A stretch of 64,000 bases of DNA from Bradyrhizobium sp. CB2312. Its GTDB lineage: Bacteria > Pseudomonadota > Alphaproteobacteria > Rhizobiales > Xanthobacteraceae. Of this stretch, positions 1-64,000 are shown piece after piece. The DNA is taken from NCBI RefSeq assembly GCF_029714425.1, contig NZ_CP121668.1, forward strand, positions 4,609,501-4,673,500, written 5' to 3'. The stretch's first letter is position 1. Each line of letters opens with the position of its first letter. Below the pieces are notes generated by a model, which was not told where the DNA came from, did no database searches, and saw nothing but the letters and a program-made list of their open reading frames with translations. The position numbers were made by a program, and so were the translations under genes.

Positions 1-249
1 CCAGCGATGGCGGAGTCGTTCGGCAATTCGTTCAATATCGTTGAGGTGGCCTCAGACGACGCGCCGCCGAAGAAGCAGATGTGGCTAGCCTTAGCTAAGC
101 CTAGGTAGGCGTTGACGCTGGTCCTTGCCGCCGTCCCCGAGGGCTGGACTGCGGAAGTTGTGCCAGCGGTCCTTACGGAGAGGCAGCAAAGGTATTTCGA
201 GGAACTAAACCTTGATCCGGGCGACGTTTATAGGATCGATTCAGAGTAA
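1..249 (+). pseudogene. Remnant of a small PEGW-motif protein with an in-frame stop
   Basis: One reading frame runs through the first 249 bases apart from a single TAG at 106-108. After the stop it continues with the motif AAVPEGWTAEVV and ends at TAA 247-249. The part around QMWLAL and PEGW resembles the intact small protein at 26834-27046 (QLWLAA, DAIPEGWAASL), so both appear to be one family. An ATG at position 7 is possible, but the true start may lie before the window. Function unknown. Confidence 0.5.
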
Positions 250-347
250 AGCATCCTCGGTGGGGCGGGGCGGCGTCTGCTATTTACTCGGGCCGAACGT
301 GGCTCAATCGGGGTTTCCTTTTCGGCCGCCTTCCTACATAGTTCGGC

Positions 348-533
348 ATGGCAAAAATAAAAGTGAGCTTCAAACCAGTTCGTAAATCCGAGGGCGACTG
401 GGCTATCATCGCCGAGTACCCGGGCGCAGAAGAGCGAGAGATTACGGGCTTCACGAGCAAAGCCGAAATTGACGAATGGATGAATGGAGAGCGTCGGATC
501 GCTTGGCTCCGATCACAGGGTTACGCGAAGTGA
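348..533 (+). CDS. Small conserved-type hypothetical protein, 61 aa
   Basis: A 61-residue basic protein starting MAKIKVSFKPVRKSEGDW with no signal peptide or membrane segment. The alternation of charged and hydrophobic residues suggests a small folded domain (IIAEYPGAEEREITGF, then a helix-like KAEIDEWMNGERR). It stands alone between a pseudogene and a cluster of minus-strand small genes. I do not recognise a function. Confidence 0.6.
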   Translation: MAKIKVSFKPVRKSEGDWAIIAEYPGAEEREITGFTSKAEIDEWMNGERRIAWLRSQGYAK

Positions 534-795
534 CTCGATGACCCCTTCATCTAGCTATCGTGCGTCCGTCGCTTCGTACGCTGAAGGTTCAATTCACTTT
601 TTCGCGGGCGGCCGAGGCTCTCGCGCGGCAAGCAGGGTGCTGGACGTTTGTGGCCCGTCGATAATTCGCCCGGCCGGTAAGCCAACGTGCCGGAACTACA
701 AGAAGTACTAAACTCGCGTTCGAGCGAGCAGCAGCCTTAAAGTGGGCCATCAGCATTATGAGGCGAGTTGGCCATGATCGACGAGTGTAACGATC

Positions 796-1023
796 CTACG
801 CAAACGGCGGGACCTCGACCAGCGTTCCGATCAATCGCAACAATGCTTGCTGTTCGGGTCCGTTCCCATCACGCAAGAACTCGCCCAGCTCGACGTGAGA
901 TAGCCGGCCACCAGAGGGCGCATGGGGCTGGTGGATGATGAAAGCATAACCGTTCGTGGGCTCGCGTGCGGTGAACCATGCGTCCCCATTTGGACTCCGA
1001 TGGAGCTCTCGCCGGTCTGACAT
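796..1023 (-). CDS. Small conserved-type hypothetical protein, 75 aa
   Basis: Starts at MSDRRELHRSPNGDAWF, chosen because AGGGAAG lies just upstream of this ATG; a longer frame to 1128 lacks such a site. The protein has a compact pattern (RSPNGDAWFTAREP, HQPHAPSGG, then GPEQQALLRLIGTLVE) that I recognise from many small rhizobial proteins of unknown role. No membrane segment. It is the last of a run of minus-strand small genes ending the cspA side of the region. Confidence 0.7.
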   Translation of the reverse strand: MSDRRELHRSPNGDAWFTAREPTNGYAFIIHQPHAPSGGRLSHVELGEFLRDGNGPEQQALLRLIGTLVEVPPFA

Positions 1024-1084
1024 TTTTCTTCCCTGCTGCCTCCGGGCACTGTCTGATGAACGCTTGAGGGAAAAGATATGGAGA

Positions 1085-1291
1085 TCAGTGAAAATACGAA
1101 AGCTGATCTTCCGTAACCACGCGCTCAATGTTCTCGGACCTGCACCTGATGCGGTATCTTACTCGTCCATCGGATTCGATCGGCATGCACTGTACGATCG
1201 TGTAGATCTTTGGCGCTTCAGCTGCGGCGCGTCCTTGGGGACCTTGAGCTTGGTGCCGAACCTCTTCATTTAGCTTATAAGCGTATGACAT
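1085..1291 (-). CDS. Small hypothetical protein, 68 aa
   Basis: A 68-residue protein beginning MSYAYKLNEEVRHQAQ and ending in a stretch (YRIRCRSENIERVVTEDQL) typical of short beta-barrel-like rhizobial proteins of the form IVR...YRIRS..E..ERVA.ES.L. GAGAAAG precedes the start. Neighbours on the same strand are also small unknowns. Function unknown. Confidence 0.6.
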   Translation of the reverse strand: MSYAYKLNEEVRHQAQGPQGRAAAEAPKIYTIVQCMPIESDGRVRYRIRCRSENIERVVTEDQLSYFH

Positions 1292-1329
1292 ATTTGCTTT
1301 CTCGACGTTTGCGGGTATCGGCGCTCTCG

Positions 1330-1569
1330 CTAATCTTCAAGAATGGATTTTGTAGCCTCGAATATCTGTTCAGCGGTGCCCTTGATCGTGCCCTTCGCCC
1401 AGGCTTGAAACACCGTGACGTATGCGTTCTTGTAAGCCGCTTCGTCCGCGGAGAAGTAGACTTCGTCTGTGGCAGTGTCCAAGACAAGCGCTCCTGTATC
1501 GATACAAATTTCCTCGATAAGGACTAGGCGTTCTTCTTGCTCGGCTAGATGACGTTTAACTATGCTCAT
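1330..1569 (-). CDS. Small hypothetical protein, 79 aa
   Basis: Start taken at MSIVKRHLAEQEERL because AGGAG lies seven bases upstream; the frame remains open to 1659 but without a comparable site. The acidic, helical N-terminus is followed by a domain containing CIDTGALVLDTATDEVYFSADE. No signal or membrane segment. Same strand as its two downstream small neighbours. Function unknown. Confidence 0.6.
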   Translation of the reverse strand: MSIVKRHLAEQEERLVLIEEICIDTGALVLDTATDEVYFSADEAAYKNAYVTVFQAWAKGTIKGTAEQIFEATKSILED

Positions 1570-1705
1570 TGAGTCTCCTGCATGGCACTGAGGGATCACG
1601 TTCCCGATGCGGCTGGTGAACATGCTGACGTAGCCACCGGGCAGAGGCGCAACAGTCAAGGAAACCGCAGCGGCGCCCGCCTTTCGATCTTTTTACCCCT
1701 TGAAT

Positions 1706-1739
1706 GTAAAGCCCCGCCCCGATAACTCGGGAGCGGGGC
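1706..1739 (-). terminator. Rho-independent terminator downstream of cspA
   Basis: A strong hairpin, GCCCCGC plus CCCGA pairing with TCGGG and GCGGGGC around a TAAC loop. On the minus strand it is followed by a short T-rich stretch (CTTTACATT). It sits 60 bases beyond the cspA stop codon. Confidence 0.7.
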
Positions 1740-1799
1740 AGGACCACAAGCTCTACCAGTACATCCGTGGCTAGAGCGACAGGTCTGTCGTGATCTTAA

Positions 1800-2009
1800 C
1801 TAAGCAGCACGGAGATTTTCGGCAGCGGACTTGCCAGTACGGCGGTCTGCGACGACATCGTAAGATACCGTCTGACCTTCGCTCAGAGTTCCCATACCGG
1901 CGCGTTCGACCGCGCTGATGTGAACAAAGACGTCGTTGGTGCCGTTTGATGGTTGGATAAAGCCGAAGCCCTTTTGGGTATTAAACCACTTCACTGTACC
2001 GGTGTTCAT
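1800..2009 (-). CDS. cspA: Cold-shock protein, CspA family
   Basis: A 69-residue single cold-shock domain. The nucleic-acid-binding motifs are clear: KGFGFIQP (RNP1) and DVFVHISAVERAG (RNP2), with the usual N-terminus MNTGTVKWFNTQKGF. Length and sequence are typical for alphaproteobacterial Csp proteins, which bind single-stranded RNA and DNA as chaperones. A terminator hairpin follows, and a long leader upstream (2010 onward) is consistent with the structured 5' leaders of csp mRNAs. It is intact despite lying among decayed genes. Confidence 0.95.
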   Translation of the reverse strand: MNTGTVKWFNTQKGFGFIQPSNGTNDVFVHISAVERAGMGTLSEGQTVSYDVVADRRTGKSAAENLRAA

Positions 2010-2168
2010 CAGGTTTTCCTTCTTATGCGCGCAGGACCTGGCGCGCGGAGTTGCGGCCAGCCGTCCGATTAGTCGATGATGGAGAATGTCTGAAACGTGC
2101 GCGCCGTCAGGATCTGAGGGCGAAAGCGGAACAGTTGTTCGGCCAGTATCGATACGTGAGACAATACA

Positions 2169-2321
2169 CTAGGGGTTGACAGACTTCAAGAAGAAAGCCA
2201 GCGGCGCGTCAGCGTGGTAGGTGCTTCGCTGATCCATTTCGACTAAGAATGCCGCGACGCGCTCGACGGCATCCTTGCCCCAGAAGAAGCATGTGATCTT
2301 CAGCACGTTGCAGATCTTTCG
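2169..2321 (-). pseudogene. Fragment of a Crp/Fnr (FixK-type) regulator
   Basis: The minus-strand frame reads ...AVERVAAFLVEMDQR... and stops at 2169-2171. The block ERVAAFLVEMDQR matches ERVAAFLLEMNGR in the intact FixK-like protein at 16343-17065, at the dimerisation-helix to DNA-binding junction. Both the sensor domain and the DNA-binding helix-turn-helix are missing, so this is a remnant of a duplicated or transferred regulator gene. Confidence 0.6.
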
Positions 2322-3006
2322 TGGCTACTCCTCTACTGGATAACGCTTTCCCGATTCATCATCAGTCGCCCGCCGCGGCTACGCTCCGCCAGCAGACGAC
2401 ACCGTCGCCGGTCGCGCTGTGGCCGGCCATTGGTTCATTAGGGAAGAGGTGCAGGCGATGCTAACTTCAATGGCGCCGGTCACCTCGGGAGTCCATATCG
2501 CACCTCATGACACCGCTATTGCAGCCGGTGACATATGCGCCGAACTTTAGCCACCACAACAGTTCTACAAGGCAACACGATCATGCCGGACTCCATCCAA
2601 TAGTTCGCGGAACAGCAATTCCGGGCGATTACCGTCAACCACGTTGACAAATGGGAGCGACGGAACACGCATTGCCTAGGCCGGAATTCTCGGCACTGCG
2701 CACGGTAATTCGCTTTTTGGTCTGTACTGACTCTCAACCGAGAAGGGGCAAATGGTTCGCTTCAAACCAGGAGCGGACCGAGACCGCGGTGAACCCCGAC
2801 TTCCGATTTGACTCCGAATGGACGGCCTCTTCTGATTTCAGGGCGCACGAAATGAAGGATGAGAGCAGCGGCAATGACCGAGTGGCCGATTAGCCCGTGA
2901 CCACTCGTTCAATAGACGGAACCATCGGATCCTTCAAAAGAAACGCGAAACAATATCCAACCCTGTTGCTTGAGATAATCGTGGGGCCTAATCGGGATAT
3001 CGCCAA
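2322..3006. other. Gap with no recognised gene
   Basis: Open frames here (for example 2651-2893 plus and 2516-2737 minus) lack ribosome sites and any familiar motif. I see no tRNA, IS end or clear repeat. Probably decayed sequence. Confidence 0.4.
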
Positions 3007-3207
3007 ATGGCCACGCCCAACCGAATATCGGACCACATCGACCATAAGACTGCCCGGTCAATCTGTGACGAGGTGGGTGACAGGTTGCAACAAGACTTAG
3101 CTCTCGAAGTCTCACCGCTGCCGCCCTACCTCGCACGTCTAGTGGATGAATTGCGTAACCAGGAGCGTCATCTAATTGATGGCGTCGAAAACTGGCGCTA
3201 CCGCTGA
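3007..3207 (+). CDS. Small hypothetical protein, 66 aa
   Basis: A 66-residue helical protein, MATPNRISDHIDHKTARSI..., with the segment ICDEVGDRLQQDL followed by LPPYLARLVDELRNQE. The two-helix layout with a proline break recalls small NepR-like or related rhizobial proteins, but the similarity is too weak for a family call. The upstream ribosome site is weak. Function unknown. Confidence 0.5.
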   Translation: MATPNRISDHIDHKTARSICDEVGDRLQQDLALEVSPLPPYLARLVDELRNQERHLIDGVENWRYR

Positions 3208-3398
3208 CTGTTTCTTCCCCATGCGGCGATAGTCGCGGCCATGTGAGTGCGTAAAGAAAAGCCGTCTCTCAGCCCGGCGCCGGCTTGTTTCTACTAACAT
3301 CGTCGCTGAGTACGGTTCTTGGTTGCGCGGGCAAATCTGTTCGTAAGACCGATTGATTGCTTCGGTGCATGAGTCTCTTCCTGGCCTTAGCGGTCGTC

Positions 3399-3808
3399 GG
3401 TCTTCGACGCCGTGATGTCTGCTTGCAGAGGTGGAACAGACTCGTGCTGAAACGCCCTCGGCCGCCTTGCGTGAACATGCAGCTAATTCGGGACACTTTA
3501 TCACACCGCGTTCTCTTGCCGTTAATGCGGTTGTATGTGAGAACGCGCCCGGGAACTCCGACGGGCGAATTAGCGTTCGTCATTGATCGAGGTAGGTAAA
3601 CTGCCCGCCGTTGGCCCCACCTGACGGCGGGCTTTTTGTGAGTTGCGTAGTGGCAAGGCGTACCAAAGCACCGGTCAAACAGCCGGAAGCCCGTCCGATG
3701 CCGGGGTTTATTGCACCCCAGCTCGCGACCCTGAAAGTAAAAGCGCCTTCGGGTGCGCAGTGGATTCACGAAGTCAAATACGACGGCTATCGCATTCAGC
3801 TCCGCATC
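3399..3808 (+). repeat. Copy 1 of a duplicated ligase leader plus ligase 5' end
   Basis: About 400 bases closely resemble 15504-15966 in the same orientation. Shared blocks include GATGTCTGCTTGCA, CCTTGCGTGAACAT, the hairpin arms CGCGTTCTC and GAGAACGCG, the terminator-like hairpin at 3603-3637, and the start of a ligase frame. The second copy has an extra 50-60 bases between the hairpin arms. Confidence 0.75.
3603..3637 (+). terminator. Terminator-like hairpin before the ligase fragment
   Basis: GCCCGCCG pairs with CGGCGGGC and is followed by TTTTT. The hairpin ends only 13 bases before the GTG start of the ligase frame. The same arrangement occurs at 15759-15793 and, for the intact ligase gene, at 32919-32949. 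Confidence 0.7.
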
Positions 3809-3853
3809 GGATCGCGATGCTTGATGAAAAGATCAAGAGCCGTGCCGAGCTGA
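3650..3853 (+). pseudogene. Truncated ATP-dependent DNA ligase (LigD/LigC type), N-terminus only
   Basis: From a GTG at 3650 the frame gives a ligase N-terminus: MPGFIAPQLATLK, then WIHEVKYDGYRIQ with the KxDG lysine that carries AMP in this family. After about 50 residues it runs into unrelated sequence and stops. The adenylation core, motifs III-V and the OB domain are absent. It is a second, decayed relative of the intact ligase gene at 31996-32904. Confidence 0.8.
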
Positions 3854-4082
3854 TGTCTGGCAACGTTTAGCTTCGAAAGCGCCTCGCCCGGCCGACCCTC
3901 AACTGGTGGGGCAAATAGCCTCATGGCCACCACAGCGATGGCGCCTCTTTCTGCTATGGGCGCTAATTTCCTCATAAAAAAGATGCTTAGGCCGCAGCCA
4001 TGGAAGGTGATCCGGCTGAATTGTGCGAGGAACGTTCAGCTGGAGACTGAGTTTCAAGCGAACTTCAACAGGAGACTGCAAC

Positions 4083-4352
4083 ATGAAGATTGCAAGGATT
4101 GCCTTGGCTGCGGCACTGGTGTTCGGCTCGATCGCGGCGGCGTCCGCTCAAGGCGGAGGCGGTGCGGGTGGTGGCGCTGGCGGCGGAGCGGGTGCGGGAG
4201 CTGGCGCGGGCGGAGGCTCCGGCTCCGGCGGAGGTGGCGGCGATTCTCCGGCGGCTACCACCGGCCAGGGCGCCTCGAGCAACCCAACGTCCGCGAACCC
4301 CTCGGCGACGATGAACGACACCAAGTCGAAAGGGCGTGACACTAAGAAGTAA
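4083..4352 (+). CDS. Glycine-rich exported protein, 89 aa
   Basis: Start chosen at 4083 with CAGGAGA upstream. Residues 1-23 form a clear Sec signal peptide (MKIARIALAAALVFGSIAAASAQ) with an A-S-A cut site. The mature protein is low complexity: a glycine/alanine run followed by a Ser/Thr/Asn-rich tail ending KSKGRDTKK. The overall design is the same as the larger protein at 13032-13592. Function unknown; probably periplasmic or secreted. A strong terminator follows directly. Confidence 0.75.
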   Translation: MKIARIALAAALVFGSIAAASAQGGGGAGGGAGGGAGAGAGAGGGSGSGGGGGDSPAATTGQGASSNPTSANPSATMNDTKSKGRDTKK

Positions 4353-4357
4353 GAACA

Positions 4358-4390
4358 GCCCGCCGGAGAACCTGCGCCGGCGGGCTTTTT
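4358..4390 (+). terminator. Rho-independent terminator
   Basis: GCCCGCCGG pairs with CCGGCGGGC around a ten-base loop and is followed by TTTTT. It lies five bases after the stop codon of the glycine-rich protein gene. Confidence 0.9.
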
Positions 4391-4403
4391 CCGGAGATGG
4401 CAT

Positions 4404-4604
4404 ATGCATCGTGGGGATCAACAGATGACCAAGGATGAACCGCTAAGGGCGGACGATTTCCCCATCCAGACTGACGAAGAAAAGCTCAAAACGCGTGGCG
4501 GCCGGCCGATCGCCTCCACGGAGTCGAAGGAGCTGGCTGAACAAGTCGCGGAGCGGCTCAACGAACACGCTTACCAAGAAGAACAGGATCGCTGGTCGGC
4601 ATAG
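4404..4604 (+). CDS. Small hydrophilic hypothetical protein, 66 aa
   Basis: A 66-residue, highly charged protein. GGAG stands six bases before the ATG at 4404; a second in-frame ATG at 4425 (MTKDEPLRADDFPIQ) is an alternative. The C-terminal half (STESKELAEQVAERLNEHAYQEE) is a predicted amphipathic helix. No membrane segment. I associate this type of sequence with bradyrhizobia but know no function. Confidence 0.65.
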   Translation: MHRGDQQMTKDEPLRADDFPIQTDEEKLKTRGGRPIASTESKELAEQVAERLNEHAYQEEQDRWSA

Positions 4605-4769
4605 TGTAGCGGAACTATAGCGCGGGGTCACTTTGGCGTGGTGAGCACCTCACCGTAACCTTCCGCTTACTCCTCCAGAGTCATAATCAATCTCACGGAC
4701 GCAACGCCGCTTCGCCGACGGCACCCACCGCGCAATCCCGCGCACTTCCTCTCACCCCGTCGGCGAGCA

Positions 4770-5916
4770 ATGTCATCAACGCCCTACAACCGTCAGACTT
4801 CTTTTGCGCTTCAGAGCGCCGAGAATCCCAAAGATCAGATTCCTGGAAATCTCTTCGACGGCGAGTTCAACGCCGTCAAGCTGGCGATGGACGACACCCA
4901 GCAGAACCTGGCCAAGATTCAGGACGACGACGGTGCGCTGAAGCGCGGCTCGGTCGGTAAGGCACAATTCGACAGCAGCGTTTCGATCGGCTTCGCGGCG
5001 CCGGCGCAGTGGGAGAGCGGAGTTCTCTACACCGCGAACGTCAACACCGTTTTCTACAACTCGATCTTCTACATCGCGAACACGACGCACACGTCTGGCG
5101 TCAGCTTCGACGCGAGCAAGTGGGACGAGATCGCCGATTTCACCGCCGCGGCCGCCATTTCCGACGGATCGATCACCTCGGTGAAATTGGCCGACGGCGC
5201 GGTGGGCCGGAAACAAGCTGGCCGATGGCGTCGTGGCGAATTCGAAGCTGGCCACCGGGTCCGTGACGACCAATAAGCTCGCTGATCAGAACGTCACGAC
5301 TGCCAAGGTGGCCGACGCGGCGATCACTTTCGCTAAGCTTGGGTCCGATGCGAACCAAGTTATTCCGGCCGGCCTCGGTCCGGTACGGTGGTCGGGGGCG
5401 ACGCTTCCGTTGGGATGGGATTGGGCTGATGGTGGCGTCTTGCTGTCAGACACTCCGTACCCAACGCTGCGCGCTCGATACATTGCTGACGGATTTCCCT
5501 TCGGTCAGTACGGCTCTGGCAACCCCAAGAAACCAGATGCGCGTGGGGCTGTTATTGCGGGAGTCGATGGCGGCGCTGGTAGGCTCACCTCCGCAACCAT
5601 TCTTGGTGGTGCACTGCTCGGTAAGCGCGGTGGCGCGGAAACAGTACCGTTGAGTCTCGCTCAGCTGCCAACCGGTATTACGTCGAACGGGTCAAATGCC
5701 ATTTCGGTGACGACCAACCGGAGTGATCTCGATCTCGGCTTGACACCCTCGTCGACCGGCGGCGGTCAGTTCGGCTTCAATTCTGCATCGGGGTCAGGAG
5801 CGGTTACGTCCACCGGCTCGAATTCAATCAGCGTGACATCAAACAACACTGGCGGTCAAGCCCACAACAACGTGCAACCGACGTTGGTGTGCAACATGAT
5901 TATCAAGGCGCACTGA
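4770..5916 (+). pseudogene. Phage tail fibre / tail collar protein, frameshifted
   Basis: Two overlapping frames (4770-5276 and 5233-5916) make one protein of about 380 residues. The N-terminal part holds the spike-like SVSIGFAAPAQWESGVLY region and repeated KLADG...SKLATGS units. The C-terminal part is a tail-collar domain (GATLPLGWDWADGG, KPDARGAVIAGVDGG) ending in HNNVQPTLVCNMIIKAH, the usual terminus of such proteins. Reading GGAACAAG instead of GGAAACAAG near 5211 restores one frame, so a single extra A appears to break the gene. Part of a prophage remnant. Confidence 0.8.
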
Positions 5917-5918
5917 GG

Positions 5919-7031
5919 ATGCCACAGCTCATTGAATTCGAAGGGCGTCCCCACGAGTTTCCTGATGACTTCACACAAGCAGACATCCAGCGCGCGTTGA
6001 GCTCGCTTTCGCGCGCACCGTTATTGCGAGACATGTCGTCTTCTGATCGTCACTTACCGATGCTGAGTGACAGAGGCTCTGTGCCGGCGCCGCAGCCGAT
6101 TCCGCCGCTTCCGCCTGGCTACTCACTCGACCCGCCCGCCGCGCTGCCGCCACTCCCGCCTGGCTTCACGCTCGATCGCAAACCAACGCTCGTGCCGGTC
6201 GACCACGATCCCTGGGCTCAGTTTCCCGATGCAAAGCCGCCATTCGATCCGACTCAGCCCTTTCAGGTGGTCGGCGAAAAGCCGAAGTTCGATCCAGCGC
6301 AACCGTTTGAGGCGGTACCTCCGGCGGCAAACGCCCGGCCCAATCCATTCGATCGGTTCGATACGCCCCAGCTGGCCCAACCGAGACTCGTCCCCGTGGA
6401 TCGTGATCCGTTCGCTGCGCAGCCACCGCGCACAGGGATGTTTGACGATCTAATCCCGCCGGCCCCCGCAGCGCCCGCGCTCGGCGCGACGAACGCCGCG
6501 GCCAACGGCCGTCTCTATGTCACGCCCGAGCCGCCCAAGCCGGTTGAGCGCCCCGCGTCGATCCTGCCGAGCAGCGTCGGCGGCGCGGTGCGCGACTTTA
6601 CAGTCGGTGCCCAAGGCGTCGGCAAGGGCCTCACCGATATCGTCACCGGACCGTTCGATCTCGCGGCCGGCGCGCAGAACCTTGTTACCGGCGGCATCAA
6701 CAAGCTGTTCGGGACGAACATCGCGCCCGCGATCCCCGCGTCCAAGCTGGTCGAGAAGGCCACTTCGGTGCTGCCCGGCATCGATCCGGCCACGATGTCG
6801 CCCAGCGAGAAGCTCGCCTACGACGTCGACCGGTTCGGCGCCCAGCTGCGTCGCACGTGTGTCAAAAGTCACGCGCGAAAAGGCGAGGCCGGCGGGCTCG
6901 CGAAAGAAGCGCCGTGCAGCCTGATCTTCCGGCCCCTCGAGGTGGAGAGAGCGCTCTCATTGCCGCATGACAGGAACTCGGGCGTTCCAGCTCGTTTGTC
7001 TTCAAAAGGGAGGATGTCATGGCTGGTCTAA
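5919..7031 (+). pseudogene. Phage internal virion-type protein, truncated
   Basis: The gene starts three bases after the tail-fibre stop with MPQLIEFEGRPHEFPDDF, a pattern found at the N-terminus of large phage virion or ejection proteins. A proline-rich stretch with FDPTQPFQVV-like repeats follows (about residues 60-200), then an alanine/glycine-rich region (VRDFTVGAQGVGKGLTDIV). After DVDRFGAQL near 6846 the sequence becomes unrelated and the frame ends about 60 codons later. Known relatives are usually far longer, so this is a 3' truncation at the broken edge of the prophage. Confidence 0.65.
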
Positions 7032-7174
7032 GCGAAGAAGAAATCCGCGTTCGGGCGTACCATCTTTGGACACAGGCCGGAGAGCCCGCGGGACAGATGG
7101 ATACATTTTGGTACGAGGCCGAGAAGCAGCTTCTTGCCGAACGCAGGGAGTTGGGCGAGGTGCCCCTGGAATGA
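7019..7174 (+). CDS. DUF2934-family small protein, 51 aa
   Basis: A 51-residue protein starting MAGLSEEEIRVRAYHLW with GGGAGG upstream. It carries the DUF2934 signature: an RAYHLWTQAGEP segment, then FWYEAEKQLL. The family is common in rhizobia, often in many copies, and of unknown function. The start overlaps the end of the truncated phage gene, which supports the view that the phage gene was cut off at this point. Confidence 0.85.
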   Translation: MAGLSEEEIRVRAYHLWTQAGEPAGQMDTFWYEAEKQLLAERRELGEVPLE

Positions 7175-7274
7175 CGGACAATCTGCCGGTCTGAGCGGTC
7201 ACAAAGCTTCGGTACAGATCGTGCTTACCTCCAGCCTGCCGAGATTTTGCAAGATACCCTCTCGGGGCTGGAAA

Positions 7275-7311
7275 GCCGCCGCCTGCGGTCATTTAAGCGG
7301 GCGGCGTTTTT
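7275..7311 (+). terminator. Rho-independent terminator
   Basis: GCCGCCGCC pairs with GGGCGGCG around a loop and is followed by TTTTT; about 100 bases after the DUF2934 gene. Confidence 0.7.
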
Positions 7312-7371
7312 GCGTGGACCTTGACTCTGAGTTCTTGTTTCGTTCTATTGGGCAAAATCCCAGGTTAGACC

Positions 7372-7605
7372 ATGCCCACACTCGAATTCATCCGCTCGGA
7401 GATCGAGCGCATGCGCGCGCAGATCAGCCGTCAGCGTAAGGAAATTCTCCAGCTCCAGCGGGCCGGGATAGGAACGGCATCGGCCGAAGCCCTCCTTGCG
7501 CGGATGCAAGCGAAGGTGGATGAACTCTGTGCCCAACGGGATGAGAAGAAGAAGGCTGAACTGCGCGAGATCAAGCCGCGGGTACTCGGGGGGCGGAAAT
7601 GGTGA
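7372..7605 (+). CDS. Small coiled-coil hypothetical protein, 77 aa
   Basis: A 77-residue protein, MPTLEFIRSEIERMRAQISR..., almost entirely helical with heptad-like spacing (residues 5-60). It ends in the basic tail PRVLGGRKW. No signal peptide. Its stop overlaps the ATG of the next gene, so the two are probably translated together. I recognise the type from bradyrhizobia; the function is unknown. Confidence 0.75.
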   Translation: MPTLEFIRSEIERMRAQISRQRKEILQLQRAGIGTASAEALLARMQAKVDELCAQRDEKKKAELREIKPRVLGGRKW

Positions 7606-7829
7606 GGGTTCACCCGCAGTATTTCTCGGACTGGGAAAACCCACCCGAATACATCAAGGCATTGGAGCTTGTTCGAAGGCTCGGTACCCGTGAGGGCTGG
7701 TGTCGCGACCACGTCCTCGCCATCCAGGTCGCGATCGATCAATACGCCGAGGCCGCGCTGGGCAACCGTGAGTTCTTCCTCAACAAGCCGTACGGCATCG
7801 GGCCTCGGAGCCAGACTGATATTCCGTGA
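7599..7829 (+). CDS. Small hypothetical protein, 76 aa
   Basis: Overlaps the preceding gene by seven bases (ATGGTGA), suggesting coupled translation. The protein, MVRVHPQYFSDWENPPEY..., contains ALELVRRLGTREGWCRDHVL and AIDQYAEAALGNREFF, indicating a small helical domain. No membrane segment. Function unknown. The IS66 element begins 82 bases downstream. Confidence 0.75.
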   Translation: MVRVHPQYFSDWENPPEYIKALELVRRLGTREGWCRDHVLAIQVAIDQYAEAALGNREFFLNKPYGIGPRSQTDIP

Positions 7830-7943
7830 TTACTTTCTTCTCGGCCTGACCGTGGATTGTGCCGCTTTTCGGTCCGATGTAGATGCCGGTACGCATGCAC
7901 TACTTTTAAAGTAAGCATCCGGTGAGGACCGCGTAGCGGTCAC

Positions 7944-9572
7944 TCAGGCAGCCTGATTGGTATGCTTGTTCCGGTCGCGCCAATTCCAGGGCAGAAGTTC
8001 GTCGAGCCGTTGGACCGGATGTGCAGCGATGCGCGCCAGGACATCGGCGAGCCAGGCTTGTGGATCCACATCGTTCATTTTGGCTGTGACGATCAGGCTG
8101 TACATCATCGCGGCACGGTCGCCGCCGCGGTCGGAGCCACAGAACAGCCAAGACTTCCGCCCCAGGGCGATGCCGCGCAGGGCTCGTTCGGCGGCGTTGT
8201 TCGACAGGCAGATCCGGCCATCTTTGAGGAAGCGGGTGAACGCGCTCCAGCGCTTGAGCATGTAGTCCATTGCCTTGGCGACATCGTTGCGCCGTGAGAG
8301 CTTGGCGCGTTGCTCACGCATCCAGGTTTGCAAATCAGCGACCAGTGGGGCGCTGAGCTCCTGGCGTACGGCCCGGCGCCCCTGGGGCGTCTCGCCGTTG
8401 ATGCCGCGCTCGATCTCGAACAGGGCATCGATCCGGCGCACTGCTTCCAGCGCCAGAGGCGAGATCACCGCCGGCTTTTTGCCCTGCACTTTGCGGCGCG
8501 CATTCTCTGCCAGATCAGCCATCACGAAGAACGGCCGTCGGGCATGGACCCAGCACGCGGCTTCCAGGATCGGACCTGCGTTGCGGCCCGCCTCGTAAAG
8601 CTTGCCGTAGCCACCATAGGCATCGGCCTGGAAGATGCCGCTATAGCCGGCCAGATGGGCCTGGGGATGCTCGCCGGCGCGATCGCGTGAGTAATAAAAC
8701 ACTGCCCCCGGCGGGGCCTGCCCACCAAAAGGCTTGTCGTCGCGCACATAGACCCAGATGCGGCCGGTGTCGGTCTTGCCTTTGGCCAGGACTGGCACCG
8801 TCGTGTCATCCCCGTGCAATCGCTCGGCCCTCAGCACATGGGCCTCGAGGCGCCGGAACAAGGGCGTCAGCGCAACTGTGCAGCCACCAACCTGGTCCGC
8901 GAGGGTCGACAGACTGATCGGCACGCCTTCCTTGGCATAGCGTTCGGCCTGCCGGTTCAGCGGCTGGTGCTGGCCGAACTTCTCGAACAGTACCATCGCC
9001 AGCAAGCTGGGGCCGGCCCAACCACGGGCGATGACGTGGAAGGGCGCGGGGGCCTGGCTGATCTTCTCGCAATCACGGCAGCTGAACTTTTCCCGGACGT
9101 GCTGGATCACCTTCCAGGATTTCGGGATCACCTCCAGCGTCTCGGTGATGTCCTCGCCAAGCTTGGACAGCCGCAAACCGCCGCAGCAGATGCACGACGT
9201 CGGTCCCGGCACAAGCACCCGCTCGCGAGAGAGATGGTCCGGGAACGGCTGGCGCGACGGCCGCTTGCGCGTGAACGAGGCCACCTTCGTCGTCTTGGCC
9301 GCGGCCATTTCGGCAGCGAGTTCGTCCTCAGTCGCAGAAGCCTCGAGCTCCTCCAACGTCAGTTCGAGCTGATCCAGCAGCCTTGCGGTACGCTCCGAGC
9401 GAGGGCCATGACGATCGCGGTTCAGCTTTTGGATCTGCAGCTTCAGGTGCACGTTCAGCGCCTGGTCGTCGGACTGCTGGGCGCGAACGCTGGCAAGTTC
9501 GGCCCGCGTGGCCAGTAACGCCGCCTGCAGCGCCTTTATATCTTCCGGCAGATTTTCGGGACCATCACCCAT
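7944..9572 (-). CDS. tnpC: IS66 transposase TnpC
   Basis: A 542-residue IS66 transposase. The N-terminus holds the leucine-rich coiled coil ([19 protein letters not shown]) and the zinc-finger-like region with CICCGG and CRDCEK. The central DDE domain follows, and the end carries the typical [23 protein letters not shown] block. Intact and of normal length. It is the last gene of the split IS66 element. Confidence 0.95.
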
Positions 9573-9762
9573 GCACCGATGGAATCACAAAAGCCGCGAT
9601 TTGGCGCGACCTTTTTGCAATCTCACGGGACTATTGCGCTGCTTATCCTGCGCTCTGCGGCCGCCAACTATGTTGGGGGTTGCGCCAGTCGATCGCCTCC
9701 AGCAAATAGCCCATCTGAGCTGCCGTCAGCGACACCACGCCGTCCACCGTCGCCGGCCAGAT

Positions 9763-11224
9763 GACATGGCCTTTTCCTGCTCGGGATCGCATCCTGCGCG
9801 TCCCCCGGGGATGGACCCGGCAAGGAAGGAGAATGCAATGCAAGGGGTTTGTGCCTTCGTTGGTCTCGACGTACACAAGGAGACAATTTCTGTCGCGGTG
9901 GCGGACGCTGGACGAGCCGGTGAGGTTCGGCATGTCGGCACGATCATGAACGAACCGGCAGCAATCGGAAAGCTCGCTCGGAGTCTGGCGCGGCGACACG
10001 GTGTCATCGAATTCGTCTACGAGGCTGGGTCTTGCGGCTACAACGTTCAACGTCAACTCTCGGCGATGGGGATGATCTGCAGAGTGTGCGCCCCTTCGTT
10101 GACGCCACGAAAGCCGGGCGATCGGATCAAGAATGACCGGCGCGACGCTATCGCTCTCGCTCGTCTGCACCGGGCCGGTGAGCTCAGCTATGTCTGGGTG
10201 CCGGACGCGCTTCATGAAGCGCTCCGCGACCTGATACGGGCGCGACACGCAGCCGGTCAAGATGTCCGCCGGGACCGCATCCGCATCCAGTCGTTCATGC
10301 TCCGTTGCGACTTGCGCTTCGAAGGTAAGGCCTGGAGTCGCCGACACCGGATGTGGCTCTGCAACAGAACGTTCGCTCATCCGGCACAACAGATTGCGTT
10401 CCAGACCTACCTCAACGCGCTCGAGCATAATGAGGCCCGCAAGGCAGGAATCGAGCAGCAAATCCGAGAAGTGATCACCGACTCTCCGTGGGCCAAGCAG
10501 ATGCAGGCTCTGCAAGCATTGAAAGGCGTCGGTCCAATCGTCGCTGCCACTGTGCTCGCTGAGGTCGGAGACTTCTCCCGGTTCGCTCATCCGCGCCAGC
10601 TCGTTGCCTACTTCGGCCTCGCTCCCGGTGAGCACAGCAGCGGCGGGACGGTAAGGCCGCGCGGTATTACCAAGGCCGGCAGCTCGATTGCACGGGCGGT
10701 GCTATGTGAAGCCGCCTGGAGTTATCGAACGACGCCGAAGGTCGGGCAGTGGATGAAAGAGCGTTGCCCGCCGGTTTCACAAGATATCGCTGCTCTGGCC
10801 TGGAAGGCCCAGCTACGTCTACACAAGACCTATCGGAAGTTAACCGCGCGCGGGAAACGCTCAGTTGTCGCGACCGCTGCAGTTGCGCGGGAGCTGCTCG
10901 GCTTCATTTGGTCAATCGGCCAGCGCGTCCCGCTAGGCGTGTGATCGACCAGCATCCTACGATCCGCATCAGCGAGGACGCCGAGCGCGGAGAGGGAATC
11001 CTCGAGTTCATCTTGGACAGCCGTGTCGCCTACGTCCGTGGCCAGAGCGAGGCAGCCCTCCGACGCACCGTCATCATGGGGTAACCAATCCCCGCATAGG
11101 AGTTTGAGCGATCGTCGAGAACACTCGGCGTCCTCACCTATGCGGATCGTATGCATCAAAATATCCCCGTCCCCAAAGGAGCGGTCGGAAAGCTGTGTTC
11201 AAAACGGTTGACAAAGGCCATAGG
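9763..11224 (+). mobile_element. IS110-family element nested in the IS66
   Basis: About 1.46 kb interrupts IS66 tnpB. The bases AGAT occur on both sides (9759-9762 and 11225-11228), so the exact edge is uncertain by four bases. Near the ends CATGGCCTTT and the inverted TATGGCCTTT form short subterminal inverted repeats, as in the IS1111 group. It carries one transposase gene. Confidence 0.8.
9838..10944 (+). CDS. IS110-family transposase
   Basis: A 368-residue DEDD-type transposase. The start at 9838 has AAGGAAGGAG upstream. The N-terminal RuvC-like domain begins FVGLDVHKETISVAV with the first catalytic Asp and later has IKNDRRDAIALARL. The C-terminal Transposase_20 domain contains LKGVGPIVAATVLAEVGD and GLAPGEHSSGG. 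Full length. These enzymes act at short core sequences and do not usually make long target duplications. Confidence 0.93.
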   Translation: MQGVCAFVGLDVHKETISVAVADAGRAGEVRHVGTIMNEPAAIGKLARSLARRHGVIEFVYEAGSCGYNVQRQLSAMGMICRVCAPSLTPRKPGDRIKNDRRDAIALARLHRAGELSYVWVPDALHEALRDLIRARHAAGQDVRRDRIRIQSFMLRCDLRFEGKAWSRRHRMWLCNRTFAHPAQQIAFQTYLNALEHNEARKAGIEQQIREVITDSPWAKQMQALQALKGVGPIVAATVLAEVGDFSRFAHPRQLVAYFGLAPGEHSSGGTVRPRGITKAGSSIARAVLCEAAWSYRTTPKVGQWMKERCPPVSQDIAALAWKAQLRLHKTYRKLTARGKRSVVATAAVARELLGFIWSIGQRVPLGV

Positions 11225-11452
11225 AGATAAAGCGGCCACGGTCCAGTCGCTTGGCGTAGAGCGATAGCCCGACCCCGTCGTGCCAAAGCGCCTTGATCAG
11301 TGTGCCGGCACGACCACGGAACACAAAGACGTCGCCGGCAAAAGGATCTCGCCCGAGGCCCTCCTGCACCAGCAATGCCAGACCCTGCATGCCCTTGCGC
11401 ATGTCCGTGTGACCGGTTGCGATCCAGATCCTCGCCCCTGCTGCGATCGGGA

Positions 11453-11851
11453 TCATCGCCGCTCCAGCAGATCCAACACGCGAGACAACGCGGTCATATC
11501 AACGCCGGCGTCCACGATCACGCGACAGGCCTTGCCGACGACAATCTCCATGCGTCCGCCCGCTGGCCCCGCCAAAGCTACTGACGGCGCCGACGGTGGG
11601 TCCGGCATCACCATCGCCGGCACAAAGGCTGGCTGAGTTTGTTCGCTCGTCCGCGTCCCGAAGGATCGTCGCCAAGTCAACAGGAGCGAGCGCGAGATGC
11701 CGTATCGACGTGCTGTCGACGAGACCGCGCGCGGAGCCTGCAAACTCTCCAAAACAATCTTGAGTTTCTCATCATCGGTCCAGCGACGGCGACGGCCAGT
11801 CTCGACAACCTCGAACCGTTCAACCTGAGCACTGAACTTATTGCTGTCCAT
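11453..11851 (-). CDS. tnpA: IS66 TnpA (Orf1)
   Basis: A 132-residue protein with an N-terminal helix-turn-helix (RRRRWTDDEKLKIVLESL and STARRYGISRSLLLTWRR), the standard IS66 OrfA layout. Its stop overlaps the tnpB start by four bases, the usual coupled arrangement. First gene of the element, 59 bases inside its right end. Confidence 0.9.
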   Translation of the reverse strand: MDSNKFSAQVERFEVVETGRRRRWTDDEKLKIVLESLQAPRAVSSTARRYGISRSLLLTWRRSFGTRTSEQTQPAFVPAMVMPDPPSAPSVALAGPAGGRMEIVVGKACRVIVDAGVDMTALSRVLDLLERR

Positions 11852-12237
11852 AAGAGCTGTTACACAGCACCCGTCTTAACCCGGCAAGATGGCCCTCACC
11901 GGAGGGAGACCTTTTAAACGCCGTCCCAAAGGCTCTTGTCACGCACAATAGCGAGGGCTTGGGCAGGGCGCGGGGGGACAAAGCTAATCAAAAATCCTAA
12001 AGGCCACGAAAACTGATTCTGTTGTCCTCCGGTTCAAAGCACGGCACTGGTAGCCCCGAGTACGGGCGTGCACTCAATAAAATCCGAGCGCCCGCTTTTG
12101 GGCTATGAGGAGGCCAAGCTCCGGTAAGTCCGGGATCCCGATCGTGACCCATTGTGGAAAAGCCGCCGTTCGGTAGATGCACTGTCACTGAGGGAGTGAA
12201 TAGAACCTAGTGAGAGGTGACGGGTTCTGTGACTAAG

Positions 12238-12384
12238 GTGGTGCGCCTCATGTGGGACTTCGATCTTTTCTCAAAACGAGAGTGGTTGTTGATGGGTATC
12301 GGGCTTCTTCTGCTGCTCGGTGCCAGCCTCTACGGGACTTTTTGGTTCATCAACTACTATCTCGCGAGCGCCTCGCTGGGGTAG
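12238..12384 (+). CDS. Small single-pass membrane protein, 48 aa
   Basis: A 48-residue protein with the soluble start WDFDLFSKREWLL, one membrane helix (LMGIGLLLLLGASLYGTFWF) and a short tail. A GTG at 12238 is chosen because it aligns with the ATG of the near-identical protein at 31487-31633 (WDFDLFSRREW); an ATG at 12250 is possible. In both places a DUF6894 gene follows, so the pair was duplicated. Function unknown. Confidence 0.65.
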   Translation: MVRLMWDFDLFSKREWLLMGIGLLLLLGASLYGTFWFINYYLASASLG

Positions 12385-12429
12385 GTAGCGCGAGAGGAAC
12401 GAGCGGCATCTTTCAGCGTTCTGACGGGC

Positions 12430-12666
12430 ATGCCGCGCTACTTTTTCGATTTCCACGACGACCTCGGTCTCACCATTGATGATGCCGGCGAGGATCTACC
12501 AAACCTGGCCGCCGCCCGTGGCGCTGCCCTGAGAGCACTCGCTGAAGCCATCCGGACCAAAAGCGAAATCCACGCAGAGATGGGGCCGATGTCGGTCATC
12601 GTGAGGACGCAGAGTGCTCGCGTCCTGACGGTCTCGGCCTCGATCGAAATCAGCCTGACGTCGTGA
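12430..12666 (+). CDS. DUF6894-type small protein, 78 aa
   Basis: A 78-residue protein starting MPRYFFDFHDDLGLTID, with the family pattern of an aromatic N-terminus, DDAGEDLPNLAAARGAAL, then a helix and a C-terminal strand (VLTVSASIEIS). Small proteins of this sort are frequent in bradyrhizobia, with no known role. Other copies are at 29423-29659, 35137-35394 and, decayed, at 31210-31441. Its stop overlaps the GTG of the next gene. Confidence 0.75.
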   Translation: MPRYFFDFHDDLGLTIDDAGEDLPNLAAARGAALRALAEAIRTKSEIHAEMGPMSVIVRTQSARVLTVSASIEISLTS

Positions 12667-12950
12667 GCGCGAGTTCCGAGTTGCCCCTTTCACCCGACCC
12701 CTCCGGCGAGTTCGAGCAGGCAGCACCTGAAGCCATCCTGTTCGCGATGTTCAACGGCGACGACCGCATCGCCTGCAGGGTCGACTGGTCCGCTTTGCGT
12801 GATCGCGCGATCGCGGACGGTACCGATCCAAACGACTTAGCCGGCACGTTTAAGAGGCACCGAGCGACAATCGAGCAGATAGCAAGCGAACAGTTCGACG
12901 CGGGCACGGAGATGCCCACTGTTTGGAGCGCGAAGCCGGCGGCCCCCTGA
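12663..12950 (+). CDS. DUF1488-like small protein, 95 aa
   Basis: A GTG start overlaps the DUF6894 stop (GTGA). The protein has AILFAMFNGDDRIACRV, then VDWSALRDRA, then FKRHRATIEQIASEQFDAG. This layout resembles DUF1488 proteins, which are short and of unknown function; the assignment is by pattern only. Probably cotranscribed with the two upstream genes. Confidence 0.6.
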   Translation: MSASSELPLSPDPSGEFEQAAPEAILFAMFNGDDRIACRVDWSALRDRAIADGTDPNDLAGTFKRHRATIEQIASEQFDAGTEMPTVWSAKPAAP

Positions 12951-13031
12951 GACGAGCATGTCCCTGAGAGAGCGGACGGCTAGGAACCAACGTTTCTCCC
13001 CAGCGGTTGGCCATTTCACATGGAGAAGGTC

Positions 13032-13592
13032 ATGAATCGCATATCTATTTTTGCCCTCACTCTGATCCTCGCGGCCTCCCCGGTCATGGCACAAGGCGGT
13101 GGTGGAGGGGGCGGCGGTGGCGCCGGAGGCGGTGGGGGCGGAGCCGCGTCCGGCGGCGCTTCTGGAAGCGGCGGGGCAAGCTCGGGCGCAGCAGGAACCT
13201 CGAGCGCTGGAACTGCTGCTGGCATGACCGGAGGAAATACAGCTACGCCCACCAATCCGGGCAGCGCACCTTTCTCTAATCCGATCGGGCAAGGCACCGC
13301 ACCAGCGGCTTCAAATGGTAACCAGAATAACGGTCAGAGCTCTTCTTCGACGCAAGCTCCGCAATCGCCCACACCGACGGCCAAGCAGGCTTCGCCGGGT
13401 GGCACAGTCGCTGCGGAGCAAAAGGCAGCGACACACGGAACCAACACCGCCGCGCCGGACAGCGCCGCAGGCGCTGGCGCTGTGGGTGCGCCCGGGGTTG
13501 GCGTGGGCCACACAGCGAACGGCAAGCCAATCGGCACCACAGGATCAGGGGCGGGCTCGCCGGAGCAACCCATTGGCTCAGGCAACCGGTAA
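13032..13592 (+). CDS. Glycine-rich exported protein, 186 aa
   Basis: The ATG at 13032 has GGAGAAGG just upstream; an ATG at 13020 is also in frame. A Sec signal peptide (MNRISIFALTLILAASPVMA) ends before AQGG. The mature part opens with a polyglycine run, then Ser/Ala/Gly repeats, then a Gln/Asn/Thr/Pro-rich low-complexity region, ending SPEQPIGSGNR. It has no cysteine. Similar in plan to the protein at 4083-4352. Probably a secreted or surface protein; function unknown. Its long Gly/Pro antisense frames are artefacts. Confidence 0.75.
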   Translation: MNRISIFALTLILAASPVMAQGGGGGGGGGAGGGGGGAASGGASGSGGASSGAAGTSSAGTAAGMTGGNTATPTNPGSAPFSNPIGQGTAPAASNGNQNNGQSSSSTQAPQSPTPTAKQASPGGTVAAEQKAATHGTNTAAPDSAAGAGAVGAPGVGVGHTANGKPIGTTGSGAGSPEQPIGSGNR

Positions 13593-13607
13593 TCAGACAG
13601 AAGCTCA

Positions 13608-13632
13608 AGCCTGCGCCTCCTGCGGGCTTTTT
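13608..13632 (+). terminator. Rho-independent terminator
   Basis: AGCCTGC pairs with GCGGGCT (one G-T pair) around a seven-base loop and runs into TTTT; 16 bases after the glycine-rich protein gene. Confidence 0.7.
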
Positions 13633-13652
13633 GCTGCCCTGAAGTTGCAGCG

Positions 13653-13736
13653 ATGCAAGATGACCTCCTCGAACCCGCCGCCCGCGTGATTGCCGAGAGA
13701 AAGAAGCTCAAAGAGTGGACCGAGCAGATCCGGTAG
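13653..13736 (+). CDS. Possible 27-aa peptide
   Basis: A short frame, MQDDLLEPAARVIAERKK..., ending TEQIR. It looks like a natural helical N-terminus and may be a complete small protein or the start of a truncated one. No clear ribosome site. Low confidence. Confidence 0.3.
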   Translation: MQDDLLEPAARVIAERKKLKEWTEQIR

Positions 13737-13767
13737 CAGATCGAGCGAAGAGACGCGTCTTTAGATA

Positions 13768-14730
13768 TCAGCGAGATATTTTAAGTGTGACTCCGCCGCC
13801 TTCGCCGATTTGCTGCATCAACCACCCAATGCCGGCATCCATTATTGCGGCCTTGGTCGCGACGGCCTGGATCAGATCGGACTTGCGCTTGAGAGGAAGT
13901 TCGACGGCAGCCAGGGCGAAGCGGGGTGCGTGTCGCTCCACGAGCCGGCGCGGCAACGCCGCGATCAGATCGGAGCTTGAAAGGTGGGAAAGCGCCATCA
14001 TGAACGTCGGTACGGTCAGGGCAATGCGGCGTTGCAGCCCGCGCTTTGCCAACAGTTCATCGACGAAGCCGTGTGGACTGCCGTCGAGCGATACGAGGAG
14101 GTGATGAGCGCTGCAGAATGCTGGGAGCGTCGGTGTGCGGGCGAACACGTGGCCCTTGCGCATCGCGACCACGAAATCCTCCTCATAGAGCTTCCGCGCC
14201 TCGAAGCGGGCCGGCACCACACGCAAGGGCAGCATCGCGATGTCGATCTCGCGCCTTTCCAGCTTCTGGAGGCTCGCCTGCCAGGGATGCTCCTCGGAGC
14301 CGACGTGCCGCACGGGCATCAGGTGGATGAGGCTTATGTCGACGCGGGGGGCCTTCCTGCTGAGGCGCTCCAGTAATGGGACCATCAGCGACGCCAAGAT
14401 CGCGTCAGGTGCGCCAATCACGAAACGGCGACTGCTCGTTGCCGCGTCGAAGGGGACAGCCGACGCGATCACGCGTCCCACGCGCGCCAGGATGTCAGCC
14501 ACTGGCTCCCCAAGTTCCAGCGCGCGTGCTGTCGGTACGACGCCCTTCGGCGTCCGCAAGAACAGCGGGTCATTCAAAAGATGTCGCAGCCGTCCGAGCG
14601 AGTGGCTCACGGCGGATGGCGTAAGGTTCAGCCGGCCCGCTGCGCGCCCGACATGACCCTCCTCCAGGACAGTCTGGAAGAGCACGAGCAGATTCAGATC
14701 CATCCTCGATAGAGAAATATGGTTCAGCAT
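13768..14730 (-). CDS. LysR-family transcriptional regulator
   Basis: A 320-residue LysR regulator. The winged helix-turn-helix covers about residues 10-70 (RMDLNLLVLFQTVLEEGHVG, then LNLTPSAVSHSLGRLRHLL). The remainder is the periplasmic-binding-like effector domain (FVIGAPDAILASLMVPLLERL onward). The sequence style is that of the NodD/LeuO/PcpR branch, but it has no specific NodD features I can name. It is transcribed away from the exported protein at 14807-15367, with 76 bases between, the classic arrangement of a LysR regulator and its target. Confidence 0.9.
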   Translation of the reverse strand: MLNHISLSRMDLNLLVLFQTVLEEGHVGRAAGRLNLTPSAVSHSLGRLRHLLNDPLFLRTPKGVVPTARALELGEPVADILARVGRVIASAVPFDAATSSRRFVIGAPDAILASLMVPLLERLSRKAPRVDISLIHLMPVRHVGSEEHPWQASLQKLERREIDIAMLPLRVVPARFEARKLYEEDFVVAMRKGHVFARTPTLPAFCSAHHLLVSLDGSPHGFVDELLAKRGLQRRIALTVPTFMMALSHLSSSDLIAALPRRLVERHAPRFALAAVELPLKRKSDLIQAVATKAAIMDAGIGWLMQQIGEGGGVTLKISR

Positions 14731-14806
14731 ATCGGTGAAATCATATCACTGGCTTCAGGTACGACAAGGCGTCATTGCTAAAGTAGCTCAACAGGGAGAC
14801 GCGCAA

Positions 14807-15367
14807 ATGCCTCAACGAAACAGCGAGGCGCCAAGCACACTATCGCGGCGGGCGGCAATCACGGCAGTCGCTGCCGTACCGCTGTCGGCGGCCGAGCTTT
14901 CGCTCGGGCCGGCGGCCGCCGGCGACGAGGTGACCCAACTTATAAAACGCGCCGCCGAGAAGAACGCGGCCTTCATGCGCGGCGACATGGATCGCTGGTT
15001 CAGTCTTGCCCGTCTCGCGCCGGACTTCACGCTGATGCAGCCGTTTGGTGGCGAGGCCAGCCACGGGTTCGATGCCAGCCCTTCGCGATTGGCGGAGTTA
15101 GCTCGGTTTTTCAGGAGCGGCGAAACCAGCCTGGAAGTCGCGCAGACTTACGCGTCGGGTAGGTTCATCGTTCTCGTCATGGTGGAGCGACAACAAGCCG
15201 AGGTTGGCGGCTTGCCCAATCAGGATTGGTCGCTACGCGTCACCGAAGTCTATCGCAATGACGGTTCTGAATGGCAGCTGTTGCATCGTCATGCCGACCC
15301 GCTCGTCCGTCGCATTGCCTTGCAGCAGGCGGCGACACTTGCTCGCGGCGGCCGCGAAAACGAATGA
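14807..15367 (+). CDS. Exported SnoaL/NTF2-like protein
   Basis: The start at 14807 has GGGAG upstream; the frame extends to 14735 without one. Residues 12-40 resemble a Tat-type signal (SRRAAITAVAAVPLSAAEL). The mature domain (KNAAFMRGDMDRWFSLAR, WSLRVTEVYRND, WQLLHRHADPLV) matches the pattern of NTF2-like/DUF4440 proteins, where a helical N-terminus packs on a beta sheet that can bind small ligands. No catalytic residues can be assigned. It is likely the target of the divergent LysR gene. Confidence 0.75.
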   Translation: MPQRNSEAPSTLSRRAAITAVAAVPLSAAELSLGPAAAGDEVTQLIKRAAEKNAAFMRGDMDRWFSLARLAPDFTLMQPFGGEASHGFDASPSRLAELARFFRSGETSLEVAQTYASGRFIVLVMVERQQAEVGGLPNQDWSLRVTEVYRNDGSEWQLLHRHADPLVRRIALQQAATLARGGRENE

Positions 15368-15503
15368 TGGTAATAGCGGTGCGGTCAGGCGAATCCGCTG
15401 CGGGAGATCGCTGTGGCCACCGCACGCTGATTTGCCGATGTTGTGCTAGCCAGCGCCCCGCCGTCGAGTGCACGTCATTCCGAAATGGCCCTTCGCGGAC
15501 CTC

Positions 15504-15966
15504 GGTCTTCGTCGCCGCGATGTCTGCTTGCAAAGGTAGAACAGACTGGTGCTGCAATTGAGATACGTCCGAGGTCCCTTGCGTGAACATCCAAATAATT
15601 GGACACTCTATCACACCGCGTTCTCTTGCCGTTCGTCTGGCGTTCTCGTTGACCTCGAAGATACAACCGGAAAACGCGATTGCGGTTGTATCTGAGAACG
15701 CGCAGGAACTCCGGCTGCGATTTTGCGTTCGTGACTCATTGATTGAGGTAGGTAGACTGCCCGCCGTTGGCCCCAATTGACGGTGGGCTTTTTGTGAGTT
15801 GCGTGAGTGGCAAAAGCGTACCAAGGCACCGGTAAAAGAGCAGGGGATTCCTCCGATGCCGGGGTTTATTGCGCCTCAGCTCGCAACCCTGAAGATGAAG
15901 GCGCCTTCGGGGGCACAGTGGATTCATGAAGTCAAATACGATGGCTCCCGCATCCAGCTCCGCATC
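15504..15966 (+). repeat. Copy 2 of the duplicated ligase leader plus ligase 5' end
   Basis: Direct repeat of 3399-3808 (see that entry). It contains the arms CGCGTTCTC and GAGAACGCG, a further internal inverted pair (GATACAACCG with CGGTTGTATC), the terminator-like hairpin at 15759-15793, and the start of a ligase frame. Confidence 0.75.
15759..15793 (+). terminator. Terminator-like hairpin before ligase fragment 2
   Basis: GCCCGCCG pairs with CGGTGGGC and is followed by TTTTT. It ends 14 bases before the ligase GTG, as in copy 1. Confidence 0.65.
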
Positions 15967-16068
15967 AATGGAGATGACCGCCGCGCCTACACGCGAAACG
16001 GCTACAACTGGGTTCGCAAATTCTCGGTCATCGCCGGCGCATTCGATTGTCACGGACTCGATTTGTGA
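15807..16068 (+). pseudogene. Truncated ATP-dependent DNA ligase, copy 2
   Basis: Begins at the position equivalent to copy 1. One extra A near 15812 (GGCAAAAGCG) puts the GTG out of frame, although an internal ATG (MPGFIAPQLATLK) keeps the rest open. The KxDG motif (EVKYDGSRIQ) and YTRNGYNWVRKFS are present, but the frame stops soon after the point where the family has its motif III. Traces of the expected EVVF sequence remain in another frame to about 16110. Non-functional. Confidence 0.8.
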
Positions 16069-16342
16069 GGTGGTCTTCATCCGCAGCGATCCGCGCGACG
16101 CGGCTGCTGATGCTCGCTATCGCCTGCGCGATCGCCGAGCTGCGCAAGCGAGATCCGCCGGGCGCTCGGCGCGCGATGGTGCGAGCGTGCCCGGGTTCAT
16201 TGTCTAGGGCGTGGCCTCATAAACGTCGGCTATCGGCCATAAAGCAGAAATTGCCCGTTCGGTCCCATCGTCAGCTTAGGACCCTAGACGGACGTCGCTA
16301 CTTGAGCACAACGCATCATTGGCGCGGTTCGTGGTAAAGCGC

Positions 16343-17065
16343 TTAGGCGACGGAAGGGGTATGTTTCCGTTTTAACCGCCTGTGCTTGCGCGGGGCGTCT
16401 AGTTTTGCCAGGTCATCGGCATTCAGGATGACGATTTGGCGTTGCCTTGGGTCATCCAAGAACTTCAGGTAACCCTTCCGCTTCAATGCACCAAACATAC
16501 GTGACACCGTCTCCAAGGTGAGGCCAAGATAGTCCGCAATATCACGGCGGCTCATTGGAAGGCCGATGACACCTGCTGATGTCAGGCGGCCATTCATCTC
16601 GAGAAGAAACGCTGCCACGCGTTCTCGCGCAGTGGTGCACCCCAAAAGGAGTATGTGATTCTCGACGTGCCGAAGATTGGCCGTTGTCATGGTCAGGAGG
16701 CTCCGAATCAGTCCAGGGTCGGTCTTGGCCACGCGTTCCAGGCTTTGGCGTTTAACAAGGCGAACCGTGGTGTCGACGATGGCTTCGGCTGTGAACCGAT
16801 GGAAATCGCCGTTGTCGAGACCGAAGATATCGCCAGGCAAGTGAAACGCCCCAATCAGGCGGCGACCGTCAGATAACAGCTTGTGGGTCCGAACCGCGCC
16901 TTCAATCACCTGATAGATATAGTCCGCAGGCTCCGCTTCTCCGAAAATCTCGGTGCCCTTGTTATATTTGAACTCGCCTGAACTGACTTTTGCATGAGAC
17001 AGGTCACCGAGCTCGCCAACAAGTCGAGGCTTTTTATTCGGGTCGGTACTGAGGTTTGCAAACAT
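16343..17065 (-). CDS. Crp/Fnr-family regulator, FixK-like
   Basis: About 240 residues. The start at 17065 has GGGGATC upstream; a start at 17083 is possible. An N-terminal cyclic-nucleotide-like beta barrel (GTEIFGEAEPADYIYQV, RLIGAFHLPGDIFGL) is followed by a long helix (RERVAAFLLEMNGRL) and a helix-turn-helix (MSRRDIADYLGLTLETVSRMFGALK). It lacks the N-terminal cysteine cluster of oxygen-sensing Fnr, so it belongs with FixK types that respond indirectly to low oxygen. A perfect FixK/FNR box lies 236 bases upstream at 17301. A decayed relative is at 2169-2321. Confidence 0.9.
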   Translation of the reverse strand: MFANLSTDPNKKPRLVGELGDLSHAKVSSGEFKYNKGTEIFGEAEPADYIYQVIEGAVRTHKLLSDGRRLIGAFHLPGDIFGLDNGDFHRFTAEAIVDTTVRLVKRQSLERVAKTDPGLIRSLLTMTTANLRHVENHILLLGCTTARERVAAFLLEMNGRLTSAGVIGLPMSRRDIADYLGLTLETVSRMFGALKRKGYLKFLDDPRQRQIVILNADDLAKLDAPRKHRRLKRKHTPSVA

Positions 17066-17300
17066 AGAGATCCCCAATCCCATACTGGTGCGGTATGAAC
17101 CTCAAGTAGATGCGATTGTGACACTCTACCTTAGTCTGGTGAAGGACACTAGCCTTGACCGCTGTCGACATCTGCCCCTGGGTGGACCATGGCAATGCCA
17201 CACCGTTCGCCTGCCGCGTGAATGTTATTCAAGTGGCTCCCGCGCGGCGGCTCTTGGCACCGATCTAAGCAATTGACCTCCCTTAGGCGCATCATTTCCC

Positions 17301-17314
17301 TTGATTTAAATCAA
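17301..17314. promoter_or_regulatory. FixK/FNR box, perfect palindrome
   Basis: TTGATTTAAATCAA matches the FNR/FixK consensus (TTGAT-N4-ATCAA) without mismatch. It is centred about 41 bases before the ATG at 17348, the usual activating position relative to a transcription start, and could also serve the divergent FixK-like gene. Confidence 0.75.
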
Positions 17315-17347
17315 GAGTGCCCGACCGGCTCGTTGATGTTCTGCGCC

Positions 17348-17488
17348 ATGATTGACGAAGAGCCCCGCCAGCCTAAGAAAGAAACGGAAACCAAGCCGCC
17401 GCGTCTCCAAGAGATTCGGCAGAACCTTGAGGACTACGTGAACGACCTGAAGGCGATAATCGAGAGACTTGGCAAGAAGCTCAATTGA
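17348..17488 (+). CDS. Small helical protein, 46 aa, behind a FixK box
   Basis: MIDEEPRQPKKETETK... continues with LQEIRQNLEDYVNDLKAIIERLGKKLN, a single long amphipathic helix. An in-frame ATG at 17336 would add four residues. The FixK box upstream suggests low-oxygen induction, and with the box centred at about -41 the transcript would begin almost at this ATG. Function unknown. Confidence 0.6.
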   Translation: MIDEEPRQPKKETETKPPRLQEIRQNLEDYVNDLKAIIERLGKKLN

Positions 17489-18070
17489 GCCAAATTGCGG
17501 ATCGAAATTCTGCGCAACTCCTCGTCGGATGCGCACCAAAAAGGCGTGGTGTTTCCGCTTCGCCCGTTAATTGTAGGCAAGATCAAATCACGTCTGCAGT
17601 TGGCCCTGAGCTGAAGGAGGCTGAGCCGGTTCGGACCGTCTGCTGTTAGCAGAAGACCAAACGCGGGGCGGGACCTGCCCCGACCGCCGCTTTTGACCCG
17701 GAACGGACAATGGGCCGCTAGCTGGCCGATGTCCCGTGTGTTAACCTGCGATGCCCCTTTTTGCGATCTCGGTGGGGAGATGCGGCGGCGCGATTTCATC
17801 GGTTTGCCCGGGGTGCTTGTCTGCTCGCTCACGACCTCGGGAGAGGCACGTGTGTCGCGTCCCCTGATCGCTGTTTTGGCTGGGACATCACCAATATTCG
17901 TTTCGTCCCTCCTCAAAGCCTTTACGAAGCAAATGGAGGTGCTCGGGCACGTTGAAGGCCGGGATTACGAACTTTCGGTCCGTTTCGCAGACGGAGACTT
18001 GTCGCGCTTACCAGCGCTGGCGATAGAACGTAAGCGTAGCTCTGCGGCCCTTTTGATTGATGCTTGACGC

Positions 18071-18673
18071 CTACTTTGTCCGCGTAGCGCGTCGTCGCGG
18101 CTTCCATATGTCGGACAATGCGTTGACCGCCGCCTCAAGCGCCTTGCGGTCGATGACGTTGGGATCGAACTGCTCGGGGCCCCAGAGGCGCATTTGTTCG
18201 TGCTCCGGATGGGTGGGCTCGCTGATGGCGTCGAGGTATTCGGCATAGCCTGACGCACCACCGACATCTTCCGGAGGACAACGGCCGGCGGCCTCGAGCA
18301 AGAGGGGAAGTCCTTCCGTTGTCGTGTTGTCGAACCACTTTTCAAGCTTGATCACGTGATCCCAGCTGTCGCCGAAGTCGTAGAGATAATGGATCGTCTT
18401 GGCGCCGGTCTCTTGAACGATATTGGAGAGCCGCGTCTTGCGGGCATCGATGGGCTGAGGGTCAAAATCTCCATCGGGATCAGGGATACCCCAACGGCCG
18501 CCGCCGGCTAGGAACTCGAAGAGATGGCTATTCGTCCAGCCAAACGCCGCCTGAAGCGTCAGATGCAGCCGGTCAAGACGTAAAGTGATCGGTACGACAA
18601 GACACCGCATCACCTCCGGTTTCACGTCCTTGAGGGTTACCCTGATCCGGACGACGGTCGTGTTAAGGCTCAT
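18071..18673 (-). CDS. Plasmid pRiA4b ORF-3-family protein (IS66 passenger)
   Basis: A 200-residue protein of the PRiA4_ORF3 family: RLHLTLQAAFGWTNSHLFEF near the start, then YLYDFGDSWDHVIKLEK, then CPPEDVGGASGYAEYLDAI. Its ATG overlaps the tnpC stop (ATGA), so it is translated with the transposase genes. It lies inside the element's ends and is therefore carried as cargo. The biochemical role of the family is not known to me. Confidence 0.88.
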   Translation of the reverse strand: MSLNTTVVRIRVTLKDVKPEVMRCLVVPITLRLDRLHLTLQAAFGWTNSHLFEFLAGGGRWGIPDPDGDFDPQPIDARKTRLSNIVQETGAKTIHYLYDFGDSWDHVIKLEKWFDNTTTEGLPLLLEAAGRCPPEDVGGASGYAEYLDAISEPTHPEHEQMRLWGPEQFDPNVIDRKALEAAVNALSDIWKPRRRATRTK

Positions 18674-20235
18674 GCTGCCAGTCTCGGATCGAGCGCATGC
18701 ATCGTATAGGTCGATGCCCAGGGAAGCAGTTCGTCCAGTCGCGCCGCAGGCCAGCCATTAACGAGCTTCGCGAGAACATCAGCGAGCCAGTGCTCGGCAC
18801 TGACGCCATTGAGCTTACAGGTCTCGATTAACGAAGCCAGAACTGCCCAATTCTCGGCGCCCTCGTCGCAGCCGGCAAAAAGGGAGTTCTTGGCGTTGAG
18901 CTTGATCGGCCGCATCGCTCGCTCGACCGCATTGGTATCCATCTCGATGCGCCCGTCATCAAGGTATAGCGTCAGGCCGTTCCAATGCCGCAGCGCATAG
19001 CGCAAAGCCTTCGCCGTGTCGCTCTTCTGTGCAAGGTGATCAAGCTTGGCCTCAAACCACTGCTTCAAGGCTGCAGCCAGAGGCCTGGCATGCGCCTGCC
19101 TGCCGGCGTGGCGCTCGTCCGCAGATCGGCCGCGGAGAGCCTTCTCGATCGCATAAAGCTGGGCGATACGCTCGAGAGCCTCGCGGGCAACCGGAGCTGG
19201 CGCTGGCGCCACCTCCCGTTCGATCTTCACAAACTGCCGCCGCAGATGCGACCAGCAGAAGGCGAGCGTCCCGGACAGGGCGTCCGCACGCGTCTCTCGG
19301 GTCATGGTCTTGTAGGCCTGATAGCCGTCGCAATGGATGATGCCGCGATAGCCCTCAAGCAGCCGCAAGCCATGAACGGCGCCGCGGCCCGGTGCATAGG
19401 CATAGACCACTCCAGGTGGATCAGGCCCGGCCCAGGGCCTGTCGTCGCGCGACAGCGCCCAGAAGTAGCCGGTTTTCGTTCTGCCGCGGCCCGGGTCCAA
19501 CACCGGCGCCGGGGTCTCATCGACGCAGAGTTTCGAGGAGGCGAGCAGAAGCTGGCGCAGCCGATGCCACAACGGCTTCAGTTCCTGGGCGGCATAGCCG
19601 ACCCAGAAGGCGAGCGTGGAACGGTCCAGCGCTATTCCGTGCGTCGCCAGCATCTGCGCCTGGCGGTAAAGCGGCAAATGCCAATGATACTTCGCGTCGA
19701 TCACATGCGCGACCAGCCGCTCGGTGGGCAATCCTCCCCTGATCAGTCGCTCGGGAGCAGCATACTGGAGGACGACGCCGTGACAGGCGCGGCAGGCGAG
19801 CTTAGGCCGGCGGGTGACGATGACGCGATACTGCGCCGGAACGACGTCCAGCCTCTGGCTCTCATCCCGACCAATCTCAAAGAGGTCGCCCGCGCAAGAC
19901 GGGCAACAGGTCTCGGCCGGCATCAGGGTTTCCACGATGCGCGGCAAATGCTCCGGCAGCTGACCACGGTTGGTTCTGCGCTCGGCCGTCCTCTTCTCGC
20001 AAACTCTGGGATTGGCGCGATCCTCGGTGGCTTCGAGGGCCGCGACGGCCTCTTCGATGTCCTCCAGAACAAGCTGCAGCTGATCAGCGTCCAGCTTTTC
20101 CGAGGATCGACCGAACTGCGCATCTTTCGCAAGCTTGAGTAACCGCTCGAGCCTGGCGCAGCGATCCAGCAGAGCCGCGGCAAAGACACGCAACTCGGCT
20201 GGATCGCTCGGCAGCTCATCGGGCAAATCACTCAT
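18670..20235 (-). CDS. tnpC: IS66 transposase TnpC
   Basis: A 521-residue transposase starting MSDLPDELPSDPAELR; longer frames to 20439 lack support because tnpB ends just upstream. It has the IS66 coiled-coil start, the zinc-finger-like CCPSCAGDLFEIG, the central DDE domain (RTKTGYFWALSRDDRPW) and the C-terminal RIEMDTNAVERAMRPIKLN block. Intact. Confidence 0.95.
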   Translation of the reverse strand: MSDLPDELPSDPAELRVFAAALLDRCARLERLLKLAKDAQFGRSSEKLDADQLQLVLEDIEEAVAALEATEDRANPRVCEKRTAERRTNRGQLPEHLPRIVETLMPAETCCPSCAGDLFEIGRDESQRLDVVPAQYRVIVTRRPKLACRACHGVVLQYAAPERLIRGGLPTERLVAHVIDAKYHWHLPLYRQAQMLATHGIALDRSTLAFWVGYAAQELKPLWHRLRQLLLASSKLCVDETPAPVLDPGRGRTKTGYFWALSRDDRPWAGPDPPGVVYAYAPGRGAVHGLRLLEGYRGIIHCDGYQAYKTMTRETRADALSGTLAFCWSHLRRQFVKIEREVAPAPAPVAREALERIAQLYAIEKALRGRSADERHAGRQAHARPLAAALKQWFEAKLDHLAQKSDTAKALRYALRHWNGLTLYLDDGRIEMDTNAVERAMRPIKLNAKNSLFAGCDEGAENWAVLASLIETCKLNGVSAEHWLADVLAKLVNGWPAARLDELLPWASTYTMHALDPRLAA

Positions 20236-20285
20236 GGCCCGAGCTTGCCATGCTTCGCGCCGTGATGCAGCGAAGATTTGTATTT

Positions 20286-20639
20286 TTACGCAAGCGCTTT
20301 CGGCTGCGGGATTCGAGGCGCGTGCATGCGTGTCCAATCCATGCCGGCCAGAAGCGCCGACAACTGGGCGGCATTCATCCGCATCACGCCGGCCACGATG
20401 GGAGGCCATTTGAAGCCGCTGCCATCGAGCCGCTTCCAATACATCACAAGGCCGCTGCCATCCCAGACGACAATCTTCACCCGATCGGCGCGCTTCGCAC
20501 GGAACACCACCGCTACGCCCTTCATCGGGTCATGGCCCAGCGTCTCCTTCGCCAACAGCGCCAAGCCCTCCGCACCTTTTCTGAAGTCCACAGGTTGCGT
20601 CGCCACGTAAATCATGAGGCTCGCGGGCATTGTCAGCAT
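20286..20639 (-). CDS. tnpB: IS66 TnpB (Orf2)
   Basis: A 117-residue accessory protein of IS66 (IYVATQPVDFRKGAEGLALL, VVFRAKRADRVKIVVWDGSG, KRLDGSGFKWP). Full length. Its start overlaps the tnpA stop by seven bases. Confidence 0.93.
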   Translation of the reverse strand: MLTMPASLMIYVATQPVDFRKGAEGLALLAKETLGHDPMKGVAVVFRAKRADRVKIVVWDGSGLVMYWKRLDGSGFKWPPIVAGVMRMNAAQLSALLAGMDWTRMHAPRIPQPKALA

Positions 20640-21055
20640 GGACGTGTCCGTCGGAGCGCTAGGAACACATCACTCAGCACAGCAAGGCCAGGCGTCCCGC
20701 GCACCTCTACGCGCGCCCCTTGGAACTCGACCGTCACAACGGCGGCTTCCGGCGACCCGGACGGTTCTGCGGTCGCCGGCAACGCCGATTCCGATACCAC
20801 CGGCACGAACGACAGCGTGTCCGCCGACGCCGGAAGCACCAACTGGCCCAACCGCGCCCGGCGCCGCCAGTCATGCACCTGCTGGGGCCGGCAGCCATGA
20901 CGACGGGCGACATCCGTGACAACCGCACCCGGCTCGAGGCTTTCGGCGGCAATCTGCGCCTTCAAATCGTCCGGCCAGCGCTTGCGACCTGCACCAGCAT
21001 ACACTTCGATACGTGGTGACAACGGTCGTCTTATGTCGTCAGATTGGTCGTCCAT
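20633..21055 (-). CDS. tnpA: IS66 TnpA (Orf1)
   Basis: A 140-residue helix-turn-helix protein (GRKRWPDDLKAQIAAESLEP, VARRHGCRPQQVHDWRRRAR). Start taken at MDDQSDDIRRP. First gene of the element's minus-strand operon. Confidence 0.9.
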   Translation of the reverse strand: MDDQSDDIRRPLSPRIEVYAGAGRKRWPDDLKAQIAAESLEPGAVVTDVARRHGCRPQQVHDWRRRARLGQLVLPASADTLSFVPVVSESALPATAEPSGSPEAAVVTVEFQGARVEVRGTPGLAVLSDVFLALRRTRPC

Positions 21056-22366
21056 TATGAGCACCCTTGCAGAAGATGACTCTTCTAGCGGTGCTCTCAA
21101 GACTCCGTACAAACAATCCAAAGGGCCTCGGCGCTACGCTTACGATAGAACTGGTTGGACTCAAGCCAAACATCCTCGTGGCTGCTAACACCACCGCCGC
21201 CGTCGCCGCCAAAAATGCGACGACGACTGTCCCGATCGTTGCAGTGGCGTTGATTGAACCCGTGCAGAAAGGGCTCGTTGCGAGTTACGCCCGTCCCGGT
21301 GGGAACTTGACTGGAATATTGATCTCGCTCGACACGCTATTGGGCAAACAGCTTCAAATTGCCACCGAGCTACTTCCCAGAATCAAGAAGGCTGGGGTGC
21401 TCATCAACGCGCATTCGGCCTCCAGTCCAGTGCAACTGCCCGACATAGAAAAGGTCGCCGCCGCTTTGCACGTAGAGCTTGTGATCAGTGAGGCCGCCAC
21501 AATCGATCAAATCAACCCGACGCTTCAGCAGCTCGCCAACGATAAAATCGATATCGCGATTATACCTACCGATCCGCTGTTTGTGAACCAACGGCTCCAG
21601 ATTGCCGAGGTTTTAGCAGAGTTACGATTGCCCGCTGTGTATGGTCTGCGCCAACACACCGAAGCAGGAGGCTTGATCAGCTACGGCATCGATTTGCTTG
21701 CCAATTGGCGCCACACCGCTGATTTTGTGGATAGGATACTCAAGGGAAAGATGCCAGCCGAGCTCCCGGTCGAGTTGCCTCACAAGCTGGAGCTGGTGAT
21801 CAATCTCAAAACTGCGAAAGCGCTTGGCGTCGGGGTGCCGCCGGGGCTGCTCGCCCGCGCTGACGAGGTGATCGAGTGAGCGGCTAATGTCCGCCTTTGG
21901 CCCGAGGCCGACCTCCGCCCCGTGCGCTGCAGTGTCGGCTTCCGAGCGGAGAGCTGACACGAGATGGGGTACTTGCGCCTGTTTGGCGCAGGCATCAGAA
22001 CGACTCCATCACCCGCGTCATCGCCGGATGGATACGGTTCTTCACCTTCACCCACTCCTTGGTGCGGCCCGCGGCATAGCGCCGATCGCGTCGCTTCGAG
22101 ACGATGCCTTCGAGACCCATCCGCACCGCCGCACGAAAAAGCTCTGGCCCGATCGCACCGGTCTCAAACGGCGCGACAAACATACCGTCCGGCCGGCCGC
22201 GCAACAGCCGCGACAAATTGGTCTTGCGCATCGTGTCGGGCGACGTGGAAAATTGACCCCCTGACGACACGAGGAATTGCCCCCCTCGCAACACGGTCAG
22301 AACGGGGGTTTTATGCAGCGACTCAGTTCAGGTCCTCTGCGGTTCAAAGATCCGCGGAGGGAGGCC

Positions 22367-23611
22367 ATGCTGGAGCCGGACGAGGTTTCGGCGATACTCC
22401 GGCTCAACGAGCTGGGGTGGGGTAGTAAACGGATTGCCCGGGAGCTCGGGATTAGCCGCAACACGGTGAAGGACTACGTGGCGGCCGGCGGCTGGACGCC
22501 GTATCGGCAGCCGCACCGCAAAAAGGCACTCGATGGCCAGGAGATCTGGCTCAAGGAGCGCCTACGGCAGCACCACGGCAATGCCGACGTGATCCGCCAG
22601 GAGCTGGCAGCCGAGAAAGGCATCATCGTCAGCCTGCGCACGGTCGAGCGGGCCGTCCAGCGCTATCGCCAGGAGCTTGCGGCCGAGGCGCGTGCGACGG
22701 TGCGGTTCGAGACACCGCCCGGCAAACAGCTGCAGATCGATTTTGGCGAGCGGCTGGTCGAGATCGGCGGTAGCAAGGTTCGCGCCTACCTGTTCGTCGC
22801 CACGTTGGGCTACTCGCGCCGGCACCATGTCAGGGCATTCCGCAACGAACGGCAAGAGAGCTGGTTCGATGGCTTGGAAAGCTCCTTCGTGAAGTTTGGC
22901 GGCGTGCCCGAGGAGGTGCTGTTCGACAATGCGCGTGCGCTGGTCGTGGAACACGATGCCGCGACGCGCACCGTCGTGTTTAATGACAAGCTGACCGCGT
23001 TTGCCAAGCACTGGGGCTTCCGGCCACGGGCCTGCGCGCCATATCGAGCCCGCACCAAGGGCAAGACCGAGAATGGCGTCGGCTACGTCAAGCGGAATGC
23101 GGTCGCCGGCCGCACCTTCCCGAGCTGGGAGGCCTTTGAGGCGCACCTTGAGGCTTGGACGCGGGAGATCGCCGACCTACGCCAGCATGGCACGACGGGC
23201 GAAGTACCGATTGAGCGCTTCAGGCGCGCTGAGGCGCCTGCGCTGAAGCCCATCGCCGGGAGGCCGCCCTTCCAGGTCGCACGTGAACTGATCCGTCGCG
23301 TGCAGGCCGACTGCGCGGTCGAGATCGATGGCAATGCCTACTCTGTGCCATGGCGGCTGATCGGCGAGACGGTGAGAGCGACGATCGCCGATGGCGTGGT
23401 GTGCATCCACCACGGGATCCATGAGGTGGCCGCTCATCCGATCTGTGTCGGCCGTCGCCGTCGCGTCGTCGACCCTAAACACTTTGAGGGCCTGACTGGC
23501 TTTAAACCGAGTCGTGCTGGCGATCTCGCGTTATCGCCTGTCGCGCCGCCGTCGCCGACGCTGCTGCGGCCGCTCGGCGAGTACGAAGCGATTGTGGGAG
23601 GGGGCTTCTGA
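22367..23611 (+). CDS. istA: IS21 transposase IstA
   Basis: A 414-residue transposase with GGAGGGAGG upstream of the start MLEPDEVSAILRLNEL. An N-terminal helix-turn-helix (IARELGISRNTVKDYV) precedes the rve/DDE core: LQIDFGERLVEI, EVLFDNARALVVEH and KGKTENGVGYVKR provide the catalytic D, D and E. Ends in the variable C-terminal domain. Its stop and the istB start overlap (TGATG). Confidence 0.95.
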   Translation: MLEPDEVSAILRLNELGWGSKRIARELGISRNTVKDYVAAGGWTPYRQPHRKKALDGQEIWLKERLRQHHGNADVIRQELAAEKGIIVSLRTVERAVQRYRQELAAEARATVRFETPPGKQLQIDFGERLVEIGGSKVRAYLFVATLGYSRRHHVRAFRNERQESWFDGLESSFVKFGGVPEEVLFDNARALVVEHDAATRTVVFNDKLTAFAKHWGFRPRACAPYRARTKGKTENGVGYVKRNAVAGRTFPSWEAFEAHLEAWTREIADLRQHGTTGEVPIERFRRAEAPALKPIAGRPPFQVARELIRRVQADCAVEIDGNAYSVPWRLIGETVRATIADGVVCIHHGIHEVAAHPICVGRRRRVVDPKHFEGLTGFKPSRAGDLALSPVAPPSPTLLRPLGEYEAIVGGGF

Positions 23612-24409
23612 TGCGAGCCATTGTCCCCGACCGCCTTAGCGATATGCTGACGCGCCTGAAGCTGACGGCTGTCCGCGACCAGCTGGATGGGCTGTTGGAT
23701 GAGGCCGGCCGGCAAGAGCTGAGCCTACGCGAGACCCTGGTGCTGCTGTGCGAGCGCGAGATCGCCCGCAAGGATGAGCGGCGCGTCGAGATGACGTTCA
23801 AACTTGCTCGCTTCCCGTTCGTTCGCGATCTGTCGGGCTTCGACTTCTCGGCCCAGCCCTCGCTGGACCCCAAGCAGATACGCGAGCTTGCGAGCGCCCG
23901 CTGGATTGCCAATGGCGAGAACGTGCTGCTGCTTGGGCCACCTGGCGTTGGCAAGACGCATCTTGCGGTCGCTCTTGGTCGCGAAGCGATCCTGGCTGGG
24001 CATTCCGTTCAGTTCGTCGCAGCCACGACTGTCGTTGCGCAGCTTGCTAAAGGTCACGGCGAAGGGCGGCTCGAGGAGCGACTCGCGCAATTTGCCAAGC
24101 CAAAGCTCTTGATCATCGACGAGCTCGGGTATTTTGCCCTTTGAACCCAATGCCGCGCATCTGTTCTTCCAGCTCGTTAGCCGTCGCTATGAGAGAGGCG
24201 CGATCCTGCTGACCAGCAACCGCAGTGTCGGCGAGTGGGGCTCGGTCTTCAGCGACCCCGTGGTTGCCACCGCGATCCTTGATCGTCTGCTGCACCACAG
24301 TCACGTCATCACGATCCGCGGCGACAGCTATCGCTTGAAGGAGAAGCGCCGCAGCGGACTGCTGCAGAAGCCCGCTGCACCAGAAGCCAAATCGGAGAAG
24401 AAGTCGTGA
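23611..24409 (+). pseudogene. istB: IS21 helper ATPase IstB, frameshifted
   Basis: The first frame runs from MRAIVPDRLSDML through the Walker A motif LLGPPGVGKTHLAVAL and Walker B LLIIDELGY, then stops. A second frame from about 24134 continues LPFEPNAAHLFFQLVSRRYE and NRSVGEWGSVFSD to the normal C-terminus. TATTTTGCCC where the family needs TATTTGCCC points to one extra T near 24132. A homopolymer slip could in principle be read through, but a lesion is simpler. Confidence 0.88.
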
Positions 24410-24949
24410 AGCAAGCCGCTCGCTCGCTACAGCGCTATGACGGGCGCGCTTCGCGAGCGGCTTGCTACAGTCCTGCAAACAACAAGGGGGTCACTTCCTC
24501 ATGTCGCTGCGGGGTCAAATCCGGACGTCGCTTGACACATCGACAGCGGCAGCTTCCTTAGATCCTCGCCGCCCATGGCTAAGAGGTCGAAGGCGTAGAG
24601 CTGCACCTCCTCGTCGTGTTGTCGTGAGTGCAGCGCGTTGAAGTCGGACACGCCGTCGACGCCGAGCAGAACGGCCTCGCCGTCGATGACGAAGTGCTGC
24701 TCACGGTTCTTCAGCGCGGCCTGGACGATCCAGGGATAGCGCCTGGTCCAGTCGTGGCCGTTGCGGGTGAGCAGGCGTACCGTCTTGCCCTGGCGCTCGA
24801 CGCGCAGGCGATAGCCGTCATATTTGACTTCGTGGATCCACTCGGGGCCGTCGGGCACGGCCTTGGCGGCCGTGGGCAGGCAGAATTCAAACGATTGAAA
24901 CATGGCCGAGAGATAGTCACCGGCCTGGCCGATTGCGAACCCGAAAGCG

Positions 24950-25147
24950 TCAGTGCCGCCATCCGTCCTTGTCGACGTCGACCCGGAACCCTTCCGGCAT
25001 CTGCGGCACTTCGCCTTCCGCGGGGACGTTGCAGGCCGGGCAGGGTGCGCCGGCGCCGCCGCGGTTGCACGCCCGCGGCCCCTCCCATGGGCGGTCGGGG
25101 TGGTTTTCGCAGACCCAGCGGAAACCGTCACAAGTGGTGCATGTCAT
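24950..25147 (-). CDS. Small cysteine-rich protein, 65 aa
   Basis: Starts MTCTTCDGFRWVCENHPDRP and contains CTTC, a lone C, and a CPAC pair, as in small zinc-binding ribbons. An ATG at 25168 would add seven residues. It lies just upstream of the broken ligase gene on the same strand. I recognise the pattern CENHPDRPWEGPRAC from bradyrhizobial proteins of unknown function. Confidence 0.75.
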   Translation of the reverse strand: MTCTTCDGFRWVCENHPDRPWEGPRACNRGGAGAPCPACNVPAEGEVPQMPEGFRVDVDKDGWRH

Positions 25148-25235
25148 CGTCAATGCGCCGTGGATCAATTCACTTGCTTTAATGACCGTCTAAGCACCCC
25201 GTGTGCAGAGTACCATTCCGCCTACTAGGCGGAAG

Positions 25236-25282
25236 GCGGCCCCGGTTCGCCTCCCTTCAAGAAAGACCCAGGCCGGGGCCGC
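25236..25282. repeat. Palindromic repeat, copy 1
   Basis: Arms GCGGCCCCGG and CCGGGGCCGC flank a loop of about 27 bases. One of six such intergenic palindromes in 25-34 kb. It sits between converging or unrelated small genes and may act as a terminator. Confidence 0.7.
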
Positions 25283-25414
25283 TACTTTAGTTTCTTGAGG
25301 AAGCGGTTTCCAAGTTTTCAGCGACGCGACGATAAACCACCCTTATAGATATGGCTTTATCATCGGTAGTGTGCTCGAAATTCTCTATTAACGATTGTCT
25401 ATTTTGGAGCTCTC

Positions 25415-25588
25415 ATGATTACTGCTGCCCAATGCAAGGACATCGCACGGTATTACAAGACACGGTCCGCGGCCCCCAACATTTCTGAAGACGAAGCTTT
25501 TCTATTGAGGAATATCGCCAGAAGCTTCGCGGGCGTCGCGGGTCAACTAGATCGCTTGGAAGCTCTGACTAGAGGCGACACGAAATGA
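25415..25588 (+). CDS. Small helical protein, 57 aa (three-member local family)
   Basis: MITAAQCKDIARYYKTRSA... with GGAG six bases upstream. It shares its plan with 29781-29960 and 33797-33988: an aaQC(K/R)..A..Y start, then a helix LLRNIARSFAGVAGQLDRLEAL. Three related copies within 9 kb suggest local duplication. Soluble; function unknown. Confidence 0.75.
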   Translation: MITAAQCKDIARYYKTRSAAPNISEDEAFLLRNIARSFAGVAGQLDRLEALTRGDTK

Positions 25589-25711
25589 GCATGCGGTCCC
25601 GCACGTTCCGTTAGCTTATGTGATTTCAGCTTTGTACACTTTTGCACGTAACGAGGGGGGTACTCAGAATGGTGGTGAGTCCTGGAAGACCCAAGCAGTG
25701 TTGCTCGACCT

Positions 25712-25851
25712 ATGCGGCCTTCCTCCCGGGCTTGCTCCGTGACTCCGCGCCTGATGGCCTCCATGCTCGATCCCAAGAAAGGGGGACTATTCGGGTTTAT
25801 AAATGCCAGTGCGGCAGGATTATCTGGGGCGACTCGGAACCGGCGGGCTGA
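25712..25851 (+). pseudogene. Remnant of a small zinc-ribbon protein
   Basis: One frame reads RLMASMLDPKKGGLF, and the overlapping frame reads VYKCQCGRIIWGDSEPAG to a stop at 25851. Together they resemble a small protein with a C-terminal CxC-containing ribbon. A one-base shift near 25790 separates the halves. The loose relation to the ribbon protein at 33587-33748 is an inference. Confidence 0.4.
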
Positions 25852-25892
25852 ACTTGAGTTCCTCTCCTGGGTTAGCGCCTGGGAGAGGCCGC

Positions 25893-26072
25893 ATGTTGCC
25901 GCCCGACCGTTGGCTGCGCGATTACATCAAAGCCCGCATTGAAAGGCACCGCGTCAAAGAGGACATGACGCAGGACATGCTGCGCCGATCACGCGATGCG
26001 CTGGCGCGCTCCGAGGAATTGTTGAGAGCGCCGGCGCCGGTCGTCTGGCGTCCCGAGCCGCCTGAAGAGTAA
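25893..26072 (+). CDS. Small helical protein, 59 aa
   Basis: Start at MLPPDRWLRDYIKARIERH with GGGAGAGG upstream. The protein is one long charged helix (HRVKEDMTQDMLRRSRDALARSEELL would span residues 19-44) with a proline-rich tail. No signal or membrane segment. A FixK-like box and a membrane peptide gene follow. Function unknown. Confidence 0.65.
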   Translation: MLPPDRWLRDYIKARIERHRVKEDMTQDMLRRSRDALARSEELLRAPAPVVWRPEPPEE

Positions 26073-26095
26073 GTCCCTCGGTTGGGTGCTCCTCC

Positions 26096-26109
26096 TTGAT
26101 CTATCTCAA
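26096..26109 (+). promoter_or_regulatory. FixK/FNR-like box
   Basis: TTGATCTATCTCAA matches TTGAT-N4-ATCAA with one mismatch. Its centre is about 70 bases before the ATG at 26172, which would give a transcription start near 26144 and a leader of about 28 bases. Confidence 0.55.
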
Positions 26110-26171
26110 GCAGCGTACGCTGCACCTGCGTTCCGTTCCCTGTGGGCGCGAGGGAACGAGCGAGGCGGGTC

Positions 26172-26255
26172 ATGCGGCCCTGGATGATACTCACGCTGAC
26201 TTGGGGTGTGACGGCCGTCGCGCTCGTCACCCTCCTGATGATGGCGATGCAATAA
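26172..26255 (+). CDS. Possible 27-aa membrane peptide
   Basis: MRPWMILTLTWGVTAVALVT and a short tail MAMQ; essentially one membrane helix after a positively charged N-terminus. The upstream FixK-like box supports expression. It is short, so the call is tentative. Confidence 0.45.
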   Translation: MRPWMILTLTWGVTAVALVTLLMMAMQ

Positions 26256-26298
26256 TTCCGGTTGGGCTTCGTCGGCATCCAGGACGAAAGACGGAAAG

Positions 26299-26341
26299 GC
26301 GGCCCCGGCTCGCAAGGCTTGGGGGGCATGGCCGGGGCCGC
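26299..26341. repeat. Palindromic repeat, copy 2
   Basis: Arms GCGGCCCCGG and CCGGGGCCGC with a 23-base loop, directly after the small membrane-peptide gene. Similarity to copy 5 extends beyond the arms on the minus strand (CCGCCTTTC). Confidence 0.7.
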
Positions 26342-26586
26342 TCCGCCGGCTCGGCGGCGAGCCAGCGGATACCAAATGGCGTCGCCTGCCGCCGGTTCCT
26401 GACCAGCGCCGGAGAGTGCGGAGGCTGAGCGCTGATCGGCCTTTGGCATCCCGGCGGCCTAAAGAGTACGCCGCCTCAGTCGGCGGACCGTTCAGATTGA
26501 AAGGCATTCTCCCCTGGTTCATTCTCGGAACTGTTTGTACGTCGCTCTGTTAGGAGTGTCATCGATAACGGTCCAAGAGGCTCGCG

Positions 26587-26790
26587 ATGATCCTGCACCG
26601 CCGTCGAGTGAAGCAAACACGTTCCCTTGAAGAGAGGATGGCCGAACAGGCCGCTCGGCTCAAAGAGCAGGCCAGCCAGTTGCCCGCCGGGCCAGAGCGG
26701 GAAGCTCTTCTCAAAAGAGCCAGCATTGCGGAAACCGGCGCGCACATTAGCGATTCGCTGAAGTCGCCCGGCCTTCAGCCTCCGGAATAA
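26587..26790 (+). CDS. Small helical protein, 67 aa
   Basis: MILHRRRVKQTRSLEERMAE... with LKEQASQLPAGPEREALLKR and a closing SDSLKSPGLQPPE. The pattern (long helix, LPxGPEREALL, then SPGLQPP) is one I know from many bradyrhizobial small proteins. Soluble; function unknown. Confidence 0.75.
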   Translation: MILHRRRVKQTRSLEERMAEQAARLKEQASQLPAGPEREALLKRASIAETGAHISDSLKSPGLQPPE

Positions 26791-26833
26791 GCTCAGCTCT
26801 AGAAACGTACGCCCGGTTTGTTACTTATACGGG

Positions 26834-27046
26834 ATGCAACGGGTTTATTTGGTTCGGGTCACAACCGACAGTGGAAAATGCCAGCTCTGGCTAGCAGCGA
26901 CGCAGCGAGGCGCCGCTGTGGATCGAGTGCTCGACGCCATTCCCGAAGGCTGGGCAGCGAGCCTCGTTGAACGGGAGTTGGATGCGGACCTGACAGCTTC
27001 ATTGAACATGCAGGTGGGCGAAGTCCGGCGACATCTCGTGTCCTAA
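26834..27046 (+). CDS. Small hypothetical protein with PEGW motif, 70 aa
   Basis: MQRVYLVRVTTDSGKCQLWL... followed by VLDAIPEGWAASLVE and a C-terminal helix. This is the intact relative of the broken frame at 1-249. Probably a small alpha/beta domain. A hairpin (CCCCGG/CCGGGG near 27069-27086) follows and may terminate it. Function unknown. Confidence 0.7.
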   Translation: MQRVYLVRVTTDSGKCQLWLAATQRGAAVDRVLDAIPEGWAASLVERELDADLTASLNMQVGEVRRHLVS

Positions 27047-27238
27047 TTCCCCTGCGCCGGTACGAACGACCCCGGGCATCTCCGGGGCTGGACCGAGACG
27101 CACCGAGACCGCCCGACGCACCATACTCAACGCGGCGCGCCGATTGACAGCGTCTCGCTCGGGATTCAGTCCGGTAGTCTCAAATGATCGAGTTTCCTAA
27201 ATTTAATCTGTGGGTGTCCTAATTAGAACAAGCACCCG

Positions 27239-27451
27239 CTAGCTGTCCCGGCAGGCAATGCCGAGGCTGTCGCAGGTGATTGCGAATCTCTCTTTCGATT
27301 TAGAATCTTCGAAGCAGAACTTCGTGCCGATGTCGGCGCGCTCGGTCCACCAACCGACCTTAGCGCCTTGCGCGATGCGGAAGGCTTCACCCCGTAACAG
27401 GTCAAGTTGTTTTCCAGCGGCACGAACAATCAGGCAATTCCCCTTGGACAT
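27239..27451 (-). CDS. Small hypothetical protein, 70 aa
   Basis: The start at MSKGNCLIVRAAGKQLDLL has GGGAGAG upstream. The protein contains FRIAQGAKVGWWTERADIG and ends DSLGIACRDS. Cysteines are present but not arranged as a recognisable metal site. The IS256 element inserted 107 bases upstream of its start and may have separated it from its promoter. Confidence 0.6.
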   Translation of the reverse strand: MSKGNCLIVRAAGKQLDLLRGEAFRIAQGAKVGWWTERADIGTKFCFEDSKSKERFAITCDSLGIACRDS

Positions 27452-27558
27452 AAAACGCTCTCCCATGGCAATTTCGGATACTGCAAAATCATCGGAATGA
27501 AAGCGGGTATTTGTAGCTGAAAACAGGCAGCCGCGACAGCATGAAGCGGAGTTTCGTC

Positions 27559-28981
27559 GATCGTGTCCCAAGGAGTGGTGTAGCTGATTAGCAAAGCCGC
27601 ACGCGAAGCGCGCCCGATAAGCGCCGTAGCGAGCGAGCGGCTTTGCGGGTGGTCATCGATGATTCGTCGGTAAGGTTTGGATTGCGACAGCCAACCTGAT
27701 TCGAGGAACCACCGATGACCGACGACATGATGAACCTGCGCGCGCTCGTAGAGAAGTCCCCCGATGCCGATCTGTTGCGCGAGATGATCGGCTTTGCCGC
27801 CCAGCGCCTGATGGAGCTGGAGGTCGAGGGCCAGACCGGGGCGGCCTACGGCGAGAAGAGCCCCGAACGTCTGGTTCAGCGCAACGGCTACCGCGACCGG
27901 GTCTGGGAGACCCGGGCCGGCGCGGTCGAGCTGCGGATTCCCAAGTTGCGCAAAGGCACCTACTTCCCCGGCTTCCTGGAGCCGCGCCGCATGGCCGAGA
28001 AGGCGCTCACCGCCGTGGTGCAGGAAGCCTACGTGCAGGGCGTCTCGACCCGCTCGGTGGACGACCTCGTGCACGCCATGGGCATGAGCGGCATCTCGAA
28101 GAGCCAAGTGAGCCGGCTGTGCGGCGAGATCGACGACAAGGTGAAGGCCTTCCTCACCCGTCCGATCGAGGGCGACTGGCCTTATCTGTGGATCGACGCC
28201 ACCTACGTGAAGGTGCGCCAGAACGGGCGCATCGTCTCGGTCGCGGTGATCGTCGCGGTCGGCGTCAACAGCGATGGCCGACGCGAAGTTCTCGGCATGG
28301 ACGTCGGTCCCTCCGAGGCCGAGACATTCTGGACCGCGTTCCTGCGCAAGCTGGCACGGCGCGGCCTGCGCGGCGTCAAGCTGGTGGTCTCCGACGCCCA
28401 CGAGGGCATCAAGGCCACCGTTGCCAAGGTGCTCAACGCCACCTGGCAGCGCTGCCGCGTGCACTTCATGCGCAATGCGCTGGCGCATGCCGGCAAGAGC
28501 GGCCGGCGCGTCGTCTCCGCCTTCATCGCCACCGCGTTCGCCCAGGACGATGCCGAAGCCGCGAGGGCGCAGTGGCGCAAGGTTGCCGACCAGCTCCGCC
28601 CCAAGCTGCCCAAGCTTGCCGGCTTCCTGGACGAGGCCGAGACCGACGTGCTCGCCTACATGACGTTCCCGCCGCAGCATCGCGCCAAGCTGCACTCGAC
28701 CAACCCGATCGAGCGTCTCAACGGCGAGATCAAGCGCCGGACCGAGGTCGTCGGCATCTTCCCCAACGAGGATGCCGTCGTCCGCCTCATCGGTGCGATC
28801 CTGCTCGAGCAGAACGATGAATGGGCCGTCCAGCGCGCCCGCTACATGACGCTGGAAACCATCGCGCCGTTGAGCAATGATCCAACCGTCAGCCTCCCGG
28901 CAATCGCCAGCTGACCGATCCGGCCCATGCCGGCGAACGCGGTCACCCACCGCCAGCTACACCACGCCCGGGGACACGATC
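27559..28981 (+). mobile_element. IS256-family element
   Basis: The ends GATCGTGTCCC and their exact inverted copy (GGGACACGATC at 28971-28981) are followed inward by GTGGTGTAGCTG on both sides. An 8-base duplication GTTTCGTC flanks it (27551-27558 and 28982-28989). Length 1423 bases; one intact transposase gene, so possibly active. Confidence 0.93.
27715..28914 (+). CDS. IS256-family (Mutator) transposase
   Basis: A 399-residue DDE transposase. Visible landmarks are [31 protein letters not shown], the first catalytic region [15 protein letters not shown], the second [13 protein letters not shown], and the final region [17 protein letters not shown] with the Glu. Full length with no defects. 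The very long frame on the opposite strand is its shadow. Confidence 0.96.
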
Positions 28982-29083
28982 GTTTCGTCTCGGAACAGTG
29001 CTCAAGCGAACAGAGGAACGCGCCTCCTTATGGAAGGCTCCTCCTTGCTTGACCTCGCTGGACCGAGGATCAGGCGCCCTCCA

Positions 29084-29125
29084 GCGGCCCCGGCCTCACG
29101 ACTCCTCTCTACCCGGCCGGGGCCG
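29084..29125. repeat. Palindromic repeat, copy 3
   Basis: GCGGCCCCGG with CCGGGGCCG about 23 bases later, in the gap downstream of the IS256. No gene recognised in 28990-29422. Confidence 0.65.
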
Positions 29126-29306
29126 TCCACACCCCTCATTGGTCTGCTCGCCAGAGTTATTCTTCAGATGCTTGAGTGTCCTGCCTGACTTAGGAGCGTT
29201 CGCGAGCTCGGAACAGCACGGCTAAGTGCTGAACTGAACGGAGGCAGGCATCAAATGCGGGTAAGGTGACAACGCTTGGCGATCCCATTACCGCCAAGTA
29301 CCTCCA

Positions 29307-29357
29307 GCGGCCCCGGCAGCACACGCCCCAAGCAACTCACGGCCAGGGCCGTTTTTT
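29307..29357 (+). terminator. Palindromic repeat, copy 4, with T-tract
   Basis: GCGGCCCCGG and GGCCAGGGCCG form the stem, followed by TTTTTT. This copy has the full form of a rho-independent terminator on the plus strand. Confidence 0.7.
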
Positions 29358-29422
29358 GCTTTCGATTTAGGAACGGTTGCACAGCATGCCTGTTGGCGCC
29401 TGATATGGCTGCGGAGCTGGCC

Positions 29423-29659
29423 ATGGTGCGGTACTCTTTCGACATCCGGGATGACACTGGTCTTTACCCCGACGAAGAAGGACTGGAATTTAAGACCCAG
29501 CAGGAGGCGGAGATTGAAGCCGCCCATACCCTGGCTGGCTTAGCGCGAGATCTTGCCGTCCAAGATGAACGTCCGGACGTTGCGATAGAAGTTCGCAATA
29601 ATGTCGGGCGCCTGTTCCAAGCCGCCTTGATCTATGACTCCAACATGAAGAAGCAGTAA
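29423..29659 (+). CDS. DUF6894-type small protein, 78 aa
   Basis: MVRYSFDIRDDTGLYPDEEG... with the family's aromatic start and an acidic turn, then a helix (AEIEAAHTLAGLARDLAV) and a strand (DVAIEVRNNVGRLF). GGAG lies upstream; an ATG at 29405 would add six residues. More diverged from the 12430 copy than the decayed one at 31210. Function unknown. Confidence 0.75.
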   Translation: MVRYSFDIRDDTGLYPDEEGLEFKTQQEAEIEAAHTLAGLARDLAVQDERPDVAIEVRNNVGRLFQAALIYDSNMKKQ

Positions 29660-29780
29660 GTCGCTCAGTTGGCGGCGCTCGTTCGGCCTTTGAGCCAAGT
29701 GCCCTATGTTCATTTTTGAACTGTTCAAATTCGTCGTTAGCAGTACTTCGGTATTCAGTTCCATCCACATAGGCCTTGGA

Positions 29781-29960
29781 ATGCGGACTGCCGAAGAATG
29801 CCGGAAACTAGCGGCGGCCTACCGGAGCAAGGCCGGGGCCGCTGGCGTTGGTCCAAGAACCGCCTCCGTGCTCAAGAATATCGCCAAGAGCCTCACAGGG
29901 CTCGCCAAGCAGTACGATCTGCTCTCTGCCATCGAGGAGGAAGAGCGCCGGGCGAATTGA
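29781..29960 (+). CDS. Small helical protein, 59 aa (three-member local family)
   Basis: MRTAEECRKLAAAYRSKAG... then ASVLKNIAKSLTGLAKQYDL. Same family as 25415-25588 and 33797-33988, closest to the latter (both have VLKNI). The ribosome site is weak. Function unknown. Decayed sequence resembling the 30768-31053 gene lies just after it, on the minus strand at about 29995-30120. Confidence 0.7.
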   Translation: MRTAEECRKLAAAYRSKAGAAGVGPRTASVLKNIAKSLTGLAKQYDLLSAIEEEERRAN

Positions 29961-30245
29961 GGCCGACTCTATTGGCGGCCAATCACTGGCTGTTGCATGG
30001 ACCCACGATCGCCCGCCGCAGATCGCCTCGCTCGAAGTCTGACGTCGGCGCCGCGATATGCGCACCGCGTATATCAGCCACTGGGGCAACGTCGGCATTG
30101 CGACCAGCGATAGCCATGCAGTCGCCACCAAGATCTCTACTCCCTGGCCCGCCGGTTCACGCTAGCGGGCCTGTACTCCGTTGATCACCTGTACCGAAAA
30201 GAATACACGCCCGAGTTTCACTGCCTGTTGGCCTGCTGCCGGAAT

Positions 30246-30458
30246 TCAGTCCGGCGCTTCACGCCCCTGGGCACTCAGCTCGTATCGATCGCCGTTCTTC
30301 GTCAGCCAGCCGCCCTCGACCATGCGGAGTGCAAACGCTTTCGTGCAAATTGGATGAAAGGTGGCCAGCTGGTAGATCTTGTCGTTCCGCTCGATCAGGT
30401 AGCCGTAGAGCCGCGCCCGCCGCACAATCCTACGTACCTCTGGCGAAAGAACCAACAT
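30246..30458 (-). CDS. Small hypothetical protein, 70 aa
   Basis: MLVLSPEVRRIVRRARLYGY... with ATFHPICTKAFALRMVEGGW and a terminal YELSAQGREA. The pattern of helix, helix and a glycine-turn beta end is like a very small winged helix, but this is only a guess. No signal or membrane segment. Function unknown. Confidence 0.6.
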   Translation of the reverse strand: MLVLSPEVRRIVRRARLYGYLIERNDKIYQLATFHPICTKAFALRMVEGGWLTKNGDRYELSAQGREAPD

Positions 30459-30667
30459 GATAATCGCTCAAGCATCGGTTTGAGAGAGTGTTCCTAAGAA
30501 TGGCGAGCCACTGTGGGGTGCTTATTGCCGCGCGCCGGTCGCGCTGAACGCGCCTTTGTGCTGCGTACCGCGCCGGAAAGCTGGAGTACGACATGGCTGC
30601 GCGAAAGCGCACGAGAGAATAAGACCACCTAAGTTGGTTTTGCGGCGTCCCAGACCAAGGATGAAAG

Positions 30668-30711
30668 GCGGCCCCGGCTTCGGGGGCTTGGGGCGGTAAG
30701 GCCGGGGCCGC
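30668..30711. repeat. Palindromic repeat, copy 5
   Basis: Arms GCGGCCCCGG and CCGGGGCCGC with a 24-base loop. It lies just beyond the stop of the minus-strand pseudogene at 30768. No gene recognised in 30459-30767. Confidence 0.7.
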
Positions 30712-30767
30712 TTCACCAGCCCGTGGCGAGCTGGCGAGACTCAAGCTCATGTCGCGCCTTTCGTTCC

Positions 30768-31053
30768 TCACTGCTCCGCACGATGGGGCACAATCGCACG
30801 CCGCAGATTCCCACGCTCGAAGTCCGGCCGAACGTCGGCGCCGCGATATCCGCAGGCCCGGCAGACAAGCCGCGGCTCGAGATCCGATAGGCGAACATCA
30901 TCAGCCCAGCGGTCAGCCCAGCGCGACGTGGTGGCCGCAATGGCAGTAGACCAGCACGCCGCGCAAGCCCATCTCGCGCATCTCGCCGAACGTGATCTTG
31001 AGCGGACGTCCGTCAGGGTGCGTAGGCGTTTGGCGTCGGACAGAGAGAGGCAT
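30768..31053 (-). pseudogene. Small zinc-ribbon-type protein, frameshifted
   Basis: From MPLSVRRQTPTHPDGRPLK the frame runs through ITFGEMREMGLRGVLVYC and then stops after HHVALG. A second frame continues WADDVRLSDLEPRLVCRACG and YRGADVRPDFERG to a stop at 30768. Joined, these give a small protein with two cysteine pairs of a type I associate with bradyrhizobia. A two-base change in CTGGGCTGACC near 30920 appears to break it. Confidence 0.65.
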
Positions 31054-31209
31054 GCCGCCATCGAAACGCGGCGCAGCCGAGAGTCAAATTGTCCATTTGT
31101 AGAGGCGCCTGACGCACGCGAGCTACTGTCTGTCGTGGGTGTGGACAAAACCCGCGCCAGCAGCAGGCGCGGGCCTCCCAGCATCCCTGAGGATGCGCGA
31201 CCGCTCCCT

Positions 31210-31441
31210 TCAAGAGGTCATACTGATCTCAATCGAGGCCGAGACGGTCAGGACGCGAGCAGTCGGCGTCCTCACGATGACCGATCGCTCCATGTCCGCG
31301 TGGAGTTCGCTCTTACTCCGGATGGTTCAGCCAAGGCTCTCAGCGCGGCGTCTGGGGCGACGGCGAGGTTTGGCAGATCCTCGCCGGCATCATCAATGGT
31401 AAAGCCGAGGTCGTCGTGAAAATCGAAAACGTAGCGCGCAT
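31210..31441 (-). pseudogene. DUF6894 gene with two frameshifts
   Basis: The sequence aligns codon by codon with the intact gene at 12430-12666 (YVFDFHDDLGFTIDDAGEDL), but one base is missing right after the ATG and another after ALRALAE. The C-terminal part (VRTPTARVLTVSASIEIS) is still readable. It follows a near copy of the same membrane-peptide gene that precedes the intact version, so a two-gene block has been duplicated in inverted orientation. Confidence 0.8.
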
Positions 31442-31486
31442 GCCCTCGAAACGTTCAAAGATGCCGCTCCTTCCTCCCGCGGGATA

Positions 31487-31633
31487 TTACCACAGCGAGG
31501 CGCTGCCGAGGTAGCGGTCGAGGATCCAAAAGGTGCCGTAAAGGCCGACGACAAGCACCAGCAGGAAGCCAATGCCCATCAGCAGCCATTCTCGTCTGGA
31601 GAAAAGATCGAAATCCCACACAGGGCGAACCAT
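31487..31633 (-). CDS. Small single-pass membrane protein, 48 aa
   Basis: WDFDLFSRREWLLMGIGFLL... with one membrane helix; same length as, and close to, the protein at 12238-12384. ATG start. Followed by the broken DUF6894 gene on the same strand. Still open, so it may be made. Function unknown. Confidence 0.7.
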   Translation of the reverse strand: MVRPVWDFDLFSRREWLLMGIGFLLVLVVGLYGTFWILDRYLGSASLW

Positions 31634-31675
31634 TTTGGAATAAACCCGTCACCTTAGATCAGGTTCCACTGCGCC

Positions 31676-31960
31676 TCAGGGGTGCCTCGCTACGCCGCTT
31701 TCAGCTCGCGGTCTTGGCAGATGCCTATGCGGTACGTGGCGTACGCGTTCGATTTGTCCGGCGTTGCTTGCGCAGTTTATGAAATCGATTGCTCGACGGA
31801 CAAAGACGCGCGGGCTTATGGCCTCGACTAGGTCTTCGTCGTCGAGGACGCCCATAAGGTCGTTGATGGTTTTCTGGCAGTCTTGGGGGCCGGACTCGAC
31901 ATAGCGCGCAAGAATGCCCTGGGCTTCCTTAACCGCTTTGGTAACGCGATCCGGGGGCAT
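31676..31960 (-). CDS. Hypothetical protein, 94 aa
   Basis: Start at MPPDRVTKAVKEAQGILARY with GGAG upstream. The first 50 residues form a helical domain with a pattern I know from bradyrhizobia (SGPQDCQKTINDLMGVLDDE). The tail after LVEAISPRVF is basic and of different character, which may reflect a shifted or replaced 3' end. Function unknown. Confidence 0.6.
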   Translation of the reverse strand: MPPDRVTKAVKEAQGILARYVESGPQDCQKTINDLMGVLDDEDLVEAISPRVFVRRAIDFINCASNAGQIERVRHVPHRHLPRPRAESGVARHP

Positions 31961-31995
31961 GCCGGTACTCCACACTTACTGCCGAGAAAACGCAG

Positions 31996-32904
31996 CTAGG
32001 AACGGCCCGTTCCTTTGCTCAGCCCTTTGAAAGAGCTGGCGCGAAGCAATCCCTCAGAGGTGATGTCCCTGTACTCGACCTCCGCATAGAACGCCGGTTC
32101 GACCCAGGTAGCCTTGGGCTTCTTGATCGGCTTCGTCAGCTTCGCCTTCGGGCTGACTACGGTTTCCAGCGCCTTCCGGATCTTGCCGGAGGTCGTTCGG
32201 TCCCAGCCCGTACCGACCTTACCCAGGTAAATCAGGTTCTTTCCTTCCTTCTTGCCTAGGTACAGGGCTGCGACGCCGGCGGGGTCTTTGATGAACCCGA
32301 CCACGGGGAATTTCTCGCGCCGGACAGTTTTAATTTTCTGCCAGGTATCGACGCGGTCAGACCGGTACGTCGCATCGACGCGCTTCGATATGATTCCCTC
32401 ATAGTTCAGCCGGCCGGCGGCCTCGAACAGCGCTTGTCCGTCTCCTTCGTGGTGCTCGCTGTAGAGAACCGGCGGGTCGAGCATGTCGATCAGCTCTTTC
32501 AGACGCTCCTTGCGGTAGATCTGAGGTTTGTTCCGAAAGTCCTCTCCATTGTGGAAGAGGAGGTCGAAGGCATAGAACAGCATCCGGTCCTGACGGCCCT
32601 TGGCGAGGTCGGCTTGCAGCTCGGAGAAGTTGGTACGGTCGTAATGGATGACGACAATCTCACCGTCGAAGATGCTCTGGCTGCGGAGCTTGAAGGAGGC
32701 GGCGATGCCGGAGAACCGCTTGGTCCAGTCGTGGCCGTTCCGGGTGAAGATCTTGGCCGCGTCCCGGTCTACATGAACTTGAGCCCGGTAGCCGTCGTAT
32801 TTGATTTCGTGGATCCAGTCGCCGCCCGTCGGTGCCTTCATCTTCAGTGTTGCGAGCTGGGGTTTAATGAACCCCGGCATCGCCGACTTGATACGCTTCG
32901 CCAC
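31996..32904 (-). CDS. ATP-dependent DNA ligase (LigC/LigD ligase domain)
   Basis: A 302-residue ligase starting at a GTG. Motif I, EIKYDGYR, puts the AMP-accepting lysine at residue 35. RNGHDWTKRF, FDGEIVVIH (motif III), YEGIISKRVD (motif IV) and WQKIKTVRR (motif V) follow, then an OB-fold part with FPVVGFI and LYLGKKEGKNLIYLGKVG. There is no primase or phosphoesterase domain, so it resembles stand-alone LigC-type enzymes of bacterial end joining. No Ku gene is in the window. Two truncated relatives (3650, 15807) and one IS-split relative (21995-24903) occur nearby. Confidence 0.9.
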   Translation of the reverse strand: MAKRIKSAMPGFIKPQLATLKMKAPTGGDWIHEIKYDGYRAQVHVDRDAAKIFTRNGHDWTKRFSGIAASFKLRSQSIFDGEIVVIHYDRTNFSELQADLAKGRQDRMLFYAFDLLFHNGEDFRNKPQIYRKERLKELIDMLDPPVLYSEHHEGDGQALFEAAGRLNYEGIISKRVDATYRSDRVDTWQKIKTVRREKFPVVGFIKDPAGVAALYLGKKEGKNLIYLGKVGTGWDRTTSGKIRKALETVVSPKAKLTKPIKKPKATWVEPAFYAEVEYRDITSEGLLRASSFKGLSKGTGRS

Positions 32905-32918
32905 TTACGCAACTCACA

Positions 32919-32949
32919 AGAAAGCCGCCGCTGGGTTCAAACGGCGGGC
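32919..32949 (-). terminator. Terminator-like hairpin before the intact ligase
   Basis: On the minus strand CCCGCCG pairs with CGGCGG and is followed by CTTTCTTG, ending shortly before the ligase GTG. The downstream leader TGTGAGTTGCGTAAGTGGC is shared with both truncated ligase copies. Confidence 0.6.
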
Positions 32950-33099
32950 AGGTGTACTTAACTATCCACGTGTCTTTAACTTCCAAAAGCGCGTCAGCGT
33001 TCCTAGTAGGCCATCGACGCGGTGCACGTCTAGATTCGTAGTCTCACGCCAACCTGACACTGATTATTCGCGTTTCGGAGGGGAAGCCCGATGCGCCTA

Positions 33100-33300
33100 G
33101 CGTGGCGCGTCGCTGGCTACGTGGATGTCGGTGATGCTGCTTCACTGACGCAGCAGCAGATCCGCGCTCGGTGTTAGCAGCCGCACAATAAGTCCCGCTT
33201 TCGTGCAGTTCTAGCCAACCCTTTTCCGCAGCATATCTGAATCGGAGCACCGAACTCGCTGCAGCTGGTCTCCAGCGTGAACAGGAAGGGTGCGTTGTCA
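33100..33300 (-). pseudogene. Fragment of a small GWLELHESGTY protein
   Basis: The minus strand reads RFRYAAEKGWLELHESGTYC, equivalent to IRYTIEHGWLEMHESGTYVR in the copy at 33985-34259. The N-terminal half is absent and the end is altered. No gene is recognised between here and 33587 apart from a palindrome. Confidence 0.5.
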
Positions 33301-33399
33301 TAGATAAGAATTGGTACCCACAAATGCGAATCAATTCATCTGCTTTAATGGCTGCTCGCCCTGGTTCGTGCAGGATGCCTGTCCGCGCTCAGGTGGAAC

Positions 33400-33447
33400 G
33401 CGGCTCCGGCTCGCATCCCTTCATGTGAGCCTCCAGGCGGGGGCCGC
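33400..33447. repeat. Palindromic repeat, copy 6 (degenerate)
   Basis: GCGGCTCCGG and GGCGGGGGCCGC flank a loop of about 27 bases; a diverged member of the same repeat set. Confidence 0.55.
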
Positions 33448-33586
33448 CAACGCATGTGCAGGCAGGCGGCCGATTTCTCTTCGCAGGGTCAAGGCGACCT
33501 GATAGGCTTGCTGTCATCACCGCACGGCCCTAGGCAACGATCGGTGACTGAGAGCTCTTCAGGCTCCCGCCAGACTGCGGGAGTTC

Positions 33587-33748
33587 GTGTTGATAGAGCA
33601 ACCCAAGCCGCCCCCTGAAGCCCCGGCCCATTGTCCGAAATGCGACGGGCTGCCCATCCCATACCTGCAGCTGCCCGACCCCCGCACCGGCATCTTGGCT
33701 TACGTCTACCGATGTAACCGCTGCGCCGGCCTCATCTGGCTCCATTAA
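33587..33748 (+). CDS. Small zinc-ribbon-type protein, 53 aa
   Basis: GTG start at 33587 with GGGAG upstream; TTG at 33590 is possible. The protein has a proline-rich start, then CPKCDGLPIPYLQLPDPRTG and YRCNRCAGLIWLH. The two CxxC pairs about 27 residues apart are the hallmark of a zinc ribbon. Function unknown; perhaps a nucleic-acid-associated small protein. Confidence 0.65.
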   Translation: MLIEQPKPPPEAPAHCPKCDGLPIPYLQLPDPRTGILAYVYRCNRCAGLIWLH

Positions 33749-33796
33749 GCCGCCGCAGTGAGAGCGCCTCCTCCATCCCATTTCAAGGGGATGCCC

Positions 33797-33988
33797 ATGT
33801 GGTCCGCAGAACAATGCCGTAAGTTATCTCGGCAATATAAGGATCAGGCCAGCGAGCCGGGAGTCACACTAAGGATGGCAACGGTGCTCAAAAATATTTC
33901 GCACAGCTTTGCGGGCCTCGCCAGCCAATTTGAAGTACTCAAGGGGATCGCCTCGGAGGAACGCAACGAGCCGAGCGGGTCGAGCTAG
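33797..33988 (+). CDS. Small helical protein, 63 aa (three-member local family)
   Basis: MWSAEQCRKLSRQYKDQAS... with AAGGGG eight bases upstream, then ATVLKNISHSFAGLASQFEVL and an acidic tail. Third member of the family also at 25415-25588 and 29781-29960. Soluble; function unknown. Its 3' end overlaps the next minus-strand pseudogene by four bases. Confidence 0.75.
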   Translation: MWSAEQCRKLSRQYKDQASEPGVTLRMATVLKNISHSFAGLASQFEVLKGIASEERNEPSGSS

Positions 33989-34259
33989 GTCGTAAGCAGC
34001 TCTTTTCCTTGCGGCAGCACCCGCACGTAAGTTCCACTCTCGTGCATCTCGAGCCAGCCGTGCTCGATGGTGTACCTGATGCCGGCTCCAAACTCCGGGC
34101 CGCTGGCCTTCAGGATGGGAGGAAGGGAGCGTTGACCTTCTCGATATGGATGCGGCCGTCTTGGACTGGCTCGATGGTGGCCGCGAGTTCGAGCAGCTCG
34201 CGGGCCGCCGCCTCTGGATCGGCGTAAGGGCGCTCGTTTGCGCATGTCGTTTGTGCCAT
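33985..34259 (-). pseudogene. Small GWLEMHESGTY-family protein, frameshifted
   Basis: From MAQTTCANERPYADPEAAAR the frame gives LLELAATIEPVQDGRIHIEK and then stops just after VNAPFLPS. Another frame resumes ILKASGPEFGAGIRYTIEHG and ends at 33985. One shift near 34125, in a C-rich run, breaks a protein of about 90 residues. A second, shorter remnant of the family is at 33100-33300. Confidence 0.7.
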
Positions 34260-34502
34260 GGTCTACTCCGGTCCGCATGGTTCGCGCGTGCTTGTTCGAT
34301 CTGGGCATCGTTTAGCCGCGCGCGGAGTTCGTTCCAAGCGGTTCGAAAGAGCGCCTTTGCTTCCAAGTTAGCAGCCCGCCCTCGATGCGAGCTCGGCTGC
34401 GGAACATTATCTAGGAAGCAGCTCCAAGGACCAAGCATCATGCCCGCCTACCGCAACGGATCTGAAGATGCGGCCGACCGCCCGTTCATCCCAGATCACG
34501 GT

Positions 34503-34631
34503 TTAGTCGTCGGGAGCGATGTCGTCGCGAATTGCGGTTCTGCGCAGGAATAGATCGTCGGACATGTCTTGCGCACGCTTAATGACGAGTAGGATGCGTT
34601 TTCTGGGGTCATCGCAAGATGCCAATCCCAT
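34503..34631 (-). CDS. Possible 42-aa protein
   Basis: MGLASCDDPRKRILLVIKRA followed by an acidic helix and the ending IAPDD. Reads like a natural short protein but has no family or strong ribosome site. Tentative. Confidence 0.35.
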   Translation of the reverse strand: MGLASCDDPRKRILLVIKRAQDMSDDLFLRRTAIRDDIAPDD

Positions 34632-34677
34632 GAGCCAAGAGCCGTTCCATCACTCAGGGATACTGGGTCGTCTCATT

Positions 34678-34794
34678 TCAGGAGAAGAGCCAACTTGCGC
34701 TCAGCCACACCAGCCAACCAAGACCGGAAAGCCAACCGCCCATGGCGACGAGGACCGTAGATGCGAATAGTACCGCGATGAAATTCTGCTTCAT
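34678..34794 (-). CDS. 38-aa membrane peptide
   Basis: MKQNFIAVLFASTVLVAMGG and a second hydrophobic stretch (LGWLVWLSASWLF). Its ATG overlaps the stop of the upstream gene (TGATG), so it is probably made by coupled translation. One or two membrane passes. Function unknown. Confidence 0.55.
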   Translation of the reverse strand: MKQNFIAVLFASTVLVAMGGWLSGLGWLVWLSASWLFS

Positions 34795-35033
34795 CAGGAC
34801 TTAGGGCCGGCCGCCGTCGGTGAATCTACTTGCCAGCGGCGCTTGCCGTCGCGGTTTCGATCCCAAGGGCGTTCGGAATGGTCGACCTTTTCTTCGGCCT
34901 TATCCTTCGCACGGGCAGCCTTGATCTGATCCCGGACAGAGGGATCGGCCGGCTCTGTCTGCGAAGCCGGCGTTTGCGCCGCTCCGGTCGGTGACCAAAG
35001 GGCGAGCAGTACAACGATGAGGGATACTTTCAT
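34794..35033 (-). CDS. Small exported protein, 79 aa
   Basis: Start at MKVSLIVVLLALWSPTGAAQ, a Sec signal peptide with a GAA/Q cut. The mature part is short and highly charged (DQIKAARAKDKAEEKVDHSE, DRNRDGKRRW). Probably periplasmic. It forms a two-gene unit with the membrane peptide downstream. Function unknown. Confidence 0.6.
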   Translation of the reverse strand: MKVSLIVVLLALWSPTGAAQTPASQTEPADPSVRDQIKAARAKDKAEEKVDHSERPWDRNRDGKRRWQVDSPTAAGPKS

Positions 35034-35136
35034 CCCTGCCGTTAACACATTCCGCGATGGCTGTCCGATTTAGTTCTGGTTAGTTTCGGTTCTAATCACT
35101 CCCTTCAAGAGCTTGATGGATGCTTCTGCGCTCTCC

Positions 35137-35394
35137 TCAGGAGAGATGGCTGCTCTGGCTATGGGAGGGCGCGGCGACTACCTCAATCGTTGCGGACACG
35201 ATCATAATCAGCGATTCTTTCGTTCTGACGCTGACGGAAAGTTTGTCGGTCAATCCCGAAGGACTATGGTCCCGTATTGCCTCTGCCAGGTATCTCATCG
35301 CGGCGTCACGTGCGGCAGTGATACCAGGAAGCTCCTCACCGTCGTCGTCGAGGATGGTGCCGGCCAGGTCTTGATAATCGAAATAGAAGCGCAT
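35137..35394 (-). CDS. DUF6894-type small protein, 85 aa
   Basis: MRFYFDYQDLAGTILDDDGE... with LPGITAARDAAMRYLAEAIR and a C-terminal strand (IMIVSATIEVV). Third intact DUF6894-type gene in this island. A start three codons upstream (35403) is possible. Function unknown. Confidence 0.75.
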   Translation of the reverse strand: MRFYFDYQDLAGTILDDDGEELPGITAARDAAMRYLAEAIRDHSPSGLTDKLSVSVRTKESLIMIVSATIEVVAAPSHSQSSHLS

Positions 35395-35548
35395 GCCGGC
35401 CAACGCTGCCGCGGTCCGGCCGTTCCTTAGTACCGAGCACTGAGCGGGCGGCGTAGTTTGAGCCGGTTACTCAAGGTTAGCGGCTACACCGTCCACTCCC
35501 TCAGGTTCTTTTGCCGCTTCACGAACGGCTTTACATAGGCGGGCGGGA

Positions 35549-35758
35549 TCAGTCGAACGTCATGCCAAGCTGGGTCAGCTGACGAGCCCAGTGATGTGCG
35601 CCATCACATGCCTCCAGCGCTACCGTGCAACTCGGCTGGGCCGCGAAGAATCCAGCAGCTTTCCTCGGCTGATCCGCTTGCTGAATATTGCTCGACGCTC
35701 CGTGCGCGTGAAAAACATGCGTGGCGATATCCAGAGCGATTACGATAACCTCTGACAC
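35549..35758 (-). pseudogene. IS110-family transposase, N-terminal fragment
   Basis: From a GTG at 35758 the frame reads VIVIALDIATHVFHAHGASS, then a short deleted region, then AAQPSCTVALEACDGAHHWA and RQLTQLGMTFD before the stop. This is the DEDD-domain start of an IS110-type transposase of a different subtype from the one at 9838. The rest of the gene is gone. Confidence 0.8.
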
Positions 35759-35759
35759 G

Positions 35760-36215
35760 GACGCCTCCCTTAAGTGGTGCTCAACACCTCCACTTTGGCA
35801 CATCGATGCCGTCGGGCAGGGCGTCCACCCCATCATAAAACCTCCTGATAGGAGCAGGCGCACCCGATGTCCGCTTGTCCCCCAATAGCGGCGGGAAAGC
35901 CGGCGTTGTCGGACTTCCGAGAAGGGCCAATTCCGGACCAGCGCCTGGGAGGCCAAACCGTGACCCAGATAGTTCGGTCATCGGCTGCGCCAAGCCAGAT
36001 CGCTCAATATTCCTCGCGGAGTCGGAGGGAATAAATCAGAATATGTATGGCCCGAAGGGGGCGTTGCGCTAAACTATGCCGCCCGTTCTGTATCGCGATG
36101 TGGGCAAGGAACTCGCGTGCCATGAGCATGAGGAGAACCTTTCAAGGCCGGGACGATACATCAGCAGTCCTAACTGACGTGACTCGATGCGAACGTGAGA
36201 CACAAGGAGGCACAG
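35760..36215. other. Gap upstream of the carbonic anhydrase gene
   Basis: No gene recognised. AAGGAGG at about 36204-36210 is the ribosome site of the next gene; no clear promoter motif was found. Confidence 0.4.
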
Positions 36216-36980
36216 ATGAAACCTACGGACATTTCCGCCCAAGCCGTTGGTATGGCCTGCCGCTGTGATTGCGGCTCTATCGAGCCAAGGGGCCATGAGA
36301 AGCATGCCGATCTGGCGCGTCGCAGCTTTCTGCGCAACGCCATCGCCGGCACGGCTGTAGCGCTGGCAGGCGCGACGGTCATTCACGCTCTGCCCGCATT
36401 GGCGCAGAGCACATTGACGCCCGAGGCTGCACTCAAGGCGTTAATGGACGGCAACCAACGCTATGTCGCCGGACAACTCCAGTCCCTCAATGACGACCTT
36501 TCGATTCTCAAGGCCAAAACAGTCGAGAAGCAGGAGCCGTTTGCCGCGGTTCTATCCTGCGCGGACTCACGGGTGCCGGTGGAGTTTGTCTTCGACCAGA
36601 GCATCGGCCAAATCTTCGTCGTCCGTGTAGCCGGGAACGTAACTACGCCCGAGATCACGGCGAGTCTCGAATATGGCGTCGCCGTTCTGGGCACCAGAGT
36701 CATCGTCGTGCTAGGGCACGGCAATTGCGGTGCGGTCAAGGCAACCATTGAAGGCAAGGCTGTGCCTGGCCAGATCAGCGTCCTTTACGCCCCCATCCAG
36801 CCGGCGGTGGTCGCCGCGGGCGGCAACCTCGACGCTGCCATCGACGCCAACGCCAGGGTGCAGGCGACCCTGCTCAGCGAGGCATCCCCCGTCATCGCCG
36901 CAGCGATCAAGGAGGGAAAGCTGATGGTCGTAGCGGCCCGCTACGACATCATGAGCGGAAACGTCTTGCTGCTCACCTAA
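36216..36980 (+). CDS. Beta-carbonic anhydrase, Tat-exported
   Basis: A 254-residue enzyme that interconverts CO2 and bicarbonate. The zinc ligands and partners are present: C115-A-D117-S-R119 (CADSRVP) and H168...C171 (GHGNCGAV). The N-terminus carries a twin-arginine signal (LARRSFLRNAIAGTAVALAG, residues 33-52) ending ALPALAQ, so the folded enzyme is expected in the periplasm. Two Cys pairs before the signal (residues 15-19) are unusual. AAGGAGG precedes the start. Two membrane-protein genes follow on the same strand. Confidence 0.93.
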   Translation: MKPTDISAQAVGMACRCDCGSIEPRGHEKHADLARRSFLRNAIAGTAVALAGATVIHALPALAQSTLTPEAALKALMDGNQRYVAGQLQSLNDDLSILKAKTVEKQEPFAAVLSCADSRVPVEFVFDQSIGQIFVVRVAGNVTTPEITASLEYGVAVLGTRVIVVLGHGNCGAVKATIEGKAVPGQISVLYAPIQPAVVAAGGNLDAAIDANARVQATLLSEASPVIAAAIKEGKLMVVAARYDIMSGNVLLLT

Positions 36981-36998
36981 GCTTCGAATCTAGGCCAC

Positions 36999-37214
36999 GT
37001 GCGATGCGCCCCTATGCTCGTCCTCGTCGTCGGGGGCACGTCAAGCGCCTACATGTTTCTGGGCCTCAGCCTTGTCGCGGTACTGATAACGATGGGCCTA
37101 GCCTGCCTTGTGTACGTTCCGTTCGCTAAGCGCTACGGACGGGGCAATGAGGGGCGTCTCACGAGACATCTCAGTCGTCCGCCATTCGAAGATGAAAGCC
37201 GCAGAGCCAGTTAG
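36999..37214 (+). CDS. Small membrane protein, 71 aa
   Basis: From a GTG at 36999, or an ATG at 37014 (MLVLVVGGTSSAYMF). Two hydrophobic segments (about residues 6-24 and 25-45) and a charged tail, RYGRGNEGRLTRHLSRPP. It lies 18 bases after the carbonic anhydrase gene and could be cotranscribed. Function unknown. Confidence 0.5.
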   Translation: MRCAPMLVLVVGGTSSAYMFLGLSLVAVLITMGLACLVYVPFAKRYGRGNEGRLTRHLSRPPFEDESRRAS

Positions 37215-37247
37215 GCATGAGAGCGAACGTACCCTGAAGGAACAGGG

Positions 37248-37535
37248 ATGATTGTTTCAGAGCAGATCCGAGTTTGGCGGTTTCGAGTGCGAGGCTTTGC
37301 GGTTGCTGGAGCTGTATGTCTCGCCCTGATTTTCTTGCTGAAGACTCTCGATCCAAGCGAGTTCGTGACAAGCTTCATTCGTCCGCTTGTTCTGCTTCTG
37401 GTCTTCCTTTGGCTGTGCGGGCTATATTGCACCTACCGATATTGGAAAGATTTTAGAGAAGATGAAGTACGGCGCGGCGGATCAGAGGAAACCGCTCGCG
37501 CAAAATGGCATAAACTGCACCCGCCCCCTGGCTAG
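37248..37535 (+). CDS. Two-pass membrane protein, 95 aa
   Basis: MIVSEQIRVWRFRVRGFAVA... with AAGGAACAGGG upstream. Two membrane helices: residues 16-33 (GFAVAGAVCLALIFLL) and 46-64 (LVLLLVFLWLCGLYC). A cytoplasmic charged tail follows. Third gene in a row with the carbonic anhydrase. Function unknown. Confidence 0.65.
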   Translation: MIVSEQIRVWRFRVRGFAVAGAVCLALIFLLKTLDPSEFVTSFIRPLVLLLVFLWLCGLYCTYRYWKDFREDEVRRGGSEETARAKWHKLHPPPG

Positions 37536-38449
37536 ATGCTGGGTGGGACGCTTTGGGTCACAAGCGGCTGTCGGAGCAAAAGCGGCCCTGCTTCCGGTTT
37601 CACCCCCAATACCCCGACATCACAATGGTCTCAGCCTTGTTCACAATGATCTCAGCCTTGTTCGGCTCAGGGCCGATTCTGTTGAAAAAGGCCAGCAGTA
37701 TTTCGTTGCAATAGCTCAGTCGCGACGTGGGCCGAACTGCTCTACCGACCCTATGCGAGCCTCGGGTGGGCATTGGGATCAGCTTGGCCATCTTTCGAAG
37801 GTTCTGGGCAGTGGCTGCGAGGGTGAACTCGTCACGCGCACCGTTTGGACCTCGTAAACGCAAACGATCGAGCTTGAGAATGCGCTCGAGGTGAGCGAAC
37901 AACATCTCGATTTTCTTGCGGCACCGGCGCGAGGTGCCTCCCTCCCACGATCTCGCGATCTGGCGCGCCATGTCGCGAGCGCCTTCGTAGATCGAGCGCG
38001 GCACCCTCCGTGATGCCTGCTTGGGACAACACTGAGCCTTCAATGCGCATCGATCACAATCGTGCTTGCTGGCGAGGTAGAGCATGGTGGCACCGTCATT
38101 CACCAACGTTCCGGTCGTGGTAAGAACTTTGCCACCAGGGCAACGATAGATGTCGCCAGCATGGTCATAGGTGAAGTCGTCGCGCGAGAAGATACCGTCT
38201 GTGCGTGCCGACTTGTCGAAGACTGTAACGTGCGGCTCGATGCCGTGCTCATAGACCAGCCAAGCGAGCATCTCGGCCGAGCCATAGCCGCTGTCACCGA
38301 GGAGCCGGCCCGGATAGAGATCAAACTGCTCCAGCGAGCGCTCAATCATGCGCTTAGCGGCCAATACCTCGGCCTGGCTGTCGCGCGGCGATCAGGATGG
38401 AAGGCAGCGTCAATCAAGGTGAGAGAGTTTCGCTGGGCTCGTGACGTAG

Positions 38450-40897
<2,448 letters not shown>

Positions 40898-41774
40898 CGC
40901 TGCGCGACAATCAGAGTTCAACAAAACTCTTGCGCGCGACAATCATCGCGGCAATCATCATCAGGCCGCGACACTGCCTCGCCATCCTGATCGCCGCGCA
41001 CTTCCTACCCAGATTGCCGCGCTACAGCCTGGCGGATTGCCGTCGTTGCCTCAACATCGACGATGATCGCGTTCTCGATGTCGATCAGGTAGTTCGTCGA
41101 ATAGGCGAAAAAGGCTTGGCCGCCGTGCGCCCCCGTCCAGCGCGTCGCCGGATCAGAGGGCGATACGAACTTCGGGGTAACCTCGGTCGCGGCTCCGAAC
41201 GCGGCATCATCCAGGACAGCCAGATACTCATCGATTGCTCGGCCAGCAGCATCCGGCGGAAGTCCCTTATCGCCTTCGAGTCCCTTCTGCCGATTGGCGT
41301 CGGCCTTGATGAGGCTCGCATCGACTGCAAATCCTTCACCGCCGACCAGTCGCTCCTCGATGCAGCGGCGCAACGCTCTCGAACACGCGACGGAAGAGAT
41401 CGCTCTGCCGAAAGCGGCCATGCCTGTTCTTGGAGAATGCCGAATGATCCGGCACCGTCCCTTCCAGACCGAGCCGGCAGAACCACCGGTACGCCAAATT
41501 GAGGTGAACCTCATCGCACAGGCGTCGCTCTGACCGGATGCCGAAGCAGTAGCCGATCAGGAGCATCCGGATCATCAGCTCGGGATCACTCGAAGGCCGG
41601 CCGATGCTGCTGTAGAACGGCGCCAAGTCTTGCCTGATCCTCTTGCAGATCGACAAACCTGTCGACCGATCTCAAGAGATGGTCGGAGGGAATATGCTTC
41701 TCCAGCGAGAACTCATAGAACAACGCAGCCTGTTCGACTTGCTGATGCCCCATCATGATCTTCAGTCCTGCCAA

Positions 41775-42094
41775 TTAGACAGACTGAATCACTGCTATCC
41801 TTGAGTCGCAACCGCCGCCTTTTTCAACAAAATCGGCCAAGAGGCGACATTAAGGAGTCTGCTTGGACACCGCAGGGACGCATTCGGCCATGTCAGGACT
41901 AGAGGCGGAGATGTCAAGGCGCTCCATGCCAGCCGATCAGATCCGGCTAAAAGGGCTTCACGTCCGCCGACGGTGATGCGATGGCTTGTACGAGCGATAG
42001 ATTGGTGGAAATATCCCTGCCATACCTGGGAGGATGCGCCCACTTGGTTTCGGTGTACAGTTCGTGCGATCGCCTACTTTGCAGGAGGTAAGCC
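41775..42094. other. Gap at the upstream edge of the IS1182 relic
   Basis: No gene assigned. On the plus strand, TTTTTCAACAAAATCGGCC at about 41819-41837 resembles the coding end of an IS1182-type transposase (FFN.IG), so a fragment of another IS copy may lie here. Confidence 0.35.
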
Positions 42095-42681
42095 ATGAAC
42101 AGGTTCTATGCTCTCGCATCCGTTGGGTTCTGCGTAGCTTCGGCAGCGCTCATCACGTCGGCATCGGCTCTTCCAACGGAGGAAGTCCCGAAGATCGAAC
42201 CAGAGTACATCGCCAAGGTGAAGACCGCCGCCCCGCAGTCGGTCGTGAATAACGCGACGATCACCATGACGCAGCCGGATGGGTCTTCTAAGACCGTCCA
42301 AACCGGATCGAACGATTTTACGTGCTTTATCGGAAATGACGGAACGCCCGAATGCGATGATCAGAACGCCATGGAATGGCGCAAAGCTCTACAGGCCAAA
42401 CAGGAGCCGCCGAACAAGATCGGTCTGATTTCATGCTGGCCGGGGACACCGGCACGAGCAATCATGATCATGCCGAACGGCACACGCACAAGCACTGGGT
42501 CCAGACCGGCCCGCACGTGATGATTGTCGGGGGCGCAGCACGTGAGATGCTCAGTCCCTATCCGCGCGATCTGGACGTCAAGGACGCGACCCAGCCTTAC
42601 GTCATGTTCCCCGGCAAACCCAATGAGCACCTGATGATCCCGGTGCACTCGCAAGAGCTAACCACGGGCAGCGCGCGGTGA
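42095..42681 (+). pseudogene. Exported hypothetical protein, frameshifted
   Basis: Signal peptide MNRFYALASVGFCVASAALI...SASA, then a soluble domain (KIEPEYIAKVKTAAPQSVVN, FTCFIGNDGTPECDD). A shift near 42430 moves to another frame, which continues FMLAGDTGTSNHDHAERHTH, HWVQTGPHVMIVGGAAREML and PYVMFPGKPNEHLMIPVHS. Together they form one protein of about 195 residues of a type I know from rhizobia, function unknown. AGGAGG precedes the start. Confidence 0.75.
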
Positions 42682-42692
42682 CGCGCGTGGAC

Positions 42693-42726
42693 GCCGCCGT
42701 GCCTTCGAGACCAGCGGCACGGCGGC
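42693..42726. repeat. Perfect inverted repeat (hairpin)
   Basis: GCCGCCGTGCC and GGCACGGCGGC flank a 12-base loop, 12 bases after the preceding stop. A likely terminator, but without a T-run. No gene recognised in 42727-43062. Confidence 0.6.
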
Positions 42727-43062
42727 GAACGTCAGCTTGAAGCTCCGATGGCCTAAAGTCGAGTTGATCGGCTGCACGGCGACACACGTTGCTATGTCGG
42801 AGTCGGGTCAAAATGCGAAGAACTCAGGCTAGCAAATCTGATCCGCTCTGCCGCCATGAGCGACCTCCGCCAAGCGAGGCGCAACTTCGCCGATGGGCCA
42901 GAAGGCGACATGTCTGCCCCAAAAAGGTCAGTAGCTGAGTCGGCCCTGCGCCGCGCCGCCCTCTCAGCCCCCCTTGCGTGCCTTGGCCGGCGATGCGTGC
43001 ACTAGAAGTCGCTGGTACTGTGCGAAGTTGCCACGGCCTAGTTAGTACGTGCCAGAGTCGGA

Positions 43063-43788
43063 CTAAATTCTGCGTGTGTCATCATCAATGTGCAAATAAT
43101 CGGCATTGAACTCTGCAAGGGTTTCGAGTTCACCACGATTGAGCAGCAACACTTCGCCCTTTTTCCACTCGATCAAACCACGAGATCGAAGCTCTTGGAC
43201 CATCCGGTTGACATGCACAACCGATAGGCCGCAAGCGTCCGCCATGTTCTGCTGGGTGAATGGGAACTCGAAACTGTTGTTTCGCAAGAGACCGACCACT
43301 TCAAGGCGGAATGCAAGCTCACAGAAAAGGTGAGCGATCCTCGACAAGGCTGAAAGCGTTCCAAGGACTGCAACCCACTCCCGGAATACAGCACCATCTG
43401 TCAAAGTATCTCGCCAAAAAACATGAGTAAGCGGCGCGGATGATGTCAGCAGGCTGTGCAGATCCGAGTGCGGAATAAACGCCACTGTCGAAGGCCCCAC
43501 GCTGCAAAGATCATGGTCCATGCGCGGGAGGTGCAGAGTGTGCAAATCGGGAATATCGCCTGGAACGTACAGTGCGAGAATTTGCGATCGGCTGCCAACT
43601 ATCTTTTGGCGAAAAACATACCCGCTTACGACCGCGCCGCAGTGAGTGGCCGTATCTCCCTCGCGTAATATGTATTCGCCGTCAGCGAACTGCTTCAACT
43701 TAATGGGTAGTCCCAACAGTTGATCGCGCTCCATTGGGGACAAGTCATTAACAGCCTGTAAGCGGCCGATCAGCCTTTCGAGTGACAT
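43063..43788 (-). CDS. Crp/Fnr-family transcriptional regulator
   Basis: About 241 residues from MSLERLIGRLQAVNDLSPME; a start at 43833 is in frame. The N-terminal sensor barrel (GEYILREGDTATHCGAVVSG, LYVPGDIPDLHTLHL) is followed by a helix and a C-terminal helix-turn-helix (FPFTQQNMADACGLSVVHVN, RMVQELRSRGLIEW). No Fnr-type cysteine cluster. It diverges from the radical SAM operon, 548 bases away, and could regulate it. Different subgroup from the FixK-like gene at 16343. Confidence 0.9.
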   Translation of the reverse strand: MSLERLIGRLQAVNDLSPMERDQLLGLPIKLKQFADGEYILREGDTATHCGAVVSGYVFRQKIVGSRSQILALYVPGDIPDLHTLHLPRMDHDLCSVGPSTVAFIPHSDLHSLLTSSAPLTHVFWRDTLTDGAVFREWVAVLGTLSALSRIAHLFCELAFRLEVVGLLRNNSFEFPFTQQNMADACGLSVVHVNRMVQELRSRGLIEWKKGEVLLLNRGELETLAEFNADYLHIDDDTRRI

Positions 43789-43833
43789 CTTGTAGCCCCG
43801 CCTGAAGTTCAGGGAATTACCGTCTTCCTCCAC

Positions 43834-44335
43834 TGAAGCAAGGTAGCACTAGCAGCCCCGCGAGACCAAGTGCGCCCAAAATTGTTCCGACCTCCACAAC
43901 AGAATCAAGACCCTGGAAGAAACGCAGGCACCCTGGACTAAGTGGCTGCCAGCTCCAGAACGTCCCTCAGGGTCACGAGCGGCGGCGGGTGCCAACGTGG
44001 CCCCGCGTCCGTTCTGCCGCCGATAACTGTCGTGGCAACGGCCCCCGACCTTGTTCGGCTAAGGGGATATCCGGCTGATGCAGCGCAGCAAACATTGTCG
44101 CCTAACATTTGAAGATTGAGCGGGGTCGAGGCGCCAAAGGTCAATACTTCTCCTACAATGCCAAGTCGCCATGTGGTAGAGATCGGCATAACTTGCGCGC
44201 AAGAGCGACATGCTCAAACGTTCTTAATGTGTGATTCCGAACACCTGACATATGCGCGCAAAATAACGGAAGCCGTTCCATTTATTAGAGCACATAACTG
44301 CACAACATTTCACGTCGTTGCTGGTGGGATGTGTC
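43834..44335. other. Intergenic region before the radical SAM operon
   Basis: About 500 bases with no convincing gene. The part from 44190 to 44320 is visibly richer in A and T than its surroundings and is the likely promoter region. No consensus -35/-10 or FixK box could be assigned. Confidence 0.4.
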
Positions 44336-44503
44336 ATGCGCGCCATTTTTTGGATTGCGGCACAGGTATTGGCGGCGGTCTGCGCGGTCGCGATAGTGCT
44401 GTCGGTTATAGGCGCGGACAGCGATAGCATAGCGCACGGCGCTTCTGTTGCTGGGTTAATTGTTGCGGCCAGATCTTTGGTGAGACGACTGAGGGCTTCA
44501 TGA
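44336..44503 (+). CDS. Small membrane peptide, 55 aa, first gene of the radical SAM operon
   Basis: MRAIFWIAAQVLAAVCAVAI... Two hydrophobic stretches (residues 4-25 and 37-50), a linker with ADSDSIAHG, and a basic tail VRRLRAS. Its stop overlaps the start of the radical SAM gene (ATGA), so translation is coupled. It could be a membrane anchor, an immunity or export factor, or a peptide substrate. A start at 44318 is possible. No family recognised. Confidence 0.6.
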   Translation: MRAIFWIAAQVLAAVCAVAIVLSVIGADSDSIAHGASVAGLIVAARSLVRRLRAS

Positions 44504-46257
44504 TGAGTGGCCCCGCCCTGGATGCGATCTTTATCCGATTGGACCGACGGTCCGTCTACATTCCACGACCGCCGCCGAGCGAGCAGCTTGGTCTGCTTTA
44601 CGTGGCGACCGCAGCGGCGACTGCGGGATTCAATGTCGAAGTTTTTGATTCGCCGGCGCTAACCCTCGACGGTCTCATCGAACAGATTGGGATCGCAAGA
44701 CCTAACCTCGTCGGATTTTACGTTGACCACGAGAACGTTCACGCGACAATTTCACTGGGACAGCGAATAAAGGAGCATTGCTCAACGACAAAGCTGGTCG
44801 CCGGCGGCCCACAAGCTAGGGAGTGGGATGAGCGAATTGTGGATGCGGGTTTCGATGTAGCCGTACGATGCGAAGGCGAGCAGGTGATCGAATCTTTGAT
44901 CCGCTGGAGTCGCGGAGACCGCGAAGATCTGTCAGACATGCGTGGAGTGACGTGGGCATCAAACGGACGAACTCTCCGCAACCTCGACGCACCGGCGATT
45001 GACCTTGACCAGCTTCCTATCCCCGACCGGCTTCTCAATCTCGAACATAAGACGCCGAGCGGCACTGAAAGCATCATTACGGGGCGCGGCTGTCCTTTCC
45101 GATGCACCTTCTGCTATGAGGGACGCCCCGAGGCGAAATATCGAGCGCGTTCGCTCGACAACGTTCTCGCGGAACTCGAGTTTCTCGTCACGAAAAGGGC
45201 AGCGCGCTACATATCAGTGCTGGACGATGTGTTTACGCTGAATGCGAAGCGAGTGATTGCATTTGCCGAAGGCGTAAAGGATATAAAGAGGCGAACGGGC
45301 GCTGATTTTGTTTGGTTTTGCGAGGCGCGCGCAGACATCATCGTGAAACGGCCGGACATGGTCCATGCTTGTGTGGATGCTGGTTTGGTCAGGATGCAGA
45401 TAGGTATGGAGACTGGCAGCCAGGTTGTCCTGGACGCGTACAACAAGCAATTGCAAGTTGAAGATACCGCGCGGGCCGTCGAGATCTGCCGCGATGCGGA
45501 TGTTCTTTCGATGATCGGTAATTTCATCGTCGGTGGTGCGTGGGAAACTCATGAAACTGCGGAAATTACCCGCGACTTCGCCGCAAATTTGATCGAGCTG
45601 GCACCGGGCCGCGTCGACATAACGTCCACACTCTTTACACCGTATCCGGGTACGCCAATGCATGATCATCCCGATCGATTTGGTTTAGAGGTTCTCGACC
45701 CGGATTGCGTAACCGGTCCCGGCGACAATTATCCATTTGCGCGCACAGAGGCGCTGTCACAGTGGGATATTGTGGAACTGCGACAAAAACTTATTCATAG
45801 AGTGGACGAGAGCATGAAGAAGCATGGCCGATCCGTGCCGACAGAGTTGGGGGACCGGCACTTTCGTGCCTACCACTACTATGGCCTGCGCACAAACTGG
45901 TTCGATCATTTCTGTCAAAATTTTGCTTCGTACAATTATTTCGGAATGCCAGCGGCAAGTGTCGATATTCTACGTATGCACGATGTGACGAGCGACAAGC
46001 TACTGGATCTAAAGCCCATTCGAACTGTGGTGCTGGGGACAACGATTGATGGAAGTTTCATAGTTGATACAGGTTACGAGCGCCTGCAACTCGGGCGGGT
46101 TAGTGGGGCACTCTATGAATTGTGCGCAGGAAAGCTTCGCCTTCGAGAGATCGTGAGAACTCTCAAGAAGCGGAGTCTTCTTGAGACGGCAAGCGAAGCG
46201 GTCGACTTGTTGGCGACTTTTGACGCCAACCGACTGGTCGTTTTCAGTAAATACTAA
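44500..46257 (+). CDS. Cobalamin-binding radical SAM enzyme with a PqqD/RRE-like C-terminus
   Basis: A 585-residue protein in three parts. Residues 1-140 are a B12-binding Rossmann domain (EQLGLLYVATAAATAGFNVE, LVAGGPQ, CEGEQVIESL). Residues 190-430 are the radical SAM barrel: GCPFRCTFC holds the 4Fe-4S ligands C198, C202 and C205, with ISVLDDVF, FCEARADII and MQIGMETGSQ downstream. Residues about 500-585 (LGRVSGALYELCAGKLRLRE, then EAVDLLATFDANRLVV) look like a PqqD-type winged helix, the peptide-recognition element of RiPP enzymes. Such enzymes often methylate or rearrange unactivated carbons. Coupled to genes on both sides. The exact reaction cannot be inferred. Confidence 0.85.
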   Translation: MMSGPALDAIFIRLDRRSVYIPRPPPSEQLGLLYVATAAATAGFNVEVFDSPALTLDGLIEQIGIARPNLVGFYVDHENVHATISLGQRIKEHCSTTKLVAGGPQAREWDERIVDAGFDVAVRCEGEQVIESLIRWSRGDREDLSDMRGVTWASNGRTLRNLDAPAIDLDQLPIPDRLLNLEHKTPSGTESIITGRGCPFRCTFCYEGRPEAKYRARSLDNVLAELEFLVTKRAARYISVLDDVFTLNAKRVIAFAEGVKDIKRRTGADFVWFCEARADIIVKRPDMVHACVDAGLVRMQIGMETGSQVVLDAYNKQLQVEDTARAVEICRDADVLSMIGNFIVGGAWETHETAEITRDFAANLIELAPGRVDITSTLFTPYPGTPMHDHPDRFGLEVLDPDCVTGPGDNYPFARTEALSQWDIVELRQKLIHRVDESMKKHGRSVPTELGDRHFRAYHYYGLRTNWFDHFCQNFASYNYFGMPAASVDILRMHDVTSDKLLDLKPIRTVVLGTTIDGSFIVDTGYERLQLGRVSGALYELCAGKLRLREIVRTLKKRSLLETASEAVDLLATFDANRLVVFSKY

Positions 46258-46271
46258 TGGCGAGGAGAACG

Positions 46272-46625
46272 ATGGTGTCAGGTTCAACCGCGCAGACAGA
46301 ACTCCGCGTCCTTTCTGAAGAAGAATGGAGCGCTGCAATCGCCGCAAATCGCGTGCGCGGCAGCGACCAGCGTTCACTCATGACGCATATTATCCCTAGC
46401 GTCGGCCCCGGTAGTACCGAAAAGATCGATGTCGTCTTTTTCTTCGCGATCCCCGCGACGCTGGCGTATGAGGTCATTGCGGTCGTCGCGGGCGTGGTCG
46501 CTGGCGACATCGTCGGCAACAAATCGAAGGAACGATTCCTTCCGTCTAATGGTTTCAGCGTAGTTACGCTCCCGCCTATCCCGGTAACGAAGTCGCTAGC
46601 ACCACACCGTGGGACTCCCGGTTGA
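46272..46625 (+). CDS. Putative substrate or partner of the radical SAM enzyme, 117 aa
   Basis: The start at 46272 has GAGGAG five bases upstream; an ATG at 46257 overlapping the enzyme's stop is also possible. Residues 1-48 are polar with LSEEEWSAAIAANRVRGSDQ, leader-like. Residues 52-82 are strongly hydrophobic and Ala/Val/Gly-rich (VVFFFAIPATLAYEVIAVVA). The tail carries LPPIPVTKSLAPHRGTPG. It could be a peptide precursor with a hydrophobic core or a membrane protein. No cysteine. No family recognised; the substrate role is inference from position. Confidence 0.6.
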   Translation: MVSGSTAQTELRVLSEEEWSAAIAANRVRGSDQRSLMTHIIPSVGPGSTEKIDVVFFFAIPATLAYEVIAVVAGVVAGDIVGNKSKERFLPSNGFSVVTLPPIPVTKSLAPHRGTPG

Positions 46626-48134
46626 ATAGTAGTGCCTCGGCGTTTCTGAGAGTCGGCGGCCGACTGTCGAACTTCTGACATGGTGACCGCCGCGCGAATC
46701 AGCGCAAGCAGGTTGCATTGACGTATACCCTGCAACCGGTCGGTGCCGTAGCGGCCGTGCTGCGTTATCCTACCTTTCCAACATGAATTTGCGGAGCTTC
46801 CGACGTCAGGACTCGCTATTTCCCGTTCAGCGCAGCAGCGATCTTGCCGCCGATTGCCTCAACGGCACGGCGGGCCGCCTCGTCCGCGAGGTGGGCATAT
46901 CGCTGTGTCGTGCTCGGATCGGCGTGCCCGAGCAGGGTACCAATAACAGGCAGGCCCATCTGGTCACCAATCCCAACGCTGGCAAAGCTGTGCCGCAGGT
47001 CGTGGATCCTGACGCCGGTCACGCCGGCCCGCTTGCAAATGGCTGTCCATGGGCGCTTCAGGTCTGCGCGCGGCTTCTCATTCTTGGTCCCCGCCGATTC
47101 TCCCGCAATCACAAACGCGCCCAGCTTGGTAAGGGATCTGATGATATCGACAGCGGCAGTCGGTAGGTAAATCGTCTTCTTGCCGGTCTTAGAGTCGGGC
47201 AGGCGTAGGACGCCGCGCTCCAGGTCAACTTCATCCCAGCGCAGGTGCAGAATTTCCCGCAATCGACCGCCCGTGAGCATGAGCAGTCTGACAGCGGCGG
47301 TTGCGTAAGGTGACATCTTTACAAGCTGCCCAACAGGCGCGTGCTTGGCGTCGCCGGCATCTACCGGAAGGCCAACAGTCTCGGCCTCTATCATCGCGTT
47401 GCCAATTGCCAGCAGCTCGGCGGTGGTCAGATAGCGCTCACGGCCTTCCTCTTCATTCAGTTTCGCGCCAGATGCCGGATTCATGCCTTCAGGCACATGA
47501 CCATGGCGCGAGCCCCAGCCGTAGGCCGCAGATACGAGCTTGATGGCCCGATTAGCCGATACGCGGGCCTCGCGCGTCATCAGGGCGTGTGCGCGCTGTA
47601 CATCTACCCTTGTCAGGACCGCCGCTTTTGTTGTGCCCAGCCGAGGCTCAACGTGCTTCTTGAGCAACATGCGATAGAGGTTGGCGGTCGACGCCTTCTT
47701 GTGCTCCTGGACGTACTCGTCGATGTATTTCGAGACCAGCGCTTTAACGGTCAGGCTTGCCCGCTCGTCGCTCCGATTTTGAGCAAGGTCTTTTCCCAGC
47801 GCGGCGTTGGCAATCGCCTTGCGGGCCGCCTCGCGGGCCTCATTGGCCTTCAGGGTGCCAACCCGCCCTAGCTTCTGCGGATTCCGACGAAGTCGCCCGG
47901 GTGTACCGATATGAAGTCGCCCGGGGATTCCGAGACGATGTCGCCCACCTTTCCGATTTGATCTCGCCCGGGAGCGAGGCATTCTGGCCGATAGATTTTC
48001 TGGCATTGGGCGAGCCGGGCGGTCAACCCGGAATCGCGGCTTGAACTCTTCTGTTTCTGTTGCGGTTGCTGTGGGCATGTGGGCAACGCCTTGGCGTTGT
48101 CCAAGCGCAGCGGCATGTCCACAGGGCGACGGGC

Positions 48135-48878
48135 TCAGGTCTTTCGGGCGGGTTGCCGGCTTCGGCGCAGGCTCTCACCGGTGAGGTCGAGCCGATGGGC
48201 ATTGTGGACGAGGCGATCGAGCACGGCGTCGGCATAGGTGGGATCTCCAATGAGCAGATGCCACTGGTCCACGGGGAGCTGGCTGGTGACGATGGTGGAG
48301 CGATGACCGTAGCGATCTTCGAGGATTTCCAGGAGGTCGTGACGGGCGCCGGCATCGAGCGGCTCGAGCCCCCAATCATCGAGGATCAGCAGATCGACAC
48401 GGCCAAGGCCGCGCAACAGGCGTGGATGGCGACCGTCGCCGCGGGCGAGCGCCAGATCGTCGAACAGGCGCGGGACGCGCTGATAGAGCACGGAGCGATT
48501 GTCGCGACAGGCCTTGTGGCCGAGCGCCGAGGCGAGCCAACTCTTGCCGACGCCGGCCGGGCCGCAGATCAGGAGATTGACGTGGTCGTCGATCCAGCGG
48601 CCCTCGACAAGCTTGGCGAACAGCGGACGGTCGAGACCGCGCGGGGTGCGGTAGTCGATGTCCTCGACGCACGCCTGCTGGCGCAGCTTGGCGTAGCGCA
48701 GGCGGGTGGCGAGCCGTTTGTCGTGCCGCAGCGAGGCTTCACGTTCGAGCAGCAGAGCAAGCCATTCGGCGTGACCGAGGCTTGCGGCCTCACCGGTGGC
48801 TTCGATGTCGGCGAAGGCCTTGGCCATGCCGTGGAGGCCGAGGGCGTTGAGGCGGTCGAGGGTCGGATGGGTGAGCAA
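48135..48878 (-). CDS. istB: IS21 helper ATPase IstB
   Basis: A 247-residue AAA+ ATPase. MLTHPTLDRLNALGLHGMAK starts the usual N-terminal domain. Walker A is CGPAGVGKSWLASALG, Walker B is LLILDDWGLEPLD, and the sensor region is STIVTSQLPVDQWH. Intact, unlike the istB genes of the other two IS21 copies. Confidence 0.95.
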   Translation of the reverse strand: MLTHPTLDRLNALGLHGMAKAFADIEATGEAASLGHAEWLALLLEREASLRHDKRLATRLRYAKLRQQACVEDIDYRTPRGLDRPLFAKLVEGRWIDDHVNLLICGPAGVGKSWLASALGHKACRDNRSVLYQRVPRLFDDLALARGDGRHPRLLRGLGRVDLLILDDWGLEPLDAGARHDLLEILEDRYGHRSTIVTSQLPVDQWHLLIGDPTYADAVLDRLVHNAHRLDLTGESLRRSRQPARKT

Positions 48879-48889
48879 GGGATGATCTC

Positions 48890-50442
48890 CTAATTGTAGT
48901 AGCGCGGTCCGCGGATGTTGGCATGCAGGATCGGCGCATCGTCCGCGGAGCGCTGGTGAGCAGGACGCCGATCGAGATTATTGGCGAGGATCGACTTGAC
49001 CGAGCCATAGGTGCGCGCGCCGATGTCGATCGCCCGCGCAGCCGCGGCGTCCAGCCGTTCGCGCCCATAGGAGGCGGCGAGCCTGAGGATGCCGAGGCAG
49101 GCGCGGAAGCCTTGCTCGGGGTGCGAGCGCTCGTCGAGAATGAGGTCGCACAACGCGCTGGTCGCCGGCCCGATCGCGGCGGCGTCCTGGCGGATACGCG
49201 CGATGGTCCAGCCGGCGTAGCGCCGATGGCTGGAGGCCATGTGCTCCGGCACGGTGGTGTGTTTGTGATTGCCGCTCATGCGCTGATGCGCGGCGATCCG
49301 CTCGCCCTTGTGGAAGATCTCGACGGTGCGGGCCGTGAACCGCACCTCGACCTCGGCGCGGGCGAAGCGATGCGGAACGCTGTAGTAATGCTTCTCCACC
49401 TCGACGTGGTAATCGAGACTGACGCGGCGGATTCGCCACTCGGCGAGGACGTAGGGGACACCGGCAATGGCTTGAGCGCCGGCCGGTCGACCTCCTCGAG
49501 CAACCGGCGGCGTGTCACGCCGAGCCGTCGGATCGGCCGTTCCTCGTTCAGCCTCGTGAGCAGTTCGCCGATCGCCGCATTGACCTCGGCCAGGCTGTAG
49601 AAGGTGCGATGACGCAGGCGACCGAGCAGCCAGCGCTCGACGATGAGGACGGCCTGCTCGACCTTGGCCTTGTCGCGCGGCTTGCGCGGCCGCGCCGGCA
49701 AGATGGCGGTGCCGTAATGCGCCGCCATCTCCGCATAGGTACGATTGATCTGCGGGTCGTACAGGCTCGCCTTGATGACCGCGACCTTGGTGTTGTCGGG
49801 CACCAGCAGCGCCGGTATGCCGCCGATCGCCGCGAAGGCGCCAACATGGGCGCTGATCCAGTCGGCGAGCCCCTGCGTCCACGTCGCCTGCGCGTAGGTG
49901 AAGCTCGATGCGCCGAGCACGGCGACGAAGATCTGCGCCGTTCTGCGCTCACCGGTCAGGCGGTCGACCACCACCGGCACGCCATCGCCGGCGTAGTCGA
50001 CAAACAGCTTGTCGCCAGCCACATGGGCCTGGCGCATCGTCACCGACAGACGGCCCTCCCAGGCGCGGTAGAGCTCACAGAAGCGCGAGTACCGGTATCC
50101 GCCGGGCTCGGTGGCGATATATTCCTCCCACAGGATCGACAGCGTCACGTGCTTGCGTTTGAGCTCGCGGTGCACCGTCGCCCAGTCGGGCTCGGCGATG
50201 CGGCGGTGACCCTGACGGTTGCCATTGCCGGTCTTAGCGAACAGGCGAAGTTCCAGAACCGTGTCGGTGACGTCGTCTGGCAACGGCCAGCTCAAGCCCG
50301 CGGCCTCGAACCGCCGGAGCGCCAGCCGCACCGTCGAGGGTGCCGCCCCCACCCGTCGCGCAATCTCGCGGCTCGGCAGCCCGGCCGCCTTCATTCTGAT
50401 CACATCGCGCACACGGCGCATCGCAAGCCTCTCCGTCGGCAT
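48890..50442 (-). pseudogene. istA: IS21 transposase IstA, frameshifted
   Basis: From MPTERLAMRRVRDVIRMKAA the frame covers the helix-turn-helix (GLPSREIARRVGAAPSTVRL) and the DDE core (LFVDYAGDGVPVV, LLVPDNTKVAV, KAKVEQAVLIVERWLL), then leaves frame near 49455 after ALKPLP. Another frame carries the C-terminal domain (YVLAEWRIRRVSLDYHVEVE, YYSVPHRFARAEVEVRFTAR) to 48890. The element therefore has a broken transposase and cannot move alone. Confidence 0.88.
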
Positions 50443-50949
50443 CCAGGTCCCCTTCGCAAAGCCGAAAGGGTTGACCCTATGGGAGCCAGAAGAGGTCTCG
50501 TCACCCGGGCGACATCATCCCGGAATGGTGGGCGACATCATCTCGGAACGGGCGGGCGACTTCAAATCGGAATGGTGGGCGAGATCATCTCGGAATGGTG
50601 GGCGACATCGAGCGGAATCCGCACTAGCTTCAGCCGCTTCTTGGATCCTCCGGCCACAGGGCGGAACTCCGCGAAGTAGGTGCCGGTGCCTGTAGTCGTC
50701 CTGTAGAAACCGAAACCGGCTAGGTCGTCGTCGAAATAGTAGGTCGTCTTGTTCGGAACGGCCGCCTTCATCAGCGCCGCCACGCTGTCGCTCGAAATTC
50801 TGATCGTTGCCATGCCCCACCAAATTATAGCCAGTATGTAGCCAGTAGTCTGGCTGTAGACTTGCAAAAGGCAAGTGGTCATTGGTTGGATGGTGTTTGA
50901 TTTGCCAAGCTTTTTTGTGCTCTATCCAACGCCAGAAATGGCTATAAAA

Positions 50950-51279
50950 CTAGTCGTTTATAACTGGGAGACTAGGGGTCGGAGGTTCAAATCCTCTCGC
51001 TCCGACCATTTTCTTCTCAAATGGACCAAAGCTTTGCGCGATCGCAGCGCTGTGCGGGCACTGCTGCTCGGGCAGAGGCTTGCCACGGGTCCAGGTCCGG
51101 ACGGCAAAGGCGAGCTGGCGCGGTCCCATCGCATCCACGATCGAGGCCTGTGCGCTTTCGAGTCGCCTGGCGAACCCGCTGGCGCTCAGGTCCAGCGTTG
51201 CGTCGGCGGCCAGCAGGGCCACCGACAGGAACGCAATCGATCCGGCAACGGCTATCGCCTTCCATTCTGGTGACTGCAT
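50950..51279 (-). CDS. Hypothetical exported or membrane protein; C-terminus reads into the att site
   Basis: MQSPEWKAIAVAGSIAFLSV... has a membrane or signal segment (residues 8-25) and a soluble part with FARRLESAQASIVDAMGPRQ. The last 19 residues, after FEKK, are translated from antisense tRNA (VGARGFEPPTP), a well-known spurious sequence, so the natural C-terminus is probably lost or the frame extends by accident. First gene on the backbone side of the island edge. Confidence 0.45.
   Translation of the reverse strand: MQSPEWKAIAVAGSIAFLSVALLAADATLDLSASGFARRLESAQASIVDAMGPRQLAFAVRTWTRGKPLPEQQCPHSAAIAQSFGPFEKKMVGARGFEPPTPSLPVIND
50964..51008 (+). other. tRNA 3' remnant (tRNA-Pro-like), right attachment site of the island
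   Basis: The 45 bases match the 3' half of a tRNA: TGGGAG like an anticodon loop with TGG, a T arm GGAGG-TTCAAAT-CCTCT, the acceptor strand CGCTCCG, the discriminator A and CCA. No 5' half (expected to begin CGGAGCG) precedes it; A/T-rich island sequence does instead. Sequence style and anticodon suggest tRNA-Pro(TGG). The intact gene should lie at the far left end of the island. CTAGTC upstream pairs with GACTAG of the remnant, perhaps by chance. Confidence 0.8.
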
Positions 51280-51405
51280 TAGCTGACTTTCTCAGGTATT
51301 TTGCCGCTCGCCGGATAGGTGGGGCTTTTTCGCCAAGTTCAAGCCCTCGACCAGGCTCGCGCACGCGTTCTTGAAGTGCGACAAATCTGTAACAGGTGGC
51401 TCGTG

Positions 51406-52086
51406 CTACCCGGACGGACGCAAGTAGCCCACCACCATCCTTGTCGTCTCGTCCACCAGCGTCTTCACCGTCTTGTCGGACTGCATCTCGGCCTGGTGCA
51501 GCACCGTGTTGTGCGCCACCGCCTCGATCGCGCTGACGCAGATGAAGGTCGCCATATCGAGGTCGATCTTGCGCATCTCCTTGCGACGGCTTTCGAAATA
51601 GGCGCGCACGAGGGCGTGGACCTCGTGATTGAAGGCCTCGACTTCGGCAAGCCGCCCCGAGCGCGGGATCTGCTCGGCGAGGACGCGATGCAGGTTCGGA
51701 TCGATGTGATGGGCCTCGATCGCGACGGTGACGAGCCGACGCACCGCCTTCTCGACCGGCATGTCCGCGACCTCGACGAAGGCGGCGCGGACGATTTGCA
51801 TGATCTCGTCGTTGTGACGGTCGATCACGGCGGCGACCAGCGCCTCCTTGCTCGGAAAGTACTGGTAGAGCGAGCCGACACTGACGCCGGCGATTTCGGC
51901 GATGCGGTTGGTGCTGGCCTTCTCAAAGCCTTCACGGACCAGAATGCGAGCAGTCGCCTCGACCAATGCGTCGACGGTGGCGCGGGATCGCTCCTGCGAG
52001 GCATTTTTCCGGGGTTTTGTGGGCGGTTTGCGGGCCACGGCCTTGTGATCCGAATGCGAGTAGGAAAAGCGAGTGAATGCTCGCAT
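51406..52086 (-). CDS. TetR-family transcriptional regulator
   Basis: A 226-residue repressor type. The DNA-binding helix-turn-helix is at about residues 35-80 (ATVDALVEATARILVREGFE, STNRIAEIAGVSVGSLYQYF). The rest is the helical ligand domain with LHRVLAEQIPRSGRLAEVEA. The basic start (ARKPPTKPRKNASQERSR) suggests that a GTG near 52038 may be the true start. It diverges from the hydrolase gene at 52155, its probable target, with 68 bases between. Confidence 0.92.
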   Translation of the reverse strand: MRAFTRFSYSHSDHKAVARKPPTKPRKNASQERSRATVDALVEATARILVREGFEKASTNRIAEIAGVSVGSLYQYFPSKEALVAAVIDRHNDEIMQIVRAAFVEVADMPVEKAVRRLVTVAIEAHHIDPNLHRVLAEQIPRSGRLAEVEAFNHEVHALVRAYFESRRKEMRKIDLDMATFICVSAIEAVAHNTVLHQAEMQSDKTVKTLVDETTRMVVGYLRPSG

Positions 52087-52154
52087 TATAGCGGCAAGTG
52101 GCGGCGGGTCGGCAAGCCCCTTTGTCGCCGTTTCGAAAAGAGCCAGATGGGGAT

Positions 52155-53135
52155 ATGGCCATGAGCGTTGCCAGAATCGTGTCGGCCTTGCAGTTTTGCC
52201 CGGGCGGTTGCGTGTTCAGTCCACCGCCCCGGCGCGATCCCGCACCAAGTCTGCGAAGCCGCGTCTTCAACATGCTGCTGCGGCAGCTTCCCTACAAGAA
52301 GCAGCTCGCATCAGCCGAAGCCGTGCAGGCACAAGTGCAGAAGCTGGCATTGGAGCCGGCATCGTTCGAGCCGACGGGACTTGGCCGCGGCGTCGAGGCG
52401 ACACTGACCAAGATGGGCGGCTGGCCGGTCTATTACACCGCGCCGTCTTCGGGGCATGAGGGCTGCAACTTCGTCATGTTCCTGCACGGCGGCGGCTACA
52501 TCAACGAGATCGTGCCGGCGCATTGGCGCTTCATCGGCCAGATGACGCGCAAGGCGCGCGTCGTCTGCGTCGTGCCGATCTATCCGCTGGCGCCACGCGC
52601 CACCGCCAAGGACGTCGTGCCGGCGACGGCCGAGCTGCTGCGGATGCTGCTGGAGGATGCCGGACCGGCAAAGGTCACGGTCGTCGGCAATTCGGCCGGC
52701 GCGGGGCTCGCGCTCGCCGCGTGCCAATGGCTGCGCGATCGCGGCCATAGGCAGCCGAACCGGCTGATGCTGATCTCACCTGCGGCCGAGGCCTCGGTGA
52801 GGCGTCCCGAGCAGATCGAGATCGCGGCGCGCGATCCGATCCAGGACATTCCGGGGATCGTCGAAGCCGCGCGCCTCTATGCCGGCGAGCTCGATGTCGG
52901 CCATCCCTTCGTCAGCCCGCTGAACGGCGCCTTTCGCGCGCTTGCGCCGATGACGATCTTCTCGGGGACGCGCGATCTGCTCTATCCCGACAGCGTTGAT
53001 CTCGCGGAGCGGGCGCGTGCGGTGGGCGTGCCGGTCGAACTGCATCTGCTCCGTGACCAGCCGCATAATTATGCGCTGATGCCGACGCCCGAAGGGCGGC
53101 GAGCGCGTGCGGTCATTTTGCGGGCTGTCGGTTGA
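52155..53135 (+). CDS. Alpha/beta hydrolase, hormone-sensitive-lipase type
   Basis: About 326 residues from MAMSVARIVSALQFCPGG; a start at 52098 is possible. The oxyanion-hole motif FLHGGGYINE and the nucleophile elbow VVGNSAGAGLAL (GxSxG with the Ser) mark the HSL/Aes class of carboxylesterases. GTRDLLYPDSVD supplies the likely Asp, and QPHNYALMP the His. The N-terminal cap region is about 100 residues. The substrate is unknown, probably a short or medium ester. Likely controlled by the divergent TetR protein. Confidence 0.9.
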   Translation: MAMSVARIVSALQFCPGGCVFSPPPRRDPAPSLRSRVFNMLLRQLPYKKQLASAEAVQAQVQKLALEPASFEPTGLGRGVEATLTKMGGWPVYYTAPSSGHEGCNFVMFLHGGGYINEIVPAHWRFIGQMTRKARVVCVVPIYPLAPRATAKDVVPATAELLRMLLEDAGPAKVTVVGNSAGAGLALAACQWLRDRGHRQPNRLMLISPAAEASVRRPEQIEIAARDPIQDIPGIVEAARLYAGELDVGHPFVSPLNGAFRALAPMTIFSGTRDLLYPDSVDLAERARAVGVPVELHLLRDQPHNYALMPTPEGRRARAVILRAVG

Positions 53136-53255
53136 GGGGAGGCGTGACCATTGTCACGCGAGGCGCCGTCTCGATCGGTCTGGCGCTGGCGGTGTCCGGG
53201 CGGAGGGCAAGGCAGCCCCCGGGCGTTTCCTCGATGGACGTAGTTTTGCGGGGCC

Positions 53256-53504
53256 TTAGGCGTGGCCCTTGATCTCGTAATGGCCCGGCACGCATTTGTA
53301 GCGCTCGAGACGCCAATTGGCATGATAGATCGGATGCTCGCCCATCCATTTCGCCAAGGGGGCCTGTGCGCCGACCGCGCACTGCATCATCGACATCTCG
53401 GGCGTCATGTTGCTGTCGGTCACGATTTCTTCGACGCAGCCGCCTGTGGCGGATGCACCAAGCCGGCAGAGCACGGCAACGACGGTCACGAACATTCCTG
53501 TCAC
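53256..53504 (-). CDS. Small exported hypothetical protein, 82 aa
   Basis: MTGMFVTVVAVLCRLGASAT... forms a signal peptide, followed by a short mature part with four cysteines (GGCVEEIVTDSN, MMQCAVGAQAPLAKWMGEHP, YKCVPGHYEIKGHA). Disulfide formation in the periplasm is likely. The sequence is of a type frequent in bradyrhizobia. Function unknown. Confidence 0.75.
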   Translation of the reverse strand: MTGMFVTVVAVLCRLGASATGGCVEEIVTDSNMTPEMSMMQCAVGAQAPLAKWMGEHPIYHANWRLERYKCVPGHYEIKGHA

Positions 53505-53942
53505 CTCATCGGTAGTTTCTGACCACGAAGAGGATGCAAGCGGAGTGCCAGAGCCTGTGACACAAACAACACGCTGGCCTGGACGACTCGACCCAGCGTC
53601 CTGATTCCATTTGACGATTCGGATTGTAAAAAAATTGCCCCTAAACCGAAGCCGGACAAATACGGGGAACCGGCGGGAGCAATCGCCTGTGGCGGCCGCG
53701 CCACAGCGGGGCCAGTGGTCTCGATGCGTGCTCAGCCGGCAGCTTGCGGGTCGTGCCGAGATCGTGACGTCTCGGATTCGCGCGGAATAGTCCGCGCGTC
53801 GAAATAAAAGGCAATGTTTGCACGGCGCGCCGTGTCGATCCGCTTTTGCGCGCGGAAGCGGCGCTGCTACATTTTGCGCGCGCCGCGGTCAGTGGCGCTA
53901 GCTCTGAAGAAACAGACCGACAAAGGGAGGGGCCGAAGTCCC

Positions 53943-54914
53943 ATGAAGGATTTTGCAGGAAAGATCGCCGTCATCACCGGCGGCGGGACGGGGATGGGAC
54001 GCGAGCTTGCCAGGCAGCTCGTTGCCGAGGGCTGCAATGTCGCGATGTGCGACGTCTCGGAAGCGGCGATGGCCGAGACCAGGCGGCTCTGCGAGGTCGA
54101 GAAGCTGCCGCAGGGACTGCGCATCACGACGCATGTCGCTGACGTCGCGATCGAGGATCATCTGAAGCGGTTTCGCGACGAGCTCGCCGAGCAGCAGCAG
54201 ACGGACCGTATCCATCTTCTGTTCAACAATGCCGGCATCGGTGGCGGCGGCAGCTTGTTCACCAACACGCGCGAGCAGTGGGAGCGCACCTTCAACATCT
54301 GCTGGGGCGGCGTCTATCTCGGCGTGCGCACATTCCTGCCGATGCTGGTCGCGGCGGACGAGGCCCACATCGTCAACACCGCGAGCGTCAACGGCTTCTG
54401 GGCCTCGATCGGCATGAACCAGGCCCACACCGCCTACAGCTCGGCCAAGTTCGCAGTGAAGGGATTTACCGAAGCGCTGATCAACGACCTGCGCCTGCAT
54501 GCGCCGCACGTCAAATGCTCGGTGGTGATGCCCGGCCACATCGGCACCTCGATCGTCTCCAATTCGCGCAAGGTGCAGAGCAATGACGGCTCCGACCGCC
54601 TCAACGCCGACGAAGTCGCGCTGACCCGCAAGCGCATGGTCGCGGCCGGCGTGCCGGATGCCGACAAGATGTCGGACGAGGATATCCAGGCCGTGTTCGC
54701 CGAGCGCGCCCGCAGCTTCCTCGAGGACGCGCCGACGACCGCCGCGCAGGCCGCGAAGATCATCCTCGACGGGGTGAAGAGGGAGCAATGGCGTATTCTT
54801 GTGGGCGAGGATGCAAAGCGCCTTGACGAGCGCGTCCGCGCTACGCCGGAGCAAGCGTATGACCGTGCCTTCTACGAAAGTCTCACGCAGGAGGTCGGCT
54901 GGCGTCTCGGCTGA
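53943..54914 (+). CDS. Short-chain dehydrogenase/reductase (SDR)
   Basis: A 323-residue oxidoreductase with GGGAGGGG upstream of the ATG at 53943. The NAD(P)-binding motif VITGGGTGMGRELARQL, the structural NNAGIGGGG, and the active-site residues Ser (TASVNGFWAS) and YxxxK (TAYSSAKFAVKGF) are present. The C-terminal extension of about 80 residues (SDEDIQAVFAERARSFLEDA) is longer than in the smallest SDRs. The substrate cannot be told. Single gene. Confidence 0.92.
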   Translation: MKDFAGKIAVITGGGTGMGRELARQLVAEGCNVAMCDVSEAAMAETRRLCEVEKLPQGLRITTHVADVAIEDHLKRFRDELAEQQQTDRIHLLFNNAGIGGGGSLFTNTREQWERTFNICWGGVYLGVRTFLPMLVAADEAHIVNTASVNGFWASIGMNQAHTAYSSAKFAVKGFTEALINDLRLHAPHVKCSVVMPGHIGTSIVSNSRKVQSNDGSDRLNADEVALTRKRMVAAGVPDADKMSDEDIQAVFAERARSFLEDAPTTAAQAAKIILDGVKREQWRILVGEDAKRLDERVRATPEQAYDRAFYESLTQEVGWRLG

Positions 54915-55189
54915 AGCTGCCCGGCTGACATCGTCAACGATGGCGCGCGGATGTATGTATGATGCGCGTCATGGCAAGAGGTGGACCGGTGATTTCATGT
55001 GCCACCTCCTGCCAATGTTTGCCGCCTTATGACGAATGGGAATGTCACGCATGCGACACCGCTGGCCATCAAGCATCGTTCAAGCGATGGTGATGTTAAA
55101 CGGGTCTCATTCGGCGCACGGCGGCTTGGTCAGGGAACCAAAATAGTTTAGTGAATGAGGGGTAACGCGACGATAGAGCGTAGCTCCCG

Positions 55190-56299
55190 ATGATACCCGC
55201 ATGCCTCTCCGACGACTGGACCCTTTGCCCGGAGCGAGAGGACATCTCCGCTGAATTCACGCGGCTCCTCACCGCGGCCCAGGAGGGCGGCGCCACGATC
55301 GCAGAGTGTCTGATGATCGCACGGCAGCTCAAGCGGGGCGACGAGCAATCCTGGCATCGCGAGTGGAAGAAGCTCGCGCAAGTGAACCGTCAACGTGCCG
55401 AAGCCGCGTTCGCGGAAGGCCACATGGCGACGGCGCAGCGCAACTGGCTGCGTGCGATGAATTACTATGGTGCAGCGGCGATGCCGCTGGACCAGGCCGA
55501 CGAGCGCCGCTGGGTCGCGGTGCTGGCGATGCAGGAATGCGCCCGTCGCTATCTCACGGCGCGCCGCCCGACGGGCGAGGTCGTGACGATTCCCTGGGTC
55601 GAGGATCATCCGTTGCAGGGGTACTTCCTGCCCGCGACGGCGGCAGGCGGGCGGGCTCCGACCGTGATCTGCATCGGCGAGCCCGGCCACCGCAAGGAAG
55701 AGTTCCTGTTCAAGCTCGCGCCGCATGCGCGCGAGCGCGGTTTCTCGATGCTGGCGCTCGATCTGTTCGGCGACCAGCGCGACGATTATCTCGACGTGCT
55801 GTTGCGGCGGCGGGATCTCGAGAGTGCGATTCCGGGCGTCATGGACTATCTGGAGACCCGCCGCGACGTCGATTTCGATCGCGTTGCGATCGTCGCCGAT
55901 GGCTGGGGCTCTTCCTTCGTTGCGCGCGCGGTGTTGCAGGAGCCGCGGCTTGCCGCCGCCGTCTGCGACGGCGGCCTGTGGGACCTGCACGAGCGGGCCT
56001 TCTTCGCCAGCCGGTTTGCGATGAGCGACGTCAGCATCGTCCCGGTGCCGCATGCGCCGCTGATGGCCTCCAGCGCCGATTGTCCGGTGCTGATCACGCT
56101 GGGCGAGGACGGCTGGCTCAAAGCCGATCGGGCCCGTCAGATCGTGCAGACCTCCCGGCTCGGCAGCTCGGATGTCATGCTCAAGGTGTTCACCGCGGCG
56201 GAGACCGGCGCAGCGCAGGCGCATGCGGACAATCCGAGTCTTGCCAACGAATACATCTTCGACTGGCTCGAATCGCGGCTCGGCGCCGCGCGCATCTAG
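55190..56299 (+). CDS. FrsA-like alpha/beta hydrolase
   Basis: A 369-residue protein. An N-terminal helical part (residues 1-110, with GHMATAQRNWLRAMNYYGAA) precedes an alpha/beta fold: PTVICIGEPGHRKEEFLFKL, SMLALDLFGDQRDDYLDVLL, VLITLGEDGWLKADRARQIV. The nucleophile-elbow position reads VADGWGSSFVARA instead of the usual GxSxG, so the catalytic serine may be displaced or absent. The layout resembles DUF1100/FrsA proteins. Convergent with the marR gene, 15 bases apart. Confidence 0.8.
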   Translation: MIPACLSDDWTLCPEREDISAEFTRLLTAAQEGGATIAECLMIARQLKRGDEQSWHREWKKLAQVNRQRAEAAFAEGHMATAQRNWLRAMNYYGAAAMPLDQADERRWVAVLAMQECARRYLTARRPTGEVVTIPWVEDHPLQGYFLPATAAGGRAPTVICIGEPGHRKEEFLFKLAPHARERGFSMLALDLFGDQRDDYLDVLLRRRDLESAIPGVMDYLETRRDVDFDRVAIVADGWGSSFVARAVLQEPRLAAAVCDGGLWDLHERAFFASRFAMSDVSIVPVPHAPLMASSADCPVLITLGEDGWLKADRARQIVQTSRLGSSDVMLKVFTAAETGAAQAHADNPSLANEYIFDWLESRLGAARI

Positions 56300-56314
56300 C
56301 GGCGGCAGTTCGCC

Positions 56315-56821
56315 TCAGAAGTCGAGGCTGAGACGGACGCAGGCCTTCTCCAGGCGGGTCTTCAGCGTGGCGAGCTTGGCGGTGAATTCGGTCAGCTCGT
56401 TCTCGTCGAACTCCTGGAAGACGAATTCCTTGATGGTCTTGTACTGGTCGTTGAGGCTCGCCAGGTGCTTCTGAGTCTTCTCGGTCAGGGAGAGGCGGAC
56501 CACCCTCGCGTCGGTCGGGGAGGGACGACGGCGCAGCAGGCCCTTCTTCTCGAGCAGCTTGGACTGGGTGGTGACGAAGGACGGATCGACGTGGAGCAGC
56601 TTGGAGACCACGTTGACCGGGATGCCATCGTCCTTGTCGAGGTCGGAGATCGCCATCAGGATCAGCCATTGCGGGCCGCTGATGCCGAGCGTTCTGGCCC
56701 AGAACTGACGCAGCTCCTCCAGATACATGTTGATCGACGATATCTCCCAGGTGAAGCGCCGGATGATATCGAGATTTCCGATGGAGCGCAGGCGCGCTCC
56801 TTCCTTCCTCGTTGCGGACAC
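56315..56821 (-). CDS. MarR-family transcriptional regulator
   Basis: A 168-residue winged-helix protein from a GTG at 56821 with GGGAG upstream; the open frame upstream is antisense to the porin gene and not credible as protein. The core has ISGPQWLILMAISDL, VNVVSKLLHVDPSFVTTQSK, LLEKKGLLRRRPSPTDARVV (the wing with the typical D-x-R) and flanking dimer helices. It is transcribed away from the porin gene and might respond to the same envelope conditions. Confidence 0.88.
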   Translation of the reverse strand: MSATRKEGARLRSIGNLDIIRRFTWEISSINMYLEELRQFWARTLGISGPQWLILMAISDLDKDDGIPVNVVSKLLHVDPSFVTTQSKLLEKKGLLRRRPSPTDARVVRLSLTEKTQKHLASLNDQYKTIKEFVFQEFDENELTEFTAKLATLKTRLEKACVRLSLDF

Positions 56822-57226
56822 AGCGTCACTCCCGTGATCTGATTCTTCTGGCTGGTGTCGTGGAAGGCCATAGTCCACGCAAGCCTGCTCTGACGCAAGT
56901 GCAGAGCAGGGTAATTTTGTCACTAAAATTACAAAGATGATCGACTCAGCAGATCGGCCGACCCTGGTGTTGCCCGCGGGGCACAGGTTTAGTGAAACAA
57001 CTAAGCTGAGCAGATAAACTATTTTGATTAGCGGAACGGCGCAGGCATATTGCTCGTGACGGTGGGGGGTACTCGATCGTCCCGTTGCAGGTGGTTCGCT
57101 CACGTCCCTCGCGTCGAATGCGGGTGTGTCCGAAAGCGCGAAGCGGCCGAGCGGATTTGAAGAGATGGGGATCTGGGGGGCCTCACGGTCCGGTCTCCGT
57201 AAAATGAGCAACTTGGAGGTTTTTAA

Positions 57227-58783
57227 ATGAAAGTGGTGAAGAGCCTTTTGCTCGGCACTGCGGCGGGTCTGATCGCCGTTGGTGGAGCTCAGGCGGCTGA
57301 TCTTCCGCTCAAGGCCAAGGCGGTCGAGTACGTGAAGGTCTGCTCGCTCTACGGCGCGGGTTTCTACTACATCCCGGGCAGCGACACCTGCATCAAGCTG
57401 GGCGGCTATCTGCGTGCCGAAGTGGCGCTCAACGCCGGCGGCAACTACAACGCTTCCTACAACAACGTCTTCGCGGCCAACAACCGCCTGACGAACTACT
57501 ACTCGATGCGCGCTCGTGAAGATCTCAACATCGACACGCGCACCGCGACCGAGTACGGCGTGGTCCGCACCTATTTCGACGCGGTGTTCACCTGGACGAC
57601 CGGCAACTATGTCGGCACCGGCAGCGCCACCGGCGGCACGCAGTACAGCGGCACGCTCGGCCTCAACGCTGCGGGCACGGGTCTCGTTGGCTCGACCAGC
57701 GGCGCGGTCAACGGCACCGACGGCGGGATCTCGGGCGGTGCGCTCGGCGTCTACTACGCCTTCATCCAGTTCGCCGGCTTCACCTTGGGTAAGGCGGTCT
57801 CGCAGTTCGACGCGCCCTGGATCAACTATCCCGGCAACAACTTCGACCAGCTCGTCGGCGGCAGCGGCACCACCAACGGCGTCGTTCAGGCCACCTACAC
57901 GGCCGATTTCGGCCAGGGCGTGACGGCTGCGTTCTCCTTGCAGGACCAGACGCAGGTCTTCCAGACCAACATCTGGAACACTGCCGGCATGAGCACCACC
58001 GGTGTCCTCGGCGGCGCCTATGGCTCGAACAACCTCGGCGGCACCAGGGCGCCCGACATCGTCGGCATGGTCCGCGTCGACCAGGCCTGGGGTCTGTTCC
58101 AGGCGTCGGTCGCCGCGCACGACAACCACGCCGCCTACTACGGTGCGACCGAAATCACCGGTCACCCCGAAGACAAGTGGGGCTGGGCCGTTCAGCTCGC
58201 CTTGCAGATCAAGAACATCCCGACTGGCGCCGGCGACGTGATCAACATCTCGGGCGTCTACACCGACGGTGCGAGCCGCTACAACTTCCAGGAGCTGGCC
58301 GCGACCAGCTACTCGATGTTCGGCAGCTCGAACGCGGCCTTTCAGAGCATCGGCTTTGCCGGCGTCTCTGACGCCGTGTTCGCCCCCGGTGGCGGCATGG
58401 AACTGACCAAGACTTACGGCTTCCGTGGTGCCTACACCCACAACTGGAGCCCGTTCTGGAACACGGCGCTGTACGGCGCCTGGGCTGCGGTCAACTACAC
58501 CGGCACGGCCAAGGGCCTGATCTGCGGCAGCGCCGCGTTCGCAACCCTGACCGGCACCTGCAACCCGGACTTCAACATCGGCCAGGTGGGTGTCATCACC
58601 CGCTGGACGCCGGTGAAGAACCTGACCTTCTCGGCCGACTTCACCTACAGCCATCTCGACCAGAAGTACTCGGGCACGATCACGACCGGTGCTCTGACGA
58701 ACGTCGCCAAGCCGGCGGCCACCTACGAGCTGAAGGACCAGGACACCTACAGCCTGCTGCTGCGCGCCCAGCGCAACTGGTAA
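57227..58783 (+). CDS. Outer-membrane porin, Omp2b/porin family
   Basis: A 518-residue porin with a signal peptide MKVVKSLLLGTAAGLIAVGG ending AQA/AD. The mature N-terminus (VEYVKVCSLYGAGFYYIPGS, DTCIKLGGYLRAEV) is the signature of rhizobial trimeric porins, including the two cysteines. Alternating beta strands follow (for example FRGAYTHNWSPFWNTALYGA), and it ends in the aromatic-terminated strand LLLRAQRNW needed for barrel insertion. GGAGG stands before the start. A strong terminator follows. Confidence 0.95.
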   Translation: MKVVKSLLLGTAAGLIAVGGAQAADLPLKAKAVEYVKVCSLYGAGFYYIPGSDTCIKLGGYLRAEVALNAGGNYNASYNNVFAANNRLTNYYSMRAREDLNIDTRTATEYGVVRTYFDAVFTWTTGNYVGTGSATGGTQYSGTLGLNAAGTGLVGSTSGAVNGTDGGISGGALGVYYAFIQFAGFTLGKAVSQFDAPWINYPGNNFDQLVGGSGTTNGVVQATYTADFGQGVTAAFSLQDQTQVFQTNIWNTAGMSTTGVLGGAYGSNNLGGTRAPDIVGMVRVDQAWGLFQASVAAHDNHAAYYGATEITGHPEDKWGWAVQLALQIKNIPTGAGDVINISGVYTDGASRYNFQELAATSYSMFGSSNAAFQSIGFAGVSDAVFAPGGGMELTKTYGFRGAYTHNWSPFWNTALYGAWAAVNYTGTAKGLICGSAAFATLTGTCNPDFNIGQVGVITRWTPVKNLTFSADFTYSHLDQKYSGTITTGALTNVAKPAATYELKDQDTYSLLLRAQRNW

Positions 58784-58809
58784 GCTCGAGATCTGTCTGA
58801 TCTGACCTT

Positions 58810-58839
58810 AGCCCCGGCGGGAAACCGCCGGGGCTTTTT
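58810..58839 (+). terminator. Rho-independent terminator of the porin gene
   Basis: AGCCCCGGCGG and CCGCCGGGGCT form an 11-bp stem around GAAA, followed by TTTTT. Confidence 0.95.
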
Positions 58840-58929
58840 GCGAGAGGAGCCTTCCGCCAGGGACGGCTTTCGGAAAATCCGGCAGCCTCTGCAAGCCACG
58901 AAGACGAGCCATGCGATTCGATCGTCTTC

Positions 58930-59050
58930 AAACTTATTTACTTACCTGAGTTAATCAGCTATATTCTCTTTAGCCGATTACGAAAGTCACGGCTCTTAGC
59001 TTCACGCTAAGCCTCCAGAGACCTCCGGTGATGCCCCGCCGGAGGTTTTT
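58930..59050 (+). ncRNA. Possible small RNA ending in a strong terminator
   Basis: A gene-free, A/T-rich start (58925-58975) is followed by a small hairpin (CTTAGC-TTCAC-GCTAAG, 58995-59011). Next come the pyrimidine-rich CCTCC and a terminator hairpin ACCTCCGG/CCGGAGGT with a T-run (59021-59050). The porin has its own terminator 180 bases upstream and the next gene is on the other strand, so this terminator has no protein gene to serve. No known RNA family recognised. Confidence 0.45.
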
Positions 59051-59125
59051 CGTTTTTGGGGAAAGCGTTTTCGAGCGAAATCGATACCGGTTCGCGCCAG
59101 GAAAACGCGCCAACCAACCAACTAG

Positions 59126-59605
59126 CTAGCCGCGCATTATGCGGGCACGCGAATTCGGCCGGTAGGCGAGGCGGCTGTGGCCGGCGCAATAGGGCTGGCC
59201 GTCTGGCGCGGCGTTGCCGCAGAAGCAGAAATCCTCTTCGCCCGGCGTCGAGATCGGCCAGCGGCAGCGGTTCTCGGACAGCTCCAGCAGCGAGCAACGA
59301 TTGGCGTCGTCGATCGGTCCGGCGACCACGGACGCGTCGGTCTCGCCGTAGATCGTGGCGAGCATCTCGTATTGCAGGCGTGGTACGGCGCGTGTCGCGC
59401 GGGCCGGCGGCGCAAGGCTGCGCTCGAGCCTGCGGTCTTCGACCGCGCGGCTGCGCGTCAGATTGAGTCGGGACAGCTTGCCGATGACGGCATTGCGGCT
59501 GACGCCGATATCGGCCGCGATCTCGCGGCAGGAGAGGCCGGCCTCGAAATGCTGCTTCAGAAGTTCAATTCGTTCGTCAGTCCAAGTTGGTGAGAGAACA
59601 GGCAT
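59126..59605 (-). CDS. gcrA: GcrA-family cell-cycle regulator
   Basis: A 159-residue protein. The N-terminal helix-turn-helix (WTDERIELLKQHFEAGLSCR, ADIGVSRNAVIGKLSRLNL) and the C-terminal block with NRCRWPISTPGEEDFCFCG and PYCAGHSRLAY match GcrA proteins, which act with sigma-70 at CcrM-methylated promoters in alphaproteobacteria. The central linker is shorter and different from the main cell-cycle GcrA, so it may be a paralogue rather than the essential copy. Confidence 0.88.
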   Translation of the reverse strand: MPVLSPTWTDERIELLKQHFEAGLSCREIAADIGVSRNAVIGKLSRLNLTRSRAVEDRRLERSLAPPARATRAVPRLQYEMLATIYGETDASVVAGPIDDANRCSLLELSENRCRWPISTPGEEDFCFCGNAAPDGQPYCAGHSRLAYRPNSRARIMRG

Positions 59606-59677
59606 TGTAACGGTCCCAGGTTGCAGATGTCGGCCATCCGCATCGCAAGATCCGTCCGCATCACGTCCGGCGCGCGC

Positions 59678-59875
59678 TCACGTCCTGCCATTGTCGCGAA
59701 TCGACAAAAGCCCGTCCTTGATGGCGAGACGGATGCCTTCCTCGATCAAGGTACGTGCGACGCCGGGAACGCTGGTGCCATGGGTGCCCTGTCTCACCAG
59801 TTTCTCCAGGTAGGTGATGGTCGAGAGCGCCAAGGTTACGGGAATGCGGTCAGTCTCGGCTTTTTCGGTGGCCAT
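59678..59875 (-). CDS. Small ribbon-helix-helix-like protein, 65 aa
   Basis: MATEKAETDRIPVTLALSTI... with YLEKLVRQGTHGTSVPGVAR and TLIEEGIRLAIKDGLL. A short strand followed by two helices matches the ribbon-helix-helix DNA-binding plan of CopG/Arc proteins; the assignment is by pattern. No toxin gene is adjacent. Function unknown. Confidence 0.65.
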   Translation of the reverse strand: MATEKAETDRIPVTLALSTITYLEKLVRQGTHGTSVPGVARTLIEEGIRLAIKDGLLSIRDNGRT

Positions 59876-60075
59876 GGCCGAACGCTAGCCTCTTACTCGG
59901 GTACATAAAAGTAACGATTAAGACTCTATTTAGGTTCGGGGGTGGAAGTCAAATGCGCGTTGAGTTCGTTGATCAGCCCGTTGGAATCGCACATGAAATT
60001 AGGTGCGACTCAGCGTGCCGCCCCGGAAGGGCGGGCGCGGAGTGGCATTGGCAGGTCAGGGAAGGCGGGCTCGGC

Positions 60076-61017
60076 TCAGCCGCGCACGATCGCCTTTTCG
60101 ATCATGCAATGGATGCCTTTGGCGCCGTTGACGGTCTGGGTCACCCTGAGATCGGCCGCCAGGCTGCACAGCGTGTAGGCATCCTCGCGCGACAGGTTTC
60201 GCACCTCGCCGAGCAGCACGATCATGTCGCGCAGCGCGCGCACCGCGCACTGGTCGAGGTCGGGGTCCATCGCCATGGTGATGTAGTGCGTCGCCGTCTC
60301 GGCGCGGGGATAGTCGAACCTGAGATCCTTGCGCAGCGTCAGCCGAAAGCGGCCCTGGAGCCCGGTCTCGATCGCGGTGACGCAGACCTCGCCGTCGCCC
60401 TGCACGCCATGGCCGTCGCCGCAGGAGAACAGCGCGCCCGGCACGAACACCGGCAGGTAGAGTGTCGCTCCCGCCCCCAGCTCCTTGTTGTCGAGATTGC
60501 CGCCCATCGCACGCGGGACCAGCGAGGAGATGCGGCCCCAGGCCGGCGGCGGCGATACGCCCATCACGCCGAAGAACGGTTTGAGGGGCAGGTCGAGGCC
60601 CCACGGCATGCGGCCGACCATCCGCGTCTGGTCCAGCGGGATGTTGAGGAGGCGCGTTTCGTGGAAATCGTCGGGCAGGGTGCCCGACAGCGGCTTGATC
60701 ATGTTCCAGCCCCAGTCCTGTCGGAGCCGGACGTCGAGGATCTCGACCGCGAGCACGTCGCCGGGCTCGGCGCCCTCGACCGCGATCGGGCCGGTGAGGA
60801 TGTGGCCGGGCAGCATGCGCTCGTTCTTGGCATGAACCTCGTGCATCTCCGGCGGAATGTGAAACTTGTTGCGGTCGGGCAGCACGTCGGGGCCGCCGCT
60901 GATGGTGTCGACCGTCACCTCGTCGCCGCTCGCGATGGTGAGGACGGGCCTGAGGGCGGCTTCGAAGAAGCCCCAATGGCAGGTCTCGGGGCTTGAATGC
61001 AGGTGATGATGGGTCAT
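60076..61017 (-). CDS. Acetamidase/formamidase family protein
   Basis: About 313 residues from MTHHHLHSSPETCHWGFFEA; upstream starts at 61053 and 61101 are in frame. Family marks include GPIAVEGAEPGDVLAVEILD, GNLDNKELGAGATLYLPVFV and ALFSCGDGHGVQGDGEVCVT, typical of FmdA/AmdA enzymes that hydrolyse formamide or acetamide to ammonia and the acid. Cytoplasmic. Probably used for nitrogen acquisition; there is no transporter gene beside it in the window. Confidence 0.93.
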   Translation of the reverse strand: MTHHHLHSSPETCHWGFFEAALRPVLTIASGDEVTVDTISGGPDVLPDRNKFHIPPEMHEVHAKNERMLPGHILTGPIAVEGAEPGDVLAVEILDVRLRQDWGWNMIKPLSGTLPDDFHETRLLNIPLDQTRMVGRMPWGLDLPLKPFFGVMGVSPPPAWGRISSLVPRAMGGNLDNKELGAGATLYLPVFVPGALFSCGDGHGVQGDGEVCVTAIETGLQGRFRLTLRKDLRFDYPRAETATHYITMAMDPDLDQCAVRALRDMIVLLGEVRNLSREDAYTLCSLAADLRVTQTVNGAKGIHCMIEKAIVRG

Positions 61018-61249
61018 TTGCCGCGTCCGTCCGGTTTCATCAGGTCTCGTCATGAGAACCTGCTGTGCCCGGGCTTGACCCGGCGATCGATCCTCTTTCA
61101 AGAAGATTTCTGAAGAAGGATGGGCCGGTCAAGCCCGGCATGATCATTCCAGCGAGGCTCCCCTGTATTTCGTTCTTTCCAAGACGCTCGGCACCGCGCT
61201 GCTGCCTGTCAATCTGCTGCTCGAGCTCGGAATCCTGTCTCTGCTGCTG

Positions 61250-61966
61250 ATGGTGACGCGCTTTGCATCGCTCGGCCGCAAGTTGGCCGCGACCACGCTG
61301 GTCCTGTTGGCCGTGGTTGCGTTTTCGCCGTTCGGCAATTTCTTGCTGTATCCGCTGGAATCGCGGTTTCCGGCGTGGGACTCCTCGCGCGGCGCGCCGG
61401 ATGGCATCATCGTGCTCGGCGGCTCCGTCGATACCGATTTGTCGGAGGCGCACCGCACGCCGGTGGTCTCGCACGCGGCCGATCGCTTCTTTGCGCCGGC
61501 CGAGCTCGCTCGCCGTTATCCGAATGCGCGCGTCGTCTTCACCGGAGGCTCGGCGAACCTGATCTCGACCGAGGCCAAGGAGGCCGACTATTCCGTGCCG
61601 ATCCTGGAGAGCATCGGCATAGCGAAGGAGCGGCTGATCGTCGAGCGCGAGTCCCGCAACACCTGGGAGAACGCGATCCTCACGAAGCAGCTGGTGATGC
61701 CGAAGCCGGGCGAGCGGTGGCTCCTGGTAACGTCGGCCTTCCACATGCCGCGCGCGATGGGGGTGTTCCGCAAAGCCGGATTTGACGTCGAGGCCTACCC
61801 TGTCGACTGGCGGATGGGCGGGCGCGACGCGCTTTTCGCCTTCACCCGCAACGGAGCGGAAGGCCTCAGCAAGACCGACGTTGCCATGCGCGAATGGATC
61901 GGCCTTTTGGCGTACCGCGTCACGGGACGGACCGGCGAGTTGCTTCCGGGACCGGCCACGGACTAG
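61250..61966 (+). CDS. YdcF-family (DUF218) membrane-associated protein
   Basis: At least 238 residues. The DUF218 domain shows DGIIVLGGSVDTD, ARVVFTGGSANLI, ESRNTWENAILTK and TSAFHMPRAMGVFRKAGFDV. The first membrane helix begins after MVTRFASLGRKLAATTLVLL. The frame stays open upstream with another natural-looking membrane segment (LYFVLSKTLGTALLPVNLLL from 61163), so translation probably begins there at a non-ATG codon such as CTG. Family members take part in envelope or polysaccharide processes. Confidence 0.85.
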   Translation: MVTRFASLGRKLAATTLVLLAVVAFSPFGNFLLYPLESRFPAWDSSRGAPDGIIVLGGSVDTDLSEAHRTPVVSHAADRFFAPAELARRYPNARVVFTGGSANLISTEAKEADYSVPILESIGIAKERLIVERESRNTWENAILTKQLVMPKPGERWLLVTSAFHMPRAMGVFRKAGFDVEAYPVDWRMGGRDALFAFTRNGAEGLSKTDVAMREWIGLLAYRVTGRTGELLPGPATD

Positions 61967-62026
61967 AACGGGGGCTGCAAAACAAGAACACAGCACCGGC
62001 GCGCGATCGCCGGCCCGGAGGATGCC

Positions 62027-62809
62027 ATGCCGCAGCAGAGCGCAGACAGGATCGATCTTGCCGGCCTCGTCGCCGATCTCAACAGCCTGTTGCGGCTGAA
62101 GACGACGGTGATCGGCATGAAGCTATTCGCGCATGTCGCGGAGATGGAGGCGATCCCGAAAATCCGGCGGCCGAACGCGATCCACACCACCGACCAGATC
62201 GTCAGCATGGCTGCGCGTCTGGGCTGGACCGTCGGCATCACGGGCGAAGATCTGGTCGGCGAGCAGTGCCGCGCGGTGATCGGCCTCGCGCCCCAGGACG
62301 AAAAATGGCTCGCCGGCGAAAACTATGTCGGCGTCTGGCACGGCACGGCGGAAGATGCGCGCAAGCGCCAGGAGGCGCTCGACGTCGTGCCGTTTGGGCG
62401 CTACCAGGCGCTCGCGGTCAGTCCGCTCCAGAGCGGCCGGCTCGATCCGCCCGACATCTGCCTCGTCTACGCGACACCCGGGCAGATGATCATCCTGATC
62501 AACGGGCTGCAATATACCGGCTACAGGAAATTCGAATGGGGCGTGGTCGGCGAAACCGCTTGCGCGGATTCCTGGGGGCGGGCGCTCAAGACCGGCGAGC
62601 CCAGCCTGTCCTTGCCATGCTATGCCGAACGGCGCTATGGCGGCGTGCCGGACGAGGAGATGCTGATGGCGCTGAAGCCAGCGCATCTTGCCAAGGCAAT
62701 CGAGGGCATGAAGGCGCTGGCCAAGAACGGCCTGCGCTATCCGATCCCGCCCTATGGTATTCAAAGCGACGTCCGTGCCGGCATGGGCGTGAGTTACGCG
62801 AAAAAGTGA
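62027..62809 (+). CDS. DUF169-family protein
   Basis: A 260-residue cytoplasmic protein. Family pattern: LLRLKTTVIGMKLFAHVAEM at the start, then LGWTVGITGEDLVGEQCRAV, YQALAVSPLQSGRLDPPDIC and GETACADSWGRALKTGEPSL. DUF169 (COG2043) proteins are of unknown function, with conserved cysteines (here EQC, TAC, LPCYAERR) that could bind a metal or cluster. Nine bases separate it from the next gene, so the two are probably one operon. Confidence 0.88.
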   Translation: MPQQSADRIDLAGLVADLNSLLRLKTTVIGMKLFAHVAEMEAIPKIRRPNAIHTTDQIVSMAARLGWTVGITGEDLVGEQCRAVIGLAPQDEKWLAGENYVGVWHGTAEDARKRQEALDVVPFGRYQALAVSPLQSGRLDPPDICLVYATPGQMIILINGLQYTGYRKFEWGVVGETACADSWGRALKTGEPSLSLPCYAERRYGGVPDEEMLMALKPAHLAKAIEGMKALAKNGLRYPIPPYGIQSDVRAGMGVSYAKK

Positions 62810-62818
62810 GGGACGACC

Positions 62819-63997
62819 ATGAGCACAGCGAAATTCGACATCGTCGTCTACGGTGCGACCGGTTTCACCGGCCAACTCGTCGCCGAATATCTGACTCAGC
62901 ATTACAAGGGCGACCACACGCTCAAATGGGCGATGGCAGGCCGTAGCCTCGGCAAGCTCAAGTCGGTGCGCGACGCGATCGGCGCGCCCGGGAATACGCC
63001 GCTGATTGTCGCGGATGCGTCGGACGCGGCCTCGCTGAAGGCGATGGCGGAGCAGACGATGTCGGTGATCACCACCGTCGGCCCGTATCAGCTCTATGGC
63101 GAGGAACTGCTCGCGGCCTGCGTCGCCACCGGCACCGACTATTTCGATCTCTGCGGCGAACCGATCTGGATGCGGCAGATGATCGACAAGTACGAGGCGG
63201 CGGCCAAAGAGAGCGGCGCGCGCATCGTATTCTCCTGCGGTTTCGATTCCGTGCCGTTCGAGCTCGGCACGTTCTTCGTGCAGGAAGAGGCGAGGCGCGT
63301 GTTCGGCGCTCCGGCCTCGCGTGTGAAGGGCCGCGTGCGCGACATGCGCGGCACGCTCTCGGGCGGCACCGCGGCGAGCGCGAAGGCGACCTTCGATGCG
63401 GTCGCAAAGGACATCAGCCTGATCGCGATCCTGAACGATCCGTTCGCGTTGACGCCTGATTTCACCGGCCCGAAGCAGCCGAAGGGCAACAGGTCGCTGC
63501 TCGAGGAGGACCTGCAATCCTGGGCCGCGCCGTTCATGATGGCGCTGATCAACACGCGCAACGTCCACCGCTCCAACATGCTGATGGGCTTCCCCTACGG
63601 CCAGGACTTCGTCTACGACGAGATGGTCCTGACCGGTCCTGGCGAGAAAGGCGAGGCCAACGCCAAACGCGTGATGGCGGCCAACGCCGAGAAGACCGGC
63701 CCGAACGCGCCGAAGCCGGGCGAGGGACCATCGAAGGAAGAGCGCGAGAACGGGCTCTTCAATCTGCTCTATGTCGCGATCGCGCCGGACGGCCGTCAGG
63801 TCCGTGCCGGCGTCACCGGCGACCGCGATCCCGGCTATGGCTCGACCTCGAAGATGATCTCGGAATGCGCGATCTGCATGCTGCGCGATGCGACTGATGT
63901 CGCCGCCGGTTTCTGGACGCCGGGCGCAGCGATGCAGCACAAGCTGATCAAGCGACTGGTCGATCACGCCGGTCTGAGGTTTGAGGTGGAAGAGTAG
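62819..63997 (+). CDS. Saccharopine dehydrogenase-like / trans-acting enoyl reductase-type oxidoreductase
   Basis: A 392-residue protein. The N-terminal Rossmann fold starts FDIVVYGATGFTGQLVAEYL (GxxGxxG). Then TVGPYQLYGEELLAACVATG and TDYFDLCGEPIWMRQMIDKY follow the pattern of this superfamily, as does FSCGFDSVPFELGTFFVQEE. In relatives it is an NAD(P)-dependent reductase, including the mycobacterial trans-acting enoyl reductase of lipid synthesis; the substrate here is unknown. Cotranscribed with the DUF169 gene. Complete, ending three bases before the window end. Confidence 0.88.
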   Translation: MSTAKFDIVVYGATGFTGQLVAEYLTQHYKGDHTLKWAMAGRSLGKLKSVRDAIGAPGNTPLIVADASDAASLKAMAEQTMSVITTVGPYQLYGEELLAACVATGTDYFDLCGEPIWMRQMIDKYEAAAKESGARIVFSCGFDSVPFELGTFFVQEEARRVFGAPASRVKGRVRDMRGTLSGGTAASAKATFDAVAKDISLIAILNDPFALTPDFTGPKQPKGNRSLLEEDLQSWAAPFMMALINTRNVHRSNMLMGFPYGQDFVYDEMVLTGPGEKGEANAKRVMAANAEKTGPNAPKPGEGPSKEERENGLFNLLYVAIAPDGRQVRAGVTGDRDPGYGSTSKMISECAICMLRDATDVAAGFWTPGAAMQHKLIKRLVDHAGLRFEVEE

Positions 63998-64000
63998 GCG

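Follow-up and report, generated by a model that had tools for sequence, protein, structure and literature searches.

A candidate peptide-modification cassette built around a cobalamin-binding radical SAM enzyme in Bradyrhizobium sp. CB2312

Introduction

Cobalamin-dependent radical SAM enzymes include HpnR, which acts on hopanoids, and BchE, which acts on porphyrins. For the system considered here, the closest characterised enzyme of its kind is ApyD (aminopyruvatide), a cobalamin radical SAM enzyme that carries a fused RRE and acts on a ribosomal precursor; in the available portions of PMC10635010 and PMC11002830, this RRE-containing enzyme is described as beta-methylating a tyrosine of that precursor. 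Other activities, again as given in the available portions of the respective sources, are the methylation of valine by PoyC (PMC5682303), the cross-linking of ortho-tyrosines by PbsB (PMC12257519), and the methylation of a glutamine of methyl-coenzyme M reductase by MgmA (PMC11796369).

Here we analyze a cassette of three genes in a stretch of 64,000 nucleotides of Bradyrhizobium sp. CB2312 (hereafter the window), itself part of a single 9.78-Mb contig. The cassette had been proposed to modify a ribosomal peptide in a first-pass annotation; the underlying observation is real, and the proposed peptide-modification reading is supported by sequence and predicted structure. No description of this enzyme and small-protein pairing was found in the open-access library searched, and the available portions of PMC12710340 and PMC13331322 make no mention of B12 radical SAM enzymes with a fused RRE.

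Results

Three genes had been suggested to be coupled by overlap or close spacing, and frames of 55, 585, and 117 aa were recovered with exact coordinates (Table 1). The first two share four bases (ATGA, 44500–44503), and the ATG of the third lies 14 bases past the enzyme stop, with GAGGAG ahead of it; an alternative in-frame ATG at 46257 would yield a product of 122 aa instead of 117 aa. A 585-aa relative aligns end to end with the 585-aa frame at 68% identity, which rules out a chance ORF, and full-length relatives at 51–68% identity were found by protein search. G+C content is 0.55 in 2-kb windows over the cassette versus 0.59–0.67 from 46 kb onward, and is similarly low at 1–4 kb of the window. 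A regulation scan returned one 12-base inverted repeat at 83%, one promoter-like site (1.9 in shuffles), and six terminator-like sites (2.7 in shuffles, sd 1.9), while no Rfam model reached its gathering score in the window.

Table 1 Features of the cassette, in window coordinates
Feature	Position	Strand	Basis
55-aa membrane peptide gene	44336..44503	+	Exact reading frame
585-aa cobalamin-binding radical SAM enzyme gene, with C-terminal RRE-like domain	44500..46257	+	Exact reading frame
B12-binding domain, residues 28-133	44581..44898	+	Pfam PF02310, 39.8 bits (cut-off 32.1)
Radical SAM core, residues 192-360	45073..45579	+	Pfam PF04055, 66.7 bits (cut-off 29.5)
CxxxCxxC cluster motif, residues 198-205	45091..45114	+	Present in 20/20 aligned members
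RRE/PqqD-like C-terminal domain, residues 497-585	45988..46254	+	AlphaFold2 and structural matches to RREs
Likely ribosome-binding site (GAGGAG) ahead of the 117-aa gene	46262..46267	+	Sequence
117-aa small protein gene, proposed substrate/precursor	46272..46625	+	Exact reading frame
Proposed core (residues 67-86): conserved C-terminal glycine-zipper motif EVIAVVAGVVAGDIVGNKSK	46470..46529	+	

The domain architecture claimed for the enzyme held up, with both Pfam domains scoring above their cut-offs and the CxxxCxxC motif retained in every aligned member. A B12-binding domain together with a CxxxCxxC radical SAM core is the combination that characterizes class B (cobalamin-dependent) radical SAM methyltransferases, to which the enzyme conforms. 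Against NCBIfam models, it stayed far below cut-off for BchE (120.5 bits, cut-off 481.35), HpnR (105.2 bits, cut-off 650), and the MCR glutamine methylase (82.6 bits), and below it for HpnJ (98.8 bits, cut-off 577.6). A PADLOC candidate-defence model matched at 43.1 bits through the generic B12/radical SAM core, and is not evidence of defence. Elsewhere in the same genome, outside the window, six more radical SAM protein matches were detected, at just 26–30% identity.

RRE-dependent RiPP pathways are expected to show an RRE (PqqD-like) domain within the modifying enzyme or next to it, a conserved short gene beside that enzyme in unrelated genomes, and a recognizable leader common to relatives. 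The first of these, which the first-pass annotation had itself put up as a refuting test, is present: an RRE-like fold is confidently predicted for the last 89 residues (AlphaFold2 pLDDT 93.0, pTM 0.84, order E-E-E-H-H-H-E), and this predicted domain matches RREs in a structure search. Pfam PqqD gave no match in the window enzyme itself, and was detected at E ≤ 0.1 in 10 of the 20 aligned members.

The second was found on a Geobacteraceae contig (L001) with an enzyme 43% identical to that of the window. Gene order is the same, i.e., a 66-aa membrane peptide, the enzyme, and then a protein of 106–109 aa, and a strong ribosome-binding site, AGGAGGTGATC, precedes this third gene at the same place as GAGGAG in the window. 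The two third-gene products have EVxAVxAGxVAGxIxGxK in common (12/19 identical), and none of 5000 shuffles reached their local alignment score. Co-occurrence of the small gene with the enzyme, also set beforehand as a refuting test, was thus borne out by a related gene lying directly behind this 43%-identical enzyme. Another small protein (P0128) and enzyme (P0013) probably occur together as well, because each is listed with one 4854-base jgi contig; no relative of the small protein was found in the Acetobacterium (L002) and Desulfosporosinus (L003) genomes considered below.

As proposed initially, neither small window protein falls in a known family, with no Pfam or NCBIfam match above cut-off. 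Used as sole query, the 117-aa protein retrieved only itself among 5.8 billion proteins, in a search that needs shared exact 5-residue words; queried jointly with the L001 third-gene product, it led to seven more relatives, including a protein that shares 96% identity with the one from L001. A profile built from the eight relatives without the window protein gave a single match at E ≤ 10 in the 9.78-Mb genome, namely the 117-aa gene (E 1.3e-4, spanning the motif region only), a test that is not wholly independent because the seven came from a profile including the window protein. Pfam gave no match above cut-off for the two of the nine members scanned, and NCBIfam, run on all nine, returned two single-member matches to unrelated models (E 0.019 and 0.04).

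Conservation among these nine sequences is concentrated in one C-terminal motif, EV(G/I)AVxxGxxAG(E/D)IxxxK, in which 9 of 20 columns are invariant versus 3 of the 78 other columns with at least seven letters. In the 117-aa protein, it includes A70-x3-G74-x3-G78-x3-G82, which we take to be a glycine-zipper pattern. The motif is devoid of Phe, Tyr, Trp, and Cys, and its last two positions vary (Ser/Thr/Ala, then Lys/His); the protein itself ends in GTPG. This composition bears on the type of chemistry involved, as the enzyme could modify the peptide through a cross-link or other radical rearrangement, in the manner of PbsB, rather than through methylation. Cross-linkers do occur among the B12 radical SAM enzymes of RiPP clusters (PMC12257519, available portion), but a conserved motif without Phe, Tyr, Trp, or Cys speaks against such a reaction, and the available portion of PMC13142503 ties cobalamin radical SAM enzymes predominantly to methylation, so that we consider a cross-link improbable.

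The start of the 117-aa protein had been described as polar and leader-like. Its composition agrees with this description, whereas a relation to other leaders did not emerge: the N-terminal 60 aa gave no profile match to the leaders of the relatives, and 295–1783 of 3000 shuffles scored as well across eight comparisons. The third expected feature, a recognizable leader common to relatives, was accordingly not seen. The L001-type protein does have an N-terminus that its own relatives conserve. Nor was a Nif11 leader detected, either in the 117-aa protein (Pfam and NCBIfam) or among the NCBIfam matches of the nine members at E ≤ 1. AlphaFold2 returned no usable fold for the protein (pLDDT 41.6) from an alignment of only nine sequences, and this shallow alignment may be the cause.

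The 55-aa peptide contains one strong hydrophobic stretch (Kyte-Doolittle 19-residue mean of 2.69 from residue 7) and, by eye, a second one along with a basic C-terminus. Its L001 counterpart (66 aa, L001:2958-3158) occupies the same position with the same ATGA overlap and is also hydrophobic, but a check for homology found the similarity of the two peptides to be no greater than in shuffled controls (2574/5000 shuffles align as well). Since it is the 55-aa gene here, and the 66-aa one in L001, that overlaps the enzyme gene, this peptide might be the substrate and the 117-aa protein an accessory or immunity factor; given that sequence conservation was demonstrated for the third gene and not for the 55-aa peptide, we view this as very improbable. 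Immunity, anchor, and partner roles are candidates for what the 55-aa peptide may do.

A tree of 23 rows from the wider family places the window enzyme in a clade of seven, next to a clade of four with L001-type enzymes; a third clade holds seven rows (P0015 and P0017-P0022, one of them named Desulforhopalus), and three Acetobacterium rows sit on very long branches. The Acetobacterium locus (L002) includes five family matches in one cluster (33% identity for the best) and three small peptides, with enzymes of 567–585 aa plus one 1225-aa double. This 1225-aa frame (L002:4251-7928) consists of two tandem B12 radical SAM units, recovered as two separate matches. Two of these L002 peptides were scanned, and each scored above cut-off for a Nif11 leader; HlyD and C39-peptidase ABC genes lie further along the cluster. 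A similar Acetobacterium Nif11 cluster is mentioned in the available portion of PMC6925170, which does not imply identity with the L002 locus.

The Desulfosporosinus locus (L003, region L003:473-9225) differs in that the enzyme relative is in pieces (54% identity in its best segment), and no small-protein relative was found beside it. Neighboring genes scanned were of aminotransferase, DAGK, AIR-synthase, and SPASM radical SAM types, along with ketosynthase- and epimerase-like genes recognized by eye. This context suggests that the enzyme lineage has one or more other uses, and a broken relative with no small partner counts against the peptide-cassette reading.

The 117-aa protein could then be a membrane partner or anchor rather than a substrate, with the enzyme modifying another protein or a lipid. 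Beyond the L003 neighborhood, this would fit with the BchE, HpnR, and MCR glutamine methylase models being among the best NCBIfam matches, all far under their cut-offs, with the precedent of MgmA as a B12 radical SAM enzyme acting on a protein (PMC11796369, available portion), and with conservation in the small protein falling on a hydrophobic zipper and not on a variable core. Conversely, the enzyme carries an RRE-like C-terminal domain, its wider family sits beside Nif11 precursors, and no confident fold was obtained for the small protein, even if the alignment depth may explain the latter. On balance, we rate a non-substrate role as unlikely, and retain the 117-aa protein as the probable substrate of the enzyme.

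Next, we evaluated how widely the enzyme subfamily is distributed, using overlapping genome samples in which the best 3–6 candidates per genome were scored (E ≤ 1e-40 for the family sample, E ≤ 1e-100 for the rest). It was detected in 1/296 genomes of the family, 1/249 of the order, 1/225 of the class, and 1/349 of the phylum, this being the window's own genome in each case, and likewise only in L001's genome around L001 (phylum 1/345, class 1/214). For the phylum of L003, the count was 0/299, in a sample with no positive control since the broken L003 copy itself is under the threshold. Most of the best enzyme relatives (17 of 20, P0004-P0023) are listed with no NCBI source. Viral contigs scanned with the enzyme and small-protein alignments held no relatives, and the enzyme matches in 125 plasmid and 3 phage records all fell short of 80% coverage, with 21–32% identity over 57–68% of the query among the matches listed. 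Streptomyces phage SF3 encodes a B12-binding radical SAM gene (NC_028952.1:26253-27452), with 31% identity across 65% of the query. The rare and patchy occurrence of the family among the sampled genomes suggests horizontal transfer.

The window also holds IS21-, IS66-, and IS110-type transposase genes and an integrase. The integrase gene (Phage_integrase, 46816-48078) comes immediately after the cassette and is encoded on the opposite strand, and the IS21 transposase occupies two overlapping frames (48890-49882 together with 49276-50442, region 48890-50442) that are likely frameshifted. The four best plasmid records, all from Bradyrhizobium, share 93–97% identity (96.6% at most) with the IS21 DNA adjoining the cassette, and Bradyrhizobium accounts for 38 of the 70 matching records. 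Among the 12 plasmid matches listed, none starts before window base 47867, and thus none covers the cassette; the 117-aa protein had no match in plasmid records at E ≤ 1. A Crp/Fnr-type regulator is encoded upstream of the cassette on the opposite strand (43063-43833), with a second one at 16343-17083, and no tRNA was found in the window.

Discussion

The interpretation that we favor, and consider fairly probable, is a minimal cassette in which an RRE-fused enzyme modifies the motif of the 117-aa protein, probably by C-methylation, to give a membrane helix accompanied by the 55-aa partner. In this scheme, the C-terminal RRE-like domain would grip the 117-aa protein, while the cobalamin and radical SAM domains would alter unactivated carbons of its hydrophobic EVxAVxAGxVAGDIxGxK segment. 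The likeliest alteration would be C-methylation of Val and Ile side chains. The product would probably be a membrane-inserting, self-associating helix of the glycine-zipper type, and the 55-aa peptide may act alongside it in that membrane, either as a partner or as an immunity protein. Consistent with the initial claim that neither a protease nor a transporter lies beside the cassette, none was detected when 20 of the window's 82 frames of at least 150 aa were scanned, which makes a product staying with the cell membrane a reasonable guess.

More tentatively, and with doubts outweighing our confidence, these cassettes might represent a new RiPP class, i.e., C-methylated glycine-zipper helices made by one RRE-fused enzyme and kept in the producer's own membrane with a small membrane partner. 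If so, the core would be fixed and the leader variable, unlike in most RiPPs. Should the peptide-modification reading be correct, it would extend cobalamin radical SAM chemistry to glycine-zipper membrane peptides, and the cassette would offer a compact two-protein system in which to study the selection and alteration of unreactive aliphatic side chains by such enzymes.

Several described systems resemble the cassette in part. The cobalamin and radical SAM architecture is common to PoyB/PoyC, TsrM, and the window enzyme, but PoyB/PoyC carry Cx7Cx2C (PMC5682303, available portion) in place of CxxxCxxC, and the window protein has no match to a proteusin-type (nitrile hydratase-like) leader. The rSAM_ocin_1 (TIGR03975) RiPP C-methyltransferases belong to the same superfamily and have the same general role as proposed for the window enzyme, whose score with this model, 71.9 bits, is below the cut-off of 281.85. 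In the Nif11-leader clusters of Acetobacterium (L002), small peptides adjoin members of the wider enzyme family (at best 33% identical), but Nif11 leaders and a C39 exporter are present there and neither was found in the window. Finally, the ApyD model (NCBIfam NF050148) is the second-best one for the window enzyme, at 117.1 bits for a cut-off of 750 and over residues 29-390 only. Unlike in the ApyD pathway, no P450 or MNIO was found in the 20 window frames scanned, and the ApyD precursor has a Tyr/Asp-type end, according to the available portions of its descriptions (PMC10635010, PMC11002830), versus GTPG in the 117-aa protein. The precursor family, the membrane peptide, and a scan with no protease or exporter detected thus set the window apart from ApyD. 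Peptide modification by RRE-fused cobalamin radical SAM enzymes is known, and what is new here is an undescribed small-protein family paired with such an enzyme.
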